Assembly: GCF_000018865.1 (NCBI RefSeq)
Contig: NC_010175.1
Coordinates: 310,001 to 374,000 of the forward strand
Reading direction: 5' to 3'
DNA: 64,000 nt
Source of the DNA: Chloroflexus aurantiacus J-10-fl
Lineage (GTDB): Bacteria > Chloroflexota > Chloroflexia > Chloroflexales > Chloroflexaceae
Made by a program: the position numbers and the translations under genes
Notes under the pieces: generated by a model
The model's database searches: none
The model's input: only the letters and a program-made list of their open reading frames with translations
Told to the model about the DNA's origin: nothing
Shown: positions 1 to 64,000 of the stretch, in pieces
Layout of the letters: each line of letters begins with the position of its first letter
Numbering within the stretch: the first letter of the stretch is position 1

Positions 1-1531
1 TTGGCTGTGGTGTGAAGTTGGTCAACCGTACCGTTGTTTCATCAGCACTGAGCCAGCCCTCTGCCATGGTGGTTGCCAGGACACTTTGCCAGAGTCGTGG
101 TGTCAGTTGCAAGCGCTGGCGTACCTCCTCACGCGACATGCCCCGCCGCAGCGGAAAGCGTTGATGGTACGACGCCAGGAGATCACGTAAGGTTGCACGT
201 AAACTGGCCCAACCCGCAGATGAGATCAGAACGTCGTCTCCCAATACGACCAGATGTCCCTCTGTGACGAGTGCCACCAGCACCGCCTCGGCCTCAGTAT
301 CAGTGATACCGGCAGCAGCTAAACTCTCTGTGCGCAGCCGGGGCCGGCCATCGGCCAGGGTTTGGCGTAACCGCTCGGCGGGACTACCCTGGGATCGCAA
401 TGTCAATGCCGCAATCACCTCGGAACGAAAGCGACGATGGCGTGGCGGATGCGGATCAATCACCACGCCACCTGCAACAGTGCGACTGGGTGAAGGCGTG
501 CGCAGAATGAACCGGTCACCAACGGCGGCAACGACCGGAACTGTCAGCCGAATCTGTACCCATCCTTCGGTACCGGCGCTCAACTCATCGGTATCCAGCA
601 GGGTAAGCCGACAGGGCGCTTCACTGCTCCCGATAAACAGATCGAGCGCAGCATTATGCGCGATTGGCGCCACATCACTAACAACGCGCACTCGTGCATC
701 GAGTAAGGTCGTCGGCGTCAATGCGCCTGGCAAGGTCAGCACATGACCACGCCTGATGTCGCGGTGATGAACACCGGCCAGGTTCACGGCCACCCGCATG
801 CCCGGTTTCCCCTGATCGATTGGTCGTTGATGGCTTTGTAAACCTCGAATGCGCGCACGTAATCCTGGCGGTAAGAGTTCGACCTCTTGACCAACTGAGA
901 GGACACCATCGCGTAAGGTACCGGTCACGACCGTACCAAAACCGGTAATGGTAAAACTCCGATCAATCGCCAATCGCGGCACACCGCGCACCTGATCACG
1001 CGCCGGCAGCGTATCAAGTAAACGGTCGAGTGTTAGCAGCAGTTCGGCCAAACCGGCGCCAGTACGGGCCGAGACGGGCACTATCGGTGCTGATGCCAGT
1101 GTACTCCCGGCCAGCGCCTCGCGCACCTCTTCGCGCACCAGCTCCAGCCAGTCAGCATCGACCAGATCAACTTTGCTCAGCACCACAATCCCGTGGCGGA
1201 TCGCCAACAGATCGATAATCGCCAGATGCTCACGGGTCTGCGGCATCACTGCTTCATCGGCGGCAATGACGAGGAGCACCGCATCAATACCACCCACACC
1301 GGCGAGCATGTTCTTGATAAAACGCTCGTGTCCGGGGACATCGATCAAACTCACTTCCCGCCCACCCGGCAGGGTCAGCCAGGCAAATCCCAGATCGATG
1401 GTCATCTCGCGTTGCTGCTCTTCGCGCAAACGGTCGGGATCAATACCGGTTAATGCCTTGACCAGGGTTGACTTACCGTGATCGACATGACCGGCAGTTC
1501 CAATCACAAACATTGCCAGAAACTCTTGCAT
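1..1531 (-). CDS. selB: Selenocysteine-specific elongation factor SelB (3' end outside window)
   Basis: GTPase that delivers Sec-tRNA to the ribosome at UGA codons followed by a SECIS element. About 510 residues are in the window; the C-terminal end lies beyond position 1. Visible from the N-terminus: the P-loop GHVDHGKST, a switch region with EMTIDLGFAW, the G3 motif DVPGHERF, and a G4-like SKVDLVD. These are followed by beta-barrel domains (RSFTITGFGTVVTGTL, VNLAGV) and the beginning of winged-helix repeats, which separate SelB from EF-Tu and IF2. The start is taken as ATG at 1531; ATG at 1513 is an alternative that begins right at the G domain. It is divergent from the glycosylase gene with only about 40 bp between starts, so the two probably share a promoter region. 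Presence of SelB implies that this organism makes at least one selenoprotein (inference). Confidence 0.93.
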   Translation of the reverse strand, partial: MQEFLAMFVIGTAGHVDHGKSTLVKALTGIDPDRLREEQQREMTIDLGFAWLTLPGGREVSLIDVPGHERFIKNMLAGVGGIDAVLLVIAADEAVMPQTREHLAIIDLLAIRHGIVVLSKVDLVDADWLELVREEVREALAGSTLASAPIVPVSARTGAGLAELLLTLDRLLDTLPARDQVRGVPRLAIDRSFTITGFGTVVTGTLRDGVLSVGQEVELLPPGLRARIRGLQSHQRPIDQGKPGMRVAVNLAGVHHRDIRRGHVLTLPGALTPTTLLDARVRVVSDVAPIAHNAALDLFIGSSEAPCRLTLLDTDELSAGTEGWVQIRLTVPVVAAVGDRFILRTPSPSRTVAGGVVIDPHPPRHRRFRSEVIAALTLRSQGSPAERLRQTLADGRPRLRTESLAAAGITDTEAEAVLVALVTEGHLVVLGDDVLISSAGWASLRATLRDLLASYHQRFPLRRGMSREEVRQRLQLTPRLWQSVLATTMAEGWLSADETTVRLTNFTPQP

Positions 1532-1571
1532 ATCGTTTACAATACTGCTAAGAGCATTGTACGATGAAACG

Positions 1572-2168
1572 ATGGAACACGCACTTCAGCATCTACGCAA
1601 CGTTGATCCAACGCTAGGGCACTGGATCGAACAGATTGGCCCATATACATTGCAACGGCAGCCGCACGGCTTTGCCACGCTGGCCTATGCCATCATTAGC
1701 CAGCAACTATCACTGGTAGCGGCCCGAACCATTCGCGACCGTCTCAACGAGCGATTGGGCAGCCTGGCACCGGAGACTATCATTGCGGCTGATGAGACAG
1801 TACTGCGCGCTGCCGGCCTCTCGGCTCAGAAGAGCAGCTACCTGCGCGACCTGGCCGAGCGCGTGATGAGTGGTCAACTCGACCTGAACCTGCTGCCAAC
1901 GCTCGACGATGAAACAGCCATCACACACCTGATGACCGTAAAGGGCATTGGGCGATGGACGGCTGAAATCTATCTGATGTTTGCCCTCGAACGACTGGAT
2001 GTCCTGCCGGCTGCCGATCTGGGCCTGCGTGATGCTGTTCGTCTCATCTACGATCAACCACGCCTGCCCAAACCCCAGGAACTGCGTACCTTTGGTGAAC
2101 GCTGGCGTCCCTACCGCAGCATTGCCTGCTGGTACCTCTGGCAGGCACGGCGGATTATGATCAGTTAA
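1572..2168 (+). CDS. HhH-GPD DNA glycosylase (3-methyladenine glycosylase, AlkA type)
   Basis: Base-excision repair glycosylase removing alkylated bases such as 3-methyladenine. The protein is about 198 residues, shorter than E. coli AlkA because the N-terminal beta domain is missing; compact bacterial and archaeal forms of this size are known. The helix-hairpin-helix appears as VKGIGRWTAEIYLM, followed by the GPD segment with DVLPAADLGLRDAV, where the second Asp of PAAD is the likely catalytic residue. An N-terminal segment ISQQLS is typical of the family. ATG at 1572 is preferred; an upstream TTG at 1557 is possible. It is transcribed divergently from selB and is followed after about 70 bp by rph. 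Confidence 0.88.
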   Translation: MEHALQHLRNVDPTLGHWIEQIGPYTLQRQPHGFATLAYAIISQQLSLVAARTIRDRLNERLGSLAPETIIAADETVLRAAGLSAQKSSYLRDLAERVMSGQLDLNLLPTLDDETAITHLMTVKGIGRWTAEIYLMFALERLDVLPAADLGLRDAVRLIYDQPRLPKPQELRTFGERWRPYRSIACWYLWQARRIMIS

Positions 2169-2239
2169 GTAATCTCACGTTGTATCGTGGTCACAAACGT
2201 GGTATGATGGTCAATAAGAGGTAGAGGAAACGGTTTCGT

Positions 2240-2992
2240 ATGATGCGGATTGATGGACGGTCACCAGACCAACTACGTCCCATTTCCATCGAGATCGGTG
2301 CGGCACCGTATGCAGAGGGATCGGCACTGATCGCCTACGGAAAGACTCGTGTTCTCTGCACCGCTACGGTGGAAGATGGAGTACCAGCCTGGATGCGCGG
2401 CCAGCAGAGTGGCTGGGTCACTGCCGAGTATGCAATGCTGCCACGTGCCACTCTCCAACGCACCCGTCGCGAACGCAACGGGCCGAGTGGCCGAACCCAA
2501 GAAATTCAGCGGCTGATCGGTCGTTCGTTGCGGGCTGCGATTGACCTCAATGCGCTTGGGGAACGTACTATCACCATCGATTGTGATGTGTTACAGGCCG
2601 ATGGCGGTACCCGCACGGCAGCAATCAGTGGCGGTTACGTTGCCCTGGCGCTGGCGGTAGATTACCTGGTACGCAGCGGCGTCCTGGAAACAAGACCAAC
2701 GCTGACACCGGTGGCTGCTGTAAGTGTGGGCATGCTTCAGGGCGTGTTACTGCTTGATCTCTGCTACGAAGAAGACAGTCAGGCCGACCTCGATTGCAAC
2801 GTAGTGATGAACAGTGCCGGCGGGTATATCGAAGTCCAGGCCACAGCCGAGCGATCAGCAGTCACTCGCGACCAGCTCAACGCACTGCTCGATCTGGCCG
2901 GACGAGGCATTCAACAGATTTTGGACGCACAGGCCGCTGCGCTGGCAACTGCCTTGCCCAACAACGCCATGAGCCAGGTACAATCCCCATAA
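2240..2992 (+). CDS. rph: Ribonuclease PH
   Basis: Phosphorolytic 3'-5' exoribonuclease that trims the 3' ends of tRNA precursors. At 250 residues it matches the usual length (about 240-255). Family landmarks visible are the N-terminal [11 protein letters not shown], the RNA-binding region [19 protein letters not shown], the [19 protein letters not shown] stretch that forms the phosphate and catalytic site, and a C-terminal [12 protein letters not shown] possible -10 (TATGAT, 2213-2218) precedes the start, and a purine-rich AGAGGAAA lies about ten bases upstream of the ATG. Two adjacent ATGs (2240, 2243) are possible starts. Confidence 0.95.
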
Positions 2993-3068
2993 CCCGGATT
3001 GTACCCGATCAACCTGCGACGTCATGGCTCGCAACGGTCGCCCTCCATGCCGGGCGAGGAGGTTTATC

Positions 3069-4322
3069 ATGACAGACGAGACCAGACGCGTTGCCGGTCG
3101 TCGCCATCTACGCTACGGTTTGGCTTTTGAACGCACCCAACATCCCGAAGCAGCGGTTGATCAGTTTCGGCGCGCAATCGCTGCTGATCCGACCCTGCGC
3201 GATGCCCATAATGCGCTGGCTTTCCACTATCAGCAGCAGGGGCTGCTGGCGAAAGCTGCCGATGCCTTTGCGGCTGTCGCCAGCCTGGCCGACGACTATT
3301 TTGCCCACTTTAACCTCGGTTTTGTCCTGATTGAACTCGAGCGCTACGATGAGGCTGAACGCGAGTTTCGCCGTTGCCTTGAACTTGACCCTGGTGACGT
3401 AGCGGCACAACTCGAACTGGCCTACATCTACGCAGCCCGTGGTGACTACGAAACTGCCTTGAACTTCCTGACAATCCCGCGTCAACACTATTACGACGAC
3501 TGGGGCGTGTTTCACCTGCTTGGTCGCTGTCTCTTTCACATGCAACGCTTCGACGAAGCACGTCAGGCCTGGCAACAGAGCCTGGCCCTGGCCCCAACCC
3601 CAGAAACGCAACTGGAATTGCTCTCCTGTCTGCAAAGTATTGAACGACGACGTGAATTTCACGCCACCATCAGTCACAAAGACGAACTCTACATTCACGA
3701 GGGGGTTATCTGTCTCGGTTCAGCAATGGACGATGGGTTCACGATCCGACCGCTGAGCAATTACCGGTTCAGCGAACTCGATGTCGCCCGTACCATACAG
3801 CGTTTTCTTGCCCTGGCCCGCAGCAGCGAATGGCGTTTCGGTGGGGTGACGACACCAGAGCTGATGAGCAAGCCATTGGCGCTGACCCTGGCGCAATTAC
3901 TCAATCTGCCATTGCTGAGCCTGCACCACTTACCGCAGCTCTCCGAGCCAATCTTGATCGTGATGGCAGTCGGTCATTCCGCCGATCTGCTCACCATTGC
4001 CCGCGAACGCTTGCCCGTTCCTGGACCTGGCTTCTGCCTGGCAGTTAACTGGACACGCCAAAGCAAATTGTTGCCGGAAATCATCGGGGTAATCGTCGAA
4101 GGTCAATGCACCGTACCCTGGGAAGAGGAATTGCAAAGCCTTGATACAGCCGGTCAGACCGATCACATCAAACACATTGCCGGACGACTGATACAGATGG
4201 TACAAACGCTACCCGGCGAAGACAACCTGCCTCGCCAGATTCGATACTACACACGCCACCATCGGCGATTGGCAATCAATGCCCTGTTGCACACCTCGCC
4301 GCCCGACCACCCGGCTGAGTAG
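3069..4322 (+). CDS. Tetratricopeptide repeat protein
   Basis: A 417-residue soluble protein. Residues about 10-195 hold tandem TPR units with canonical spacing (for example AHFNLGFVLIELERYDEAER and AAQLELAYIYAARGDYETAL), predicted to be a protein-interaction solenoid. The C-terminal half (about 200 residues, from YIHEGVICLGSAMDD) has no motif I recognise. No signal peptide or membrane segment is seen. Start chosen at the ATG at 3069, which has a strong Shine-Dalgarno (GAGGAGG) at the right distance; an upstream in-frame start at 3024 lacks one. It follows rph after about 75 bp on the same strand and may be co-transcribed. Partner and function are unknown. Confidence 0.85.
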   Translation: MTDETRRVAGRRHLRYGLAFERTQHPEAAVDQFRRAIAADPTLRDAHNALAFHYQQQGLLAKAADAFAAVASLADDYFAHFNLGFVLIELERYDEAEREFRRCLELDPGDVAAQLELAYIYAARGDYETALNFLTIPRQHYYDDWGVFHLLGRCLFHMQRFDEARQAWQQSLALAPTPETQLELLSCLQSIERRREFHATISHKDELYIHEGVICLGSAMDDGFTIRPLSNYRFSELDVARTIQRFLALARSSEWRFGGVTTPELMSKPLALTLAQLLNLPLLSLHHLPQLSEPILIVMAVGHSADLLTIARERLPVPGPGFCLAVNWTRQSKLLPEIIGVIVEGQCTVPWEEELQSLDTAGQTDHIKHIAGRLIQMVQTLPGEDNLPRQIRYYTRHHRRLAINALLHTSPPDHPAE

Positions 4323-4702
4323 GACACAATGATTGTTATATCAAGTTTAACGTAAGGCATCGGCACGCTATCTACCGTCACCCTCACGCTGTGCCTTGTG
4401 GACAAGCACCCCCTGGGAAGGCGCGCTTCCGGCTCGCTCGTCACCTGCACCACGTCCTGTACCATCTGGGTGATAGCAGAGAACGCAGTCTCTGGCCTGT
4501 TCACCATCTGCAACAGCCCGCCGTGCATGCTGTCGGCAGTGTTCTGCCAACCTGCATCGACGACTCAAACAGACAAATAGCTATCATCGCTATTGACGAA
4601 AACGAACATTTGTCCTACAATAAACAGGCATTCACCTGCACCATCACCGGCGAACGCCCTTGCAAACAAACGCTCACTATCCAACGTGCTGCGGCTACTG
4701 TT
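4323..4702. other. Intergenic spacer with uvsE promoter and one dispersed repeat
   Basis: About 380 bp without a convincing gene. It contains a 33-bp stretch at 4363-4395 whose reverse complement recurs with a few mismatches at 48046-48078, and a good sigma-70-type promoter (4593-4621) for the following gene. An open frame runs through it from 4391 in phase with the downstream gene but crosses the promoter, so it is not taken as coding. Confidence 0.6.
4593..4621 (+). promoter_or_regulatory. Sigma-70-type promoter of uvsE
   Basis: TTGACG (4593-4598) and TACAAT (4616-4621) are separated by 17 bp, five of six matches to each consensus hexamer. The first in-frame ATG downstream is at 4703, about 75 nt after the expected transcription start. 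Confidence 0.62.
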
Positions 4703-5731
4703 ATGAAGGCAATAGATCATCCAATTCCTGGAACCAGCCACGACCTTGCACCGCTCTACCAGCGTGCATCCAGGCAATCAAAGCATGCAGCAATCCGATC
4801 TTCCGGACAGCAATACGACACAACCCACCCTGGTATTCGGCTCGGTTTTGCCGTTCGCACTGTGAGTCAACCCGGCCTGATCAGCGGCTCGCCACCTCAT
4901 CTCAGCATCTTATTAACCCATTTAGGTGATGCCCTACGCTACCTTGAGCGGACTAACATCCGGTTTTACCGTTTTGCGTTACCCCGTCACTTCAATCTCA
5001 GCGATCTGGCTGAATGTCAGACACAACTCGCGCTCCTCAATCAACACATCAGTACCCGCAACCTGCGCCTGGGCGTACACCTTGATCCGCACCTGAGCCT
5101 CAGCCATTCCGATGAACAGGTTGCCGACGCGACGATCCGCACGATTGAGGCGACGTGTCAGCTTCTGGCAGCCCTTGATCACGCTCAGACCATCAATCAC
5201 ACCCTGGTGATACATCCCGGAGCTGCCGATCCTGCTGCACAACAACGCTTCATCCAGCGTTGGGTAAAGCTATCGATTCAGGCTCGCCGGCGCACAACCA
5301 TCGAGCACACCGGCGCCGGATTCTCGCTGGGGCAACTACTCGTTTTAGCTGCACGTACCGGTATCCCCATCGTTTTCGATTATCTCCACTACCGATTACA
5401 CAATCCTGAACGGTTGAGTCTGGCGCTGGCACTAGGGCTGACCCTGGCCACCTGGCCGCACCAGATCCGCCCCGAAGTTCATCTGAGCAGTCAACGCAGC
5501 GAAGCCCATCTGCTTCCGGGACGCAACGGTACTACCCGGGTCATACCACCACGCGCCGGTCAGCACGCCGATTTTGTAGTCGCCCATGATGCAATTGCCC
5601 TGCTCGAAGCCGGTCGGGGTTTACCACCGTTCGATCTGATGATCGAAGCAAAAGCCGGCGATCTGGCACTTTTGCGTCTCCGCCAGGAACTGGCTCATTA
5701 TGCACCCGAATGGGCTGCGCGGCTGGCGTGA
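4703..5731 (+). CDS. uvsE: UV damage endonuclease (UVDE family)
   Basis: TIM-barrel, divalent-metal-dependent endonuclease nicking 5' of UV photoproducts, an alternative to nucleotide excision repair. The 342-residue product begins the barrel with RLGFAVRTVSQ. It shows the family's strand-end motifs in order: RFYRFALP, GVHLDPHL, LVIHPGA, TTIEHTG, IPIVFDYLHYRLHNPE, RPEVHLSSQR and DLMIEAKAGDLALLRLR. The His, Glu and Asp residues of these motifs are the expected metal ligands. An N-terminal extension of about 50 residues precedes the barrel and looks disordered. The start at ATG 4703 is fixed by the promoter just upstream. It stands alone, with a dispersed repeat behind it. Confidence 0.85.
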   Translation: MKAIDHPIPGTSHDLAPLYQRASRQSKHAAIRSSGQQYDTTHPGIRLGFAVRTVSQPGLISGSPPHLSILLTHLGDALRYLERTNIRFYRFALPRHFNLSDLAECQTQLALLNQHISTRNLRLGVHLDPHLSLSHSDEQVADATIRTIEATCQLLAALDHAQTINHTLVIHPGAADPAAQQRFIQRWVKLSIQARRRTTIEHTGAGFSLGQLLVLAARTGIPIVFDYLHYRLHNPERLSLALALGLTLATWPHQIRPEVHLSSQRSEAHLLPGRNGTTRVIPPRAGQHADFVVAHDAIALLEAGRGLPPFDLMIEAKAGDLALLRLRQELAHYAPEWAARLA

Positions 5732-5860
5732 GGATCTGTCACACAGCAAGGGTCTTATGTTCATATGTGATGTATGTACAGAACACGCTGGCCGGCCAGC
5801 GCTGTGGCAAAGTCTACCTGAATCGCGACTGCCTGACATACGCATATACCGCCTACAAGA

Positions 5861-6184
5861 AGCTATCTCATTCATTACTGACAGACGACATAATCGTGAC
5901 GATCACACACCGCATCCCCGTGACCAGCAGGGTAAACGGCCTGACAGACGTCTGATCGTGAGCGCGGCTGGTGCGACATGTGGCTGCCGCACTCCACACG
6001 CCGCGATACACGCCTGACGAGCAAGCAAGGCACGTAATCCGGCGAGTGATGGCACTGGAGATCGTCGTTAGCACTCCTCGCTTCCATACTGCGAGCGAGC
6101 TATACTGTCGTTAGTGATTGGCAGGCACTCATGAGCCTGGGCGACGGTCGGGTAGCACAACCGCACAGCTTTTATGAGACAACT
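5861..6184 (+). repeat. MITE-like dispersed repeat, copy A (full length)
   Basis: A 324-bp element between uvsE and the cyclophilin gene. It starts AGCTATCTCAT and ends ATGAGACAACT, whose reverse complement AGTTGTCTCAT is a near match, giving an 11-bp terminal inverted repeat. Inside are the family landmarks: CCCGTGACCAGCAGGGT near 5920, a GTGAGCGCGGCTGG block, a GGCTGCCGCACTCCA block, and a 3' block CACAGCTTTTATGA. It matches copies B (10310-10635) and C (42339-42616). No coding capacity is apparent. Confidence 0.75.
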
Positions 6185-6225
6185 GCCAGAAGAGCGGCGT
6201 ATACGCACATCCTTGCGCGGTTTGA

Positions 6226-6231
6226 TATAAT
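6226..6231 (+). promoter_or_regulatory. Possible -10 element of the cyclophilin gene
   Basis: A perfect TATAAT hexamer lies about 35 bp upstream of the GTG start at 6267. No good -35 hexamer is seen at 16-18 bp spacing, so the assignment is tentative. Confidence 0.35.
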
Positions 6232-6266
6232 GCCAGCGGAAAAATATCATACTACCGAGGTGATCT

Positions 6267-7016
6267 GTGAGTAACGAGCGACCATCTACAACATCAAACC
6301 CGCTGGCCGGTCTTGTTGCTATTGCCATTTTGCTCATTGTGTTAGGGTTTGTGGCCGGCCTCTTGATTAGCCGATCTGGAACACCAATAGTCGTACCAAC
6401 CGCAGCACCTGCTCCTACCAACCCACCAGCACCAACAGAGCCTGCATCGGTTCCCACACCGATCACCGGCAGTATGCCCATACTGCCTACAGCCACCACC
6501 TATCAGTACAGCAGTCCACCGCCAATGAGCATTGATCCGGCTAAAAAGTATACCGCTACTATCTACACCCCACGCGGTGAGATTGTGATTGAACTGCTAC
6601 CCGATATTGCGCCCCAGACGGTGAACAACTTCGTCTTCCTGGCCCGCCAGAACTTCTACAATGGCCTGACCTGGCATCGGGTACTGCCCAACTTTATGGC
6701 TCAGGGTGGCGACCCACGCGGCGATGGCACCGGTGGCCCCGGCTATACCATCCCGGCAGAGTTCACCGACAAGATTTTGTTCGACCAACCCGGTATCGTA
6801 GCTATGGCACGCTCGTCGGACCCAAACAGTGCCGGTTCGCAATTCTTCATCACCACGGCGCCGGCACCCCGGCTGAACGAGCAGTACACGATCTTCGGCA
6901 GAGTTATTCAGGGTCAGGAGATTGTTGACGGGATACCGCTGCGCGACCCGAGCAATCCTGCCGATCTGGCGACCCCCGGCGAGATGATTCTGGGTATTGC
7001 CATTAACGAAGAGTAG
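6267..7016 (+). CDS. Membrane-anchored cyclophilin-type peptidyl-prolyl isomerase
   Basis: Catalyses cis-trans isomerisation of X-Pro bonds, here outside the cytoplasmic membrane. Of 249 residues, about 15-37 form one membrane-spanning segment (VAIAILLIVLGFVAGLLIS) acting as a signal anchor. A Pro/Thr/Ala-rich linker (about 40-90) follows, then a complete cyclophilin domain (about 95-245). Diagnostic motifs are TWHRVLPNFMAQGGDP (active-site Arg and the QGGD loop), AMARSSDPNSAGSQFFIT and YTIFGRV. The start is GTG at 6267 with a GAGGTGA ribosome-binding site. The gene is monocistronic, bounded by a repeat element upstream and a hairpin downstream. Confidence 0.93.
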   Translation: MSNERPSTTSNPLAGLVAIAILLIVLGFVAGLLISRSGTPIVVPTAAPAPTNPPAPTEPASVPTPITGSMPILPTATTYQYSSPPPMSIDPAKKYTATIYTPRGEIVIELLPDIAPQTVNNFVFLARQNFYNGLTWHRVLPNFMAQGGDPRGDGTGGPGYTIPAEFTDKILFDQPGIVAMARSSDPNSAGSQFFITTAPAPRLNEQYTIFGRVIQGQEIVDGIPLRDPSNPADLATPGEMILGIAINEE

Positions 7017-7037
7017 TTCAATATCTTTGTATTTTAA

Positions 7038-7075
7038 ATGAGGAATGGCAACGTCATAGTGTTGCCATTCCTCAT
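7038..7075 (+). terminator. Strong hairpin after the cyclophilin gene
   Basis: A perfect 15-bp stem, ATGAGGAATGGCAAC (7038-7052) pairing with GTTGCCATTCCTCAT (7061-7075), with an 8-nt loop, starting 22 bp after the stop codon. It has no T-run, so it may stabilise the mRNA end or work with Rho rather than being an intrinsic terminator. Confidence 0.5.
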
Positions 7076-7220
7076 CACATTGTGGCACGTTGGGCGTAGA
7101 AGTCTTCCTCTTCCACGTGTCAGTGCATTCCGACGATAGATATCTCTCCTTCATCTACCTGAGCGACAGGGTCTCCCTGGTTGAGACAACCCTTTCGTGC
7201 TGATTTCGCGGCAGTCGTAC

Positions 7221-7250
7221 TTGCCATCTACCACACACCACTCGTATAAT
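7221..7250 (+). promoter_or_regulatory. Sigma-70-type promoter of korAB
   Basis: TTGCCA (7221-7226) and a perfect TATAAT (7245-7250) are separated by 18 bp. The korA ATG at 7293 follows about 35 nt after the expected start site. Confidence 0.6.
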
Positions 7251-7292
7251 ACGAACTACCGCTCAGTGTCGAGCATGTTTTGCGAGGAAGCT

Positions 7293-9125
7293 ATGCAATC
7301 CCCCGAACCAGTTGTGAACGAGTTTGCCATCACCGCAGCCACCGTGAACGGCTCTGGTAGCCAGACAGCGAACATGGTGCTAATGCGGGCCATCTTCAAG
7401 ATGGGTATTCCCGTCTCCGGCAAGAACCTCTTTCCTTCCAACATTCAAGGTGAACCTACCTGGTACACTCTGCGGGTGAGCCAGGCCGGTTACACAGCCC
7501 GCCCGGCTGAAACACCAATTCTGGTGGCATTCAATCCGCGCACAGCCAACGACGATCTGTCGCAGTTACCACCCGGCGGAATTTGTCTCTACCCTGCCGA
7601 TGGCCCCTGGCAGCCATCACGGACGGACATCATCCCATTTGCAATTCCGGTACGGCAACTGCTGGATCAGGTCGGCGTGAATCAGCGCCTCCGTACATAC
7701 GCTGCCAATATGACTTACGTTGGCGCTTTGGCGGCGCTGCTCGGTATCGAAGATGCAGCCCTGGTCGCTGCGCTTAAGCAACAGTTTCGCGGTCGTCTCT
7801 CGGCGATTGAGCTAAACCTGGCGGTTATTCGCGCTGCCTATGCCTGGGCTGCCGCCGAACCGTCGCCTGCCCATGGACGCTTTCGGATCGCCCGGATGCA
7901 GGCAACTGACGGTATGATGCTGATTGACGGCAACACAGCAGCAGCGATTGGCGCCATCACCGGCGGTGTGGGGGTTGTTGCCTGGTACCCGATCACGCCA
8001 TCAAGTAGCCTGATCGAGTCGCTGGAGAGTTATCTCCCCCGCCTGCGTCCGCCCACAGATGGCGCAACCTGCGCGATTGTGCAGGCAGAAGACGAGATTG
8101 CCGCACTCGGGATTGTGATCGGTGCAGGTTGGGCCGGAGCGCGTGCGATGACGGCCACCTCTGGACCTGGCATTTCGCTGATGAGTGAGTTTGCCGGTTT
8201 AGGGTTCTTTGCCGAAATTCCGGCAGTCATTTGGGATGTACAGCGGGTTGGCCCTTCGACCGGTCTACCGACCCGTACCGCTCAGGGTGATCTGATGGCT
8301 GTCTACTACCTCAGTCACGGTGACACGCGCCACGTAATCTTGCTGCCTGGTACGATGGAAGAGTGTTTCAGCGATGCCCAGACCGCCTTTGACCTGGCCG
8401 AACAGTTACAGACACCGGTCTTTGTCTTGAGCGATCTTGATCTGGGCATGAATATCTGGATGAGCAAGCCATTCACCTACCCGGAACAACCTCTCCAACG
8501 TGGGAAAGTGCTCAGCGCCGAGGAACTCTCCCGGCTAACGAACTACGCCCGCTTTGCCGACGTGGATGGTGATGGGATCGGTTATCGAACCCTGCCCGGC
8601 AACCCTCACCCTCTGGCCGCTACGCTCAGTCGCGGTACCGGGCACAATGAACGGAACGTGTACAGCGAACGCCCGGAAGACTGGCAGCGCAATATGGCGC
8701 GTCTCTGGCGCAAACACGAGACGGCACGCCGGCTGGTTCCGCGTCCTGTTATTGATGATCATCCTGAAGCAACGATTGGCCTGATCGGCTTTGGCTCAAC
8801 CGCACCGGCTATTAGCGAAGCCCGTGATCTCCTGGCTGCTGCCGGAATTCCTACCAGCAGTATGCGCGTGCGCGCACTTCCCTTCGGCCCGGAAGTGACG
8901 AACTTCATTGCTCGCCATCAAATCTGTGTCGTTATCGAGCAGAATCACGACGGGCAATTGCGGCAATTGCTCCAGCTTCACTGCCCGGCCTACGCTTCCC
9001 GGCTTGGCTCTGTGGCATGGTGTGATGGTTTACCACTGACCGCACCGTTTGTGCGCGATCAGGTATTGCATTGCCTGGAATCAATGCGCGAGACGATGAT
9101 GATCGGCATCGGAACCGGTAACTAA
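7293..9125 (+). CDS. korA: 2-oxoacid:ferredoxin oxidoreductase, fused gamma-alpha subunit
   Basis: Large subunit of a 2-oxoglutarate/2-oxoacid:ferredoxin oxidoreductase, which interconverts a 2-oxoacid plus CoA with an acyl-CoA plus CO2 and reduced ferredoxin. The 610-residue protein carries a gamma domain first (about 1-190, with TVNGSGSQTANMVLMRAI and KNLFPSNIQGEPTWY). The alpha (pyrimidine-binding) domain follows, with GNTAAAIGAITGGVGVVAWY then PITPSSSLIESL, and MTATSGPGISLMSEF. This gamma-alpha fusion is the common KorA form. Start at ATG 7293 with GAGGAAG upstream; an open frame extending to 7197 crosses the promoter. korB follows after 29 bp. The substrate (2-oxoglutarate versus pyruvate) cannot be fixed from sequence reading alone. 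Confidence 0.92.
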   Translation: MQSPEPVVNEFAITAATVNGSGSQTANMVLMRAIFKMGIPVSGKNLFPSNIQGEPTWYTLRVSQAGYTARPAETPILVAFNPRTANDDLSQLPPGGICLYPADGPWQPSRTDIIPFAIPVRQLLDQVGVNQRLRTYAANMTYVGALAALLGIEDAALVAALKQQFRGRLSAIELNLAVIRAAYAWAAAEPSPAHGRFRIARMQATDGMMLIDGNTAAAIGAITGGVGVVAWYPITPSSSLIESLESYLPRLRPPTDGATCAIVQAEDEIAALGIVIGAGWAGARAMTATSGPGISLMSEFAGLGFFAEIPAVIWDVQRVGPSTGLPTRTAQGDLMAVYYLSHGDTRHVILLPGTMEECFSDAQTAFDLAEQLQTPVFVLSDLDLGMNIWMSKPFTYPEQPLQRGKVLSAEELSRLTNYARFADVDGDGIGYRTLPGNPHPLAATLSRGTGHNERNVYSERPEDWQRNMARLWRKHETARRLVPRPVIDDHPEATIGLIGFGSTAPAISEARDLLAAAGIPTSSMRVRALPFGPEVTNFIARHQICVVIEQNHDGQLRQLLQLHCPAYASRLGSVAWCDGLPLTAPFVRDQVLHCLESMRETMMIGIGTGN

Positions 9126-9154
9126 GCGTATCAATCTGCCAGGTCGGAGGAATT

Positions 9155-10180
9155 ATGACACAGGTCAACGCGATAGGATTATCGAAAGCCGATTACCGGG
9201 GCGCACCCTCTACCCTTTGCGCCGGCTGCGGCCACGACTCCGTTGCCAGCCAGATTATAGCCGCCGCCTTCGAGCTATCGCTCCAACCCCACACTGTTAT
9301 TCGGATGAGCGGGATCGGTTGTTCCAGTAAGTCCGCCGCCTATTTTCTGGGGCGATCTCATGGCTTCAATTCGCTGCATGGTCGTATGCCATCGGTCACT
9401 ACCGGTGCCCATCTTGCCAATCACACCCTGCGCCCTCTGGCCGTCAGTGGTGATGGCGACACTGCCAGCATCGGCCTGGGACAATTCATTCATCTCCTGC
9501 GCCGAAATGTGCCAATCGTGTATATCGTGGAGAACAATGGCGTCTATGGGCTAACCAAAGGTCAGTTTTCGGCGACCGCCGATGAAGGGCAGGAGCTAAA
9601 ACACGCCGGTGTCAATCATCTACCACCGATTGATGTGTGTGCAGAAGCCATTCTGGCCGGCTGTGGCTTCGTCGCACGCTCATTCGCCGGCGACGCCAGG
9701 CAGGTCCGCGAGTTGATCAAAGCAGCCTTCAATGTACACGGCTCAGCAGTGATTGACGTGATTAGCCCTTGCGTTACCTTCAACAACCACGACCGCTCGA
9801 CCAAGAGCTATACCTACGGTAAGACCCACGAGACACCCATCCACGACATCAGTTTCATCCCGCACTACGACGAGGTCACGGTCGATTACGAGCCGGGTGA
9901 AGTGCGTGATGTGCAGCTTCACGATGGGCCGGTGATTCGGTTACGTAAACTCAACCGCGATCACGATCCGACTGATCGCAGTGCGGCACTGGCCCTCCTC
10001 GAGCAGGCACGGGCCAACAACGAGTTTGTGACCGGACTAATCTACCTCAATGAACGGCGGCCTACGCTGGCGGAAACGCTGGGCATAGGAAGTACACCCA
10101 TCGCAGCACTGCCCGAAGATCGTCTCCGACCATCACGCGAAGCATTTGCAGCAGTGATGGCCGAACTGGTTGATGGTTGA
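9155..10180 (+). CDS. korB: 2-oxoacid:ferredoxin oxidoreductase, beta subunit
   Basis: Thiamine-diphosphate-binding partner of KorA. Its 341 residues include the N-terminal cluster and TPP motif TLCAGCGHDSVASQII, the conserved RMSGIGCSSKS, the GDGDTASIGLGQFIH Mg/TPP motif and the paired VENNGVYGLTKGQFS. A later conserved Cys sits in DVISPCVTFNNHD. Start at ATG 9155 with a GGAGGAATT ribosome-binding site; co-transcribed with korA. Ferredoxin-linked oxidoreductases of this kind fit an anaerobic phototroph with reductive carbon metabolism (inference). Confidence 0.93.
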   Translation: MTQVNAIGLSKADYRGAPSTLCAGCGHDSVASQIIAAAFELSLQPHTVIRMSGIGCSSKSAAYFLGRSHGFNSLHGRMPSVTTGAHLANHTLRPLAVSGDGDTASIGLGQFIHLLRRNVPIVYIVENNGVYGLTKGQFSATADEGQELKHAGVNHLPPIDVCAEAILAGCGFVARSFAGDARQVRELIKAAFNVHGSAVIDVISPCVTFNNHDRSTKSYTYGKTHETPIHDISFIPHYDEVTVDYEPGEVRDVQLHDGPVIRLRKLNRDHDPTDRSAALALLEQARANNEFVTGLIYLNERRPTLAETLGIGSTPIAALPEDRLRPSREAFAAVMAELVDG

Positions 10181-10259
10181 GAATCAGCTCGCTGCCAGCA
10201 TCAAATCAGTTCACCCCGGTTGGGTAACGAGGATAATTGTTATCGCTGGCGAAAACCCG

Positions 10260-10288
10260 GTAGGGGCAGGACTTATACCTGCCCCTAC
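10260..10288. repeat. GTAGGGGC-type palindromic hairpin
   Basis: GTAGGGGCAGG (10260-10270) and CCTGCCCCTAC (10278-10288) form a perfect 11-bp stem with a 7-nt loop, about 80 bp after korB. A sister palindrome with the same GTAGGGGCA ends occurs at 26656-26684, suggesting a dispersed REP-like family; it could also terminate korAB. Confidence 0.6.
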
Positions 10289-10309
10289 TGTTAATCCAGA
10301 ACCTAATGC

Positions 10310-10635
10310 AGGCTCATTCATTATTAACAGACTCCCTGATCGTGAGGAGCACGTACAGCATCCTCGTGACCAGCGGGGTCAACAGCACGACAAGCTCAGG
10401 ATCGTGAGCATGGCTGATGCGGCAGCATGGCTGCCGCACTCCAAACGTCGCGACACGCGCATGACGAGCGGGCAAAGCAATCAATCCCATGAGTGATAGC
10501 ACTGGAGATGGTCGTCAACCCTCCAGGCTGCCGGTATGGCAGCCTGGGAGCAGGATGTTTTTAGTGGTTGGCAAGCATTCATGAGCCTGTGCGATGGTTG
10601 GGTAGCACTACCACACAGCTTTTATGAAATAAGTT
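10310..10635 (+). repeat. MITE-like dispersed repeat, copy B (full length)
   Basis: A 326-bp copy between korB and the convergent MutL-like gene. The 5' end reads AGGCTCATTCATTATTAAC, the 3' end CAGCTTTTATGAAATAAGTT. The internal hairpin GCGGCAGCATGGCTGCCGC is perfect here. A second perfect stem (CCAGGCTGCC/GGCAGCCTGG) occupies 10521-10545. Same order of blocks as in copies A and C. Confidence 0.75.
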
Positions 10636-10680
10636 CAAGCAGGTTTCTTGCCTGCTCCTGTTACCTGCACTACCTCAGCA

Positions 10681-12705
10681 TCAGGGCTTGCGCCGCCCAA
10701 ACCAGCTCCGGCGGGCAGGTTTGGACACCTGCTGGCGGAGTTGTGCAATATCATCGTCCGGTGAAGCCGGTACCGTCTCCGTTGTCGGTAGCGTTGCCTC
10801 AGATGTCTTTGCCGGCTGTGGTGCCCGTTTAAACCAGCTTCGACGAGGCTTGGGTGCTGTAGAAGGTGCAGCAACGACCGGGGCAGGCATTTCTGGCAGC
10901 GAAATTACCGGTTCGGGGTATGGGCTATCGCTATGTTCGGCACCTACGGCCCGTAACCATGACCACAGCAAACGGCGACGTTCAGCACCATCGGCCGGTA
11001 GCGTCAGCGGACGACCTCGTGCATCGATGATCAGGCCAAGCAGGCTCCCGTGAACCTCGGCAGGATCACTCTCAACAGCCTCACCGGGCGCGGCCTGTCC
11101 GACACGCACGGTAGCAGCCGGTTTTACCTTGACCTGGGCATAACGACCGACAGACAGAGGAAGACGGATCAACTCGCCATGACGAACCTGCACCCGCTCG
11201 CTATCGCCACCAACCGTAATCAGCTCAACATCGGCGACAGGTTCACCGATCCGACTGCCACCCTGCAATACAATACACGTCGCCAACGGTGTATTGTTCA
11301 ACAAGTCGTGGTCAAAAATCGAGATCGCAGCATCAGTACTAAGCGCAGCAATCCCACCACACACTGATAACAGACTCAGCATATCGAGGTGAATGGGAAG
11401 CAACAAACCGGGCAGTTCATTTGCCGGTTGTAAACCATCCAGTAAGGCCAGTAGGGCCATTCCGGGATGCGGGGCATGCGTCAGTACACCACCACCGGCC
11501 AGCAACCGTTCGTAGGCAAGGGGTGTCTGCTCGTCGCGGAGGGCAGCAACGCCCAGGGCCAATGCTTCACGGGCAAGCGCCAGATCGAGATAGCAATCTT
11601 CACGGGTCGCCGGTAGCGTTTGGGGACGCAGCATGCGATTGAGTAAGCGTTCAATCAACTCTTGTTCTTCAATGGCAAACGGTAGCCAGCGGGCAATTGC
11701 CGCCGGGCCGACCTCACTGAGCAACGCACCGACGCCAAAAGCTGTGCCACAAACGCCGTGGAGTGTTGCAGCGATCTGATCGGGTGCCGCAGCGATCAAC
11801 GTTGTAGTTGTCGCCCCAACATCGACGTACAGCACCGCTTGTTGCTGGCGCTCGGCCAGGAATCGCGTCATGACATACTGCGATTCAGCGACAGTTCGCA
11901 ATGTGGTCTGATCAGGCGCGCTCAATTGATCGATACCCGGCACATCGGTTAATTGCCGGGCATAGCAGGCCAGCAAAGCCTGCCGCAGCGGCGTCAATAC
12001 TTCCTGATCGAGGGCAGGGCGCACATTCGCAACCGTTATCAGCTCACAGTTGTGCCCACCAAGAGCAGCCTGAATCTGGGGTTGAACAGATGTATTGCCG
12101 GCATAAATAATGGTTGGTAGCGGCTGACGTATCGCCGCGGTGAATGAAAGTTTGAGGTTAATCAGGTGGGCAAGACGCTTCATGGCCTCGACCGTTCCAC
12201 CCTCAACGCCACCGGCTAACACAACAACATCCGGCAAGAGGGGTAGCAAGGTCTCAAGCTGACGCTCAAGCCACGACTGCATAACACCTGTCGTTGATCG
12301 AGCCGAGACATCATCCAGAGTGACGACCGCCAACACCACACTGGGCACCCCACGAACAGCATGCAGTGCGCTACGGGCTGACACATCAGACGCAATGGCC
12401 GCCACTACGACGCGCAATGGTTCAAGTGCCGATGTCACAACTATGACCGCATCAATGCCATCACCAGTACTGATGCGCGGCATCAGTAAACGACCATCGC
12501 GCAACAATTGCCGTCCGGTGAGATCGGCCAGTTGCGCTGTCGCTTCCTGCACCGCAAAAAAGACATTCCGGTACGGCAATTCACGACTGGTGAGCGTTTC
12601 GGTTTGTCCGATCAGACGGCTTTCACCATCAACCTCATCAATGAGCGAAACCCGGGTAATCAGACTACCAATTTCAACTGCCAGTATCGCCCGTACAAGT
12701 TCCAT
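10681..12705 (-). CDS. MutL-like (glutamate mutase L family) actin-fold ATPase
   Basis: A 674-residue protein with two ASKHA-type ATPase signatures. The first is ILAVEIGSLITRVSLID at the N-terminus (phosphate-1). The second is YVDVGATTTTLIAA (phosphate-2), with LLAGGGVLTHAPHPGM as the adenosine-type motif, and PDVVVLAGGVEGG as the segment typical of the MutL family. MutL is usually linked to cobalamin-dependent glutamate mutase, but no mutase gene is present here. The last about 80 residues are Pro/Arg-rich and repeat a short motif (RRSWFKR and RRSWFGR), possibly membrane or partner binding. Start is ATG 12705. It is the last gene of a five-gene operon of membrane proteins, suggesting an energy-providing or switch role in that system (inference). 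Confidence 0.72.
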   Translation of the reverse strand: MELVRAILAVEIGSLITRVSLIDEVDGESRLIGQTETLTSRELPYRNVFFAVQEATAQLADLTGRQLLRDGRLLMPRISTGDGIDAVIVVTSALEPLRVVVAAIASDVSARSALHAVRGVPSVVLAVVTLDDVSARSTTGVMQSWLERQLETLLPLLPDVVVLAGGVEGGTVEAMKRLAHLINLKLSFTAAIRQPLPTIIYAGNTSVQPQIQAALGGHNCELITVANVRPALDQEVLTPLRQALLACYARQLTDVPGIDQLSAPDQTTLRTVAESQYVMTRFLAERQQQAVLYVDVGATTTTLIAAAPDQIAATLHGVCGTAFGVGALLSEVGPAAIARWLPFAIEEQELIERLLNRMLRPQTLPATREDCYLDLALAREALALGVAALRDEQTPLAYERLLAGGGVLTHAPHPGMALLALLDGLQPANELPGLLLPIHLDMLSLLSVCGGIAALSTDAAISIFDHDLLNNTPLATCIVLQGGSRIGEPVADVELITVGGDSERVQVRHGELIRLPLSVGRYAQVKVKPAATVRVGQAAPGEAVESDPAEVHGSLLGLIIDARGRPLTLPADGAERRRLLWSWLRAVGAEHSDSPYPEPVISLPEMPAPVVAAPSTAPKPRRSWFKRAPQPAKTSEATLPTTETVPASPDDDIAQLRQQVSKPARRSWFGRRKP

Positions 12706-12746
12706 GCACTCTACCCCGAAATATGCGACGCATAGACGCCCAGGTG

Positions 12747-13394
12747 CTACATACCAGCAATAGCCCGTATCCAATCAATAATGAACAGGAGCCGCTCATT
12801 GAGGGCAGCAAGGTATGAAACAATACTACCGGCCAGAAAGAAACCGAACGCCAGCAGCAATATCCAGCGCCCTACACTCGCCACCAGATCAATCCACCGC
12901 TGCCGGTTTGGATTGGACGAGCGGGTCAACGAAAAGGACAATAAGGTCGCTATCGAGCCAATAAGTAAGACAATACTCCCCAGAATTGCTACCGGTGATG
13001 AAAGATCAGATCGAGTTGCATCGAGCACCTGCGGGAGTATCGTTCCAACAACGGCACCACCAACCACCAGTGCAGCGCCCACACCAAAAACGAGTGCTAA
13101 CGGCAGATTGGCCAGCCACGAACTGGTCTGTTGACCACTTATCCGCGTCAACAATAATGCCGCCAGAAAGAAAGGAGTCAGGCGTAGCGTCAGCAATACC
13201 GGTTGATCGCCGGCAGCAAGCACATCAATCACTGCCGGTCGCAACACCTGATGATATATCACCACAAATGCGTAGCCTAAAGCGACACCAACAAACAGGT
13301 ATTGGACCAACCGAAAGGCCGGTGTATCGCCCAGAACACGGCTGAAGACCAGTAGCGTAAGCAAGATCGGAATAAGGTTGATTGCAATGTCCAT
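12747..13394 (-). CDS. Polytopic membrane protein of the WL-repeat operon
   Basis: A 215-residue, very hydrophobic protein with about six predicted membrane segments (for example INLIPILLTLLVFS, LVFGVGAALVVGGAVVG, ILGSIVLLIGSIATLL, ILLLAFGFFLAGSIVS). No catalytic motif or known family was recognised. Its ATG overlaps the stop codon of the upstream WL-repeat gene by one base (TGATG on the minus strand), so translation is probably coupled. It precedes the MutL-like ATPase by 41 bp. Confidence 0.75.
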   Translation of the reverse strand: MDIAINLIPILLTLLVFSRVLGDTPAFRLVQYLFVGVALGYAFVVIYHQVLRPAVIDVLAAGDQPVLLTLRLTPFFLAALLLTRISGQQTSSWLANLPLALVFGVGAALVVGGAVVGTILPQVLDATRSDLSSPVAILGSIVLLIGSIATLLSFSLTRSSNPNRQRWIDLVASVGRWILLLAFGFFLAGSIVSYLAALNERLLFIIDWIRAIAGM

Positions 13395-16300
13395 CAGCCT
13401 CTACCTCGTGCCAGGCGTCGCAACTGCCCAATCCCAACAATGAAGGCCCCCAATAGCAGGACGCCAACAAACGCTATCGTTGCCCATGTCTGGTAGGAAA
13501 GCTCAGGTGTTGCCAGGTTATCAGCCTTTCCGGCAGCCAGCAAATCACTGGCACCACGTTGACCGGCAACCGCATACACATTGGGTAGGCGCGTATAGGG
13601 TAGCACTTGTGGATAGACCTCTTGCGGGAGCAAGAATGCAATCGGCACCTGCGGAGCGGCACTATGAATCTGCTCCATCCAGGCCTGTACATCCTGAACC
13701 TGATCGGCCATCACCACAATCATCGCCAGATCACGTAGTGACTGAATGCGTGGCGTTCCATCTGAGCGCGTAGCCAGCAAGCCGGCAGTCGCATCCTGGC
13801 CGGTATAGTCACGACGCAACTCTGCCCGCAAATCTATCGCCATACTGCGCAATGCCAGTTCACCGCCTGGACGATACCCCAGCAAGACGTAATCACGACC
13901 GCCGAAGATCACACCATTTTCGTTGTTGTAGCCGGCTGATCGTAACGGCCCAATCACATCAAAGGCAAGCAATGATCCCTGGAGATCGGTACTGACGATA
14001 ATCAGTTTTGTCCGATCCGCAGTTAATCTGGTGAGCAGCACATCTTCAAGTGGACGCAGCTCAGCGACACGCTGAGCACCCCATTCATACGCTACTAAAA
14101 CCACATCCTCACTGCTCAGACCGGCAAGTTGTTCGTTCAACGCAACAGCCACCGGCGACGGTTGAGCGCGATTCGTAAACGTGGCAGTGAGACCGGGAAT
14201 AGCGATACCGATCAACACAGCGATCAGCAGTACCACTGCCAGCCACTGTTCCAGGGTCGGTAAACGACGCCGAACGATTACTGGACGTTCAACAGGCAGG
14301 ATTGCCGGTAGCGGTGATTGCAGGAGTCGTTCAAGCAATGCAGCAGCGGCAATTTGATCATCGGTGCGCTGTGCAGGTGCAGGAGGTGGTGGCTTTACAA
14401 CAACCACGTCAGGCCCTGCAACGACCTCTTCTTCCTCCTCGGCTTCGCGGTGGCGCAGACGTTCCAGCCAGTCAGACAAGGGAGTAATGGCAGGCTCAAC
14501 AGCTCGTTCGGTCGAGGCCCGCAACCATGGCGGTAGCTCAGCACCGCTGAAGAATTCGTCGCTGGTTGAACTTGTAGTGAGCGAAGGTTCGGCGATTGGT
14601 GCATTCTCGGCTGGAGCTGATTGTAACCAGGAGATGGCCTCCGCTGAGACATCTGCTGTCAACCAATCAGGAGTATCAACCGGAGCAGTTGAAGCTTGCT
14701 GCAGCCAGTCCGGAACATCACTTCCAGCCGCCGGTGCCGACTCTTCCTGCAACCACACCGGTACGTCGCTACCCGCCGCTGGAGCGGCCTCTTCCCGCAA
14801 CCACGCCGGTACGTCGCCACCCGCCGCTGGAGCCGCCTCTTCCCGCAACCACGCCGGTACGTCGCTACCCGCCGCTGGAGCCGCCTCTTCCCGCAACCAC
14901 GCCGGTACGTCGCTACCCGCCGCTGGAGCGGCCTCTTCCCGCAACCACGCCGGTACGTCGCTACCCGCCGCTGGAGCGGCCTCTTCCCGCAACCACGCCG
15001 GTACGTCGCTACCCGCCGCTGGAGCGGCCTCTTCCCGCAACCACGCCGGTACGTCGCTACCCGCCGCTGGAGCGGCCTCTTCCCGCAACCACGCCGGTAC
15101 GTCGCTACCCGCCGCTGGAGCGGCCTCTTCCCGCAACCACGCCGGTACGTCGCTACCCGCCGCCGGTGCCGCCTCTTCCCGCAACCACGCCGGTACGTCG
15201 CTACCCGCCGCCGGTGCCGCCTCTTCCCGCAACCACGCCGGTACGTCGCTACCCGCCGCTGGGGCTGCCTCTTCCCGCAACCACGCCGGTACGTCGCTAC
15301 CCGCCGCTGGAGCGGCCTCTTCCTGCAACCACGCCGGTACGTCGCTACCAGCCGCTGGGGCTGCCTCTTCCCGCAACCACGCCGGCACGTCGCTACCCGC
15401 CGCTGGGGCTGCCTCTTCCCGCAACCACGCCGGTACGTCGCTACCAGCCGCTGGAGCGGCCTCTTCCCGCAACCACGCCGGTACGTCGCTACCCGCCGCC
15501 GGTGCCGCCTCTTCCCGCAACCACGCCGGTACGTCGCTACCCGCCGCCGGTGCCGCCTCTTCCTGCAACCACGCTGGCGCTTCACTGGCGGCAGCCGGCC
15601 ATTCGTCGGCAGCGGGGGCCTCGGCCTCGCGCAGCCAGGTTGGGATGTCACCCTCTCGCTCTGCCGGGGCCGCCTCTTCCCGCAACCACGCCGGTACGTC
15701 GCTACCCGTCGCTGGGGCGGCTTCTTCCTGCAACCACGCCGGCGCTTCACTGGCGGCAGCCGGCCATTCATCAGCCGCAGGTGCCTCGGCTTCGCGCAGC
15801 CAGGTTGGGATGTCACCTGCGCGCTCTGCCGGCGCCGCTTCGTCTTGCAACCACGCCGGCGCTTCACTGGCGGCGGTAGCCGGCCATTCGTCGGCAGCAG
15901 GTGCCTCGGCCTCGCGCAGCCAGGTTGGGATGTCACCTGCGCGCTCTGCCGGTGTCCCTTCTTCCTGCAACCACGCCGGCGCTTCACTGGCGGCAGCCGG
16001 CCATTCATCAGCCGCAGGTGCCTCGGCCTCGCGCAGCCAGGTTGGGATGTCACCCTCTCGCTCTGCTGGAGCCGCTTCGTCTTGCAACCACGCCGGCGCT
16101 TCACTGGCGGCGGCAGCCGGCCATTCATCAGCCGCAGGTGCCTCGGCCTCGCGCAGCCAGGTTGGGATGTCACCCTCTCGCTCTGCTGGGGCCGCTTCGT
16201 CTTGCAACCACGCCGGCGCTTCACTGGCGGCGGCAGCCGGCCATTCATCAGCCGCAGGTGCCTCGGCCTCGCGCAGCCAGGCTGGGATGTCACCCTCTCG

Positions 16301-17809
16301 CTCTGCTGGAGCCGCTTCGTCTTGCAGCCACGCTGGCGCTTCACTGGCAGCAGCCGGCCATTCGTCGGCAGCAGGTGCCTCGGCCTCGCGCAGCCAGGTT
16401 GGGATGTCACCCTCTCGCTCTGCTGGGGCCGCTTCGTCTTGCAGCCACGCTGGCGCTTCACTGGCAGCAGCCGGCCATTCGTCGGCAGTAGGTGCCTCGG
16501 CCTCGCGCAGCCAGGTTGGGATGTCACCCTCTCGCTCTGCTGGGGCCGCTTCGTCTTGCAGCCAGGCCGGCACTTCACTGGCAGCGGCAGCCGGCCATTC
16601 ATCAGCCGCAGGTGCCTCGGCCTCGCGCAGCCAGGTTGGGATGTCACCTGCGCGCTCTGCCGGTGTCCCTTCTTCCTGCAACCACGCTGGCGCTTCACTG
16701 GCGGCAGCAGCCGGCCATTCATCAGCCGCAGGTACCTCGGCCTCGCGCAGCCAGGTTGGGATGTCGGCAGAGGCTTCAGGCTCAGAACCGGCAGGCGTCA
16801 ACCTCGAAGGAGCAGACAGATCGACACCTTCCTGCCCGGGGACAACAGCACGACTATCGGCCAGCAACGTTGGCGCATCAGGTGCAATCGCAGGTGAAGT
16901 CGGCGATAGAGAAGACTCATCTTCGAGCAGCCAGGAAGGCAAATCAAGACGCACCGAACCCGGTGCCGCAGGTGGCTCATCACCAGCAACATCCTGTAAC
17001 CAGGCCGGTAGAGCCGGTGCCGAAGGATCAACAGGCGGTGGCTGAGCCGAGGAGAGCCAGTCAGGACTATCGGTCGCGACAACCGTCTCAGCATTTGCAG
17101 CACCGGCTCGCGCCCAATCATCCTCTGAGGCCAGTCTGGCCAACTCATCCAGCCAATCGGTTGGAGTCTTTTCAGACGCTTCCTTCGCTTCAACCGGAGG
17201 GGTCGTCTCTGCCGGAGGTAAAGACGCTAAGGCTTGCGAGACATCCTCTTCACTCAACTCACGCAACCAATCGGGAACACCGGCGTTTGGATCAGGGGGT
17301 GCCGGTTCTGGCGACTGTTCTGCTGAAGCTGGCTCAACCTCATCTTCATGACCCATACTGCGCAGCCAATCGGTCGGGCCGACCGGCATCCGCAGGCGCG
17401 AACTCGTCGTTGGTGGCGGTTCAGACGGTGTCACCGGGCCAGTCGACGTCTCACCCCCCAACCCTTGCAGCCAGCCGGTGGCCCCAAAGGTTGAAGGGCG
17501 TTCAGCCGGCGGTTCAGCCTCAACACCACCTAACCATTCAGCGGCGGAACCGGTATCAGCAAGCGGATCGGCAACCTCGGCTTGCAATTCGGCCAGCCAG
17601 TCGGGCACACTTGCCGATTCGGCTGCCGACTCAGAGGCTGGTTCAGGTTCAGTAAGCCAGGCAGGCGGATGGTCTGTTGCCGGCGTCGGGGCTGGAGGGG
17701 TAAAACTATCAATACCGCGCAACCAGGCCGGCGTCTCATCAGCGGCGTCGGTTGGCGGTGGAGGCAAGGGTACATTACGCAACCACGGTGGTAGGTGTTC
17801 CATAGACAT
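13394..17809 (-). CDS. Giant WL-motif repeat protein with C-terminal membrane domain
   Basis: About 1471 residues. The N-terminal two thirds are Ala/Pro/Glu-rich, with the short motif P-x-W-L repeated dozens of times. First come irregular units (LPPWLRN, TPAWLRG, VPDWLAE, PTDWLRSM), then about ten 39-40-residue units containing GDIPTWLREAEAP and ASEAPAWLQDEAAP, then about eighteen nearly identical 16-residue units with consensus APAAGSDVPAWLREEA. After a Glu-rich stretch there is one membrane segment (LAVVLLIAVLIGIAIPGLT), a folded region of about 200 residues (SSEDVVLVAYEWGAQRVAEL onward) and a final membrane helix (WATIAFVGVLLLGAFIVGIG). ATGs at 17809 and 17803 are possible starts. The repeats look like tandem linear docking motifs. 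Function is unknown; it is flanked in its operon by membrane proteins and an ATPase. Confidence 0.8.
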   Translation of the reverse strand: MSMEHLPPWLRNVPLPPPPTDAADETPAWLRGIDSFTPPAPTPATDHPPAWLTEPEPASESAAESASVPDWLAELQAEVADPLADTGSAAEWLGGVEAEPPAERPSTFGATGWLQGLGGETSTGPVTPSEPPPTTSSRLRMPVGPTDWLRSMGHEDEVEPASAEQSPEPAPPDPNAGVPDWLRELSEEDVSQALASLPPAETTPPVEAKEASEKTPTDWLDELARLASEDDWARAGAANAETVVATDSPDWLSSAQPPPVDPSAPALPAWLQDVAGDEPPAAPGSVRLDLPSWLLEDESSLSPTSPAIAPDAPTLLADSRAVVPGQEGVDLSAPSRLTPAGSEPEASADIPTWLREAEVPAADEWPAAAASEAPAWLQEEGTPAERAGDIPTWLREAEAPAADEWPAAAASEVPAWLQDEAAPAEREGDIPTWLREAEAPTADEWPAAASEAPAWLQDEAAPAEREGDIPTWLREAEAPAADEWPAAASEAPAWLQDEAAPAEREGDIPAWLREAEAPAADEWPAAAASEAPAWLQDEAAPAEREGDIPTWLREAEAPAADEWPAAAASEAPAWLQDEAAPAEREGDIPTWLREAEAPAADEWPAAASEAPAWLQEEGTPAERAGDIPTWLREAEAPAADEWPATAASEAPAWLQDEAAPAERAGDIPTWLREAEAPAADEWPAAASEAPAWLQEEAAPATGSDVPAWLREEAAPAEREGDIPTWLREAEAPAADEWPAAASEAPAWLQEEAAPAAGSDVPAWLREEAAPAAGSDVPAWLREEAAPAAGSDVPAWLREEAAPAAGSDVPAWLREEAAPAAGSDVPAWLQEEAAPAAGSDVPAWLREEAAPAAGSDVPAWLREEAAPAAGSDVPAWLREEAAPAAGSDVPAWLREEAAPAAGSDVPAWLREEAAPAAGSDVPAWLREEAAPAAGSDVPAWLREEAAPAAGSDVPAWLREEAAPAAGSDVPAWLREEAAPAAGSDVPAWLREEAAPAAGGDVPAWLREEAAPAAGSDVPVWLQEESAPAAGSDVPDWLQQASTAPVDTPDWLTADVSAEAISWLQSAPAENAPIAEPSLTTSSTSDEFFSGAELPPWLRASTERAVEPAITPLSDWLERLRHREAEEEEEVVAGPDVVVVKPPPPAPAQRTDDQIAAAALLERLLQSPLPAILPVERPVIVRRRLPTLEQWLAVVLLIAVLIGIAIPGLTATFTNRAQPSPVAVALNEQLAGLSSEDVVLVAYEWGAQRVAELRPLEDVLLTRLTADRTKLIIVSTDLQGSLLAFDVIGPLRSAGYNNENGVIFGGRDYVLLGYRPGGELALRSMAIDLRAELRRDYTGQDATAGLLATRSDGTPRIQSLRDLAMIVVMADQVQDVQAWMEQIHSAAPQVPIAFLLPQEVYPQVLPYTRLPNVYAVAGQRGASDLLAAGKADNLATPELSYQTWATIAFVGVLLLGAFIVGIGQLRRLARGRG
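14695..15575 (-). repeat. Coding minisatellite, 48-bp period (about 18 units)
   Basis: Within the WL-repeat gene, a 48-bp unit containing CCACGCCGGTACGTCGCTAC recurs about eighteen times with few changes, nearly all synonymous (GGAGCGGCC, GGTGCCGCC or GGGGCTGCC variants). The unit length is a multiple of three, so copy-number change keeps the frame. Confidence 0.9.
15590..16765 (-). repeat. Coding minisatellite, about 117-120-bp period (about 10 units)
   Basis: A second tandem array in the same gene. Each unit has a CAGCCAGGTTGGGATGTCAC block and a GGCGCTTCACTGGC block, encoding the 39-40-residue unit with two W-L motifs each. Units vary by in-frame triplets (one or two extra GCG/GCA), a mark of slippage or unequal crossing over. 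Confidence 0.88.
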
Positions 17810-17832
17810 TCGGGTGCCGCTACCCAACCGGA

Positions 17833-18501
17833 TCAACGGTCGGCATACGGCATATCAAAACCAATTAGCAGACGGACTCCGGCCACCAGCGCCCCAATCG
17901 CCGAGCCAAGCAGCAGACCGCGCGCTCCAGCCGCAACCAGATAGTCATTCACCCATTGTACCGTCTGCCCAATTATTGGCACGAGAGTTAATGGTGGCAA
18001 CTGAATAATCAACGCTATAAGCGCCACAGCTACCACAAACACAGCCTCGATGCGGCCACTACGCATTGCGCGCAACATGGCACTGAGTGCAAAAAACGAA
18101 AGCAGCGCTAACAGACTGGCGGCTAACGGTTCATAAATCAGACGAAAAACAGTACGGATCGGTGGATCAGCCAGAGTTGTCGGTAACGACAAACCGGTTG
18201 CAGTACGGGTTGGGTAGAAGATTCCAGCCACAATCACCACGATCATACCGGCCAGAAGCACGAGGCTGTACCCGGCCTCCGCTGATCGGCTACGAGCACG
18301 ACGTAGATGAACGAAAAACACACTTAACACGCCAATTGCAACCGCAATCGCTGTTATCAATGCTGCCCAGCGCACCAAAACGACAGCTATCGTACTTACT
18401 GCCGGGCCAGCACCGACAAAATCGAGCAGCACAATCAGGCCGCTAACCCCGGCAATTAACACAGTGATAAGCTGACGTGGATTGCGCAACGGAGATGACA
18501 T
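17833..18501 (-). CDS. Polytopic membrane protein of the WL-repeat operon
   Basis: A 222-residue hydrophobic protein with six to seven predicted membrane segments (LITVLIAGVSGLIVLLDFVG, VRWAALITAIAVAIGVLSVF, YSLVLLAGMIVVIVAGIFY, AASLLALLSFFALSAML and others). No known family was recognised. The start at ATG 18501 directly follows the stop of the upstream DUF6754-like gene (18506); its own stop lies about 24 bp before the ATG of the WL-repeat gene. Probably part of one membrane complex with its neighbours (inference). Confidence 0.75.
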   Translation of the reverse strand: MSSPLRNPRQLITVLIAGVSGLIVLLDFVGAGPAVSTIAVVLVRWAALITAIAVAIGVLSVFFVHLRRARSRSAEAGYSLVLLAGMIVVIVAGIFYPTRTATGLSLPTTLADPPIRTVFRLIYEPLAASLLALLSFFALSAMLRAMRSGRIEAVFVVAVALIALIIQLPPLTLVPIIGQTVQWVNDYLVAAGARGLLLGSAIGALVAGVRLLIGFDMPYADR

Positions 18502-18505
18502 TACC

Positions 18506-19300
18506 TCACCATCCCGGTAAAGCCGGCCATCCAAATGCTACCCGGATCAGACCGTATCCGAAAGCTATCAACATAAGCCAGATGACTATTGTGCGCAGTG
18601 TATCGTGAGTAAGTAACCGGGCCTGTGGGGCAGGTGCAGTCGTGAGATGTGCTTCAGCAGCGTACAGCTCTTCGCCGGCCAGTACATGCGGCGTTGTAAT
18701 GATCATCAATCCCAGTGCCGATGGGTGCGTACTGCCCAGCACCTGTGGTATCGCCCGCTGAGCGCCGGTTTCAGCCGCCAGCAACACCTCTTGCCCAAAT
18801 GCCCCGCTGAGCACACTGGCTTCCAGTTGCGCCTGGCGATAATGTGCCGCAACAGCAGTCGCGTATGCCATCGCATCAGCATGCGCCCACAACTCAATCT
18901 GGCGCGGATCAAACGACTGAGACTGCCCCAACGTTTGATAAGCCTGCCGTACCACCCCGCGCAAGGCTAAATGGGCGACTGCATCAGCCGAACTGACCTC
19001 AATCGCTGCCCCGCCAGCCGCAGCCTGACTGGCGGCCTGGCCTATCATACTCAGACCGGCCAACAGCTCGGCTGTACTGGCCCGTTGTCCTTCTCCGGCA
19101 CCAATGGTGCTTGCCCCTGGCGAGAGATGAACCGGTCGTCCAGTTTCGGCACTGCGCGCAAGAGCAGAGCGCAGCATATCAAGGGCGGGTAACGAGCGAC
19201 GTTCCGGTAAACGACCAGAGAGCGCACGGGCATGATGTAGCCAGACCAGAGCGACAACGAAGATCAGTGTAACAATTAAGAAGATTGCCGGCAGGGTCAT
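18506..19300 (-). CDS. DUF6754-like membrane protein
   Basis: A 264-residue protein: an N-terminal membrane helix (LPAIFLIVTLIFVVALVWL), a soluble domain (about 40-215) and a second membrane helix near the C-terminus (IVIWLMLIAFGYGLIRVAFG). The soluble part has the order I associate with DUF6754 proteins of Chloroflexota: PVHLSPGASTIG, AELLAGLSMIGQ, AYATAVAAHYR, LEASVLSGAFGQEVLLAAETG, and VLAGEELYAAEAHL. Biochemical function is unknown. ATG 19300 is the chosen start. It is the first gene of the operon, downstream of a strong promoter at 19366-19394. Confidence 0.7.
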   Translation of the reverse strand: MTLPAIFLIVTLIFVVALVWLHHARALSGRLPERRSLPALDMLRSALARSAETGRPVHLSPGASTIGAGEGQRASTAELLAGLSMIGQAASQAAAGGAAIEVSSADAVAHLALRGVVRQAYQTLGQSQSFDPRQIELWAHADAMAYATAVAAHYRQAQLEASVLSGAFGQEVLLAAETGAQRAIPQVLGSTHPSALGLMIITTPHVLAGEELYAAEAHLTTAPAPQARLLTHDTLRTIVIWLMLIAFGYGLIRVAFGWPALPGW

Positions 19301-19365
19301 GAATATCAGTTCCTTCCTTCCGCCAACAAGCAATCTTTTACAGGCTAATGACCAATTTCTTATTG

Positions 19366-19394
19366 AGTTTAACCCACGAGATCGGGTTTGTCAA
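19366..19394 (-). promoter_or_regulatory. Sigma-70-type promoter of the WL-repeat operon
   Basis: On the minus strand a perfect TTGACA (19394-19389) and TAAACT (19371-19366) are separated by 17 bp, and the first gene's ATG (19300) lies about 60 nt downstream. Confidence 0.65.
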
Positions 19395-19431
19395 TTATTT
19401 TCCGTGATCAGTTTTGAAGACATACTGTTGA

Positions 19432-19677
19432 TCAGTCTTCGCGCTGCAAACGACTCTGCACCAAATCACGTAATGCCGGCCAATGATCGGGGACAGTGAG
19501 CGTATCAGCAATGACAGCCCAACGGGTTCCATGCAGCAGAGGCACGAACGCCTGTACGATCTGACTACAGACCACATCGAACGGTGCTGCTATATGCAAA
19601 AGCATTGCGACCGGCACATTAAGACCGGCTCTTTCAATCTGATCGGCCAGTTGTTGCAGCGGATGCAGCGGTTGCAT
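19432..19677 (-). CDS. Small conserved-looking protein (81 aa)
   Basis: An 81-residue frame starting at ATG 19677 (MQPLHPLQQLADQIERAGL), overlapping the 3' end of the SRPBCC gene by 44 bp in another frame. Composition and codon use look coding, and the segment LNVPVAMLLHIAAPFDVVC plus a following amphipathic stretch suggests a helical, possibly membrane-associated protein. I do not recognise the family with certainty. The arrangement pfkA, SRPBCC gene, this gene, all on the minus strand with tiny gaps or overlaps, suggests one operon. Confidence 0.6.
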   Translation of the reverse strand: MQPLHPLQQLADQIERAGLNVPVAMLLHIAAPFDVVCSQIVQAFVPLLHGTRWAVIADTLTVPDHWPALRDLVQSRLQRED

Positions 19678-20122
19678 GGGGCGGTTGCTCCACTTCGCGA
19701 CGCAAAGCCTGTAGAAATTCCATTGCCAGCTTCTCGAAGCGTTTACGCTGGGTCGAATCGATGAGATGAGCCACCAGATCGGGCAACTCCAACTGATCCA
19801 GACGCTCGATACGGTAACGACCATCCCCTAGCGGGATCAGGCGACAGCGATTAACACCTTGAAATGGTGGAAAGCTAATGCGAAAACGGGTTGCCCGACT
19901 GAGTGGTGTATAATCAATTACTTCCATATCGGCGTGCACGAGTAGACCGTGCAACTTAAACCGATACCCCTGGCGAGGATGCTCGTTGGGAGGCAACTCG
20001 ATACGCACCCGCTCCAGCGACGGCATCCAACGCGGCCAGTTGCCAAAATCATCAAGCACCGCCAGCACCCGCTCCGGCGGCGCCGTGGTTACAGTCGTTG
20101 CGGCGATCTCGTAGCGGATCAT
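19634..20122 (-). CDS. SRPBCC (START/polyketide cyclase-like) family protein
   Basis: A 162-residue protein with the SRPBCC helix-grip layout. An N-terminal strand and helix with PPERVLAVLDDFGNWPRW, a trademark of the family, is followed by alternating strands (VRIELPPN, YRFKLHGLLVHADMEVI, ATRFRISFPPF, GRYRIERLDQL) and a long C-terminal helix (RKRFEKLAMEFLQALRREVE). Such proteins bind hydrophobic ligands or lipids; no ligand can be named. Start ATG 20122, 40 bp downstream of the pfkA stop. Confidence 0.8.
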   Translation of the reverse strand: MIRYEIAATTVTTAPPERVLAVLDDFGNWPRWMPSLERVRIELPPNEHPRQGYRFKLHGLLVHADMEVIDYTPLSRATRFRISFPPFQGVNRCRLIPLGDGRYRIERLDQLELPDLVAHLIDSTQRKRFEKLAMEFLQALRREVEQPPHATAASAATTGRSD

Positions 20123-20162
20123 CTCGTCATACCTTTATCCTGTCGCTAAGCATACCATGTGA

Positions 20163-21233
20163 TCAGAGTTCATCGCCAAAGGCAATCCCCAAACTCCGTG
20201 CACAGAGCACCAGGTCGCTGTGAGGACGTACCCGATTCAGGTGGCCGCAGGCTTCGGCCAACGGCACCGTTACAATGTCTTGCCCGCGGAGAGCCACCAT
20301 TTCGCCATAGATGCCACGAGCTGCCGCCTGCACTGCTGCTGCACCATAGCGGGTCGAAAGCAGGCGATCATAAGGCGATGGCGAACCACCACGCTGTAAA
20401 TGTCCCAAAACGACAACCCGAACCTCTTTGGCGGTCAGCTTTTCGAGCTGTTCACCAACCCAGTGACCAATTCCACCCAACCGGCCTTCGGCGATATACA
20501 TCTCGCTACCACCACGAGGGCGGGCACCTTCAGCCACAACGATGATGCTGAACGAGCTACCCTGCTGGTCACGCGCCATAACCTTCTCGGCGACTCGCTC
20601 AATCGAAAATGGAATTTCCGGAATCAAGATGACATCTGCACCACCAGCCAGACCGGCGTGGAGAGCGATCCAACCGGTATGCCGGCCCATAACTTCCAAC
20701 ACCATGACGCGATTATGGCTGGCAGCAGTGGTGTGTAACCGATCAATCGCATCGGTTGCTACCTGCAACGCTGTATCGAAACCGAATGTACGATCAGTTC
20801 CGGCAAGATCGTTATCAATCGTTTTCGGTACGCCGATCACCGGTGCACCCAATTTATGCAGTTCAAGAGCAATCCGCTGCGTCCCCTCACCACCAATAGT
20901 GATCAAGGCCCGCAGCCCCATCTCCTCAATCGCCTTTACCGCACGAACATACGGATCGGCCTCTGACAGCTCATCGCTCCGGCGTGGGCCAAAATGCCCC
21001 TTGTTGGTTGTGCGCAGGATTGTGCCACCCCGCGGCAATAATCCCTGTACATCAGCATTGGTAAGTACCCGGTAGCTCTTTGTCCCTAATAAACCCTCAA
21101 AACCATCGTGAATACCGATCACTTCCCAACCCAGACCGGACGCCGACTTGACGACTGCACGGATGACGGCATTGAGTCCTGGCGCGTCACCGCCACTGGT
21201 AAGCACGCCGATCCGCTGCTTTTTGCTCGCCAT
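20163..21233 (-). CDS. pfkA: 6-phosphofructokinase (group III type)
   Basis: Phosphorylates fructose 6-phosphate in glycolysis. The 356-residue protein starts with IGVLTSGGDAPGLNAVIRA. It has GGEGT at the nucleotide loop and PKTIDND at the catalytic site (Asp as base), MGRHTGWIALHAGLAGGAD, IPEIPFS and VLGHLQRGGSPSPYDR. The Gly in GGEGT is the ATP-type residue, while the Lys in PKTIDND is the residue seen in PPi-type enzymes. This mixed signature occurs in group III ATP-dependent enzymes such as those of actinobacteria, so ATP is the probable donor. The start ATG 21233 has AAAGGGG upstream. It leads a probable operon with the SRPBCC and 81-aa genes. Confidence 0.93.
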   Translation of the reverse strand: MASKKQRIGVLTSGGDAPGLNAVIRAVVKSASGLGWEVIGIHDGFEGLLGTKSYRVLTNADVQGLLPRGGTILRTTNKGHFGPRRSDELSEADPYVRAVKAIEEMGLRALITIGGEGTQRIALELHKLGAPVIGVPKTIDNDLAGTDRTFGFDTALQVATDAIDRLHTTAASHNRVMVLEVMGRHTGWIALHAGLAGGADVILIPEIPFSIERVAEKVMARDQQGSSFSIIVVAEGARPRGGSEMYIAEGRLGGIGHWVGEQLEKLTAKEVRVVVLGHLQRGGSPSPYDRLLSTRYGAAAVQAAARGIYGEMVALRGQDIVTVPLAEACGHLNRVRPHSDLVLCARSLGIAFGDEL

Positions 21234-21463
21234 GGCTTACCCCTTTGGATTTGCGTTATCGTTTCAACCCGACAAACAGATTATACCACTCGCAACTATG
21301 TTTGCGAGTGAAAGACTGGTTTTTTCGGGTTGTCAGATAGCTATGCGAGAAGTCCTGCCCTGACAGCGCATTACCCGGTCGTAGCCAAAACAAGGTGCCT
21401 GACTGGTGATTGTCATCGTTGCCAGACTGTTTGCGTACCACCATCGTATCGGCTATAATGAAA

Positions 21464-21509
21464 AAAAGCGAAGAGGCCAGCGTCCCTGGCGGACACTGGC
21501 CTCTCGTAG
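21464..21509 (-). terminator. Intrinsic terminator of rpmB
   Basis: On the minus strand, AGAGGCCAGTGTCC pairs with GGACGCTGGCCTCT around a short GCCAG loop, followed by TCGC and a run of seven Ts (around 21464-21470). It begins about 20 bp after the rpmB stop. Confidence 0.88.
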
Positions 21510-21527
21510 TGAAGATCGGATAATGTG

Positions 21528-21713
21528 TTATCGTGTCTTCGCCAATGTACGCATGCAGCGGGTGCAGATGCGAACCTGGACGGACTGGCCGCCCGGTACC
21601 GTCAATGTCGTCTTCTGAATGTTGGGACGCCAGATGCGGTTCGTGCGGCGCTTCGAGAAGCTGACATTATGACCAAATGAAGGTTTTTTACCGCAAAGTT
21701 CACAGGTTGCCAT
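21528..21713 (-). CDS. rpmB: 50S ribosomal protein L28
   Basis: Large-subunit ribosomal protein of 61 residues. It starts MATCELCGKKPSFGHNVS, then SFSKRRTNRIWRPNIQKTTL, and ends with VRICTRCMRTLAKTR. The pairs CELC and CTRC form the zinc-binding (C+) version of L28. The start is ATG 21713; upstream in-frame codons cross the promoter. It is monocistronic, with a promoter at 21763-21791 and an intrinsic terminator behind, divergent from degV. Confidence 0.95.
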   Translation of the reverse strand: MATCELCGKKPSFGHNVSFSKRRTNRIWRPNIQKTTLTVPGGQSVQVRICTRCMRTLAKTR

Positions 21714-21762
21714 ACGTTTACTCTCCGAAAGATACATCTTTGTAACAGTCACACTTTGTGAG

Positions 21763-21791
21763 ACTATACCATATTGCATTCGCTTTGGCAA
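21763..21791 (-). promoter_or_regulatory. Sigma-70-type promoter of rpmB
   Basis: Minus strand: TTGCCA (21791-21786) and TATAGT (21768-21763) with 17-bp spacing, ending 50 bp before the rpmB ATG. It lies in the 100-bp divergent region shared with degV. Confidence 0.62.
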
Positions 21792-21816
21792 ACCGCTCCG
21801 AAAGACAGGGCAGACC

Positions 21817-22671
21817 ATGGCTACAATGAAAGTGATTACCGACGGCGCAAGCGACATTCCGTTTGAGGTTGCGCACGAACTTGAGATTGAAGTGGTGCCA
21901 CTGCTGGCACGTATCGATGACCGTCTTTATCGGATTGGCATTGACATCAGTGAGGATCAGGTCTACGATCAACTCTTTAGCGGTAACCAGCGGGTCGAGA
22001 TCGTTAAACCAAACGCAACGACCTTTGAGCAGCTCTACCGCAGCCTGTTAGGACGCTACGATTATGTCTTTTCGATTCACCTGAGCCGGCATCTCGGCGA
22101 GATTTACAGTGAAGCACTGGCCGGCCGTTCCCGCTTGCCGGCGTCGAGTACCCGGATCGAGATTATCGATAGTAAGCTGGCCGGTATGGGACTCGGCTCG
22201 GTGGCCATTGCGGCGGCACGGGCTATCCGTGATGGCATGACACCGGCTGAGGTGAACGAACGGATCGGACAGACAATTCGCCATACCCATACGGCATTTT
22301 TCGTCGATACGATGGAGTACCTTGAGCAGAGTGGACTGCTTACCTTCAGTGGTTCGCTGATTGGATCGATGCAGCGGATTAAGCCGTTGATGATTCTCGA
22401 TGAAGGCGAAATCGTGCCTTACGAGCGCACGCGCACACGGGCGAAGGCGATAGAAGGTCTGTTTACCTTTGTCGAGGATTTTCCGCACGTTGAAGATGTG
22501 ATCATTCACTACGCGACGACGCCTGAAGATGTCGAGAAACTGCTCGAGAAGCTAGACCCCATCTTTTCCCGTGATCGAGTCCAGGTGTCGCGGATGGGGC
22601 CGGCAATTGCTGCCTGCCTCGGTCCCGGTGCAATGGCAGTGACCGCGTTTGAAGGTTTCGATGAGGCATGA
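21817..22671 (+). CDS. DegV family fatty-acid-binding protein
   Basis: DegV/FakB-type protein that binds a fatty acid, often presenting it to a fatty acid kinase. Its 284 residues have the two-domain layout. The N-terminus VITDGASDIPFEVAHELEI and VVPLLARIDDRLYRIGIDI is followed by KPNATTFEQLYRSLLGRYD, the conserved IHLSRHLGEIYSEAL, and the C-terminal domain with FFVDTMEYLEQSGLL, IKPLMILDEGEIVPYERTRT and GPGAMAVTAF. Start ATG 21817; ATG 21826 is an alternative. Its stop overlaps the recG start (ATGA), so the two are translationally coupled. Confidence 0.92.
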   Translation: MATMKVITDGASDIPFEVAHELEIEVVPLLARIDDRLYRIGIDISEDQVYDQLFSGNQRVEIVKPNATTFEQLYRSLLGRYDYVFSIHLSRHLGEIYSEALAGRSRLPASSTRIEIIDSKLAGMGLGSVAIAAARAIRDGMTPAEVNERIGQTIRHTHTAFFVDTMEYLEQSGLLTFSGSLIGSMQRIKPLMILDEGEIVPYERTRTRAKAIEGLFTFVEDFPHVEDVIIHYATTPEDVEKLLEKLDPIFSRDRVQVSRMGPAIAACLGPGAMAVTAFEGFDEA

Positions 22672-25286
22672 CCGAGGCTGAGCGACAGCAGGTTATAGCG
22701 CTCGGCAGGCTACTGGCCGCCGAGCGCCGTGATGGATGCGCTGATCGGGTGACAACTGATGGCCTGGTGGCGTACCTCAACCAGTGGAGTGCAGCGGCAG
22801 GGAGTGCAGCACGTTTGCCCGCTGTTCAGCGTGCACTTGGTTGTCTGGTCGGCTACGATGGCATGACGCTGGTCGAGCGGGATCAGGCGTTGGCCGAGGC
22901 AATCGAAATCCTGCGCTCACTCTTTCGCACTGCCCCTACTGCACCGGTTGAAACAACAGTGCCGCCATCGCCGGCAGTCGATCCTACAGCCAATGCCGGC
23001 CACGTACCGGTAACTAAGCGCAACACTTCTGCCCGTCAGTCACGCAAGCGAGCAGCTAACGTTGACCAGCGCCCGCTGGCTGAACTCAATCTCGATGCAC
23101 CGCTTGAGCAGATCGCAGGCATCGACTGGCGGCTGGTCGGTGGTTTTCGGCGCCTGGGAGTGCGTACTATCCGCGATCTGCTGTACCACTTTCCCCGGCG
23201 CTACGATGATGTGAGGAACCGGCGTTCGATCAGCGAATTACAGGTCGGGGCCGAGGAAACGGTGATCGGTGAGGTGACCGATGTGCGCACTATCGGCGCC
23301 GGCCCCAAATTGCGGGTACGAGTCGAGGTCAGCGACGAGACCGGATCAATCGAGGCGATCTTTTTCAATCAACGCTGGATTGCGCAGCAGATTCGGGTTG
23401 GGCAGACGATTGCGCTCAGTGGCAAAGTGACAACCTTTGGCGGGAAGCGGCAGTTTAGTAGTCCACGCTGGGAACGTTATACACCCGATCCTGATGCACT
23501 CTTACACACTGGCCGCCTGGTACCGATCCATCCCTTAACCCAGGGCTTGCACGAGAACCAGGTACGTCGCTTCATCAAGCAGGTGGTTGATACAATGGCC
23601 CCACAGGTCGAGGATCATCTGCCGCCTGTGCGCCTCCAGCACGCCAGATTGCTACCGCTAGGTGAAGCACTGGCACAAATCCATTTTCCGACCGACCATA
23701 CCAGTCTGGCTGCGGCACGTCGCCGGCTGGGGTTTGACGAATTTCTGTTTATTCAGATCGGTGTGTTGCAGCGTAAACGCCTCTGGCAGCAGGAGATGGG
23801 CTATGCCTTTACCATCGACTCGCAGGTACACGCCGAACTCCAACGCCTGTTGCCGTTTCAATTGACCACTGCCCAACAGCGGGCAATCGAGGAAATCTTT
23901 AGCGACCTCCGCCGTCCATCACCGATGGCTCGCTTGCTGCAAGGCGATGTTGGCAGCGGTAAAACGGTGGTGGCCGCAGCCGCGCTGCTGCAGGCCGTTG
24001 CCAATGGCTTCCAGGGCGCACTGATGGCACCAACTGAAATTCTGGCCGAGCAACACGCCAAAAACCTGAAACAGCTTCTCAGCCGGGTGCGCGTGCCACG
24101 TAAGACAACCTCAGCCACTGCTTCTTCCGCGTATCAGCAAGCCGATTGGCGATCACTGCTCGATCCTGAAGAAGCAGCGCAACTGGCTGAGATTATCTCC
24201 ATTCTCGGCATGTCGCCCGAAGAGGATATGGGTGGGCACGGAGTACGGGTCGCTTTGCTCACCGGCAGCCTGGGGACACGCGAGCGACGGCGGGTGCTGG
24301 AAGGGATTGCGCGCGGCGAGATCGACCTGGTGGTAGGCACCCATGCCCTGATCACCGAAACGGTGCAATTTGCTCAGCTAGGGCTGGTGGTGGTTGACGA
24401 GCAGCATCGGTTTGGTGTAGAGCAACGTCTGCGCCTGAAGAACAAAGGCTACAATCCGCATATGCTGGTGATGACTGCCACCCCGATTCCGCGCACGCTC
24501 ACGATGACTATCTACGGCGATCTGGACGTATCGGTGCTCGACGAGCGTCCACCGGGCCGACAAGAGATTCGGACAAAACGGGTGGGCCGGGCTGAGCGAG
24601 CGAAGGTCTACCGGCATATTCGGAAACAGGTCGCTGAAGGACGCCAGGTGTATGTCATCTGCCCGCTGGTTGAAGAGAGTGAAAAACTTGACCTGCCCTC
24701 AGCCGAAGAGATGTATGAACGCCTTCAGCACGAAGTCTTTCCCGACTTGCGGGTGGCATTGCTGCACGGCAAACTATCGGCCCGCGAGAAAGATGATGTA
24801 ATGCGGGCATTTCGCGATCACCAGTACGACATTCTGGTCGCAACTGCGGTGATCGAGGTCGGGATTGATGTGCCGAACGCCACCACGATTGTTATTGAGG
24901 GTGCCGAACGGTTCGGCCTGGCGCAATTGCACCAGTTTCGCGGGCGTGTCGGACGTGGTCATCATCAGAGTTACTGCATCCTGATCAGCGACAGCGATAA
25001 TCAGCAGTCAAAAGAGCGATTGGCGGCGCTTGAGCAAACAACCGATGGCTTCAAGCTGGCCGAAATTGATTTACAATTGCGCGGGCCGGGTGAATTTTTC
25101 GGCACGCGCCAGAGTGGTACTCCCGATCTGAAGATGGCCCAACAGGGCGATACCCGTCTGCTGGCCGAAGCGCGGGCATTGGCCGACGCCATTCTTGCCG
25201 ATGATCCTGAACTTAAGCGTCCTGAACATGACCTTTTGCGGCGAAAAGTGAATGACTTTTGGGCTGCGGCGACGCAGTCCGGTTGA
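22668..25286 (+). CDS. recG: ATP-dependent DNA helicase RecG
   Basis: Double-stranded DNA translocase that remodels stalled forks and Holliday junctions. At 872 residues it is longer than E. coli RecG (about 690) because of an N-terminal extension of about 140 residues with a low-complexity linker. After this come the wedge/OB domain (RRLGVRTIRDLLYHFPRRYD; SDETGSIEAIFFNQRW), Walker A LLQGDVGSGKTVV, PTEILAEQHAKN, DEQHRFGVEQR (DExH box), MTATPIPRTLTMTIYGDLD, VATAVIEVGIDVPNAT and motif VI QFRGRVGRGHHQSYC. A basic insert with KTTSATASSAYQQ lies between motifs Ia and II. It overlaps degV by 4 bp and is followed after 11 bp by the E2-like gene. Confidence 0.95.
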   Translation: MTEAERQQVIALGRLLAAERRDGCADRVTTDGLVAYLNQWSAAAGSAARLPAVQRALGCLVGYDGMTLVERDQALAEAIEILRSLFRTAPTAPVETTVPPSPAVDPTANAGHVPVTKRNTSARQSRKRAANVDQRPLAELNLDAPLEQIAGIDWRLVGGFRRLGVRTIRDLLYHFPRRYDDVRNRRSISELQVGAEETVIGEVTDVRTIGAGPKLRVRVEVSDETGSIEAIFFNQRWIAQQIRVGQTIALSGKVTTFGGKRQFSSPRWERYTPDPDALLHTGRLVPIHPLTQGLHENQVRRFIKQVVDTMAPQVEDHLPPVRLQHARLLPLGEALAQIHFPTDHTSLAAARRRLGFDEFLFIQIGVLQRKRLWQQEMGYAFTIDSQVHAELQRLLPFQLTTAQQRAIEEIFSDLRRPSPMARLLQGDVGSGKTVVAAAALLQAVANGFQGALMAPTEILAEQHAKNLKQLLSRVRVPRKTTSATASSAYQQADWRSLLDPEEAAQLAEIISILGMSPEEDMGGHGVRVALLTGSLGTRERRRVLEGIARGEIDLVVGTHALITETVQFAQLGLVVVDEQHRFGVEQRLRLKNKGYNPHMLVMTATPIPRTLTMTIYGDLDVSVLDERPPGRQEIRTKRVGRAERAKVYRHIRKQVAEGRQVYVICPLVEESEKLDLPSAEEMYERLQHEVFPDLRVALLHGKLSAREKDDVMRAFRDHQYDILVATAVIEVGIDVPNATTIVIEGAERFGLAQLHQFRGRVGRGHHQSYCILISDSDNQQSKERLAALEQTTDGFKLAEIDLQLRGPGEFFGTRQSGTPDLKMAQQGDTRLLAEARALADAILADDPELKRPEHDLLRRKVNDFWAAATQSG

Positions 25287-25297
25287 AGCGATGAGGC

Positions 25298-26581
25298 TTG
25301 AAGATGCAGGTACACACTATCAGCATCCCCCCGGCATTAGGTGAGGCGACGTTACTGGAATGGCTGGTTGCCGTTGGCGAGTCTGTCACACCGACAACGC
25401 CGCTTGCCCGTGTCTTAACCGCACACGCCGAGTGGGTTATCCCGGCTCAGTACGTAGGAATTGTGGCTGAGCACGTGGTGGCCGCAGGGGCAACAATCCC
25501 GGTAGGGGGAGAACTGGCCCGTTGTACTCCGCCACCACGGGTACGGGCGACGCCCCTGGCCCGCCGGCTGGCAACCGCGTTGGGGGTTGACCTGACGGCT
25601 CTCGCCGGAAGTGGCCCCGGCGGTCGCATCATGCGTGCCGATGTTGTCAAAGCTGTGGATGTAGCTTCCGGCTCATCAGACTCTCTCCCTCCACCGGCAG
25701 TGGTAGGAGATACGGTGCATGCCAGAGCGGTAGCAGATGCAACGGTCGGTACGATTGTGTCGTCGACCACTGAGCTACGAATTGTTGATGCGCAGCCGGT
25801 ACCACTTGCCGGCGCGACGGTTGCGGCTGTGGATGTTGCTTCCGACTTATCAGACTCTCTCCCTCCACCGGCAGTGGTAGGAGATACGGTGCATGCCAGA
25901 GCGGTAGCAGATGCAACGGTCGGTACGAATACGTCGTCGACCATTAGGCTGCGCATTGTTGATGCGCAGCCAGTCCCGCTTGCCAGCGCGACGATTGCGA
26001 TTGATCTGCAATCGGTGTTGCACCAATGCCGGGTGCAGAACGCGACGTTTGCCAGGTATGGCCTGCAAGCGACCCCTCAGAGCGCTCTGATCGCAGCCGC
26101 AGCCGGCCTCTTTCCTGAGCATCCTCTGATTAATGCCGCCTGGACTGAGACGGCTATCGTACTGCGCCATCGGTATCACGTAGCTGCCGGTTTAACCGAT
26201 GGCCGCTGGGTGTTGATTCGCGATGCCGGTGATCTTAACGAACGTGGCATTGCCCGCGCCTTGACCGGAACGGGTCACGATCTGGGGATGGCAACCTGTG
26301 CGATTGCCGTGACTGCTGATTGGTGGCAGATCACGCCGCCCTTGCCGGGAACGGTAGCAGCATTGACGCTGAGCGAAGCGCAGCTTAAGCCGGTGGCCCT
26401 CGGTGATACGACGATTGCAGTCGGGGCAGTGGCACACCTGAGCCTCTGCTACGATGCGCGGGTGCTTGATCATCCGACGGCGATGGCATTTCTGAACGCG
26501 CTCTGTCGGCGGCTCGGTGTCAGGCCGCTAGCCGAACCGCAAGAGGATGAGGTCGGTCTTGTGTCATCAGGCATTGCCTGA
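25298..26581 (+). CDS. E2 (dihydrolipoamide acyltransferase)-like protein lacking active-site residues
   Basis: A 427-residue protein with E2 architecture: an N-terminal lipoyl-like domain (about 1-80), a peripheral-subunit-binding domain (about 85-125, ATPLARRLATALGVDLTAL then GPGGRIMRADVV), a long linker and a C-terminal catalytic-like domain (from about 230). Two hallmarks are missing. The lipoyl-lysine site, normally E-T-D-K-A, reads VLTAHAEW. The catalytic DHRxxDG reads DARVLDH, with the active-site His replaced by Ala. The linker contains a 174-bp tandem duplication. No E1, E3 or other dehydrogenase subunit is nearby; it sits behind recG. It may be a structural or regulatory homologue, or a decaying gene; the frame is intact, which favours a retained role. 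Confidence 0.78.
   Translation: MKMQVHTISIPPALGEATLLEWLVAVGESVTPTTPLARVLTAHAEWVIPAQYVGIVAEHVVAAGATIPVGGELARCTPPPRVRATPLARRLATALGVDLTALAGSGPGGRIMRADVVKAVDVASGSSDSLPPPAVVGDTVHARAVADATVGTIVSSTTELRIVDAQPVPLAGATVAAVDVASDLSDSLPPPAVVGDTVHARAVADATVGTNTSSTIRLRIVDAQPVPLASATIAIDLQSVLHQCRVQNATFARYGLQATPQSALIAAAAGLFPEHPLINAAWTETAIVLRHRYHVAAGLTDGRWVLIRDAGDLNERGIARALTGTGHDLGMATCAIAVTADWWQITPPLPGTVAALTLSEAQLKPVALGDTTIAVGAVAHLSLCYDARVLDHPTAMAFLNALCRRLGVRPLAEPQEDEVGLVSSGIA
25653..26000 (+). repeat. In-frame 174-bp tandem duplication
   Basis: Two consecutive units (about 25653-25826 and 25827-26000), each 58 codons, encode the same linker ending RIVDAQPVPLA. A block of nearly 80 bases beginning TCAGACTCTCTCCCTCCACC is identical in both, indicating recent duplication or gene conversion. 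Confidence 0.85.
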
Positions 26582-26934
26582 AGCACATCGTTTGGGGAGC
26601 ACGTCGCAGGAGCGTACAAGGCGCAGGGAAGCGACTATTTTATGCGCGGAAATCAGTAGGGGCACGGCATGCCGTGCCCCCTACGATTCCTGTCATACTA
26701 GCGCTAGCGTCCGACAGTGCATCGTTCAGGTGCAGTATCAGGGTAATCGTTGGCTGGTGTGTCGTGACTTCTATGCTAGCGGATGTGATCAGGATACTAC
26801 CAGTACCGACCCACCGTGGTGGGACATGCACAACCGCAGTGCCAGGGCAACGTTAGCTTGTACGTCCGGTGAGGCGAGCCGGAGGCTCGCGCTCCCAGGA
26901 CACTACCAGCATTGGCTCGTTGTTCACACGAACA
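26582..26934. other. Intergenic region between convergent E2-like and pstB genes
   Basis: About 350 bp without a gene. It contains a GTAGGGGC palindrome (26656-26684) and a copy of a short GC-rich motif (GCCGGAGGCTCGCGCTCCCA, near 26879) that recurs in the 32-33 kb array and near 47.8 kb. Confidence 0.6.
26656..26684. repeat. GTAGGGGC-type palindrome
   Basis: GTAGGGGCACGGC pairs with GCCGTGCCCCCTAC almost perfectly, with an AT core. It lies between two convergent genes and resembles the hairpin at 10260-10288, so it may act as a two-way terminator or be a REP-like repeat. Confidence 0.6.
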
Positions 26935-27735
26935 TCATCCGAACCGACCAGAGATGTACTGCTCGGTGCGTTCGTCCTTCGGGTTCTGGAAGATTTGTGA
27001 TGTCGGGCCATACTCGATGAGTTGACCGGCACGATCACTATCCATCAGGAAGAAGGCCGTATAGTCAGATGCGCGTGACGCCTGCTGCATATTGTGGGTC
27101 ACGATCACAATCGTATAGCGCTGACGAAGCTCAAACATCAGCTCTTCAATCTTCAATGTCGAGATTGGATCAAGAGCTGAACATGGCTCGTCCATCAGGA
27201 TCACTTCCGGCTCCACCGCCAGGGCACGAGCAATGCAGAGTCGCTGTTGCTGCCCACCAGAGAGCGATAAGCCATTCTGGTTCAGCTTATCTTTCACCTC
27301 ATCCCACAAGGCAGCACCACGCAATGAACGCTCGACCAGCTCGTCCATTTCGCGCTTTGAGAGGCGCCAGCCATTGATACGCGGGCCATAGGCGACGTTC
27401 TCATAGATGCTCTTCGGGAACGGATTTGGTTTCTGGAAGACCATACCGATCCGACGGCGTACATTGACCGGATCAACACCCGGCGCATAGATATTCTCGC
27501 CGTGGAACAGGATTTCTCCTTCCACCCGCGCCGATGGTACCAGGTCGTTCATGCGGTTGAAAGAACGTAGCACCGTACTCTTGCCGCAGCCTGAAGGACC
27601 AATCAAAGCAGTAATGCGATTCTTTTCAATCGCCAGATTTACATTCTTCACTGCACGAAATGAGCCGTAATAGACACTCATGTTGCGCGCTTCAAGCGCA
27701 TTTGGATTATTATGATCTAAATCGTGGACTGTCAT
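26935..27735 (-). CDS. pstB: Phosphate ABC transporter ATP-binding protein
   Basis: Cytoplasmic ATPase of the high-affinity phosphate importer. About 266 residues with Walker [11 protein letters not shown]-loop region [23 protein letters not shown] signature [15 protein letters not shown], Walker [16 protein letters not shown] and switch His in [11 protein letters not shown]. Start ATG 27735 (MTVHDL) with GAAGGTT upstream; a TTG six bases earlier is less likely. It is the last pst gene; no phoU follows within the window. Confidence 0.96.
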
Positions 27736-27754
27736 TGCCAACCTTCACTTGTGA

Positions 27755-28690
27755 TTAGTAGCGCTTCTGATAGCGATTACGCAGATAGATCGCCAGCGCA
27801 TTGATTGTCAACAAAATTGTCAGCAATACCAGAATACCGGCAGCCGCCAGCGCACGAAATTCATCCTGTGGTCGCGACGTCCAGTTGAAAATCTGGATCG
27901 GCAAGACGGTAAAGATATCCAGGATATTGCGCGGCAAGAATGGCACAAAGGTCAACGCTCCAATGGTGATGAGAGGAGCAGTTTCGCCAATTGCCCGCGA
28001 GACGGCCAGAATACTACCGGTAAGAATACCACCGATGGATTGCGGTAGAACGACGTGCCAGACAGTCTGCCAGCGGGTAGCACCCAGAGCATAACTGGCC
28101 TGTCGCAGGCTTAGCGGTACTGCGCGGATCGACTCACGCGATGCCACAATGATAATCGGTACAACCAGCAACGCCAGGGTCAAGGCACCGGTGAGAATAC
28201 TACGACCGAGCAGGAGCCAGCGGGCAAACACTTGCAGACCGAGCAGACCATATATGATTGACGGCACTGCCGCCAGGTTACTGATATTGATTTCAACCAG
28301 ACGGCTAAACCAGTTATCACGGGCATACTCTTCAAGATAGATAGCAGCCGCAACACCGAGTGGAAAAGCAAACAGGATGGTCAGAGAGATGGTATACAGC
28401 GTGCCGACAATTGCTGCCTTTGCACCGGCCCGCTGCGGAAAGCGCGAGTCAAAGTTGTTAAAGAAATCCCAGGTGAGCCAATTAGTTCCACCGCTAAAAA
28501 TACCGGTGGCTCGATTGATCACATCTAGTATCAGAATGAGCAGAACGCCCAAACCGAAAATAATACTCAGCCAACCAAAGATGGTCAGCAATGTTCCCTT
28601 GAAATGACGCCACTTCAGATTACCGCCACCCCGATCAACGATAGGCTCGGCCGTCTGAGCACTCACGCGAATCTGTTCCTGTGCAGACAT
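27755..28690 (-). CDS. pstA: Phosphate ABC transporter permease PstA
   Basis: Inner-membrane permease. About 311 residues with six membrane segments after a short N-terminal cytoplasmic tail. The family EAA-type loop is [21 protein letters not shown], and [18 protein letters not shown] is characteristic of PstA. The ATG at 28690 overlaps the pstC stop (TAATG on the minus strand), so it is coupled to pstC; pstB follows 19 bp later. Confidence 0.95.
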
Positions 28691-29604
28691 TAATCGTAAA
28701 CCTCCCGGAACTTGCGCACCATCCAATAACTGAAGATGTTGAGCACAAAGGTGAAGAGGAAGAGTGTAAAACCAACCGCGTACAGCGTGTAATAGCTGAG
28801 TGAGCCATACGGTGTGTCACCCAAACTGACCTGGACGATGTACGAGGTCATTGTCATCACCGGCACCGTTGGATCGAAGGTAAAGCGGGGATTTTGCCCG
28901 GCAGCAATGGCGACAATCATTGTTTCACCAACAGCCCGTGAGAAAGCCAGGACAATCGAGGCAACAATACCCGAAATGGCTGCCGGTGCTACGACTCGTG
29001 TAGCAACCTCAAATCTGGTAGAACCCAGCCCATACGCTGCTTCACGGAGCGAGTTGGGTACTGCCGATAACGCATCTTCACTCAATGAAGCGACAAACGG
29101 TATCAGCATGACTCCCATCACAAGCCCGGCACCGAGTGAATTAAAGATGCTGAGGGTTGGAATGAAGTTCTTGAGAAATGGTGTTACCACTGTGAGAGCA
29201 AAATAGCCGTAGACTACAGTTGGAATACCGGCAAGGATTTCAAGCAGAGGCTTCACCGTGCGTCGAATGCGATCTGAGGCAAACTCACTCAGGAAAATCG
29301 CCGCAATCAGGCCAAGCGGCACCGCGACAACCATTGCAATCGCAGAAGTAAGAACGGTTGCCGACACCAATGGCCAGATGCCGTACTTCTTGATCGAGAA
29401 AAGGGGTGTCCATTCCGTTTCGGTGAGGAATTCGACGATAGAGACTTCTCTAAAGAAAGCAATTGTTTCAAAGAGGAGCGAAAAGACAATTCCAGCAGTT
29501 GTGAGAATAGAAACGGTTGCTGCTATAGTCAGCAAAATTTGAATGATTTTCTCGCCAATAGCACGAGCCTGATTTGGTTGTCTACGGAGGTCAAAAACAG
29601 CCAC
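28690..29604 (-). CDS. pstC: Phosphate ABC transporter permease PstC
   Basis: Inner-membrane permease partner of PstA. It has 304 residues and six membrane segments. PstC-type features are [15 protein letters not shown] near the first helix, [19 protein letters not shown], and the loop [18 protein letters not shown] followed by [15 protein letters not shown]. It lies about 107 bp downstream of pstS, separated by a strong hairpin, and is co-transcribed with pstA and pstB. Confidence 0.95.
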
Positions 29605-29659
29605 GCAATCCTCCTTGTCAGAAGATGGTTTTCTTTTATCTCTAGCCTACCACAGAGAT

Positions 29660-29696
29660 GCGGTATGAGCAAGCGCCATCGGCTTGCTCATACCGC
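29660..29696 (-). promoter_or_regulatory. Intercistronic hairpin between pstS and pstC
   Basis: GCGGTATGAGCAAGC (29660-29674) pairs perfectly with GCTTGCTCATACCGC (29682-29696), 15 bp, 7-nt loop, just after the pstS stop and before pstC. No T-run follows on the minus strand, so it is more likely an mRNA-stabilising or partial attenuation hairpin that lets pstS be expressed above pstCAB. Confidence 0.7.
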
Positions 29697-29711
29697 CATC
29701 ATCTCTCTATC

Positions 29712-31760
29712 TTACTTTCCTAAATACCGATCCAGGGTCAGACCAACTTCCTCACCGGGCTTTACCAGCGTTCCCACGACACGGTCATTGAAGCGCTTGG
29801 CAATCGCGGCATACAGCTCATCCGACAGTTTCACGTAGCCAACCTGTGGGGTCTGAATGATTGGGGTGAACTCCGGGCTGAGGTAGAAGTTGACGAACGC
29901 CTGTACCTCTGGTCGCTCAGCGGCTTCCTTATTGACGTAGATGAACAGTGGGCGTGACAGCGGCTGATAGGTAGCGTCAGCAATCGTCTCGAAGCTCGGC
30001 TCGACACAACCGTTGCCATTGTCAACCGCAATCGGCTTGATCTTGCCCTGGTTCTCAACTACGTAGGCGTAGCCGAGATACCCCATCGCGTTCAGGTCAC
30101 CACTCACGCCGGTAATCGTCACGTTGTCATCTTCGGTGGCCTGATAGTCACCACGACTTGCCTTGGCCTCGCCGACAATCGCTTCGGTGAAGTAGTCGAA
30201 TGTACCCGAGTCTGTCCCGGCACCCAACAGCACCAGTGGCCGATCCGGGAACCCTTCGCGCACCTGGTTCCAGTTCGTGATGACCCCTTGCGCTGCCGGC
30301 TCCCAAATCTTCTTCAGCTCGGCCACGGTCAGACAGGTAGCCCAGTCGTTCTGCGGATTGACCACTACCGACAGACCGTCATACGCCACCGGCAGCTCGA
30401 TGAACTCGATCCCGTTCTGCGCACAGATGGCCTGCTCCTCCTCGCGGATCGGGCGTGAGGCGTTCGAGATGTCCGTCTCGCCGTTGCAGAACTTCTTGAA
30501 CCCGCCACCGGTGCCCGAAATGCCCACGCTCACCCGCACATTCGAGGCCAGTCGCGAGAATTCCTCGGCAGCAGCAGCGGTCGGCGGATACACCGTTGAT
30601 GAACCGTCAATAATGATGTCACCACTTAGCGTTGCGTAGTCAAAGGTGGGGGCACTCGACGGCAGCGGTGGCATTTCGCCGGTCAGGTAGCGATCCAGGG
30701 TCAAACCAACCTCTTCACCGGGCCGTACCATTGTGCCCAGCACGCGGTCATTGAAGCGCTTGGCAATCGCGGCATACAGCTCGTCCGACAGTTTCACGTA
30801 GCCAACCTGCGGGGTCTGAATGATTGGGGTGAACTCCGGGCTGAGGTAGAAGTTGACGAACGCCTGCACTTCTGGTCGCTCAGCGGCTTCCTTATTGACG
30901 TAGATGAACAGTGGGCGTGACAGCGGCTGATAGGAAGCGTCAGCAATCGTCTCGAAGCTTGGCTCGACACAACCATTGCCATTGTCAATTGCAATCGGCT
31001 TGATCTTGCCCTGGTTCTCAACTACGTAAGCGTAGCCGAGATACCCCATCGCGTTCAGGTCACCACTGACACCGGTAATCGTCACGTTGTCATCCTCGGT
31101 GGCCTGATAGTCACCACGGCTTGCCTTGGCTTCGCCGACAATCGCTTCGGTGAAGTAGTCAAATGTACCCGAGTCTGTCCCGGCACCCAACAGCACCAGC
31201 GGGCGGTTCGGGAACCCTTCGCGCACCTGGTTCCAGTTCGTGATCACGCCCTGCGCTGCCGGCTCCCAAATCTTCTTCAGCTCGGCCACGGTCAGACAGG
31301 TAACCCAGTCGTTCTGCGGATTGACCACCACCGACAGGCCGTCATACGCCACCGGTAGCTCGATGAACTCGATCCCGTTCTGCGCACAGATGGCCTGCTC
31401 CTCCTCGCGGATCGGGCGTGAGGCGTTCGAGATGTCCGTCTCGCCGTTGCAGAACTTCTTGAACCCGCCACCGGTACCCGAAATGCCCACGCTCACCCGC
31501 ACATTCGGTGCCAGCCGTGAGAATTCCTCGGCAGCAGCAGCGGTCGGCGGATACACCGTTGATGAACCGTCAATAATGATGTCGCCACTCAACGAAGCCA
31601 GCTCAGAGGCAGGCGCAGTTGGCTGGGCTGAAGCCGCAGTTGGCTGGGCTGGAGCCGCAGTTGGCTGGGCCGCCGGCTGCGGACCACAGGCAGCAATGAC
31701 CGGTACGATCAGTGCTATCAGCATAAGGCCGTAGATCCATCGTTTCGGGTTTCCTACCAT
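29712..31760 (-). CDS. pstS: Double-domain phosphate-binding lipoprotein PstS
   Basis: Extracytoplasmic phosphate receptor, anchored as a lipoprotein. The signal peptide ends [10 protein letters not shown] (lipobox A-A-C), followed by a Pro/Ala/Gln-Thr-rich spacer of about 30 residues. The 682-residue protein holds two nearly identical PBP-II domains in tandem, with a 963-bp (321-codon) period. Each has the phosphate-site signatures [66 protein letters not shown] and a C-terminal VGLTLDRYL. Normal PstS has a single domain of about 320 residues. Start ATG 31760; an open frame upstream (to 31880) has no signal. A Pho-box-like site lies about 150 bp upstream. Confidence 0.95.
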
Positions 31761-32161
31761 AGTGAGTGTCTCTCCTTCAACTACTGTCTGCAATCTGCAA
31801 GCGCAAGCGGAGGCCAGGGCTTGACATCGCCTGGCTACCGGCACTTCAGGGTGCGCCACTCTGTGGAATGCAGAGAGCAACGCTTGCAGCGATACAATAC
31901 ACGCGCCGGTTTAAGACAGCATCATTGGATTGTTAAGTGAGTATTAAATACAGGTGAACGTTCGAGGGATGAAACGCGAGTCAGTGAATTGATTCCATAA
32001 CAATGTAAGGTGCAATCTGCGGCAAGGTTTGTTATGTCGCATTTTACCCAACAATGTGCGTCACTCAGGGATGATAGCCGTGCTGAAGAGTCATTACTCT
32101 GCGCCACGGCAAGCCTATTGGAAAAGGGTATCCTCGCCGGCGTGGGATACCGCAATGGTCT
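31761..32161. other. pstS upstream region and start of repeat zone
   Basis: About 400 bp without a gene: the pstS leader, the Pho-box-like repeats (31908-31948), and then a stretch running into the tandem array. Short open frames here (for example near 32029) merge into the repeats and do not look coding. Confidence 0.5.
31894..31948 (-). promoter_or_regulatory. Candidate Pho box and promoter of pstS
   Basis: On the minus strand, 8-bp units TTTAATAC (31948-31941), CTTAACAA (31937-31930) and CTTAAACC (31915-31908) fall in an 11-bp register. The fourth slot (AATGATGC, 31926-31919) is degenerate. This is the layout of the cyanobacterial-type Pho box (PyTTAAPyPy repeated every 11 bp). A -10-like TATTGT (31899-31894) follows 8 bp after the last unit with no proper -35, as expected of an activated promoter. 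Confidence 0.6.
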
Positions 32162-33050
32162 GCGACACGCCCCACCCCCACCCGCTCCCGCTGGGGGCGG
32201 GAGTCACGGGGCAAGATAGCGCCCGCAGTCGCGAGTTGGGGCAAGCGCGCCGGAGGCGCGCGCTCCCAGGCGCTACCCCGCTGGACGCAGGAGCGAGTTG
32301 GGATGCGACACGCCCCACCCCCACCCGCCCCCGCTGGGGGCGGGAGTCGTGGCTTGCGCAGTCGCGAGTTAGGACAAGCGCGCCGGAGGCGCGCGCTCCC
32401 AGGTATTACCCCGCTGGACGCAGGAGCGAGTTGGGATGCGACATGCCCCCACCCCCACCCGCCCCCGCTGGGGGCGGGAGTCGCCGCGCAGGATGGCTTG
32501 CGTGGTCGCGAGTTGGGACAAGCGCGCCGGAGGCGCGTGCTCCCAGGTGTTACCCCGCTGAACGCAGGAGCGAGTTGGGATGCGACACGCCCCCACCCCC
32601 ACCCGCCCCGCTGGGGGCAGGAGTCGCCGCGCAGGATGGCTTGCGTGGTCGCGAGTTGGGACAAGCGTGCCGGAGGCGCGTGCTCCCAGGTGTTACCCCG
32701 CTGAACGCAGGAGCGAGTTGGGATGCGACACGCCCCCACCCCCACCCGCCCCGCTGGGGGCGGGAGTCGCCGCGCAGGATGGCTTGCGTGGTCGCGAGTT
32801 GGGACAAGCGCGCCGGAGGCGCGTGCTCCCAGGTGTTACCCCGCTGAACGCAGGAGCGAGTTGGGATGCGACACGCCCCCACCCCCACCCGCCCCGCTGG
32901 GGGCGGGAGTCGCCGCGCAGGATGGCTTGCGTGGTCGCGAGTTGGGACAAGCGTGCCGGAGGCGCGTGCTCCCAGGTGTTACCCCGCTGAACGCAGGAGC
33001 GAGTTGGGGCAAGGGGGCAAGCGCGCCGGAGGCGCGCGCTCCCAGGCAAT
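32162..33050 (+). repeat. GC-rich tandem array, about 143-bp period, six to seven units
   Basis: Units begin with GCGACACGCCCC at about 32162, 32305, 32438 (10 bp shorter spacing), 32582, 32725 and 32868. The last unit is incomplete and ends near 33050. Each unit has a CCCGCCCCGCTGGGGGCGGG hairpin, a GCGCGCCGGAGGCGCG palindrome and a CTCCCAGG...GAACGCAGGAGCGAGTTGGG block. The last three full units are nearly identical, while the first ones are more diverged, as expected if the array expands at one end. Long frames run through it on both strands but reflect composition only. Confidence 0.9.
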
Positions 33051-33089
33051 AGTTATGACTTCCACTACACCAGTCTTGAGATGACTGGA

Positions 33090-35027
33090 TCAGCGACTAA
33101 TCTGCGGCACGTAGATACTGTAGACTGCTTCAACAACCTGCACCTGTGTGCTCCCCACTGCACTGCCTGGGCCACTGAGGGTGACTGTCAGCGGGCCGAG
33201 ATCAGCCACATCAGTCATCGTCAGGGTGAGCCGTAACCGCTGGCTATCGAGGAAGGTGGTTGAACGCGGTTGACCGTCGATAAATGCCTGGGTAGCATTA
33301 GAGAAGTCAACACCATGCAGGATGAGCGGTGGCGGTAATTGATTGCGGGCTAATAGCGAAGGGGTCGCAACCAGAAATACCTGCAATTCAAATGCGCCGA
33401 GATCGCAGGCGTTTAGTTGCGGGCGAGCAACTCCTCGTTGGTCGGTTGGCGGGCAGCCGCTACCGGCATCACGGGCCGGGCTATCAGCAGGAATGGCCAT
33501 TGTCATCGTCAATCCACCATATGCTGCCAACGGCTTGAGCAGTGGATCGCGAAACTGGATATCGCCCGTCTGAGATGGTGCGCTCTTGCCGGCAAAGCAG
33601 GTGACATCGTTCCAGAAACTTGCCCCGGTGAGACGGGGTGGGTATTGCAGGCTACGACCATCATGCGTCAATTCACGTGAGCAATGCTGTTGAATGTTCC
33701 AGCCATTGCCACCGTTTCCGGCGGTGTTGTAGGCAAACAGGCTATTACTGACGCTGCCATTCCCCGAATGGCTGATTGCCCCACCGACCCAACCGGCATA
33801 GTTTTCGGCAAACGTGCTGGACTCGATGACGAATGGCTCAGGGCGATTGTTCAAGACGTACAGCGCTCCACCGTTGGCATTGAATCCGGTTCCTTCGGCG
33901 CGATTGGCAACGAAGGTCGAATTGACAATCCGTAGACGCACCTGCTGCGGGAAGGCAATCGCGCCGCCGGAACCATCTTCACGTGGATTACCGTCGGCAC
34001 CCGGTGTGCGTCGGGCACGATTGGCATGGAACAGGCTGCCACTGATCAGAATCTCAGGATTACCGGTGCCAGTACCGATAGCTGTACCTCCACCGCCAAT
34101 TGCCCCGCCCTGCGCACGTTGACCGCCAACTACAGCATTGGCGATGAATGAACTATCGATCACCTCCAGGCGGCTACTGTCTTCGTACAGATTAGCGTGA
34201 ATGGCACCGCCCGAATTGTACGTCTGGTTCTGCTCGAAGCGACAACGAACGACACGTAAACGGCGATCCGGCCCGCCCAATCCATCAGCCGAAATCGCAC
34301 CACCAAAACTGTCTTGCGGACGCGCTCCGATGGCGGTATTCCCCAGAAAGACACTATCTTCAACTGATAGACTGCTCTGCAACAAATGAATCGCACCGCC
34401 GGCCCCATTGTTGGCGTGATTGTTTTCAAACCGGCTATTGGTGACAATGACCGCACCACCACGACTGTAGATCGCACCACCGCCGTAATCATAGGCATCT
34501 CTGCCGGGAGGGACTGCGGTCAGAGTGGTTTGATTGTCGCGAAAGATCACTCGATCTATGACCAATGTGGGGGTGAAGGCAGAATTGGCCGCCGCGAAAT
34601 AACTACGAATCGCACCACCACTGCCATCAACCGCCGACTGATCGGTACCACCACCGCTGGCCCGGCCACCGGTGATCGTCAGATTGCGCAGCTCAAGGCG
34701 GCTGGGACCAATATTCCCATAGGTGAAATGGTCAATAATCCGTCCGCCACCACCCTGCAAGGTGATTAATCCACCGCCATCGATCAGGGTCTGGGGTGCG
34801 TTGATGATCAGTGGCGAGTTAAGGACAATGGTATGCGAATTTGGACCGCAATTAAAGCTAACTTCGCCACCGCCGGTCACTGCGTTCACCAGTGCGGTAG
34901 CCGTGCAACTGGCCGGTGTACCGGTACCGACCACCTTTGGCGCAGCCTGTACCGGAATAGACGGCCAGAGAAATCCGACCATAGCGAACAGCAAACTCGC
35001 AAGGTGCAGCCAGCGATGAAGGTTCAT
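33090..35027 (-). CDS. Secreted right-handed beta-helix (polymorphic outer-membrane-like) protein
   Basis: A 645-residue exported protein. Signal peptide: WLHLASLLFAMVGFLWPSI then PVQA. The body is a long series of short repeats rich in G-G-A-I, N-N and F-x-x-N (for example GGAIHLLQSSLSVEDSVFLG, NSGGAIHANLYEDSSRLEVI, GGALYVLNN), characteristic of right-handed parallel beta-helix proteins of the polymorphic repeat type. Near the end it has RDAGSGCPPTDQRGVARPQ and CDLGAFELQV, a closing motif common in such Chloroflexota surface proteins, then an Ig-like segment. Likely a cell-surface or secreted adhesin or carbohydrate-binding protein; no catalytic residues can be assigned. It is the last gene of a probable operon starting with the histidine kinase. 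Confidence 0.82.
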   Translation of the reverse strand: MNLHRWLHLASLLFAMVGFLWPSIPVQAAPKVVGTGTPASCTATALVNAVTGGGEVSFNCGPNSHTIVLNSPLIINAPQTLIDGGGLITLQGGGGRIIDHFTYGNIGPSRLELRNLTITGGRASGGGTDQSAVDGSGGAIRSYFAAANSAFTPTLVIDRVIFRDNQTTLTAVPPGRDAYDYGGGAIYSRGGAVIVTNSRFENNHANNGAGGAIHLLQSSLSVEDSVFLGNTAIGARPQDSFGGAISADGLGGPDRRLRVVRCRFEQNQTYNSGGAIHANLYEDSSRLEVIDSSFIANAVVGGQRAQGGAIGGGGTAIGTGTGNPEILISGSLFHANRARRTPGADGNPREDGSGGAIAFPQQVRLRIVNSTFVANRAEGTGFNANGGALYVLNNRPEPFVIESSTFAENYAGWVGGAISHSGNGSVSNSLFAYNTAGNGGNGWNIQQHCSRELTHDGRSLQYPPRLTGASFWNDVTCFAGKSAPSQTGDIQFRDPLLKPLAAYGGLTMTMAIPADSPARDAGSGCPPTDQRGVARPQLNACDLGAFELQVFLVATPSLLARNQLPPPLILHGVDFSNATQAFIDGQPRSTTFLDSQRLRLTLTMTDVADLGPLTVTLSGPGSAVGSTQVQVVEAVYSIYVPQISR

Positions 35028-35098
35028 AGCGCCTCGGTGAAGGGTAATGCGGGTACGATCAGCTCCTGGCCGGACAGTTTACGTTTCAGAATGAACGA

Positions 35099-37018
35099 TC
35101 AGGATAACGCTTCGCGCAACGCACCAAGCGGCAATCCACTCAATGCCTCGTCATCACTACCGGCCAGACTCGTCCAGAGCACAATCGCATCGGGTGAGAG
35201 GCGGTAACGGGCGTCGAGCTGGCGCAGTAACCAGCGTAGTGCCCGAATCTGCGCATCCGTGTCACCGGCATCACGGGTTGCCGGCCAGCCAGCCGGACGT
35301 TCCAGTGCGATACCGATACTGATGCGGTTCAGGTTATACCGGACGCCGCCACCGGTGGCGAATCCGGCATGCCATGCCGCTTTGGCTTCATCAATCAGGC
35401 GGTAGATACGACCGTCAAGGCCAATCAGGTAGTGGGTGGCAAAGCGGGCATTGAAGTCGGTCATGGCAGCAATTGTTTCAGCCACCGCACCGGGTACCGC
35501 GTGCAGCACGACCATACTCACGCGCTCGCCGTGACGCTCGCCGAAGGCCATAGCCGGCGGTGTCACCTGGGTGATACTGAAACCACCATCGTCGGGCGGG
35601 GTTAGACTCTCTGCCGACACAAGCGGCGCAATTGCCATGGCCATCCCTAACACCGGCATCCCATGCTGACGCGCCAGGTCACTCAATCGTTTCACATCAG
35701 CCCAATTTGGCACTACGTTGTACAGAACATCAAGCGCGAAGGGCTGGAGCGCATACGTCGTCTTCTCAAGGGTGATCTGGTAGCTATTGGCCAGCGGAGC
35801 ACCAATCGCCCACTGTCGGGCCAGTTGATGAAATGCCCAATCGGGCCGATAGGTCGTGCCGGCCTGTTTGAAGGTTTCGGTGAGGAGGGCATCGCGCAGC
35901 CTGACCGTCGCCGGATCGGTGGCAGTTCCGATCTGGCTCAACTGACGGACATCGCTCCAGTTGGGAACGAGATTGTAGAGGGTGTCAACGGCAAATGCCT
36001 GATACGCATACTGTTTCCCGTCAACGGTAATCTGTGCGCTCTTGCCGACCGGCGGCCCCAGACGGCGGGCAACGGCGTATTGATGAAAGGCCCAGTCTGG
36101 TCGAAACGGTGAACCACCGGCCTGATAGGTAGCATCAAGCAAGGCACGCCCCAGACCGCTCGGTGGAATACTGCCGCCCAGTAGCTCACTCAGGGTCTTG
36201 ACATCACCCCAATTCGGCACCTCGCAATAGAGCGTATCGCGAGCAAAGGGCTGATAGTTATACTCCTTGCCGGCCACAGTTAGCCGTGCGCTCGGCCCCA
36301 TTGGCATACCAAGCTGGTGTTCGAGCGCATAGGCGTGAAACGCCCAATCGGCATTGTAGCCCTGGCCATTGGTCTTATGTTTGTACCCCTCTTCGAGGAG
36401 GGCTTCGATCAAGCGTTCATCATCAGGTGTGGGTGTACCGATTTGGCCGGGTGGTATGGTCGGGGGTGTCGAGTTATTCAGATAGGCTTCAACCTGCGAC
36501 CATACCCACTCTTTGGTTACTGCCCAGCCGGGACAGCTCTTTTGATTGGTGTAGTCGCGGTGAAACGAGATCAACTGTCGCGGTGGAATCTTCAATCGGC
36601 GCGACAACTCCCCCATGACCGCCAGCGAATGCTCCCAAACCTTCCCGGATGGCAAGACCTTGTCGAAATAACCGACCATTTCCAGGCCGATGGAATACCA
36701 GCCTTTGGCGAGTGAGCCATTGCCGGCACCAGCGTGAATGCCGATCTGCGACATCGGGGTCGCCAGCCAGATACCATCAGGAGCAGCAAAAATGTGAGGG
36801 CCAGCCGTCCAGCCTTTACCGGCGTAGAACTTCTGTATCCCGCGCATGGTGGTCAGGCCACGCCATGAGGTTTCATCGGGTCGGTAGGTATGGTGTAGCA
36901 CCAGACGAGTTGGTGTCAGCTTACCAAAATCGTAACTGGCAACGTATTCGCGCCATTCGGCAATCGTCAGCATCCGATTGATAAACGGTGGCGAGCCTTC
37001 GGTGGGAAAATCGGGCAT
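35099..37018 (-). CDS. Peptidoglycan-recognition/N-acetylmuramoyl-alanine amidase with two amidase_2 domains
   Basis: A 639-residue protein. The N-terminal domain (about 15-190) is an intact amidase_2/PGRP fold: LVLHHTY with the first Zn His, IGIHAGAGNGSLAKGWYSIG with the conserved Tyr and Glu region, and ISFHRDYTNQKSCPG with the remaining ligands. The middle (about 210-450) has three similar segments with LPNWSDVRQLSQ-type ends and a YAVARRLGPP-type repeat. The C-terminal domain (about 480-639) has the same fold (MVVLHAVPG, AAWHAGFATGGG, ISIGIALERP). However, the last His motif reads VLWTSLAGSD, so a Zn ligand is missing. No signal peptide is seen, so export or lysis dependence is unclear. 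SD GGAAGGAG precedes the ATG; terC ends 18 bp upstream. Confidence 0.85.
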   Translation of the reverse strand: MPDFPTEGSPPFINRMLTIAEWREYVASYDFGKLTPTRLVLHHTYRPDETSWRGLTTMRGIQKFYAGKGWTAGPHIFAAPDGIWLATPMSQIGIHAGAGNGSLAKGWYSIGLEMVGYFDKVLPSGKVWEHSLAVMGELSRRLKIPPRQLISFHRDYTNQKSCPGWAVTKEWVWSQVEAYLNNSTPPTIPPGQIGTPTPDDERLIEALLEEGYKHKTNGQGYNADWAFHAYALEHQLGMPMGPSARLTVAGKEYNYQPFARDTLYCEVPNWGDVKTLSELLGGSIPPSGLGRALLDATYQAGGSPFRPDWAFHQYAVARRLGPPVGKSAQITVDGKQYAYQAFAVDTLYNLVPNWSDVRQLSQIGTATDPATVRLRDALLTETFKQAGTTYRPDWAFHQLARQWAIGAPLANSYQITLEKTTYALQPFALDVLYNVVPNWADVKRLSDLARQHGMPVLGMAMAIAPLVSAESLTPPDDGGFSITQVTPPAMAFGERHGERVSMVVLHAVPGAVAETIAAMTDFNARFATHYLIGLDGRIYRLIDEAKAAWHAGFATGGGVRYNLNRISIGIALERPAGWPATRDAGDTDAQIRALRWLLRQLDARYRLSPDAIVLWTSLAGSDDEALSGLPLGALREALS

Positions 37019-37036
37019 AGTGTCGCTCCTTCCAGA

Positions 37037-37996
37037 TTAATCGGTTGCGCTAGCCAGACGACGCGACCGAATCAGTGATGCCACCACAGATGCCAGCAAT
37101 GTGACGACAATCACCCCCAATGAGATGGTCGTCGGAATATGAACGCTATGACCGCCGAGGAACCAGCCGGTGACCAGAGGAGTGAGCATCTTGACACCGA
37201 TAAACGACAGAATAATGGCAAGACCGAAGCGCAGGTAGTAGAACGATTCCATTACCCCTGCCAGCAGAAAATACAACGAACGCAAGCCGAGAATAGCGCA
37301 GATATTCGAGGTATAGACGATAAATGGATCGTGGGTGATGCCAAAAATGGCCGGAATGGAGTCGACTGCAAACAGCAAATCGGTACTCTCAACAATGAGC
37401 AACACCAGGAAGAGGGGTGTTGCACTAAAGCGATCCGCTTCGCGCACAAAAAACCGATCACCGCGCATATCCGGCGTGATCGGCAACAACCGACGAGCCA
37501 GTCGTACCAGTAGATTCCGTTGCGGGTCTACTTCAGGCTCATCATCGTGGAAGATCAGGCGTACCCCTGTCACCAGGAGGAAGGCACCAAACAGGTAGAG
37601 AATCCACTCAAATTGCTCGATCAGTGCTGAGCCTAACAGAATCATCGTCCCGCGCATGATCAATGCGCCGAGAATACCCCAGAAGAGTACCCGATGTTGA
37701 TACTGGGCCGGCACGCGAAAATAGCTGAACAGCAGTATAAAGACGAAGATATTATCAACACTCAACGAATATTCAACCAGATAACCGGTCAAAAAATTCA
37801 AACCATCTTCCGGGCCACGCCACAGCCAGATAATGCCATTGAATATCAGCGATAGTGTTACCCAGACCAGTGTCCACAAACCGGCTTCACGGATCGAGAC
37901 TTTATGCGAACGCCGATGGAAAACTCCCAGGTCAAGGGCCAAAACCAGAAAAACGATTGCATGGAAGCCAATCCATGCCCAAAGTGTGATGTCCAC
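37037..37996 (-). CDS. TerC family integral membrane protein
   Basis: TerC-type protein, 319 residues, with about eight to nine membrane segments. Diagnostic features are the charged-in-membrane motif LSVDNIFVFILLF, ALDLGVFHRRSH near the N-terminus, GVRLIFHDDEPEVDPQ, and VESTDLLFAVDSIPAIFGI. The Asp residues in the two motifs are the likely metal-coordinating sites; the family is connected with tellurite resistance and with Mn/Ca export at the secretion site. Start ATG 37996 with GGAGGGATT upstream. It follows the histidine kinase by 29 bp and precedes the amidase by 18 bp. Confidence 0.93.
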   Translation of the reverse strand: MDITLWAWIGFHAIVFLVLALDLGVFHRRSHKVSIREAGLWTLVWVTLSLIFNGIIWLWRGPEDGLNFLTGYLVEYSLSVDNIFVFILLFSYFRVPAQYQHRVLFWGILGALIMRGTMILLGSALIEQFEWILYLFGAFLLVTGVRLIFHDDEPEVDPQRNLLVRLARRLLPITPDMRGDRFFVREADRFSATPLFLVLLIVESTDLLFAVDSIPAIFGITHDPFIVYTSNICAILGLRSLYFLLAGVMESFYYLRFGLAIILSFIGVKMLTPLVTGWFLGGHSVHIPTTISLGVIVVTLLASVVASLIRSRRLASATD

Positions 37997-38025
37997 AATC
38001 CCTCCAGAAATGTCATGCAGTATGC

Positions 38026-40029
38026 TTAGACTTCAATGCGATCTTCATCAATGATGCGCTGTGGAAAGCGAATACGGGCCCGCATCCAACCGGCTTCTTC
38101 ATCGCGAATTAACGAAAACGAGCCATTCAGGTCGCTATTGACCAGTGTTTCAATAATTTGCAATCCCAATCCGCTACTGTGGCGTGACGGCGGTGGCGGA
38201 TGACGAGGGCCATCATCGCGCAGCTCGACCAGCACCTGACCGTGTTCAAGCACAGCTTCAACCTCAATCCGTCCACCTTCAACGGCCAGGCCGTGGGTCA
38301 AGGCATTATCAACCAGCTCATTAATCACCAGTGCCAGCACGGTTGCATCACGTGAACCGATCCGTACCTCATCACCGAGAATAGCAAAATCAACCCGAAT
38401 ATCGCTCTCGAAGAGGGTACTTTGCACACTCTCGATGACCTGGCGCGCCACTGCGCCAACGGTCGTCACCCCAATATCGTCGCGCGAGAGCAGGTTATGA
38501 ATAGCAGCAATGGCCTGAATACGCGCTGCACTCTCGCGTAACGCCTTCGCACCGGGGCTGGCCGGATCGAGCCGTCGCAGTTGCATTGACAGTAATGCCG
38601 CAATGGTTTGCAGATTGTTGCGCACGCGGTGATGCATCTCTTGCAACAAAGCCGACTTGATCCGCAAAGCACGCAAACTCTCTTCATAGAGGCGTGCGTT
38701 TTCAATCGCGATGGCCGCTTCGTCGGCAAAGGTATTGAGCAGCCGTACCTGTTCATAATCGAACAGATGCGGTTCACGACGGTAGAGACAAATACCGCCG
38801 ATGGTGCGACCACGCGCACGCAACGGCATGCAAAAGAGGGAATGAAAATTCTCTGCCCGTGCCACTGCCGGCAACTGCGGAAACCGGGCATCCTGGTAAG
38901 CATTCATAACTGCCAGAGGGCGACCATCGCGTACCGTCTGAATAACCAGGTCGCGCACGCCATCGCCTTCACCACCATAACTGGCAACCAGCTTGAGCTG
39001 ACCATCTTCCCCCATCTGAAAGATAGCAGCCCGATCCACTTTTGAGAGGTGAACAGCCTTCTCGACGATCAGATTGAGCACATCATGGAGGCCGATCTGC
39101 TCGGCAATCAGTTTTGACACCTGTTGCAGGGTGGTCAATTCACGCAATTTCTGGTGCAACCGCTCATCGGTCTGCTGATAGAGCTGGGCATTCGCGATGA
39201 AGAAGGCCAGCTCACCGGCAGCCGTCTCAACGAAAGAAATCTCCTCTTGCGTGAACTCGCGTGGTGCGATTGTCTGCACATTAATCACACCCTGCAATTT
39301 GTCGGCGCTGAACTGAAACCGTTCCGCCGAGAAGAGCACAATCGGCACGGCCAGCATCGAGCGAAACATCTCTTCACCGAGCTGGGGTTCGCGATGATAG
39401 CGCGGGTCTTTGTAGACATCACTCACTGCCACCGGATAACCCAGTTGGGCCGCCCAACCGGTAACTCCTTCGCCAAGCCGGGCCACCACCTGACCAATGG
39501 CAGCCCGGTTCAAACCGTGGGTTGCCCGCAGTACCAGATCATCGCGATGCTTATCGTAGAGGTAGATCGAGCAGGCTTCAACATTCATCACCTGCGCAAC
39601 AGTTTCGACTACCGTCTGAAGTGAAGTATCAAGATCAAGCGTAGAATTGGCCGCCGAAATAATCCGGTGCAGACCATCAAGCTGCGTTGCCCGTGCAACT
39701 AAACGAGCCTCCCATTCGCGTGTGCGCTGCTCTTCCTGGGCCGCACCAAACGCCAGCAGTAATTCACTAACGACAATGCCCTGCGCCATTGGTAGCCGGG
39801 CCGCAAGATGCAGACCCAACTCGGTTAACACTTCAGCCATTCCACCGCAGGCATACCACTCGGCACCAATCTGCCGCAACAGGCTCAGCCGCAGCGTCGG
39901 GTCAGACTGCTGCTCAAGCGCATCGATCAACATCCCGATGGATGGGATCGTCTCGCGCAGTACACCAACCAGATCGGGTGGTTGTGACGTAAGCACCTCA
40001 TACATAGATCTGACCGTCGCATCCTTCAT
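38026..40029 (-). CDS. GAF-domain sensor histidine kinase (HisKA_2 type)
   Basis: A 667-residue cytosolic sensor kinase without membrane segments. After an N-terminal helical region there are two GAF domains (about 115-275 and 300-445). The kinase core follows, with the HisKA_2 dimerisation box LQEMHHRVRNNLQ (phosphoacceptor His about residue 466) and a HATPase domain with NELVDNALTHG (N box), ELRDDGPRH and SSGLGLQIIETL. HisKA_2 kinases are often paired with separate antitermination or output regulators; no response regulator is next to it. Start ATG 40029 with AAGGAG eight bases upstream. It heads a likely operon with terC, amidase and beta-helix genes, hinting at an envelope-directed response (inference). 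Confidence 0.9.
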   Translation of the reverse strand: MKDATVRSMYEVLTSQPPDLVGVLRETIPSIGMLIDALEQQSDPTLRLSLLRQIGAEWYACGGMAEVLTELGLHLAARLPMAQGIVVSELLLAFGAAQEEQRTREWEARLVARATQLDGLHRIISAANSTLDLDTSLQTVVETVAQVMNVEACSIYLYDKHRDDLVLRATHGLNRAAIGQVVARLGEGVTGWAAQLGYPVAVSDVYKDPRYHREPQLGEEMFRSMLAVPIVLFSAERFQFSADKLQGVINVQTIAPREFTQEEISFVETAAGELAFFIANAQLYQQTDERLHQKLRELTTLQQVSKLIAEQIGLHDVLNLIVEKAVHLSKVDRAAIFQMGEDGQLKLVASYGGEGDGVRDLVIQTVRDGRPLAVMNAYQDARFPQLPAVARAENFHSLFCMPLRARGRTIGGICLYRREPHLFDYEQVRLLNTFADEAAIAIENARLYEESLRALRIKSALLQEMHHRVRNNLQTIAALLSMQLRRLDPASPGAKALRESAARIQAIAAIHNLLSRDDIGVTTVGAVARQVIESVQSTLFESDIRVDFAILGDEVRIGSRDATVLALVINELVDNALTHGLAVEGGRIEVEAVLEHGQVLVELRDDGPRHPPPPSRHSSGLGLQIIETLVNSDLNGSFSLIRDEEAGWMRARIRFPQRIIDEDRIEV

Positions 40030-40255
40030 AGACCGCTCCTTGAGAGCCTACCCGAATAATCCACGCAGGACTACTGGCCGGGTAGGGTTTTTCGGGTTGG
40101 CTCCTGGCGTGGGGTGGCGATCAACGTGGAATGGCAGTGAGCAATCATCGGTTTCCCTATCTGAATATCAGCACCGTGCAGAGCACATCCGCGCAGGCAC
40201 ACGTCATCACAATCTCGTTTGTTTTGAGACAATTATACTCGTTTGCGCAAGAGCG

Positions 40256-41056
40256 TTAGCGCCAGCGGGTCAGAATCTCTTCCCGTTGAAAGACGTTGGT
40301 TGCCAGCCAGATCAGACCTGCTGCGATCAGCGCCAATACCAGGGCGAAGATCAGTGCCACCACAACATTCAGCACAAAAAGTCCCAGCATCTGACCAAAG
40401 AAAAGCAGCATCACCGGCACAATCAGCACTCCAGCAATTTGTTGGGCACTACGTGGATCGTTTACCCGTGATGAAATCATTACCGTAAGTGCAACTGAAA
40501 TGATGGCTAAGAGTGGACTGGATAAGAGAAGTGTTGCTACCCATCCTGGTTGCAGCACGAGAGCAGGCACCTGCGGATCGACGACAACAATCGCTAAGCC
40601 CACAGCAAAAACGATGGCACATCCCCAGGTCAGCACAATCCCTGGAATAATTGCGGCTAACACCTTACCGAGTAACAGCTCACTTACCTTGATTGGTGCT
40701 GCCAGCAATGGTTCGAGGGTGCGTCGATTCTTTTCGCCAACGATACTGTAGGAGGCAAGGACATTCGGAATGATCATCGGCAACAAAAGAAACAGGGTCG
40801 AAAACTGCCGCCCGAAGATAACCTGAGCCAGCGCCTCTAACCCCAGATTGGCCAGCGCCGGATCAACAGCCGCCGCCGGAATGTCGGCGGTATCCGGATC
40901 GCTTACCAGCCCCATCACAAAGATGAGACCAAGGGCAAACAGTGGCAGAAAGATGGGGGGCAACAGCATACTTAAGAGCAATCCTCGCGACCGCCGCAGC
41001 TCCAGCCACTCTTTGGCAATAATCACCTTGATCGGTTCCCAACGCAGCATAATCAT
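40256..41056 (-). CDS. ABC-2 type transporter permease
   Basis: A 266-residue permease with six membrane segments: LLLSMLLPPIFLPLFALGLIF, IIPNVLASYSIVGEKNRRTLE (with the ERR-like family motif preceding LLAAPIKVSELLLGK), GIVLTWGCAIVFAVGLAIVV, LLLSSPLLAIISVALTVMIS, VLIVPVMLLFFGQMLGLFVL and VALIFALVLALIAAGLIWL. It belongs to the ABC-2 exporter class together with the ATPase gene 285 bp upstream; substrate is unknown. Start ATG 41056 or 41050. It is separated from its ATPase by a spacer holding a decayed repeat copy. Confidence 0.88.
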   Translation of the reverse strand: MIMLRWEPIKVIIAKEWLELRRSRGLLLSMLLPPIFLPLFALGLIFVMGLVSDPDTADIPAAAVDPALANLGLEALAQVIFGRQFSTLFLLLPMIIPNVLASYSIVGEKNRRTLEPLLAAPIKVSELLLGKVLAAIIPGIVLTWGCAIVFAVGLAIVVVDPQVPALVLQPGWVATLLLSSPLLAIISVALTVMISSRVNDPRSAQQIAGVLIVPVMLLFFGQMLGLFVLNVVVALIFALVLALIAAGLIWLATNVFQREEILTRWR

Positions 41057-41097
41057 CTCTCTGGAGAAGGGTATATGAGAATTGAATTAACAGGACC

Positions 41098-41170
41098 AAA
41101 GATCGTGACGATAACGCACGTCGTACCCGTAACCAGTACGGTCATCGTGCGACACGCAACCGACAGCGGG
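41098..41170 (+). repeat. Decayed partial copy of the MITE-like repeat (copy H)
   Basis: Between the two ABC genes, a block beginning GATCGTGACGATAACGCACG, with CCCGTAACCAGTACGGT and GTGCGACACGC downstream, aligns with the 5' third of copies A, C and D. Neither the internal hairpin nor the 3' end is recognisable. Confidence 0.5.
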
Positions 41171-41340
41171 CACGGCCAGATGAGCAAGCACGACTTCTGC
41201 ACCTCAAACCATGCGACACATACATCGCTGCACGTGAATGATTGCCAATCCAGCAGGTATGTATGATATAAGCTTCACATCCTCTCGTGTTGTCAATCGA
41301 AACAGTTGTGTCGCATGAACCTGCAACCACCAGATACACT

Positions 41341-42273
41341 TTACCCAGCGACCGGCTCCTGGATCAACTCCAGATACACGGCTTCGAGAGAAGGGGTAAA
41401 TGGCTCGATGTAGCAAACATCAGCTCCGGCAGCAACCAACGCCCGCACCAGGACAGGATTATCCTTTTCAGGGTCGGTCAATTGTACCAGCAACGTGCGT
41501 TCATCATCGACTGTTACGTTCATAACAAACGACAACTGTTGTACCAGTGGAGCCAGTGGTGCAGCCGGGCCGGCCAGTACCACCCGTACACTCCGCCCAA
41601 ACAGGCGTGTACGCAGATTTGCCGGGGTGTCAAGGGAGATGAGACGAGTACGAAACACCCCGATGAGATCACACAACTCGTCGGCTTCGGCCAGGTTATG
41701 GGTAGTGAGAAAGATCGTGCGCCCACTGGCCCGCAGACTCTTGATCACGTCACGAACTGAACGGGAGGCTGCCGGATCGAGACCAGAGGTCGGCTCATCG
41801 AGAAAGAGGACTGCCGGATCGTGTAACAAAGCGCGGGCAATGGCCAGTTTCTGACGCATGCCCTTGGAAAAGCCACCGACCGGATCATTACGCCGTTCCC
41901 ACAACTCAAAAAGGCGCAAATAGTGTGCAGCCCGTTCTGATGCCTGGGTCGCCGAAAGACCATACAGGCGAGCAAAAAAAGTCAGATTCTCAAGCGCACT
42001 CAGAGTGTCGTAAAGGGCAGGGGTCTCAGTCAGAATCCCGGTATTGGCCCGTACCGAATCAGCCTCGGTCTGAACATCAAAACCGGCCACCCGCGCACTG
42101 CCAGATGAGGGGGCGATCAGCGCACAGAGCATCCGAACCGTGGTCGTTTTGCCAGCACCGTTGGGGCCAAGAAACCCAAAGATCGTTCCTGCGGGAACCA
42201 CCAGGTCAAGGTTATCGACGGCGGTTATGGTTTGAAAGCGACGACTAAGCTGATAACATTCGATGGCATTCAT
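41341..42273 (-). CDS. ABC-2 exporter ATP-binding protein
   Basis: About 310 residues of the DrrA/CcmA-like class: Walker A GFLGPNGAGKTTTVRML, Q-loop region, signature FSKGMRQKLAIARALLHD, Walker B VLFLDEPTSGLDP and switch His in FLTTHNLAEADEL. A C-terminal domain of about 90 residues follows, as in DrrA-type exporters. ATG 42273 is preferred; a GTG four codons upstream is possible. The permease gene lies downstream on the same strand. It is divergent from a MITE-like element. Confidence 0.92.
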   Translation of the reverse strand: MNAIECYQLSRRFQTITAVDNLDLVVPAGTIFGFLGPNGAGKTTTVRMLCALIAPSSGSARVAGFDVQTEADSVRANTGILTETPALYDTLSALENLTFFARLYGLSATQASERAAHYLRLFELWERRNDPVGGFSKGMRQKLAIARALLHDPAVLFLDEPTSGLDPAASRSVRDVIKSLRASGRTIFLTTHNLAEADELCDLIGVFRTRLISLDTPANLRTRLFGRSVRVVLAGPAAPLAPLVQQLSFVMNVTVDDERTLLVQLTDPEKDNPVLVRALVAAGADVCYIEPFTPSLEAVYLELIQEPVAG

Positions 42274-42338
42274 TGGTGTATCCACAACAGAACGGTCGGT
42301 TACCTGTACATTGTACTACGCCAGGCAACAGCACTCGA

Positions 42339-42616
42339 AGTTACCTCATTAATTAATGATCGTGACGAGCACTCACAGCATTCCAGTGACCAGCAGGATC
42401 AACAGCGTGCCACGCGCCGGGTCGTGAGCACGGCTGGTGCGGCAGCCAGGCTGCGACACGCGCATCGCGAGTTGATGGTATTGGCGATGGTCGTCAGCCT
42501 CCTCGCTTTCATGCCGGTGTGCCGGGAGCAAGATATACTGCCGTTGGTGATTGGCAAGCGTTCAGGCGCCTGTGTGATGGTGCGGCACGATAGCACAACC
42601 TTTTATGAAATAAGTT
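42339..42616 (+). repeat. MITE-like dispersed repeat, copy C (full length, with flanking duplication)
   Basis: A 278-bp copy between the ABC ATPase and apt. The left end AAGTTACCTCAT and the right end ATGAAATAAGTT (reverse complement AACTTATTTCAT) form a terminal inverted repeat, 9 of 12 matching. CTCGA occurs directly at both flanks (42334-42338 and 42617-42621), a plausible 4-5-bp target-site duplication. The internal hairpin is partly deleted, which explains its shorter length. Confidence 0.78.
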
Positions 42617-42772
42617 CTCGATACGATAGCGGATCAGCATCATGTGAAAGCTAAAGGATGCTTGCTTTTAAGGAGCAGACAAATCACACTTCGCATATCG
42701 AAGACGTGTATGATACGTATGGACAGAGACGCACGCTACCACTTGACTTGTGATCGAATACACATACTACCG

Positions 42773-42801
42773 TACACAGGCAAGAGCAGATTCTCTATAA
42801 T
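42773..42801 (+). promoter_or_regulatory. Sigma-70-type promoter of apt
   Basis: A perfect TATAAT (42796-42801) with TACACA (42773-42778) 17 bp upstream; the apt ATG is 40 bp downstream. Confidence 0.5.
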
Positions 42802-42840
42802 AGCGAGTGTACTGACTATTTGCGTAACAATGGAGGGCGT

Positions 42841-43362
42841 ATGACGCGGCAAGATCTGGCCAGTCTGATCCGGAACATTCCCGACTTTCCAATACCCGGT
42901 ATTCAGTTTAAAGATATTACCACGTTGATCGGCAACGGTCAGGCATTCAGTGAGGTTATTGATCGTCTGCACGAACGCTACCAGAATCAGCAGATTGATG
43001 CGGTAGTCGGGATCGAGTCACGGGGGTTCATCTTTAGTGCGCCACTGGCCTACCGGCTGGGGGTAGGGTTGGTGCCGATTCGCAAACCGGGTAAACTACC
43101 GGCTGCCACGTATCAGATCGAGTATCAGCTTGAATATGGCACAAACCGGCTAGAGATTCACCGCGACGCCTTCCAGCCCGGTGCACGTGTGCTGGTGATT
43201 GATGATCTGCTGGCGACCGGCGGCACGATTGCCGCAGCCTGTGATCTAATTGAAATGGCAGGTGGACAGGTTGCCGAGCTGGCATTTGTGATTGAGCTGA
43301 CATTTCTCAATGGTCGTGAACGGCTGCGTGAACGACCGGTCTTCTCGCTGATCCAGTTTTAG
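42841..43362 (+). CDS. apt: Adenine phosphoribosyltransferase
   Basis: Purine salvage enzyme converting adenine plus PRPP to AMP. It has 173 residues, the usual length. Motifs: IPDFPIPGIQFKDITTLIG at the N-terminus, GIESRGFIFSAPLAYRLG, VPIRKPGKLP (flexible loop), LEIHRDAFQPG, and the PRPP-binding VLVIDDLLATGGTIAAA. ATG 42841 follows GGAGGGCGT, so the longer frame from 42820 is rejected. Transcribed alone; a MITE-like element begins at the base after its stop codon. Confidence 0.95.
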   Translation: MTRQDLASLIRNIPDFPIPGIQFKDITTLIGNGQAFSEVIDRLHERYQNQQIDAVVGIESRGFIFSAPLAYRLGVGLVPIRKPGKLPAATYQIEYQLEYGTNRLEIHRDAFQPGARVLVIDDLLATGGTIAAACDLIEMAGGQVAELAFVIELTFLNGRERLRERPVFSLIQF

Positions 43363-43515
43363 AAGGTAGCTCATCTGACAGACAACATGCGAGAGCACAC
43401 AGCATCCCCGTGACCAGCAGGGTGAACGGTGTGACACGCGCATGGCCGCAAGCACGGCTGGTGCGGCAGCGTGGCTGCCGCACTCCAAACTCTGCATTGA
43501 CAAGCCAGATCCGGG
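43363..43515 (+). repeat. MITE-like dispersed repeat, copy D (5' part)
   Basis: Begins AAGGTAGCTCAT on the base following the apt stop. It shows CCCGTGACCAGCAGGGT, CACGGCTGGTGCGGCAGCG and the hairpin GCGGCAGCGTGGCTGCCGC, then loses similarity to the other copies after about 43515; no 3' terminus is recognisable. Confidence 0.65.
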
Positions 43516-44148
43516 ATCGGCAGAGTGACTGATGCAACACGCGACCGGTGGAGAGAATAACGGGTGTGGAAGCCGGTCTTCCGCACCCCAACAACGCAAC
43601 TTATACACTAGTGAGCGTGAACGATGACTCCTTCGGCACGTGCCTGATCCGTGAATGGACGATACCGCTGCTCCCTTCTTTTCTTTTCGGTTGTGCTGAA
43701 AGATGGCACAGATCCACAAGATACGTTCTGATCTGGATTGATACAAGTCATTGCCAGCCTGGCATCGATTTTGGGCCGATAGATATAGATCATGGCAGAG
43801 GCAGCTTCAGAACACATCAGATAGTTACAGCGCTACTTGCCTTGATCTTGACATTTGTGTTATACTATCGCTAAATCCCGAACACAATACAAGTGTAGCG
43901 TCCTGATAGAATGGTACTGTCAGCGCTATCGAAGAGAACTCCCCTGTGTTGCATAGCCGTTCTGGCACTACCAGACAAATATCTGCGCATTTGAGCACAA
44001 CTTGCGGGTTTCATCACATCGTGCAAAAACATGTTGCTCTGCTATTTTTCATCTGTCGCCCCTGAGATACCTACACGACAGATGAAAACCATTCACTGCC
44101 AGATACAGTGTCTACTTTCTATCTCATTGACTTCAAGGAGCATGTATC
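43516..44148. other. Upstream region of rho
   Basis: About 630 bp without a convincing gene. It holds a possible promoter, TTGCCT (43837-43842) and TATACT (43861-43866) with 18-bp spacing, which would give a leader of about 280 nt on rho mRNA. Long leaders on rho are known to mediate autoregulation in other bacteria; nothing here proves it. Confidence 0.4.
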
Positions 44149-45486
44149 GTGATGACAGTTGCTGAGCTTGAAACAAAAACTCTCGCCGATTTACGCGAAA
44201 TGGCGCGTAAACTTGACATTTCAGGGATCAGCTCATTGAAAAAACGCGAGCTGATCGATAAACTAATTCAAGCGCAAACGGCAACGCAAACGCAGACGAT
44301 AACAGTTACCGAGCCTCCAGCGTTACCAGATCTCAATCCGATAGAAACAACAACCGTTGACCGAACTTCCATTGAGTTCAGCACGATATACAGTGATGGC
44401 ATCCTGGACATTATGGCAGAAGGTTTCGGTTTCTTACGAGGTAATCGGATGCTGCCAAGTCCAGAAGATGTCTATGTCTCACAATCGCAGATTCGTCGCT
44501 TTGCCCTACGCAGTGGAGATCGGATTTGGGGGCAAATTCGTCCGCCGAAAGAGAGTGAGCGCTATTATTCATTATTGCGGGTTGAAAAGATTAATGATCA
44601 GGATCCGGAAACTGCCCGCAAACGACCATTTTTTGATCAACTGACACCCATTTTTCCCAACGAACAGATTAAGTTAGAAACTGAACCAAATCTCTTGCAT
44701 ACCCGTCTGGTCGATTTGATTGCCCCAATCGGTCGTGGTCAGCGAGGCTTAATCGTTTCTCCTCCCAAAGCGGGAAAGACGATGCTGTTGAAGGCAATTG
44801 CCAACGGCATCACGACCAACTATCCTGACATTATTCTGATGGTCTTGTTGATTGGTGAGCGCCCGGAAGAAGTCACCGATATGCGCCGTTCTGTGCGCGG
44901 CGAGGTGATCTCTTCGACGTTTGATGAGCCGGTCGAAAATCACACCAAAGTGGCCGAGATGACGCTGGAGCGGGCGAAACGCCTGGTAGAAATTGGACAT
45001 GATGTGGTCATTTTGATGGACTCGATCACCCGACTGGCCAGGGCGTACAACGTTGCCATGCCCCCGAGTGGACGTACCCTGTCTGGTGGTATCGACCCGG
45101 TTGCCCTGTATCCGCCAAAACGCTTTTTCGGTGCTGCCCGTAACATTGAAAATGGTGGCTCGCTAACGATTATCGCCACCTGTCTAATCGATACCGGCTC
45201 ACGCATGGACGATGTGATCTACGAAGAGTTCAAGGGCACCGGCAACATGGAACTCCACCTTGACCGGAAACTGGCCGAAAAACGCATCTTCCCGGCGATT
45301 GATATTCAGCGCTCCGGTACGCGCCGCGAGGATCTCCTGCTCAGCCCTGACACGTTACGCCAGGTATGGACGTTGCGGCGAATGGTGAGCATGCTCGGTG
45401 AGAATGAAGGTACCGAACTGATGCTGACCCGGATGGCGAAAACCAAATCGAATGCCGAGTTTTTACAGACCCTTAGTAAGAGTTAG
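44149..45486 (+). CDS. rho: Transcription termination factor Rho
   Basis: Hexameric RNA-dependent ATPase and helicase that terminates transcription. 445 residues: an N-terminal SAP-like helical region (KTLADLREMARKLDISGIS), a cold-shock-like RNA-binding domain (GILDIMAEGFGFLRG, DVYVSQSQIRRFALRSGD), then the ATPase. The ATPase has Walker A VSPPKAGKTMLLKAIAN, LLIGERPEEVTDM, Walker B VVILMDSITRLARAYN, the Q loop LSGGIDPVALYPPKRFFG and the R loop IDTGSRMDDVIYEEFKGTGN. The SD AAGGAG (44135-44140) suits GTG 44149 best; ATG 44152 is one codon later. Confidence 0.96.
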   Translation: MMTVAELETKTLADLREMARKLDISGISSLKKRELIDKLIQAQTATQTQTITVTEPPALPDLNPIETTTVDRTSIEFSTIYSDGILDIMAEGFGFLRGNRMLPSPEDVYVSQSQIRRFALRSGDRIWGQIRPPKESERYYSLLRVEKINDQDPETARKRPFFDQLTPIFPNEQIKLETEPNLLHTRLVDLIAPIGRGQRGLIVSPPKAGKTMLLKAIANGITTNYPDIILMVLLIGERPEEVTDMRRSVRGEVISSTFDEPVENHTKVAEMTLERAKRLVEIGHDVVILMDSITRLARAYNVAMPPSGRTLSGGIDPVALYPPKRFFGAARNIENGGSLTIIATCLIDTGSRMDDVIYEEFKGTGNMELHLDRKLAEKRIFPAIDIQRSGTRREDLLLSPDTLRQVWTLRRMVSMLGENEGTELMLTRMAKTKSNAEFLQTLSKS

Positions 45487-45565
45487 GCTGATGCAACTTT
45501 GGTTCACTGATATACGTACAGTATTGCGCCTGGTATGATACATCTGGTAACAGGAGGTCTCGGTT

Positions 45566-46513
45566 ATGAATTGTCCACAGTGCGGCGCTCCGGTAGCTCC
45601 AAACGCTCGCTTTTGTACGAATTGTGGCGCTCGCCTGACACCAGCAGCCGCAGCACCATCTTCATTTATTCCGCCGTCAGGTGAGTCGGTCAGTATGGCT
45701 GATGTGTACGATAATCGCCCCGGTGAACGCCTCGATCTCCCTGAACCAACCATTGTCGGTACCGGTGTCGGCGCAAGCGGCTTGCGTTACAAAATCATTG
45801 GTACGACCATGCAGGCCGTTGTGCTTGAAGTTCCCGCCGGACAAACGATCTTCTCAGAGCGCGGCGGCATGAGCTGGATGAGTGCCAACGTGCAGATGCA
45901 GACAAATATGGAAGGCGGCCTGGGTGGTGCATTTAAGCGCATGTTCTCTGGTGAGTCGATCTTTATGGTCAACTTTACGCCGCAGGGCGGGCCGGGCATC
46001 ATCGGTTTTTCGGCAGAGCTGCCGGGCAAAATTGTGCCACTGAATCTGGCACCGGGCCAGACGATGATTTGCCAGAAAGACTCATTCATGTGCGCCGAAC
46101 GGAGTGTATCCCTCGATATCCACTTCCGGCGTAAGCTCGGTGCAGGGTTCTTCGGTGGTGAAGGTTTTATCATGCAAAAGCTGACCGGGCCAGGGCTGGC
46201 GTTCGTAGAACTGGATGGCGAGGTCGTTGAATACACGCTCGAAGCCAACCAGATGCTCAAAGTAGATACCGGTCACGTGGCGATGTATGAGCCAACGATC
46301 AACTTCGATGTCGAGATGGTGCGCGGGTTCAAGAACATTCTCTTCGGTGGCGAAGGCCTATTCCTCACGACACTACGCGGGCCGGGTCGGGTCTGGCTCC
46401 AGACCATGCCGGCGATGAATCTGGCGAAGAAACTGGCTCAATACATGCCGACAACGAGCAGTTCCAGCGGTAGCGGTGGGATCAATCTCGGCAATCTCTT
46501 TACAAACGATTGA
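45566..46513 (+). CDS. AIM24/TIGR00266-like protein with N-terminal zinc ribbon
   Basis: A 315-residue protein. The N-terminus is a zinc ribbon with two CxxC pairs ([20 protein letters not shown]), followed by a Pro/Ser-rich linker and, from about residue 75, an AIM24-type beta-sandwich. Family landmarks: [44 protein letters not shown]-like [35 protein letters not shown], and [19 protein letters not shown] at the end. Function of the family is not established. SD GGAGG precedes the ATG by nine bases. Apparently monocistronic, ending at a 13-bp hairpin. Confidence 0.88.
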
Positions 46514-46533
46514 GGACGGTAGATCTCTGGAGC

Positions 46534-46572
46534 ACAACGGGAGGAGTATCAGCTTGATGCTCCTCCCGTTGT
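46534..46572 (+). terminator. Hairpin after the AIM24-like gene
   Basis: ACAACGGGAGGAG (46534-46546) pairs perfectly with CTCCTCCCGTTGT (46560-46572), 20 bp after the stop codon; the loop also has partial pairing. No long T-run follows, so it may be a Rho-assisted or weak intrinsic terminator. Confidence 0.6.
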
Positions 46573-46762
46573 TGTGGGCAACGTGCAAGGCAACTGGAGA
46601 TGCACGTGTTGCGGGAAATGCGGAAACGCTGGTGCCGGTTGTGCACATATGCCATCAGGCAACGAGCCTGGGGGCAATAAGATATGATCTCACTCACTGT
46701 TGTCGGGTACTGTGCCGGTACATACATCGCTAGCAAGTTACCTTATGTCAAATCCTGGCGAG

Positions 46763-46925
46763 AAGTTATCTCGTTCGTTTCTGACCGACTCTATGATCTC
46801 GTGACAAGCCAACACAGCATCCCCGTGACCAGCAGGGTACGCAGCGTGACATGTGCCTGACACGGAGCACGGACGGTGCGGCAGCGTGGCTGCTGCACTC
46901 CAGGGTGCGCCACGAGCAATCCGGT
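46763..46925 (+). repeat. MITE-like dispersed repeat, copy E (5' part)
   Basis: Starts AAGTTATCTCGTTCGTTTCTG, followed by CAACACAGCATCCCCGTGACC and AGCAGGGT, then TGCGGCAGCGTGGCTGCTGCACTCCA with one mismatch in the hairpin. The 3' half is absent. Confidence 0.62.
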
Positions 46926-47373
46926 CTGGAAAACGTATCCTCTCCGAAACGTGATCCCACCGCGTGCGCAGCGGAAACGCCACTCAGGTTCGGCGCCGGG
47001 GTGATCGTCAGATCACGGGTTATGAACGCCATTCCACTAGATTTAAAATGACAGATACATGAACACCGGTTCAAAACATTCACGCGCAGTACGGCGTGCG
47101 GGGTGATGAGGAGTGTGTCAGGCTTTCTTTGCTCTCGGATGTGATTGAAACACGCCCCCACCCTGGCCCGCCCCCGCTGGGCTATGCATTACCCACATGT
47201 CGCGCTGCGTCAAGCAGACTGCAAGCGCTCCCCGTGGCGCGGGCTTCCAGCCTGCGTGGAGGCATCCTCGCCACCGCCGGCAGGGGCTGGCCGTGGCCGC
47301 TGGTGCGCAGGCACGAACCTGGTGCAACATAACGTCTACCCGCAGCGATCGCATGCATGCCGGACCAACTCGA

Positions 47374-47535
47374 TGATCGGCACGAGCACATCCAGCACCT
47401 CCGTGACCAGGATGGGGAACGGTATGCTACGCGCCGGATCGTGAGCACGGCTGGCGCGGCAGCATGGCTGCCGCACTCCACACCGCCCGACACGCGCATA
47501 ACGAGCGGGTCAGGCAATCCATCCAGCACGTGCCG
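47374..47535 (+). repeat. MITE-like dispersed repeat, copy F (internal part)
   Basis: Carries CTCCGTGACCAGGATGGGG, GGATCGTGAGCACGGCTGG, the perfect hairpin GCGGCAGCATGGCTGCCGC and a CGACACGCGCATAACGAGCGG block shared with copy B. Both termini are missing. Confidence 0.6.
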
Positions 47536-48045
47536 GCACGGCTGGAGCTGCGCGCTGCCATCGGGCCAGTCGCCCACAACAGCACCCATAGCGGTTATAC
47601 CCGCTGATACGCACGTGGTTGATACCAGTTGTGGGTAATGCATAGAGGGCGGGAGAAAGGAGGGCAGACGTGTGATCCAGGGCTTCCTGATAGGGTAGAG
47701 GTTGTGATTGATCATCTGTCCTGGCCGTCCGTGAATGCCGCCAGGGGCGGGAGCTTGCGCCTGGCTCCTCCCTCCAGTAATGGTACCGGCACCATGTGCG
47801 CCGGAGGCGCGCGCTCCCAGCTCCCGGCTGGGGAGCACGCCCATCATCACGCCCCCGACCCGCTCCGGCACGCGGGCAATGCAGTTTTCGAGTTATGGGT
47901 AATGCATAGGCCCGGGGGCGGGGATTGGCGGTGCAGGATGATTTCCGCTGTTGCGAGTTAGTTCAGGATGGCAATATACTCCCAGGGCGATACCACGAAC
48001 TCCCAGGGCGATACTGGCGCTTACGCACCACGATGGAGTGTTCGA

Positions 48046-48078
48046 GGGGCAGCGTGAGAGTGACGGTGGATAGCGTGC
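48046..48078 (+). repeat. Short dispersed repeat shared with 4363-4395
   Basis: The stretch with CAGCGTGAGAGTGACGGT and GATAGCGTGC matches the reverse complement of 4363-4395 at all but a few of 33 positions. Confidence 0.55.
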
Positions 48079-48230
48079 TATTACAGCGAGAGATACAAGA
48101 AGACGGCATAAGGGTAAGCGTACAGAAGCATCACTTCTGCACCTTACCCCGCGTCCATCATCAAGTGGTGCCTGACCACCGCTCATACCCGGCCTGTCAT
48201 CTACGACGAGCAGTCGTAGCGGCTAACAAG

Positions 48231-48259
48231 ACACAAACAGCCCGCCAGTAAGCGGGCTG
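48231..48259 (-). terminator. Intrinsic terminator of the roadblock gene
   Basis: CAGCCCGC (48238-48245) pairs with GCGGGCTG (48252-48259), followed on the minus strand by TTTGTGT. It lies about 40 bp past the stop codon. A second small stem (CTACGAC/GTCGTAG, 48201-48219) lies just beyond. Confidence 0.75.
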
Positions 48260-48296
48260 CATGAGCATCTTCCCGGGCTGGCTGAGCGAGCAATGG

Positions 48297-48665
48297 CTAG
48301 ACGAGATTGACCAGCTCGTTCGCCGTGCGCCGCATATCAAGGAAGACCAGACCCAGCTTGGCCCGGCTCTGCGCCAGCGCAGTCAACACTGCTTCCTCAC
48401 CAATTGCCATCAGGATAACGTAGCCATCTTCCCCACGCACAAAGACCTGATCGAGTTGCCCGCGCCGCAGCTCGCTTGCGATTCGCTCACCCAGCGAGAG
48501 CATTGCCGCGCTCATCGCCGAGACACGATCTTCTTCGACATCTGCCGGCAGCGCCGAAGCCATGATGAGGCCGTCGACGCTTACCACGGCGGAGGCCTCA
48601 ATGTCGGGCGTGTTCATCGATAGGGCCTTTAGATGCCGCACCATCTCTTCGGTTCTGCTTGCCAT
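48297..48665 (-). CDS. Roadblock/LC7 domain protein
   Basis: A 122-residue single-domain protein of the roadblock/MglB family. Features: VRHLKALSMNTPDIEASAVV at the N-terminal helix, VSVDGLIMASALP, the central helix AMSAAMLSLGERIASELRRG, and VFVRGEDGYVILMAIGEEAVLTALA. Such proteins act as regulators of small GTPases (MglB on MglA) or as dimeric scaffolds. No Ras-like GTPase gene is adjacent, so its partner is unknown. The SD AAGGAGG precedes the ATG, and a terminator follows; it is monocistronic. Confidence 0.9.
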   Translation of the reverse strand: MASRTEEMVRHLKALSMNTPDIEASAVVSVDGLIMASALPADVEEDRVSAMSAAMLSLGERIASELRRGQLDQVFVRGEDGYVILMAIGEEAVLTALAQSRAKLGLVFLDMRRTANELVNLV

Positions 48666-49275
48666 TCATATCCTCCTTAGAGGCCGTCAGCCAGTTCGGG
48701 ACAGGAACGAAACCGTGTGGGCCTGAACAATTAGCTAATAAGTGCAGAACTAACATCACGACGGCCTACACGTCGCTTATTCTACTACATCTTCTCACGC
48801 ACGGCAACTAGGTTTACCGACTTCTTACAGGATTGTTGTCAGGTTTGGTGATTATCAGGCCGCCATATGTACATTTTCAGTACGAGGTTCCGGTACCGTC
48901 CTCTACATACGGCGGTTTTCCCGGCAGCAAACCCGGTCAGATGTAGAGCACTGAGAACGCGGCACCCTATTCTCGCTTTATACGTGCCTGACAACCCCGA
49001 TTCATGGCAGTAGGATACCATGAAACATCATAACAGGCAAGCGTTTTCCAGCCGTCATCTCATTCATCATCATTGACAGGTCGGATAATCAAGGCGAGAA
49101 CAGACATCGTCTCGAAGCCAACAGGTGATCGGTACGACATGCAGCCTGGATTGAGCGCGATTGAGCATCAGCAACGGTTTCCCATCCGGCGCGTCATTAC
49201 TCCGTGTCTACCTTTTCGATGATGCGATAGCTTCCGTGGATTGGGCCGTATTAGCGCTTTTGGACGCACGCCATC
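48666..49275. other. Spacer without recognised features
   Basis: About 610 bp between two minus-strand genes. It holds the upstream region of the roadblock gene; no repeat copy, RNA gene or convincing frame was recognised. Confidence 0.4.
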
Positions 49276-50556
49276 TCAGGGTGAAGCCAATCGACTACGC
49301 AGGAATTCATCGGCCAGTGTCACAGCCTGTTCAGGTGTCAGTAAGCCGCGCACAGCATTGAGCTGCATCTCGACCAGGGTTGTCCAGACGATCTCGTGCG
49401 CAACGCGATCAGCGGGCATTGGCAGACCGTTCTGCGCTTGAAGGCGAAAGGCACGGGCGGCGGCCAGTTGGACGCTATCGGCAAGGTCGTTATCACTGAG
49501 CTGGAGTGCAAGTTGGGTAGGCTGGCGGCCAGCCGCCAGCAGTGCCCGCTGGCTATTGACATCGATCATAAAGCGAATGAAGGCCTGGGCAGCCGCTTGC
49601 TCAGCCTGATTATCAAGGCGAGCATTGAGTGCGATCACATCAGCCTGTACATACGGTTGAGGAACTCGATCTTCGGCACTCAAGACCGGCAGCGGTGTTA
49701 CCCCAAGTTGATCATTCCAGATTGCCCGGTACTCAGCCTGAGCGTGTGCCCAATCGATAGTCATGATGGCTTCGCGGGCCTGTAATGCTCGATCAACCAG
49801 CACACCGTCGAGCGTCGCCAGCAACTGTTCATCGCGGTAAAGCTGGCTTAACCAGGTTAACCAGCGTTCGGTACCGGCGCGACCACTGCTTCCCAGGACA
49901 ACAGCGCCATTTTCATCAAATACCCTGCCGCCGAAGGCGTAGAGATAGCCAATGGTTCGATCCAGTGACAGATTGTAGGCCAATCCCCAGACTGGTGGTG
50001 TCTGATTACGGTTCGTGAGTGCACGGGCGGTGAGGAGCATTTCTTCGGTACTGGACGGTGGTTGCAACACGTTGGCCCGGTTGTAGTAGAGGGCGAGGGT
50101 GTCAAACGTAATTGGCACCCCAAACAGAACGGGCTGACCAGAGACGGAGACCTGAGCAGCCCCAACCGCAGCGGGTAGCAGACTATTTACCTCACTGTTT
50201 GAGAGCATATCGTCGAGCGAACGCAACACGCCGGCCTGGACGAGCATACCGAGCATGTGACTCTGCACAATGACCAGGTGCGGACCGCCACCTTCGCTGA
50301 TAGTGGTTGCCACATCGGAGGGGAGTGACACTGCCGGACGGGATTGGATCACAATCTGCGATTCAGGATGGGTCTGGTTAAACTGATCCACCAGCGATTG
50401 TAAGACACGGCTATCGGCTGCCGGCCAGGCGTGCCACAGACGCAGGACTACGCGCTCGGATGTCCTTACCGGCGCAGTAGACGGAAGCACGGAACAGGCA
50501 GTCAGCATCAATGCGCCAAGCAGTAGTAGACGATAGAACCAGGACTGATGGTGCAC
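49276..50556 (-). CDS. Extracellular solute-binding lipoprotein (ABC sugar-type)
   Basis: A 426-residue lipoprotein with signal peptide FYRLLLLGALMLTACS (lipobox L-T-A-C). The mature part is a periplasmic-binding-protein fold of the sugar type (SBP_bac_1): VVLRLWHAWPAADSRVLQSL, DQFNQTHPESQIVIQ, HLVIVQSHMLGMLVQAGVL, VLFGVPITFDTLALYYNRA, and a C-terminal helical part with AAQAFIRFMIDVNSQRAL. It would deliver a carbohydrate-like solute to ABC permeases, but no permease or ATPase gene is near, so it is an orphan. Start ATG 50556. Confidence 0.88.
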   Translation of the reverse strand: MHHQSWFYRLLLLGALMLTACSVLPSTAPVRTSERVVLRLWHAWPAADSRVLQSLVDQFNQTHPESQIVIQSRPAVSLPSDVATTISEGGGPHLVIVQSHMLGMLVQAGVLRSLDDMLSNSEVNSLLPAAVGAAQVSVSGQPVLFGVPITFDTLALYYNRANVLQPPSSTEEMLLTARALTNRNQTPPVWGLAYNLSLDRTIGYLYAFGGRVFDENGAVVLGSSGRAGTERWLTWLSQLYRDEQLLATLDGVLVDRALQAREAIMTIDWAHAQAEYRAIWNDQLGVTPLPVLSAEDRVPQPYVQADVIALNARLDNQAEQAAAQAFIRFMIDVNSQRALLAAGRQPTQLALQLSDNDLADSVQLAAARAFRLQAQNGLPMPADRVAHEIVWTTLVEMQLNAVRGLLTPEQAVTLADEFLRSRLASP

Positions 50557-50996
50557 AACTTCCTCGCTGTATCAGTCGGGCTTCTTCATTATAGCAGGAT
50601 GCATCACATGTAGCCGGGGCATAGATGAAGATGCCCCGTGGCTCCCAACCAGTGCTGAACGGTCAACGTACCAGGGATGTCGATAGCAACTTACGCGCCA
50701 GACCTGTCTTTACCAGGTCGGTGTGATGCAAGGTGAAGATAGAATCGCAGACAAGGAAGCATCGCAGGGCAGGATTTTATGACGATTCCAATACTACTAA
50801 CAACACCTCTCCCGCAGCACATCTGGAAACCGCTGCTATTCACTGAACGCCAGATAAGGTAGGCGAACTTGATCGACCACCTGGCGGACTTATCGGCCAG
50901 CATCGCCTGTCTACTTTCCATCGAAAGACTGATTGACAAAATCGATGTTGCCGGTTAGTCTGAAGTTTCAGTCATCACGATCAGGGAGGTACAACA
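50557..50996. other. Spacer with hairpin and hsp70-like promoter
   Basis: About 440 bp. It contains a GGGGCAT/ATGCCCC hairpin (50616-50637, 8-nt loop) and, near its right end, TTGACA (50933-50938) with TAGTCT (50956-50961) at 17-bp spacing, a plausible promoter for the Hsp70-like gene. No gene was seen. Confidence 0.45.
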
Positions 50997-52346
50997 ATGC
51001 GCGTCGGGCTTGACTTCGGCACGACTAACTCAAGCGCAGCGGTATATGACGGTCAGCGTTTGCGTTTGATCGATCTCGATCCGGTGAATACACAACCGGC
51101 AATTCTCCGCTCGACGCTTTTCATCACCCGCGAAGGCGTACCGTTCATCGGGCGTGAGGCGATCAATCGCTTCACCGAAGGGAATGTTGGGCGCGAGATT
51201 GAATACGTCTGGCGGTACATCGGCGATGCCGAACTGACCTTTGCCGAAAGCGGTACGGTGATGCAGGCATTGTACGTAAAGGTTGACGCCAATGCCCAGG
51301 ACGACTGTTTCAGTCGTTGAAGAGTCATCTCCGTGATCGTAGCTTCCAGAAGACAAATGTGTTTGGCGTCTACTATACGCTGGAAGAGTTGATTGCACTG
51401 GTCTTACGCATGATCATCGAGCGGATCGAGCAACAGCTTGGCGCTCCGATCAGTCATCTGGTAATTGGCCGACCGGTGCATTACGCCAGCGATCCGGCCA
51501 GTGATGCGCTGGCTTTTGAGCGCATGCAGGCTGCATGTCGGCTGGCCGGCTTGCAATCCTTCAGTTTTCTGGAAGAACCGACCGCAGCAGCACTCTCGTA
51601 TGCGCGCACAAACCAACGGGCCCAGCGCGTGCTGGTGTTCGATTTTGGTGGTGGTACCCTTGACATCACGATTATGGAGCTTGATGAACGGGGCCGGCCT
51701 TCGTTCCTGGCAACCGATGGTGTGCCGGTCGGTGGTGATTTGCTCGACCGCCGAATTGTGATGGGGCGGCTGTTACGTCATTTCGGCGAGGGCGCTACGC
51801 TGGGAGCACGACGATTGCCGTTTCCCAATCACGTGTTGGAACACCTCAGTGAATGGCAAACGATCATCGATCTCACCCAACCTTAAATATCTGGCGATTA
51901 TTGATGAAGCGGTGGCGATTAGCGACCGGCCACGCGAGTTGCAGGCATTACGTACTCTGGTACGCAAAAACTATGGGTTGCCGATGTACGAAGCGGTTGA
52001 GCGCACCAAAGTAGCGTTGTCGCAGGCGGATCGAGCAACGTTTGAACTTGATATGGGTGAGATCAAGGTACGCGATGAGATTCCGCGCTGGGACTTCGAG
52101 CGGCTGATCGGCCCTGATGTGCGGGCGGTTGAGGCGTGTATTGATCGCGCTCTGAAAACTGCCGGCCTGCGCCCAGAACAGATTGATGTCGTTCTCCGCA
52201 CCGGTGGTAGCTCACGTGTCCCGCGTTTCGTGCGTATGCTGAGCGAGAAATTCGGCGCCGGGAAGTTGCAGGAGATCGATGTGTTCACCAGTGTTGCGGC
52301 AGGGCTGGCATTGAAGGCGAGCGAATATGACGCGGTAACCGGGTAA
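50997..52346 (+). pseudogene. Hsp70 (YegD/DnaK-like) gene split by two compensating frameshifts
   Basis: Read through, this encodes a single Hsp70-class protein of about 450 residues. The N-terminal ATPase begins MRVGLDFGTTNSSAAVYDG and continues VGREIEYVWRYIG. In a second frame come HYASDP, FLEEPTAAALSYA and VLVFDFGGGTLDITIMEL, and back in the first frame VVLRTGGSSRVPRFVRML near the end. There is no substrate-binding domain, as in YegD-type proteins. The first break is at about 51296 (one C lost from a C run would explain it, restoring N-A-P-G-R-L-F-Q-S-L-K). The second is at about 51888 (one extra T, giving a TAA instead of Q-P-K-Y-L-A). Promoter and GGAGGT ribosome-binding site are intact. 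Either a recent pseudogene or two sequencing errors. Confidence 0.82.
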
Positions 52347-53254
52347 TGGTACTCTTGGTCACTTTTCACCCCCTTGCGGTAAGTTGTTACGCGCCGTGGG
52401 TAGCAGTCTGTCTGGTAAACACACACCACGAACGCTGCTACCAGATCATCTCCAGAAGGGTTTTGATGCAGTTGTGACACATTGCACTCTTAGTGGCCGG
52501 TGGGCCGGCGCATCGCCTCGGCTGGAGGCATGCAGTGCGGCAGGCGCGGCTGCGTGGCTGCTGCACTCTATATTGGCGACACGTGAATGGCACCGTTCTA
52601 CCACGCTTCGGTGCAGTACGGCACGTCGAGGATTACCGGTGGGTTGGCACACCCCACTGCTGAGGGTGGGCAGGGCGGTGGGCGCGGCAGTGTGGCTGCC
52701 GCACTCCACACTACGCGACACGTGAATGGCACCGTTCTACCACGCTTCGGTGCAGTACGGCACGTCGAGGATTACCGGTGGGTTGGCACACCCCACTGCT
52801 GAGGGTGGGCAGGGCGGTGGGCGCGGCAGTGTGGCTGCCGCACGCCACAACACGTGAATGGCACCGTTCTATCGGGCTTCGGTGCGGCACGGTCGGTCGA
52901 GGATTGCCGGTTGGTTGGCGCACTCCGCCGCCTGGGGGCGGGCAGGGCGGCAGGCGCGGCAGCGTGGATGGCACCGTTCTACCGCGCTTCGGTGCGGCAC
53001 GGTACGTCGAGGATTGCCGGTTGGTTGGCGCACTCCGCCGCTTGGGGGCGGGCAGGGCGGCGGGCGCGGCAGCGGGGCGCTGTCATCCACACTACGCGAC
53101 ACACACATCTCTTCTCTGTGTGTAGATAATTTTCAGGCTGGAGCGTGTCTACGTAGATTGATGAAAGAGCGTCCAGTCACTCTCGCCCACAGCCGACGTG
53201 CTATGTAACGACAGCGCGTATAATAGGCGCGAGATTATCACCTACGGAGAGATT
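52347..53254. other. Spacer before gmhA containing a tandem array
   Basis: About 900 bp without a gene: the region after the Hsp70-like frame, the tandem array at 52520-53090, and a short leader of gmhA. Open frames on both strands follow the repeat period and do not look coding. Confidence 0.6.
52520..53095 (+). repeat. Tandem array, about 115-140-bp period, containing the MITE hairpin core
   Basis: Four units with GTGAATGGCACCGTTCTA-type starts at about 52582, 52722, 52853 and 52967 (the last as GTGGATGGCACCG). Each continues with GCTTCGGTGC and a CGTCGAGGATTACCGG-like block and a GGGCAGGGCGG block, and the first units end with GCGGCAGTGTGGCTGCCGC. That last block is the hairpin of the MITE-like family, so the array seems built from, or shares ancestry with, that element. 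Later units are shorter. Confidence 0.82.
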
Positions 53255-53833
53255 ATGTCATTCCAACAGCAACTTGATGAAGCCATTACGGTTTTACAGG
53301 CATGCACGACCCTGGCACCGGCCATCGACCGGATCACAGAGCTGGTGGCCGATGCAATACTGAGTGGACACACGTTATACACTGCGGGAAACGGAGGAAG
53401 TGCGGCAGATGCTATGCATCTGGCCGAAGAGTTAATCGGACGATACCGCCATAACCGCCGACCATTGCCGGCAATCTGCCTGAACGCCGATGTCGGTGCA
53501 ATGACCTGTATTGCCAACGACTTTGGCTACGATGAGGTCTTTGCCCGTCAACTGACGGCGTTGGGCAAACCTGGTGATGTGTTAATTGTGTTCAGTACAA
53601 GTGGCAATTCGCCCAACATTATTAACGCGCTGAGTACAGCCCGTGCCAGAGGTATGATTAACATTGCCCTGCTCGGCAAAGATGGTGGTATGGCCCGTAA
53701 TCTGGCCGATCACGCTCTGATCGTGCCGAGCCAGAATACTGCGCGTATTCAGGAAGTTCACACCCTCTTTCTGCATGCCATCTGCGAGCAGGTCGAACAA
53801 CGTCTTGCCAGTGCTAGCGAGCCATACGTTTGA
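53255..53833 (+). CDS. gmhA: D-sedoheptulose 7-phosphate isomerase (SIS domain)
   Basis: SIS-fold isomerase converting sedoheptulose 7-phosphate to heptose 7-phosphate for heptose-containing glycans. At 192 residues it has the usual length. Motifs: TAGNGGSAADAMHLAEEL (phosphate loop and catalytic Glu), a second SIS loop VFSTSGNSPNIINAL and the C-terminal QEVHTLFLHAICEQVE, whose His residues include the catalytic base. The ATG at 53255 has ACGGAGAGA upstream; the frame before it lacks one. serA follows after 9 bp. No other heptose gene lies nearby, so a different SIS phosphosugar substrate is possible. Confidence 0.88.
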   Translation: MSFQQQLDEAITVLQACTTLAPAIDRITELVADAILSGHTLYTAGNGGSAADAMHLAEELIGRYRHNRRPLPAICLNADVGAMTCIANDFGYDEVFARQLTALGKPGDVLIVFSTSGNSPNIINALSTARARGMINIALLGKDGGMARNLADHALIVPSQNTARIQEVHTLFLHAICEQVEQRLASASEPYV

Positions 53834-53842
53834 GAGGAGTCT

Positions 53843-55420
53843 ATGAACCGGATTCTTGTTACTGAAAAGATCGCTGCCGAAGGACTTGCGGTGTTGCGTC
53901 AGGCCGGGACAGTGGATGTTCGGCTTGATCTCGACAAACCGACGCTGATCTCGATCATTGGTGAATACGATGCCCTGGTTGTCCGTTCGGCGACGAAGGT
54001 CACCGCTGAAGTGATTGCTGCCGGCGAACGATTGCGCGTGATCGGGCGCGCCGGCACCGGGGTTGACAATATCGACGTTGAAGCGGCCACCCGACGCGGG
54101 ATCATCGTGGTCAATGCTCCGGCCTCAAACAACGTTGCGGTTGCCGAACTGACGATTGGCCTGTTGATCAGTCTGGCCCGTCGCATCCCCCAGGCTCATG
54201 CATCGTTGCAGAGCGGACGCTGGGCGCGGAACGATTTCGTCGGTTGGGAAGTTCGCGGCAAGACGCTCGGCCTGGTCGGGCTGGGGCGAATTGGCTCGGA
54301 GGTGGCACGACGGGCACGGTCGTTAGAGATGGAGGTGCTGGCGTATGATCCGGTTGTCTCGTTTGACCGCGCCGAACAACTGGGGGTTTCGCTGGTTACC
54401 CTCGACGAACTGGTGCAACGGAGCGATGTGATCTCACTCCACGTCCCATTGATCGAAAGCACACGCAATCTGTTCGATCAGCAGCGGATTATGCAGATGA
54501 AGCGGGGCGCTTACCTGATCAATGCCAGTCGCGGGGGGATCGTTGATGAAGTCGCGCTGGTTGAGGCGTTGAACAGTGGTCATCTGGGTGGCGCGGCGCT
54601 CGATGTATACAACCAGGAACCGCTACCGGCGGATAGCCCGCTGCTTGGTCACCCGAAGATCATCACTGTGCCCCATATTGGTGCATCAACCACCGAAGCG
54701 CAATTGAGCGCCGGGACTGAGATGGCGGAAGGCGTGGTAACTGCGCTGAACGGTGGCACACCACGCTATGCAGTGAATGCGCCCTTCGTGGCACCAGAGG
54801 CATGGAACGTGCTGCAACCGTACCTCAATCTGGGCCGCTTACTCGGCACACTGGTCATGCAACTGGTGCAGGAGCCGGTGCGCAGCTACGATCTCGAATT
54901 GGGTGGTGAACTGGCTGACATGGACACCCAACCGGTGCGCCTCGCCGTCTTGCAGGGCTTACTGGCCGCCAGCAGCTCAGAGCGGATTACCCCAGTGAAT
55001 GCACCGATTATCGCCCGCGAGCGTGGCGTGCGCATGACCGAACGAGTCTCGCCGGAAGCGGAAAACTACGCCGGTCTGATCACCCTACACGTGCAAACAG
55101 CGGAACGCACTCGCACATTCAGCGGTACTGTGTTGCGTGGCGAACCACATATCGTGCAGATGGACGGCTATTTTGTCGATTTTGTCCCGCAGGGATCACT
55201 CTTGATCACCTACCACCACGACCAGCCGGGCATGATCGGTAAAGTCGGGCAACTACTCGGCGCAGCCGATGTAAACATTTCGGGGATGTACGTGGGGCGG
55301 CGTGCGCCCCGCGAGCGGGCGGTGATGGTCTTAACGCTCGACGAACCGGCACCACCGCAGGTGATGGAGCAGATAGCGACGATTCCAGGTATTCAGGCTG
55401 CGTTTAGTGTAGAGTTGTAA
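53843..55420 (+). CDS. serA: D-3-phosphoglycerate dehydrogenase
   Basis: First step of serine biosynthesis. Its 525 residues match the long form with an intervening domain and a C-terminal ACT domain. Motifs: RSATKVTAEVIAA, IGRAGTGVDNIDVEAATRRG, the NAD-binding GLVGLGRIGSEVARRA, HVPLIESTRNLF, INASRGGIVDEVALVEAL, and the catalytic His region in VPHIGASTTEAQ. The ASB domain (about 325-450) and the ACT domain (LLITYHHDQPGMIGKVGQLL) follow; the latter is the expected site of serine feedback. GAGGAG precedes the ATG. Terminated by a strong hairpin. Confidence 0.96.
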   Translation: MNRILVTEKIAAEGLAVLRQAGTVDVRLDLDKPTLISIIGEYDALVVRSATKVTAEVIAAGERLRVIGRAGTGVDNIDVEAATRRGIIVVNAPASNNVAVAELTIGLLISLARRIPQAHASLQSGRWARNDFVGWEVRGKTLGLVGLGRIGSEVARRARSLEMEVLAYDPVVSFDRAEQLGVSLVTLDELVQRSDVISLHVPLIESTRNLFDQQRIMQMKRGAYLINASRGGIVDEVALVEALNSGHLGGAALDVYNQEPLPADSPLLGHPKIITVPHIGASTTEAQLSAGTEMAEGVVTALNGGTPRYAVNAPFVAPEAWNVLQPYLNLGRLLGTLVMQLVQEPVRSYDLELGGELADMDTQPVRLAVLQGLLAASSSERITPVNAPIIARERGVRMTERVSPEAENYAGLITLHVQTAERTRTFSGTVLRGEPHIVQMDGYFVDFVPQGSLLITYHHDQPGMIGKVGQLLGAADVNISGMYVGRRAPRERAVMVLTLDEPAPPQVMEQIATIPGIQAAFSVEL

Positions 55421-55437
55421 GTGACGAACGAATGACG

Positions 55438-55467
55438 AAGGGGGCGGATGGTTCCGCCCCCTTTTGG
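55438..55467 (+). terminator. Intrinsic terminator of gmhA-serA
   Basis: AAGGGGGCGG and CCGCCCCCTT form a perfect 10-bp stem with a 6-nt loop, followed by TTGG. It lies 18 bp after the serA stop, between convergent genes. Confidence 0.85.
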
Positions 55468-55476
55468 TTATGGCTC

Positions 55477-56610
55477 TCAGGCCACCCTCTCGGCTTCAGC
55501 CGGTGATCGCGCCGGCTGCGCGAGCAACCGGCGATCAAGCCGGAACATCGTGATGATCCCAAGCACCTGTACCACTGCCAGCGCCGCCAGGGCAACGAAA
55601 TAGACCGGCGAGAACTTCTCGATCAGACCGTTTTGCACCAGACCGACGTGCAGGAAAAACATGCCGAACACGAACAGTCCCACTGCCGGACAGATCAGGC
55701 CATACGCACCAGGACTGCGCGCCGGCCCGTTCAGATACGTTCGGAAATAACCTACCCGTCGCAGCACCGATAGCCCCAACAAACCTGCCAGCAGTTGGAG
55801 ACTGAAGAACACCGCAGTGATCAGTAACCGGTGCGGGGCTTCGATATGCAGTTCAAAGCCACTGTGCAGACCATGGCTGATACGCAGCATAGCGATACCG
55901 ATCAGCGTCAACAACGGGATCGGCATCCAGAGGCTGGGGCCAGCCTCCACGGCCAACCCATTCGTCAACATCGCCCGTGCTCCCAACACCAGCAGGATCA
56001 AAGCGATGACGACTGCCGCAGTAATGAAGAAAATTGTCCCCAACATCGATAGACCAATCGTCAGTTTGACCGTGCTCATCGCTGCCGGTGCAGCCATTCC
56101 TACCCCGACCATCGCGAAGGCAAACGCAGCCAACAACTGCGTCAGGTTATTGTTGCGCGTGCAATCGAAATGACCGTTCGCCAGTGCCCGCCCGAAAATA
56201 TCTGCAAACGTGCGCAGTGCCAGCACACCAACGAGGAGAAACGCTGTCATTGCGAAGGGGAACAGATATTCGACCACGTTCCACAAACCGGGCACGAAGA
56301 CTGCACCGCTCACAAATGCCACATTAATCGTCATCGCCAGGGTCAAGGGCAGTGCCATCAACATCACCGCACCGTTCGTTTCACGAAGCTGGAGATAAGC
56401 ACTGCTGCGGCGGAACCGGCTAAATTCGCTCAGATTCCAGATGAGTGACTGGAGATGACGGATGGCAAAGATGGCCACACCGGCCAGGGCAATCAGCAAG
56501 AGCATTTGACCGGTCACATCAGTCTTAGCCCATAAAGCAGCAATACTGTCGAACGTCACAATCGGCGTGTTTGGATGCGGAACGAGAAAAATCAACGCCT
56601 TACAATTCAA
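55477..56610 (-). CDS. Polytopic membrane protein (TsoY-like or TDT/SLAC1-like)
   Basis: A 377-residue protein with about ten membrane segments. Recognisable segments are MLLLIALAGVAIFAIRHLQ, MLMALPLTLAMTINVAFVSG, MTAFLLVGVLALRTFADIFG, then a conserved-looking loop CTRNNNLTQLLAAFAFAMVG followed by VGMAAPAAMS, and further helices to AALAVVQVLGIITMFRL. From memory this loop resembles the TsoY family, some members of which are selenoproteins, but the assignment is weak. The residue before TRNNN is an ordinary Cys here. The start is uncertain: TTG 56610 has TAAGGG upstream, and GTG 56559 is an alternative. Convergent with serA. Confidence 0.6.
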   Translation of the reverse strand: MNCKALIFLVPHPNTPIVTFDSIAALWAKTDVTGQMLLLIALAGVAIFAIRHLQSLIWNLSEFSRFRRSSAYLQLRETNGAVMLMALPLTLAMTINVAFVSGAVFVPGLWNVVEYLFPFAMTAFLLVGVLALRTFADIFGRALANGHFDCTRNNNLTQLLAAFAFAMVGVGMAAPAAMSTVKLTIGLSMLGTIFFITAAVVIALILLVLGARAMLTNGLAVEAGPSLWMPIPLLTLIGIAMLRISHGLHSGFELHIEAPHRLLITAVFFSLQLLAGLLGLSVLRRVGYFRTYLNGPARSPGAYGLICPAVGLFVFGMFFLHVGLVQNGLIEKFSPVYFVALAALAVVQVLGIITMFRLDRRLLAQPARSPAEAERVA

Positions 56611-56688
56611 AAACGATTGCCCTTACCCTCACCGCCACCTTGCGCTACGCGGCCTAACCGTTCCACAAAATCCGCAACATGACGCAAC

Positions 56689-56715
56689 AAACCCGCGCTA
56701 TTCGGCGCGGGTTTT
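56689..56715. terminator. Bidirectional terminator at the edge of the mobile element
   Basis: AAACCCGCGC and GCGCGGGTTT form a 10-bp stem with a 6-nt loop (TATTCG), flanked by T-runs on both strands. It lies about 150 bp beyond the last element gene and separates it from the chromosomal membrane-protein gene. Confidence 0.8.
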
Positions 56716-56862
56716 GCTTTACACCTCACCTGCTAATGACTGTCTCGGCGGCGGTTAGCTTTTTGGCGCACCGCATCGCCATGCAGTCGCGTGCGAATGA
56801 CAGAGAATTGCCACAAACAGGCAAGCAAAAACTAGCATGGCTGTCAAGCGTTTTGGCGTCCT

Positions 56863-57246
56863 CTATCGGCGCTGGCCGTTCAGGGTGGTGAGCGACAGCA
56901 TCAGATCATCGAGGCTTGCTTGCTCAAGCGCCTTGGCAACGCGCCCTTCCGGCCCCCCGCTGGCCGGCGCATCGGCCCAGCCGCGATGCCGGCCTAACCG
57001 TGTCAGCACTAACATCACCGCCCAGCGTTCGCCCTTATCGAGCGCCTCAAACAGTTTCTGCTCGGCCAGATCAACGATGGCTTCCCGCTCATGCTCAATG
57101 CAGGCCAGTAGCTCAGGGTCGCGCTTGATGCGCGCATAGAGCGCCTGCCGGCTCACGCCCAGATCACGCGCAGCCAGTGCGATTAATCCGCGATTCGCGT
57201 GCAACGCCGCGATCACCTCATCACGGCTTGTCTCTCGATGTGCCAT
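56863..57246 (-). CDS. HTH protein resembling phage terminase small subunit
   Basis: A 127-residue protein. The N-terminal half is a Fis/homeodomain-like helix-turn-helix (EVIAALHANRGLIALAARDL then GVSRQALYARIKRDPEL). The second half AIVDLAEQKLFEALDKGERW followed by AVMLVLTRLGRHRGW resembles phage terminase small subunit-like proteins, where the AVMLVL-K/R-GRxRGW segment is common. No terminase large subunit is visible, so it may instead regulate the element. ATG 57246 has GGAGGT upstream. It is the last gene of the element before the terminator at 56689-56715. Confidence 0.7.
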   Translation of the reverse strand: MAHRETSRDEVIAALHANRGLIALAARDLGVSRQALYARIKRDPELLACIEHEREAIVDLAEQKLFEALDKGERWAVMLVLTRLGRHRGWADAPASGGPEGRVAKALEQASLDDLMLSLTTLNGQRR

Positions 57247-57287
57247 AGGTACCTCCGAGTGTTGTCAGGGTTGACGCATCATTGTGC

Positions 57288-58313
57288 CTACCGCCTATTG
57301 TAGCCGTCGCCCTCGGCGCTGGCCAGCCCTTGCTCAATCCACTGTCGCACCAACGCTAACCCGCCAAGTTGCAGCATCTCGGCGGGATCGTGCAGCGTAG
57401 GCCGCCAGCGCGTGCAGCGCGGTTGCAAAGCGTCGCACCAGTAGGCCGCCGCCGCGTCACCGGCCTCATCCGCATCATGGGCGGCCAGCACCAGCGGCGC
57501 AACGGCGCAGCGAGCGATCCAGCGCACCGCTCGGCACCCCGTCGCCCCGGTGCCAATCGCTGTCACCAGATCGCCGGCGGCCTGCATGATGGCCAGCACG
57601 TCAACCGGCCCCTCGGCTAACACCAACGGCTTGGCCGAGGTGATCGGCGCGATGAGGTAGGGCGGTGCGCCGGATGAGCCGGCCAGCGAGAGATAGCGCG
57701 GCTCGGTGTTGGATAGGCGGCGCACCTGCACGCGCCAGAGGTCGCCCTCTACCCAATACGGAATGACAATGCCGGCGGGATAGTACGGGTTATCACCGTC
57801 AAGGCCGAGCGTCTCGGCCCGGATGCGGGTTGCTGCCGGATGGTAGCCGAGGCCGGCGCGCCGGATCAGGGCATCCGTCAACCCGCGTTGGTAGAGATAG
57901 GCGCGAGCCGCTTGGCCAGCCGGCGACCAGAGCGCCTGCACGGCCTGATCCACCAACCGCCCAACGGTGTGTTGCCACTGTGCCGAGGGCGGTTCCACGG
58001 GCGGCGGCTGTGGCGATCGCGGCCCGCTCGGTGCGCTGGCCGGCGTCACGCCGAGCATCTGACAGGCCTCACGATAGCCAACGCCATAGTAGCGGCGCAC
58101 AAACGCGATGGCATCGCCATCGCCGCAATCGCCGCTAAAGCAATGCCAGCGCCATTGCCCGGAACGGCTCTGATAGATGCTGAAGGCTAGCTCATTATCG
58201 CCGGCGTGCAACGGGCACGCGCACCGATAGGAACGCCCATAACGGTGCAAGCGCACGCCGAGCCGCTCGATGAGGGCCGGTAGATCGATGGTAGGGGCGG
58301 TGGTGAGTGTCAT
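57288..58313 (-). CDS. DnaG-like primase with CHC2 zinc finger and TOPRIM domain
   Basis: A 341-residue primase-type protein. The N-terminal zinc-binding domain holds CACPLHAGDNELAFSIYQSR and WHCFSGDCGDGDAIAF, giving the C-x2-H and C-x4-C ligands of a CHC2 finger. A Pro-rich linker follows, then the RNA-polymerase-like part with ALIRRAGLGYHPAA, GIVIPYWVEGDLWRVQVRRL, and a TOPRIM domain with VLAEGPVDVLAI, GTGATGCRAVRW and VLAAHDADEAGDAAAAYW (acidic metal ligands). It lacks the DnaB-interaction domain of cellular DnaG (about 600 residues), as in plasmid and phage primases. The iteron-like repeats lie directly upstream, and the DUF3987 gene precedes it. Confidence 0.88.
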   Translation of the reverse strand: MTLTTAPTIDLPALIERLGVRLHRYGRSYRCACPLHAGDNELAFSIYQSRSGQWRWHCFSGDCGDGDAIAFVRRYYGVGYREACQMLGVTPASAPSGPRSPQPPPVEPPSAQWQHTVGRLVDQAVQALWSPAGQAARAYLYQRGLTDALIRRAGLGYHPAATRIRAETLGLDGDNPYYPAGIVIPYWVEGDLWRVQVRRLSNTEPRYLSLAGSSGAPPYLIAPITSAKPLVLAEGPVDVLAIMQAAGDLVTAIGTGATGCRAVRWIARCAVAPLVLAAHDADEAGDAAAAYWCDALQPRCTRWRPTLHDPAEMLQLGGLALVRQWIEQGLASAEGDGYNRR

Positions 58314-58331
58314 AGCGGCTCACTTCCGTTA

Positions 58332-58426
58332 CTCAAAACCTCAAAACCTCGGTTTAGCGCGTTGGAATGCGTTCAATCGGCTTCCTCAAAACCCTCCTCA
58401 AAACCGGTTTTGAGATACTCAAAACC
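58332..58426. repeat. Iteron-like CTCAAAACC cluster, candidate replication origin
   Basis: In the 115-bp gap between the DUF3987 and primase genes, CTCAAAACC occurs at 58332-58340, 58340-58348, 58385-58393, 58397-58405 and 58418-58426, plus one inverted copy (58406-58414). The fourth and the inverted copy make a perfect 18-bp palindrome, CTCAAAACCGGTTTTGAG. A further inverted partial (CGGTTTAG) lies at about 58350. The gap is poorer in GC than the surrounding genes. Confidence 0.72.
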
Positions 58427-58428
58427 TC

Positions 58429-60912
58429 TCACAACCCAGCCCGCGCTTGCGCGGCGGCAAGCAGCGCCTCTGGCGGGATGCCCTTTAAGACGGCGTGCGT
58501 GCGAACGCCGCGTTCCCAATCGGCAGGGCGCTTGGTTGCCAAGTGCATGACATAGCGCCAATTGACTGCGCGCCAAGCACTCGGCTTGACGCCGGCGGGT
58601 AGGGGCGGCAGATCGTTATCACCCTCATCACCCTCATCACCCTCGGCACCCTCGGCACCCTCGGCGCTGGCCGGATGCGCATCCGGCCAGCGGCGCCTTA
58701 GCTCGGCTAGCACGTGTTGCACCCCGGCGGCGATGGCCTCGGCGCGGCTCACCCCTTCCGGCAGATCAAACGGCGCGATATACAGCGTCGCATCCGGGCT
58801 GCTAGCGGGCCGGTCATTGCGCCGGATCAGAATGCCGAGCGGCTGGCCGGCGGGCGCGCCCATTTCGGCGCTGAGCGTTGCCGGCAATCGCTGTGTGAGC
58901 GGCTTCACCACGTCATACCACGCCGGCGGCGTTGGTGGCATTGAGATGACGCGCTTGCTGGCCGGCGCAGCGGCGTTCGTCGCTGCCGATGGCGGCGCAG
59001 CGGGCGGTACGGGTTCCGGTTCCGGTGCGGGTTCCGGTGCGGGTTCCGGTGCGGGTTCCGGTGCGGGTTCCGGTGCGGGTTCCGGTGCGGGTTCCGGTGC
59101 GGGTTCCGGTGCGGCATACGATGCACCGGGCGGCGTGGTAGTGGCGGCGCTGGTGGCGTTAGGCGCGATCAGCACGCGATACACCTTGGATGGGCGGCCC
59201 CCTTTGCGGCCTGTCACCTTGAGCGGCCCTTCAAGGTCGCCGTCTTTGAGCAGCGTTTGCAGGGCGCGTTCAATCATCTCACGGCTTTCCGTGCGCATTG
59301 CCTGATAGATCATCCGCTCGGTGATCTGGCCGTGAGCGGCGTATCTCGCAATGATAGCGCGTACCCGGCGGGCAACGCGATCCGCATCGCTCATCACCGC
59401 ATCACCCAACACGGCCCGCATGTGCGCGATCAGCGGCTCGCAGTAGGCGACGGCGGCCCGCATCACCTCGCCGCTGATCGGCTCGGCCCATGGCAACACC
59501 TTGCGCGCCGCGCAATGAGCGGCGTGCAGATTGGCGGCAATGCGCACCACGTGACCGGTCAGCTTGCCAGCCCAAGCGCGCAAGAGCGGATGACCGGCCA
59601 GATCGCCCCGTTGCTCATGTAAGCGCGGCTCAATCATCGCTTGCATCGCATGCACCGCATGCAACGCCTCGGCGCTGAGCGTGACGGTATGGCGCTGCTC
59701 TGGCGCTGGCGGCTGGCACGTATCAAGCAGCCAGCGCAGATGCGTGGCATAGGTCGCTTTCACCAGTTCAGGAATGACCGGCGGCGCAATGGCGCGAGCG
59801 CCGAGACGCGACGGCGGCAAGAGGATGAGGTAGCGGGCTAAAACGCCGCGTTCAATCAAGGCGCGGTTGCGGATCAGGTCACGCACGGCATGCGGTTGGG
59901 CGGCCAGCACCATCGTGAGCGCCGGCGCTGCAACCCGTTGTGATTGGCGCGTCTGCCGGTCAATGATCAGCCGTTCACCGTTGTAGCCCTTTAAGATGGC
60001 TTCCAGCATCGGCGGCCCGTCACGGCCCGCGCCGATCAGCACCTGCATACTGTCAGGTTCCGGCGATACTACCGCGATGCGCTGGTGCGCAACCAGCGCC
60101 GAGGTCAACGCTTCCGGTGTTGCGTTTTGCAAGAGCCGGCGAAATGGCGCGGCCAGCGCAACGCGCTCATACTCGGTGATCGCCGTTGCCAGCGCCCATT
60201 CTAGTTGTTTCTTCCGGCTGGCATCTTGCTCTTTGGCGGCCTCAGCCGTCAACCGCTCAATCTCTTTATCAAGCACGCGCTTGCGCGCTTGGCTGGTGGT
60301 GTACTCAGGGGCGCGCCGGTTGCGTTCGTCATCTTCCCACTGTTCAATCGGCCCAATGAGCAGGGCGAAGGCGGCGCTTTTGCGTTCGCCAGACGGCAGC
60401 GCCGGCATCACATAGAGGCACGTTTCTTCGTTCCAATCCGAGGTAAGCTGCACGCGCATCGCGCCGGCGGTGGCGACGGATAACGCGCCGAGGGCCAGCG
60501 CATGAGCAAGGTCAACCGGCACTTGCACCGCCTCGGCGGTATGGCGCACCATCTCCCGCACCCAGCCCGGCAGCCCGCCGAGCGGCAACGGCGACGGTGC
60601 ATCGCTGGCAGGTTCATCGTCATCATCGAGATCAAGGGCTTGCGCGCTGGCCAGTAGCGTGGTGAGGTCAGGGTACTGGTGTTGCAGGGCCGCCAGCGCC
60701 CGTTGCGCGGCTGGCTGGCCGCCACTGGCGCGGGCCGTTGCGAGGGCATCCCGAACGTGATTCCACGGGCCGCAATCCGTCTGCGCGGCTTGCTGTGCAG
60801 CGGCGTCATCCGGCCCGGCCAGCGCCCGCAGCGCCTCGGCAATCAGGTGATCTGGCGGCGTTGACGCCGGCGATCCGTTGTGATACGATGAAGTAGAGGT
60901 ATGTTTCTTCAT
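58429..60912 (-). CDS. DUF3987-type replication protein of the mobile element
   Basis: About 827 residues. The N-terminal half carries the DUF3987 layout: LPGWVREMVRHTAEAVQVPV, LALGALSVATAG, SDWNEETCLYVMPALPSGER then KSAAFALLIGPIEQWED (Walker A-like region with a variant loop SGERKSA), VVSPEPDSMQVLIG and APALTMVLAAQP. A winged-helix region (REMIERALQTLLKDGDLEGP) follows, then an E-P-A-P repeat linker (about nine units, 59020-59110) and a C-terminal Pro/Ala-rich and acidic tail. DUF3987 proteins are found beside primases in plasmids and phages and are thought to act as replicative helicase-like ATPases. The ATG at 60912 has AAAGGAAC upstream and a hairpin 16-44 bases before it. Confidence 0.82.
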   Translation of the reverse strand: MKKHTSTSSYHNGSPASTPPDHLIAEALRALAGPDDAAAQQAAQTDCGPWNHVRDALATARASGGQPAAQRALAALQHQYPDLTTLLASAQALDLDDDDEPASDAPSPLPLGGLPGWVREMVRHTAEAVQVPVDLAHALALGALSVATAGAMRVQLTSDWNEETCLYVMPALPSGERKSAAFALLIGPIEQWEDDERNRRAPEYTTSQARKRVLDKEIERLTAEAAKEQDASRKKQLEWALATAITEYERVALAAPFRRLLQNATPEALTSALVAHQRIAVVSPEPDSMQVLIGAGRDGPPMLEAILKGYNGERLIIDRQTRQSQRVAAPALTMVLAAQPHAVRDLIRNRALIERGVLARYLILLPPSRLGARAIAPPVIPELVKATYATHLRWLLDTCQPPAPEQRHTVTLSAEALHAVHAMQAMIEPRLHEQRGDLAGHPLLRAWAGKLTGHVVRIAANLHAAHCAARKVLPWAEPISGEVMRAAVAYCEPLIAHMRAVLGDAVMSDADRVARRVRAIIARYAAHGQITERMIYQAMRTESREMIERALQTLLKDGDLEGPLKVTGRKGGRPSKVYRVLIAPNATSAATTTPPGASYAAPEPAPEPAPEPAPEPAPEPAPEPAPEPAPEPEPVPPAAPPSAATNAAAPASKRVISMPPTPPAWYDVVKPLTQRLPATLSAEMGAPAGQPLGILIRRNDRPASSPDATLYIAPFDLPEGVSRAEAIAAGVQHVLAELRRRWPDAHPASAEGAEGAEGDEGDEGDNDLPPLPAGVKPSAWRAVNWRYVMHLATKRPADWERGVRTHAVLKGIPPEALLAAAQARAGL

Positions 60913-61054
60913 ATTTGTTCCTTTGTCCAACGCCGCGTCTTGGCAACGCGGCGTTGGTGTATTTCAAGACAAACTGATCCATTGCCATCGCCTGCCTCCC
61001 TTCACCTCTTGCCTCTCCACCCATTCCTACTTCCAACCGGCAGCGCGCCCCTCA
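60913..61054. other. Leader region of the DUF3987 gene
   Basis: A 140-bp gap with a strong hairpin (60928-60956) directly upstream of the ribosome-binding site and a thymine/cytosine-rich tract of unknown role (60975-61045). No gene was seen. Confidence 0.4.
60928..60956 (-). promoter_or_regulatory. Leader hairpin before the DUF3987 gene
   Basis: CAACGCCGCG and CGCGGCGTTG form a perfect 10-bp stem with a 9-nt loop, ending eight bases before the SD. Similar hairpins precede the genes starting at 61382 and 62018. Confidence 0.65.
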
Positions 61055-61228
61055 TCACGCTTCCGGTGCGTTCCGTTCCGGTTCAGTCGCCATCTCTTGC
61101 CCTTGACCAGCCTGCCGGCGGGCCAGCATGCCGAGCAGCACGCGGCCCAACAAAGCCCACTGCTCACGCTCACGGTCGCGGCGAGCGGGCGGCGGCGGGT
61201 TCGGTGACTGGCGCTTCTGTTTGGTCAT
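61055..61228 (-). CDS. Small basic hypothetical protein
   Basis: A 57-residue frame (MTKQKRQSPNPPPPARRDRE onward) with an amphipathic helix (LLGRVLLGMLARRQ) in the middle. It overlaps the 3' end of the preceding 70-residue gene in another frame. Likely a small element-encoded protein; no family was recognised. Confidence 0.45.
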   Translation of the reverse strand: MTKQKRQSPNPPPPARRDREREQWALLGRVLLGMLARRQAGQGQEMATEPERNAPEA

Positions 61229-61382
61229 GGCGATCCTCATATTGGTGCAACAACCCTTGACGCTCGGCTTCTCGGCGAATCAGCCAGACGATTTGATCAT
61301 TTGGCGTGCGTAATTCACGGATGGCGAGCTTGAACAGTGCTTGATACTCTGGCTCTGGCACAATCAGTTTCACCTTGCGCAT
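61170..61382 (-). CDS. Small ribbon-helix-helix-like protein
   Basis: A 70-residue protein starting MRKVKLIVPEPEYQALFKLA, continuing IRELRTPNDQIVWLIRREAE. A short strand followed by two helices is the Arc/MetJ-like ribbon-helix-helix order, suggesting a DNA-binding regulator of the element (inference). The ATG at 61382 has GAGGAGG upstream; an intrinsic terminator lies 14 bases before the SD. Confidence 0.6.
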   Translation of the reverse strand: MRKVKLIVPEPEYQALFKLAIRELRTPNDQIVWLIRREAERQGLLHQYEDRHDQTEAPVTEPAAARSPRP

Positions 61383-61395
61383 CGCGCCCTCCTCA

Positions 61396-61427
61396 AACAA
61401 AAACCCTGCAACCGTCTAGTTGCAGGG
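61396..61427 (-). terminator. Intrinsic terminator upstream of the RHH-like gene
   Basis: CCCTGCAAC (61404-61412) and GTTGCAGGG (61419-61427) form a perfect 9-bp stem with a 6-nt loop; on the minus strand TTTTTGTTT follows. It separates the HTH gene (61491-62018) from the RHH-like gene and could terminate or attenuate transcription between them. Confidence 0.85.
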
Positions 61428-61490
61428 TAGCAAAAAAGCGCTCGTGCGAAACGCCAGAATTAACGCCAGAAATGAGCGCCAAAACCCGTG

Positions 61491-62018
61491 TTACTGATTG
61501 TTGGCTTGTTTGCGCCGTTGGCTACGATAACGGCTGAGCGTCCGGGGGGCGATACAATGTCGCGTTGCTGCTTCCTCAAGGGTTATACAGCCAGCATTAC
61601 GCTCATAGTAGTCAAGGGCTGCTTGCAACTTTTCCTCTTCAATAGCCGGGCCGGGTTTTCGTCCGGGGCGAATATCGCAAAGGGCACGGTCAGCCGCGGC
61701 GTTTGCTACTGCAATCGCCACCTTCGCAAAGAATGCTGCGTGGTGTTCGGCAAATAGTCGCACTACCTCATGCGCGTTAAGGTGTGTGACCGTTTCAGCA
61801 ATCAATTGTGATTCAAAGCCATCCAACTCAGCTCCCGCGATTGCGGCGGCATCGCGGATGAGAGCAATGTAACCCTGCAACTCGTCGAGCGCGTCCGAAT
61901 CAGGGATATGCTCGCGAGCTACTCTCTCTGCGTACAGTGAGGCCAAGACGATGATCCTCAGCGCAGCCCGGATTCGCCGCTGGTCAACGTTGCTCATTGG
62001 TGTGGTATCATTAGTCAT
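61491..62018 (-). CDS. Element-encoded protein with C-terminal helix-turn-helix
   Basis: A 175-residue protein. The N-terminal part is helical (IRAALRIIVLASLYAERVAR and HAAFFAKVAIAVANAAADRA). The C-terminal part ends with GRKPGPAIEEEKLQAALDYY then CITLEEAATRHCIAPRTLSR, a homeodomain/resolvase-like HTH followed by YRSQRRKQ. It is probably a regulator of the element. ATG 62018 is preceded by CGGAG at nine bases and by a GC-rich hairpin (62045-62077). Confidence 0.7.
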   Translation of the reverse strand: MTNDTTPMSNVDQRRIRAALRIIVLASLYAERVAREHIPDSDALDELQGYIALIRDAAAIAGAELDGFESQLIAETVTHLNAHEVVRLFAEHHAAFFAKVAIAVANAAADRALCDIRPGRKPGPAIEEEKLQAALDYYERNAGCITLEEAATRHCIAPRTLSRYRSQRRKQANNQ

Positions 62019-62044
62019 GGAACGCATCTCCGTTTCGTTCCTCA

Positions 62045-62077
62045 GCGCGGCGCTGGTGTGTGAGGCCAGCGCCGCGC
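62045..62077 (-). promoter_or_regulatory. Leader hairpin before the HTH gene
   Basis: GCGCGGCGCTGG (62045-62056) pairs with CCAGCGCCGCGC (62066-62077), 12 bp with a 9-nt loop, about 13 bases before the SD of the gene starting at 62018. Confidence 0.65.
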
Positions 62078-62097
62078 GCGTTTTCGTCATGATACTG

Positions 62098-62427
62098 CTA
62101 TTCGGCTTGGGCGATAATCGCGGTGAGCGCGGCCAGCACCGTTGCCGGTTCAATGCCGCGCCAGCGCGCCAGCGCTACCGCATCGGCCAGCGCCAGCCGA
62201 ATATCCATGAGGGCCGCATCCGCATCTGCCGGTTGCACCAGATGCGCCGGCGCAACCTCATAGCGGTGCGGTTGGGTGTGGATGATAGCGTGGTCTACGC
62301 CGTCAAGCGTGATGTGACCTACCACATAGCCGATAAGCCGATGCGCCCGCACCAGTGCGCGGGCTGGCGCGGCGGGCGCGTCTCCGGGCTGCTCAGGGCC
62401 GGTAGCGGGCAATTCCGGCGGCGTCAT
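62098..62427 (-). CDS. Hypothetical protein of the mobile element (109 aa)
   Basis: A 109-residue frame with a GGAGGT ribosome-binding site six bases before ATG 62427. The middle (VRAHRLIGYVVGHITLDGV, then DHAIIHTQPHRYEVAPAHLV) looks like a small beta domain and the end (LADAVALARWRGIEPATVLA) is helical. No known family was recognised. Confidence 0.6.
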   Translation of the reverse strand: MTPPELPATGPEQPGDAPAAPARALVRAHRLIGYVVGHITLDGVDHAIIHTQPHRYEVAPAHLVQPADADAALMDIRLALADAVALARWRGIEPATVLAALTAIIAQAE

Positions 62428-62432
62428 GGTTC

Positions 62433-62648
62433 CTACCTCCGAGTGGCGCGCGCAACGTGCAAGAGGTTGCGCGCATAGCGGTACATATCGTCATGCCGGC
62501 TGAGGCCGGTAGCGGCCAGTAGTTGGGTGTGCAAGATTTGCCGGTCGCGGTCAAGCTGGTGCAATGCGCCGGCAGCATAGCAGCCCGTGCGCATCGCGTC
62601 AACCAGCGCCACATACTCGGCGCACATGCTGATCAGCGTCTCATCCAT
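62433..62648 (-). CDS. Hypothetical protein of the mobile element (71 aa)
   Basis: A 71-residue helical protein (MDETLISMCAEYVALVDAMR to LLHVARATRR) with GGAGG seven bases before ATG 62648. Its start overlaps the end of the membrane-protein gene by 8 bp; the next gene begins 5 bp after its stop. Function is unknown. Confidence 0.62.
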   Translation of the reverse strand: MDETLISMCAEYVALVDAMRTGCYAAGALHQLDRDRQILHTQLLAATGLSRHDDMYRYARNLLHVARATRR

Positions 62649-63387
62649 TGCGGGCCTCCGTTCCGGGCCGGCACTGCCGGCAGTAGCCGTGCTTGCGCGC
62701 GGCCCCATATTGGCCGAGGTTCGCCAGCGGCGCGCCACAGTGCGGGCACTGGTAGCGCGGCGCGGCGTCACTGGTGCGCGCCGTTGCCGAGGGGCTGCTA
62801 TCCGGCGCTGCCGGTTGCGGTTCGGGATAGCTGGCAACGCGGGCCAGCACCAGATCAGCCGCTGGCGGCAAGGCGGCGCGTTCATGCGCTTGCACCGCGT
62901 TGCGCATCGCCGTGATAATGCGCACCATCGCGGCGGCCTCGGCAGCAATGCGCTGTACCGCTACTTCCGCGTGCTTGGCGCGCGCTTCCACTTCCGCTTG
63001 CACCAGCAAGGCGCGGTCAAGCAGCAACGCTTCCAACCCGCGCCAGACGGCATAGGATGCCAGCATCAGCACCAGCGTCACGATGCCGGCCAGCGCCCAA
63101 GCCTCAAGGTCGCCTACGCCCTTGGCCAGCGCGTGAATGCTGTGCAGGGCGGGCGCGGCGCTGGCGACCGGCAAGAGGTGCCGAGCGGCGGCAACCGGTG
63201 TGGGAATGCCGAGCACATGCAAGGCGAAGCCGGCCAGCGCAAAGGCTTCGATGAGCAACAAGGCCCCTACCGCCGCCCAAGGCGTGAGAAACACGAATTG
63301 CCAAAACGTGTAAGCCCCCCAGAGCGACCATCCAACAATCACCAGCGCCAAACCGCCGTGAATGGCTAAGCCGATATGCCGCTTCAT
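62641..63387 (-). CDS. Membrane protein with coiled coil and C-terminal zinc ribbon
   Basis: A 248-residue protein. Two N-terminal membrane segments (LAIHGGLALVIVGWSLWG; LTPWAAVGALLLIEAFALAG) and a third (ALAGIVTLVLMLASYAVW) are followed by a helical, coiled-coil-like stretch (LLVQAEVEARAKHAEVAVQR), a Pro/Ser linker and a zinc ribbon (CPHCGAPLANLGQYG then CRQC). Its ATG overlaps the stop of the FtsK-like gene (ATGA). The membrane plus zinc-ribbon design suggests a role in the transfer or anchoring machinery, but no family is assigned. Confidence 0.7.
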   Translation of the reverse strand: MKRHIGLAIHGGLALVIVGWSLWGAYTFWQFVFLTPWAAVGALLLIEAFALAGFALHVLGIPTPVAAARHLLPVASAAPALHSIHALAKGVGDLEAWALAGIVTLVLMLASYAVWRGLEALLLDRALLVQAEVEARAKHAEVAVQRIAAEAAAMVRIITAMRNAVQAHERAALPPAADLVLARVASYPEPQPAAPDSSPSATARTSDAAPRYQCPHCGAPLANLGQYGAARKHGYCRQCRPGTEARNG

Positions 63388-64000
63388 CCTTGCACCTCCG
63401 TAGTGGCACGCAAGCCGTCACGCGGGCTTGCAACCAGTAGCCCATTGAGCAGTTCCGTTTCGGCCTCTACCTCACGCCGCGCCCGCGTCCAATCGCTATT
63501 GTCAAACGCGACGCCTTGGGCGCGGGCCTCATCGCGCGTGATGCCGGCCCGGATGAACGCCTTCAGTCGCTCAATCGTCTCGGCGTCTGCGCGTCTGTCT
63601 GTCTGTGCCGGCCCGCTGGCGGCCTCATCGCAGACTGGCAGACGCCAGACGTTCGGCGATCGCTGCGGGCGCACCTGATGAATGCCGGTGCGGTCGCAGA
63701 TGCGAAACTCGCCGTCTACCTCACGCAGCGCCGGATAGGGCCGGCCTTCCAGCGTCGCTAGGATGTCGCGGGCATTGCGGGCATCGCGCAGCATGACGCG
63801 GATGCTGGCCATGTCCAGTCCGATGATGGTGTAGTTCCGGCGCATCACCGAGTTCATCATCAGGTCTTCCACTAACGGGCTTTGGCTCAGGATGATGAGC
63901 GCGATGCCTACCTTGCGCGCCTCACTGCCGAGCCGGGTTGCTAACGCCTTCCAGCGCCGTTCCAGCGCGGCAGCGATGGCCGGTGCTTCATCGATCAGCA
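63384..64000 (-). CDS. FtsK/HerA-like DNA translocase ATPase (5' end outside window)
   Basis: The visible 205 C-terminal codons (start beyond 64000) include a Walker B LLIDEAPAIAAALERRW, the sensor-like segment ALIILSQSPLVEDLMMNS and VMRRNYTIIGLD, as in FtsK/TraG/HerA-type translocases of integrative elements and phages. A C-terminal extension contains FIRAGITRDEARAQGVAFDN. A shorter GTG-initiated frame from 63872 is only part of this gene. It would move DNA for conjugation or packaging; with no relaxase in view the type of element stays open. Confidence 0.75.
   Translation of the reverse strand, partial: LIDEAPAIAAALERRWKALATRLGSEARKVGIALIILSQSPLVEDLMMNSVMRRNYTIIGLDMASIRVMLRDARNARDILATLEGRPYPALREVDGEFRICDRTGIHQVRPQRSPNVWRLPVCDEAASGPAQTDRRADAETIERLKAFIRAGITRDEARAQGVAFDNSDWTRARREVEAETELLNGLLVASPRDGLRATTEVQG

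Follow-up and report, generated by a model that had tools for sequence, protein, structure and literature searches.

What does a MutL-family ATPase, a protein usually found with glutamate mutase, do at the end of a run of membrane-protein genes, one of which encodes a giant repeat protein? The question is raised by a locus in the window analyzed here, a stretch of 64,000 nucleotides of the filamentous hot-spring bacterium Chloroflexus aurantiacus J-10-fl (NC_010175.1, positions 310,001 to 374,000). Five co-directed minus-strand genes, all present as open reading frames in an ORF check of the window, occupy positions 10681–19300 in the order DUF6754, membrane protein A, WL protein, membrane protein B, and MutL-like ATPase (Table 1). 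With ATG starts, the intervals in that order are +4, +23, −1, and +41 nt, although the simple longest-ORF scheme used for gene calling makes start positions rough; the closely spaced five-gene set of the initial annotation, with its WL protein of 1471 residues, is thus borne out. Immediately 5′ of the DUF6754 ATG lies a purine-rich stretch, GGAAGGAAGGAA. Taken overall, the promoter scan carries little weight, having returned 7 sites against 3.3 expected (sd 2.0).

Table 1. Features of the locus, in window coordinates.
Feature	Position	Strand	Description
Candidate sigma-70-like promoter	19366..19394	-	TTGACA-17-TAAACT, 10/12; consensus match only
DUF6754 protein (PF20539)	18506..19300	-	264 aa; a TM helix at each end, with a Rossmann-like domain (predicted cytoplasmic) between them
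Membrane protein A	17833..18501	-	222 aa; six predicted TM segments; in 31/31 loci compared
WL protein	13394..17809	-	1471 aa; acidic low-complexity tail of ~1190 aa bearing 49 PxWL, then TM-Rossmann-like-TM
Tandem-repeat part of WL tail	14727..16765	-	48-bp and 120-bp DNA units
Conserved WL-protein core (last 300 aa)	13397..14296	-	common to 286–299 aa orthologues without WL motifs
Membrane protein B	12747..13394	-	215 aa; six predicted TM segments; conserved GGAxxGTxxPQ
MutL-like ASKHA ATPase	10681..12705	-	674 aa; PF13941 region, C-terminal domain (DARGRPL), basic-aromatic tail (..RRSWFGRRKP)
Terminator-like hairpin directly past MutL stop codon	10637..10657	-	consensus match only

First, are these genes one system or chance neighbors? 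Comparison of genome sequences across Chloroflexota shows that the five are conserved as one unit. MutL lies on the same contig and strand, 2.2–6.3 kb downstream of DUF6754, in 52 of 66 DUF6754 genomes, on another contig in a further 12, and finds no match in the remaining 2. All five genes keep a single order in every one of 31 loci examined, namely the window and 30 loci chosen, at one to three per genus, among genomes with both genes on one contig. The set is found in 17 families of the phylum in the genome sample surveyed, and DUF6754 in none of 14 control genomes. The proposal that these genes form one system therefore survived the possibility that they might be scattered among relatives. 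What the initial annotation overlooked is a sixth gene, 3′ of MutL in most loci outside Chloroflexales and unlinked in C. aurantiacus itself. One Anaerolineae sequence had 480 confirmed relatives among the matches listed; of the best 80 of these, all Chloroflexota loci, 63 have the six genes in order, and 11 of the other 17 begin at a contig end. The sixth protein has a KOW-region similarity to SPT5 (1e-5, PDB sequence search). Flanking genes vary between families while the cluster order stays; the sixth gene excepted, even the most frequent neighboring family adjoins the cluster in at most 7 of 41 stretches. In one genus, none of the ten genomes has DUF6754, MutL, or the sixth gene. Since one genome of that genus (G134) has FtsZ and no system, the system is evidently not needed for division there.

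Second, what do the membrane components match? The location originally assigned to the set fits the sequences, a crude hydropathy scan predicting six transmembrane (TM) segments in protein A, six in protein B, and two in the WL protein. The DUF6754 protein matches PF20539 at 107 bits (cut-off 27) over profile positions 7–243 of 257. Proteins A and B and the WL protein have no Pfam family above cut-off in the Pfam scan, the nearest for protein A being DUF2304 at 17.7 of the 25.5 bits needed. Against known structures, the DUF6754 domain and the WL core retrieved only generic Rossmann-type rows with VIA-align (best for DUF6754, Sir2 with Z 10.2, rmsd 3.7, 145 residues aligned; for the WL core, a CODH subunit with Z 8.8, rmsd 3.2, 142 aligned), and neither model had a Foldseek match in the PDB at E ≤ 0.001. 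When the sequences were searched against the PDB, DUF6754 had no match at E ≤ 1, and those of the WL core were marginal. Kinship within the set was considered and rejected in two cases: DUF6754 and the WL core are both TM-Rossmann-TM proteins, yet hhalign gave a probability of 2.6% for their being paralogues, and the cross-hits of an iterated profile between protein B and DUF6754 were dropped at a profile–profile probability of 1.6%.

Third, the WL protein proves to be a conserved core with a highly variable extension. The core is a TM-Rossmann-TM domain, to which a zinc ribbon at the N terminus and a disordered tail are usually added. A zinc-ribbon-type N-terminal CxxC..CxxC, counted like the DARGRPL motif by regular expression, occurs in 87 of 106 WL proteins and is lost in C. 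aurantiacus; the initial annotation missed it, while its multivalent motif array does fit the sequence. Its picture of a set built around the giant repeat has to be given up: the number of PxWL motifs ranges from 0 to 63 among orthologues and from 19 to 63 among species of a single genus, and three orthologues of only 286–299 aa, at loci that keep the other core genes, have none. In C. aurantiacus the repeats are far above chance, and the tandem units of the gene are near-identical (48 bp, 17.7 copies; 120 bp, 8.9 copies). A codon pattern for D[IVM]PxWLR has 27 matches genome-wide, 26 of them in the WL gene, and a control pattern has none. Four Lys/Arg residues precede TM1 and one follows it, while one precedes TM2 and four follow it; this distribution and the N-terminal CxxC..CxxC fit a tail predicted to be cytoplasmic, with the Rossmann-like domain predicted to be extracytoplasmic.

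What could such a tail bind? Its consensus, [ED]-[LVI]-P-x-W-L, in many cases with R/K next, is reminiscent of the end of FtsZ, which reads [DE][IV]P[ASP]F[LI]R in the phylum (29 tails used, of 31 printed by a regular expression from 47 loci scanned; L202 and L226 were dropped because the printed end held no such peptide). The FtsZ compared in C. aurantiacus, one of two FtsZ_C matches there, ends NDDLDIPPFLRGR.., against DVPAWLR (16 copies) and DIPTWLR (9 copies) in the WL protein. Across 989 unique PxW[LMI] sites in 106 tails, which are not independent since they come from related proteins and tandem copies, position −2 is acidic in 62% and position −1 aliphatic in 70%, compared with 18% and 13% at control prolines (n = 6753); R/K stands at +4 in 38%, compared with a tail background of 6%. 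The composite pattern [DE][IVL]P-x-[FW][LI][RK] occurs 27 times in the WL tail of the window and 191 times over all 106 tails, for which 20 shuffles gave 0.05 on average. This likeness, a short-motif resemblance noticed post hoc, suggests the readers of the FtsZ peptide as candidate docking partners. There are differences as well: the aromatic residue is W in 98% of 1020 unique WL sites and F in 29/29 FtsZ tails, +1 is mostly D rather than A/S, the basic residue is invariant (R in 29/29) only in FtsZ, and the nine EAPAWLQ copies of the window have no FtsZ-like flanks. Because of these four features, the reader may be a different protein.

We tentatively propose, with no great confidence, that the locus encodes a membrane-anchored, ATP-switched platform presenting an array of FtsZ-tail-like peptides at the septum. 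Proteins A and B, with six TM segments each, would join the two TM-Rossmann-TM proteins in a membrane complex, with the DUF6754 domain inside and the WL-protein domain outside, and the MutL-like protein would be its ATP switch, held at the membrane in most Chloroflexales by its own basic-aromatic tail (found in 8 of 11 Chloroflexales loci). By imitating the FtsZ C-terminal peptide, the WL tail may then serve as a multivalent array, whether decoy or docking site, that collects a reader of this peptide, either FtsA or the MutL-like ASKHA protein itself. Capture of the reader would tie the complex either to the division ring or to completed septa of the filaments, and repeat number would tune avidity. 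The genome does encode an FtsA (111 bits), and its PF14450 matches lie at 1.02, 4.08, and 0.15 Mb, none of them at the locus; the locus, at 0.32 Mb, is far from ftsA at 1.02 Mb, which has FtsZ in the same stretch (one of the two FtsZ_C matches was located). This distance counts against the proposal, as do the motif differences above, the loci that keep the core genes with no WL motif, the FtsZ-bearing genome G134, and the presence of PxWL motifs in a protein encoded elsewhere (below). SepF was not found in the C. aurantiacus genome.

The first alternative, to which we give about the same modest weight, keeps the same membrane machine and dispenses with FtsZ: the sole reader of the PxWL motifs would be the MutL-like ATPase or some other dedicated protein, and the complex would organize envelope or signaling proteins. 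This would account for the almost complete replacement of F by W. It would also account for the company that MutL keeps in both locus architectures: of ten fetched loci that lack DUF6754, seven (four of them read) have a zinc-ribbon-PxWL family protein directly before MutL. In the three loci without WL motifs (L088–L090), the PF13941 match extends over roughly the first 200 positions of a 450-position profile and no further. The sixth gene, in four Chloroflexales genomes, adjoins genes judged by eye to be receiver-domain-like. On the other hand, a dedicated reader makes the shared acidic-aliphatic-P-x-aromatic-L pattern a coincidence. In two Anaerolineae, moreover, a TPR-like protein encoded away from the locus carries PxWL motifs too, so that any such reader probably serves more than this locus.

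Could the complex instead power, or serve as the assembly base for, a surface appendage or a machine for secretion or gliding, the ASKHA protein playing the part of PilM? PilM-PilN-PilO likewise combines an ASKHA protein with small TM proteins, and the resemblance is one of analogy. We consider this unlikely, as no neighboring family apart from the sixth gene recurs widely beside the cluster, and the cluster is present in many Anaerolineae, which are not known as gliders. Chloroflexales do glide and have pili near their septa (PMC7332563). The same cryo-tomography study describes septal channels, some of them capped, in Roseiflexus and Viridilinea without naming their genes, and reports that Chloroflexota have no homologues of sepJ, fraC, or fraD (PMC7332563). 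A septal channel or cell-junction complex, in which a cytoplasmic array of FtsZ-tail mimics would capture division-ring components and leave daughter cells joined or connected while the actin-fold ATPase gates the complex, is still less probable; we lowered our estimate a little because that study finds no clear channels in Chloroflexus aggregans (PMC7332563), whose genus has the system.

There remains the role that the name MutL would imply. GlmL is thought to be a reactivase or chaperone, and the MutL-like protein might serve an adenosylcobalamin or other radical enzyme in the same way, its neighbors being incidental. Its PF13941 match is indeed well above the cut-off (4.5e-79, 266.8 bits with a cut-off of 27, whole profile covered), in keeping with the ASKHA-type ATPase originally recognized. 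However, the GlmL equivalog scores fall far under their cut-offs (NF040745, 56.4/475; NF040744, 65.7/600; TIGR01319, 42.7/204 bits), PF06368 (GlmE, the mutase subunit) has no match at E ≤ 0.001 in the C. aurantiacus genome, and GlmE exceeds its cut-off in 4 of 301 genomes and in none of the 66 with DUF6754, the DUF6754, MutL, and GlmE counts being assumed, from identical handles, to refer to one genome set. (Another 16 GlmE matches fall short of that score; 8 of these are in DUF6754 genomes.) Moreover, the five GlmL loci of mutase type that were checked (L032–L036) showed no DARGRPL domain, and the MutL-like gene is linked to membrane genes. The earlier observation of a MutL without its mutase thus stands; equivalog scores and genome content rule out a role as mutase accessory, and the broader reactivase reading, already disfavored, is very improbable. 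One genome (G290) carries DUF6754 and a cluster-type MutL together with a mutase-type MutL (488 bits) elsewhere and no GlmE above cut-off, a coexistence that speaks against a clean split between the two types. PDB sequence searches with the MutL-like protein gave only marginal matches, and the hydropathy scan marks six stretches in it, which we take to be buried strands. Least probable of all is that these are vertically inherited neighbors of unrelated function, for although order can last through descent alone where rearrangement is slow, here it is constant while the flanks differ between families, and the joint absence of three markers in one genus, a single event, includes the gene that is unlinked in Chloroflexales.

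Whatever the reader of the motif, a five- to six-gene membrane system spread over 17 families, with its order kept wherever examined, has no described function in the literature searched, as had been supposed from the outset. The searches returned no description of the five-gene set, no paper naming DUF6754, and no mention of Caur_0251 to Caur_0256 (tags inferred), and the main text of the proteomics paper PMC9316378 held no match to the searched terms. If the FtsZ-tail mimicry is true, it would be a new way to wire a membrane complex to the division ring, through a long repeat of a hub peptide whose copy number runs from 19 to 63 within one genus. If the junction reading is true, the set would be the missing machinery of Chloroflexota multicellularity. 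The idea can be tested directly with short peptides that carry the WL motif.

How, finally, does the system compare with those already known? DUF6754 is shared with PF20539 over most of that profile. To the cyanobacterial septal junction proteins FraC, FraD, SepJ, and SepN the system bears at most an analogy. With GlmL/MutL (PF13941, NF040745) the MutL-like protein shares an ASKHA-type family over the whole profile, and differs in its sub-equivalog scores, extra C-terminal domain, membrane-gene context, and lack of GlmE. FtsA, an actin-like protein that anchors to the membrane and reads the C-terminal peptide of FtsZ, offers a likeness of possible working only: the MutL-like protein has a basic-aromatic tail, a neighbor with FtsZ-tail-like peptides, and an actin-fold family membership that we take to be common to both. 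Unlike FtsA it has no PF14450 match (only PF13941 is listed at E ≤ 1), and a separate FtsA is encoded elsewhere in the genome. The FtsZ C-terminal peptide itself, the hub motif of the division ring, is closest to the WL motif in its acidic-aliphatic-P-x-aromatic-L pattern, often with a basic residue; the WL motif has W for F, carries that basic residue at only 38% of sites, and is presented in tens of copies in the tail of a membrane protein rather than once at the end of FtsZ.

The five genes, all on the minus strand of a single-contig genome (5,258,541 bases; window 310001-374000), are spaced at +4, +23, -1 and +41 nt, in agreement with the close packing of co-directed genes described in the initial annotation. 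DUF6754 (PF20539) and the MutL-like ATPase (PF13941) score far over the Pfam cut-off; membrane protein A, the WL protein (named for its P-x-W-L repeats) and membrane protein B match no Pfam family at cut-off. KorA/KorB-like genes (Pfam) and a recG-like gene (table) flank the set, and because an excerpt of PMC3150298 gives korA/korB as Caur_0249/0250 and recG as Caur_0261, the five genes are probably Caur_0251-0255. The promoter proposed upstream keeps its favorable placement; its assignment is a consensus match only. Reading the repeat region in alternative frames gives two long ORFs, of 893 and 687 aa, that are probably spurious products of its GC-rich tandem repeat.

Are these genes one system? 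Of the 301 phylum genomes surveyed, 66 (from 32 of 179 genera and from 17 families) have DUF6754. At E <= 0.001, 157 have a MutL match, which exceeds the cut-off in 121. MutL accompanies DUF6754 in 64 of the 66, the PF13941 search giving no match in G105 and G288. The two lie on the same contig in 52, always on the same strand with DUF6754 first and 2.2-6.3 kb apart; in 11 of the 12 genomes where contigs differ, the contig ends <2.7 kb from DUF6754 in the direction in which MutL is expected (the twelfth is G227). When 30 relatives that carry the two genes on a single contig (L061-L090) were compared together with the window, all five genes kept the same order and orientation in 31 of 31 loci, and the genes flanking the cluster vary from family to family. 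The MutL alignment was further scanned against one genome per species (84,980 species). Of 480 loci confirmed in this way, the best 80 are all titled Chloroflexota, many of them Anaerolineales (e.g., Levilinea saccharolytica and Bellilinea caldifistulae). All six genes stand in order in 63 of these best 80, another 6 hold the set but with one gene split, undetected, cut, or misordered by an overlapping start, and the remaining 11 are cut off by a contig end on the upstream side of MutL. The neighborhood comparison that had been proposed thus finds the genes kept together, revealing, at the level of sequence, a membrane system of several conserved genes that includes a gene for an ASKHA-family ATPase and a multivalent array of motifs; the case for one system rather than chance neighbors is strong. 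The literature searched, covering few subscription journals, held no publication naming the gene set, consistent with the earlier statement that no described function is known for it.

Of 60 genomes in the window's order (Chloroflexales), 45 have DUF6754, 47 have MutL and 48 have the sixth gene, an extra gene linked to MutL elsewhere. All three are unmatched in 10 of 10 genomes of genus g8 in family f3 (1.7-3.6 Mb; G134, G312, G315-G319, G327, G329, G331), absences that may represent a single evolutionary event. Outside g8, G222 and G313 retain only the sixth gene and G288 only DUF6754, G308 lacks a sixth-gene match, and in G301, G305 and G306 only DUF6754 is unmatched. G222 (genus g3) is 99% complete; its pattern may reflect an assembly gap or recent loss.

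The set had been described as built around a giant repeat protein, a view that the comparison does not sustain. The conserved part of the WL protein is its last ~300 aa, modeled by AlphaFold as a TM helix, a Rossmann-like domain and a TM helix (mean pLDDT 84.9), with charges that predict a cytoplasmic tail and an extracytoplasmic domain. The window's protein has 49 PxWL motifs, and three others of its genus have 63, 62 and 19; four loci, including three whose orthologues are short (286-299 aa), have none, and the remaining 23 have between 1 and 37. Because they range from 0 to 63, the repeats are, on sequence comparison, a fast-changing add-on, and their near-identical 48-bp DNA units suggest that they expanded recently. 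A CxxC..CxxC pattern near the N-terminus (regular expression) occurs in 87 of 106 WL proteins and is absent from that of the window. At loci without DUF6754, one protein family directly precedes MutL in 7 of 10 fetched; four members read (L091, L094, L095, L097) carry a zinc-ribbon-like pattern at the N-terminus and PxW[LM] motifs in repeated copies, and they end in short stretches that are basic or amphipathic, e.g., RRGGWRRFFGRK; inspection by eye shows no TM segment in them. The sixth gene occurs in 8 of the 10 stretches, so that the WL tail, MutL and the sixth gene may constitute the older core.

The DUF6754 model (mean pLDDT 90.6) is TM-Rossmann-like domain-TM; charges after TM1 predict a cytoplasmic domain, TM2 being uninformative, and fold comparison returned no informative match. 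The MutL-like protein scores far from true GlmL. That MutL here stands apart from the glutamate mutase it normally accompanies is borne out: the mutase subunit GlmE exceeds cut-off in 4 of 301 genomes, none with DUF6754 (16 further matches lie below, 8 in DUF6754 genomes). As for MutL occurring with a mutase elsewhere, this holds for mutase-type MutL, found at >500 bits in three of those four (G089, G176, G178; none is listed for G137). A DARGRPL C-terminal domain (regular expression) occurs in 35 of 41 collected MutL proteins (misses: L067, L070, L083, L089, L090, L098) and in 0 of 5 mutase-type loci (L032-L036). Basic-aromatic C-terminal tails (RRSWFGRRKP, PKKRGFFRRK and similar) end 8 of 11 MutL-like proteins of the order (window, L061, L064, L065, L067-L070); they are like the WL-protein ends in L095 and L097 and look like the tails that target MinD and FtsA to the membrane. 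L037/L098 (G184:C45) holds a MutL-containing frame of 1264-1268 aa in another gene context, without DARGRPL, seemingly a further role for this ATPase family.

The sixth protein (~350 aa) belongs to the set. Its gene directly follows MutL in none of the 11 DUF6754 loci from the window's order and in 15 of the 20 from elsewhere, and was detected in 76 of the best 80 of 480 MutL loci. Weak RnfC_N/biotin-lipoyl-like matches, below cut-off, and KOW-region similarity to SPT5 make barrel-sandwich halves with a KOW-like end likely. In the four Chloroflexales genomes examined, the unlinked gene adjoins receiver-domain-like genes (by eye). Behind the sixth gene, as second gene after MutL, seven loci (L074, L076, L077, L079, L080, L082, L084) encode a small protein, possibly a cell-wall-anchored partner, whose end combines a hydrophobic segment and basic residues with a sortase-like motif: LPNTG, LPTTG or LPQTG in six of the loci and MPTSG in the seventh.

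Features flanking, overlapping or unlinked to the five-gene set (G000, this genome; L267, L268 and L282, fetched loci)
Feature	Location	Strand	Remark
recG-like gene	window 22668-25286		flanks set; identified by eye
ORF, 893 aa	window 14364-17045	+	overlaps repeat region
ORF, 687 aa	window 14659-16722	-	overlaps repeat region
TPR-like protein, 1051 aa	L267:6367-9522	-	11 PxWL motifs
TPR-like protein, 954 aa	L268:5601-8465	+	4 PxWL motifs
Sixth gene, this genome	G000:C1:4096274-4097374 (L282:14269-15402)	-	3e-85; unlinked to set

What might such a set do? We infer an ATP-switched membrane platform that would sit at the septum, its WL tail mimicking that of FtsZ; the mimicry itself is a tentative reading, with the balance of probability against it. 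Filamentous growth, apparently common to cultured lineages with the set, may go with it, and the family f15 genomes (1.4-1.9 Mb, a Dehalococcoides-like size) gave no DUF6754 match in the 301-genome survey, but this pattern is confounded with phylogeny. That the set forms a septal channel or cell-junction complex is very improbable. An excerpt of PMC7332563 speaks against it: clear channels were not seen there in Chloroflexus aggregans, whose genus has the system.

The FtsZ comparison starts from the motif. Over 106 tails the commonest residues are [ED]-[LVI]-P-[DA]-W-L-[RSK]; an acidic residue stands at -2 in 62% of 989 PxW[LMI] sites and an aliphatic residue at -1 in 70%. For the 6753 remaining prolines in these tails the figures are 18% and 13%, and R/K follows the motif in 38% against a 6% tail background. 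The commonest window units are DVPAWLR (16), DIPTWLR (9) and the less FtsZ-like EAPAWLQ (9). In the phylum, all 29 FtsZ C-terminal peptides used, out of 31 collected, fit [DE]-[IV]-P-[ASP]-F-[LI]-R, and the one FtsZ viewed in this genome ends NDDLDIPPFLRGR; FtsA is present, and a SepF search of this genome gave no match. In two Anaerolineae, TPR-like proteins encoded immediately next to an ndk-like gene (each identified by eye) also carry PxWL motifs and appear to be a second, unlinked user; because they lie outside the set and one site has phenylalanine (EIPDFLRAAGW), a reader shared with the WL proteins is plausible. The likeness to FtsZ lies in one short motif, noticed after the fact, and sets phenylalanine at the aromatic position in FtsZ against tryptophan in the WL motif, a nearly absolute difference; the FtsZ peptide is described, in an excerpt of PMC8669495, as a hub for contact with ZipA, FtsA and other proteins.
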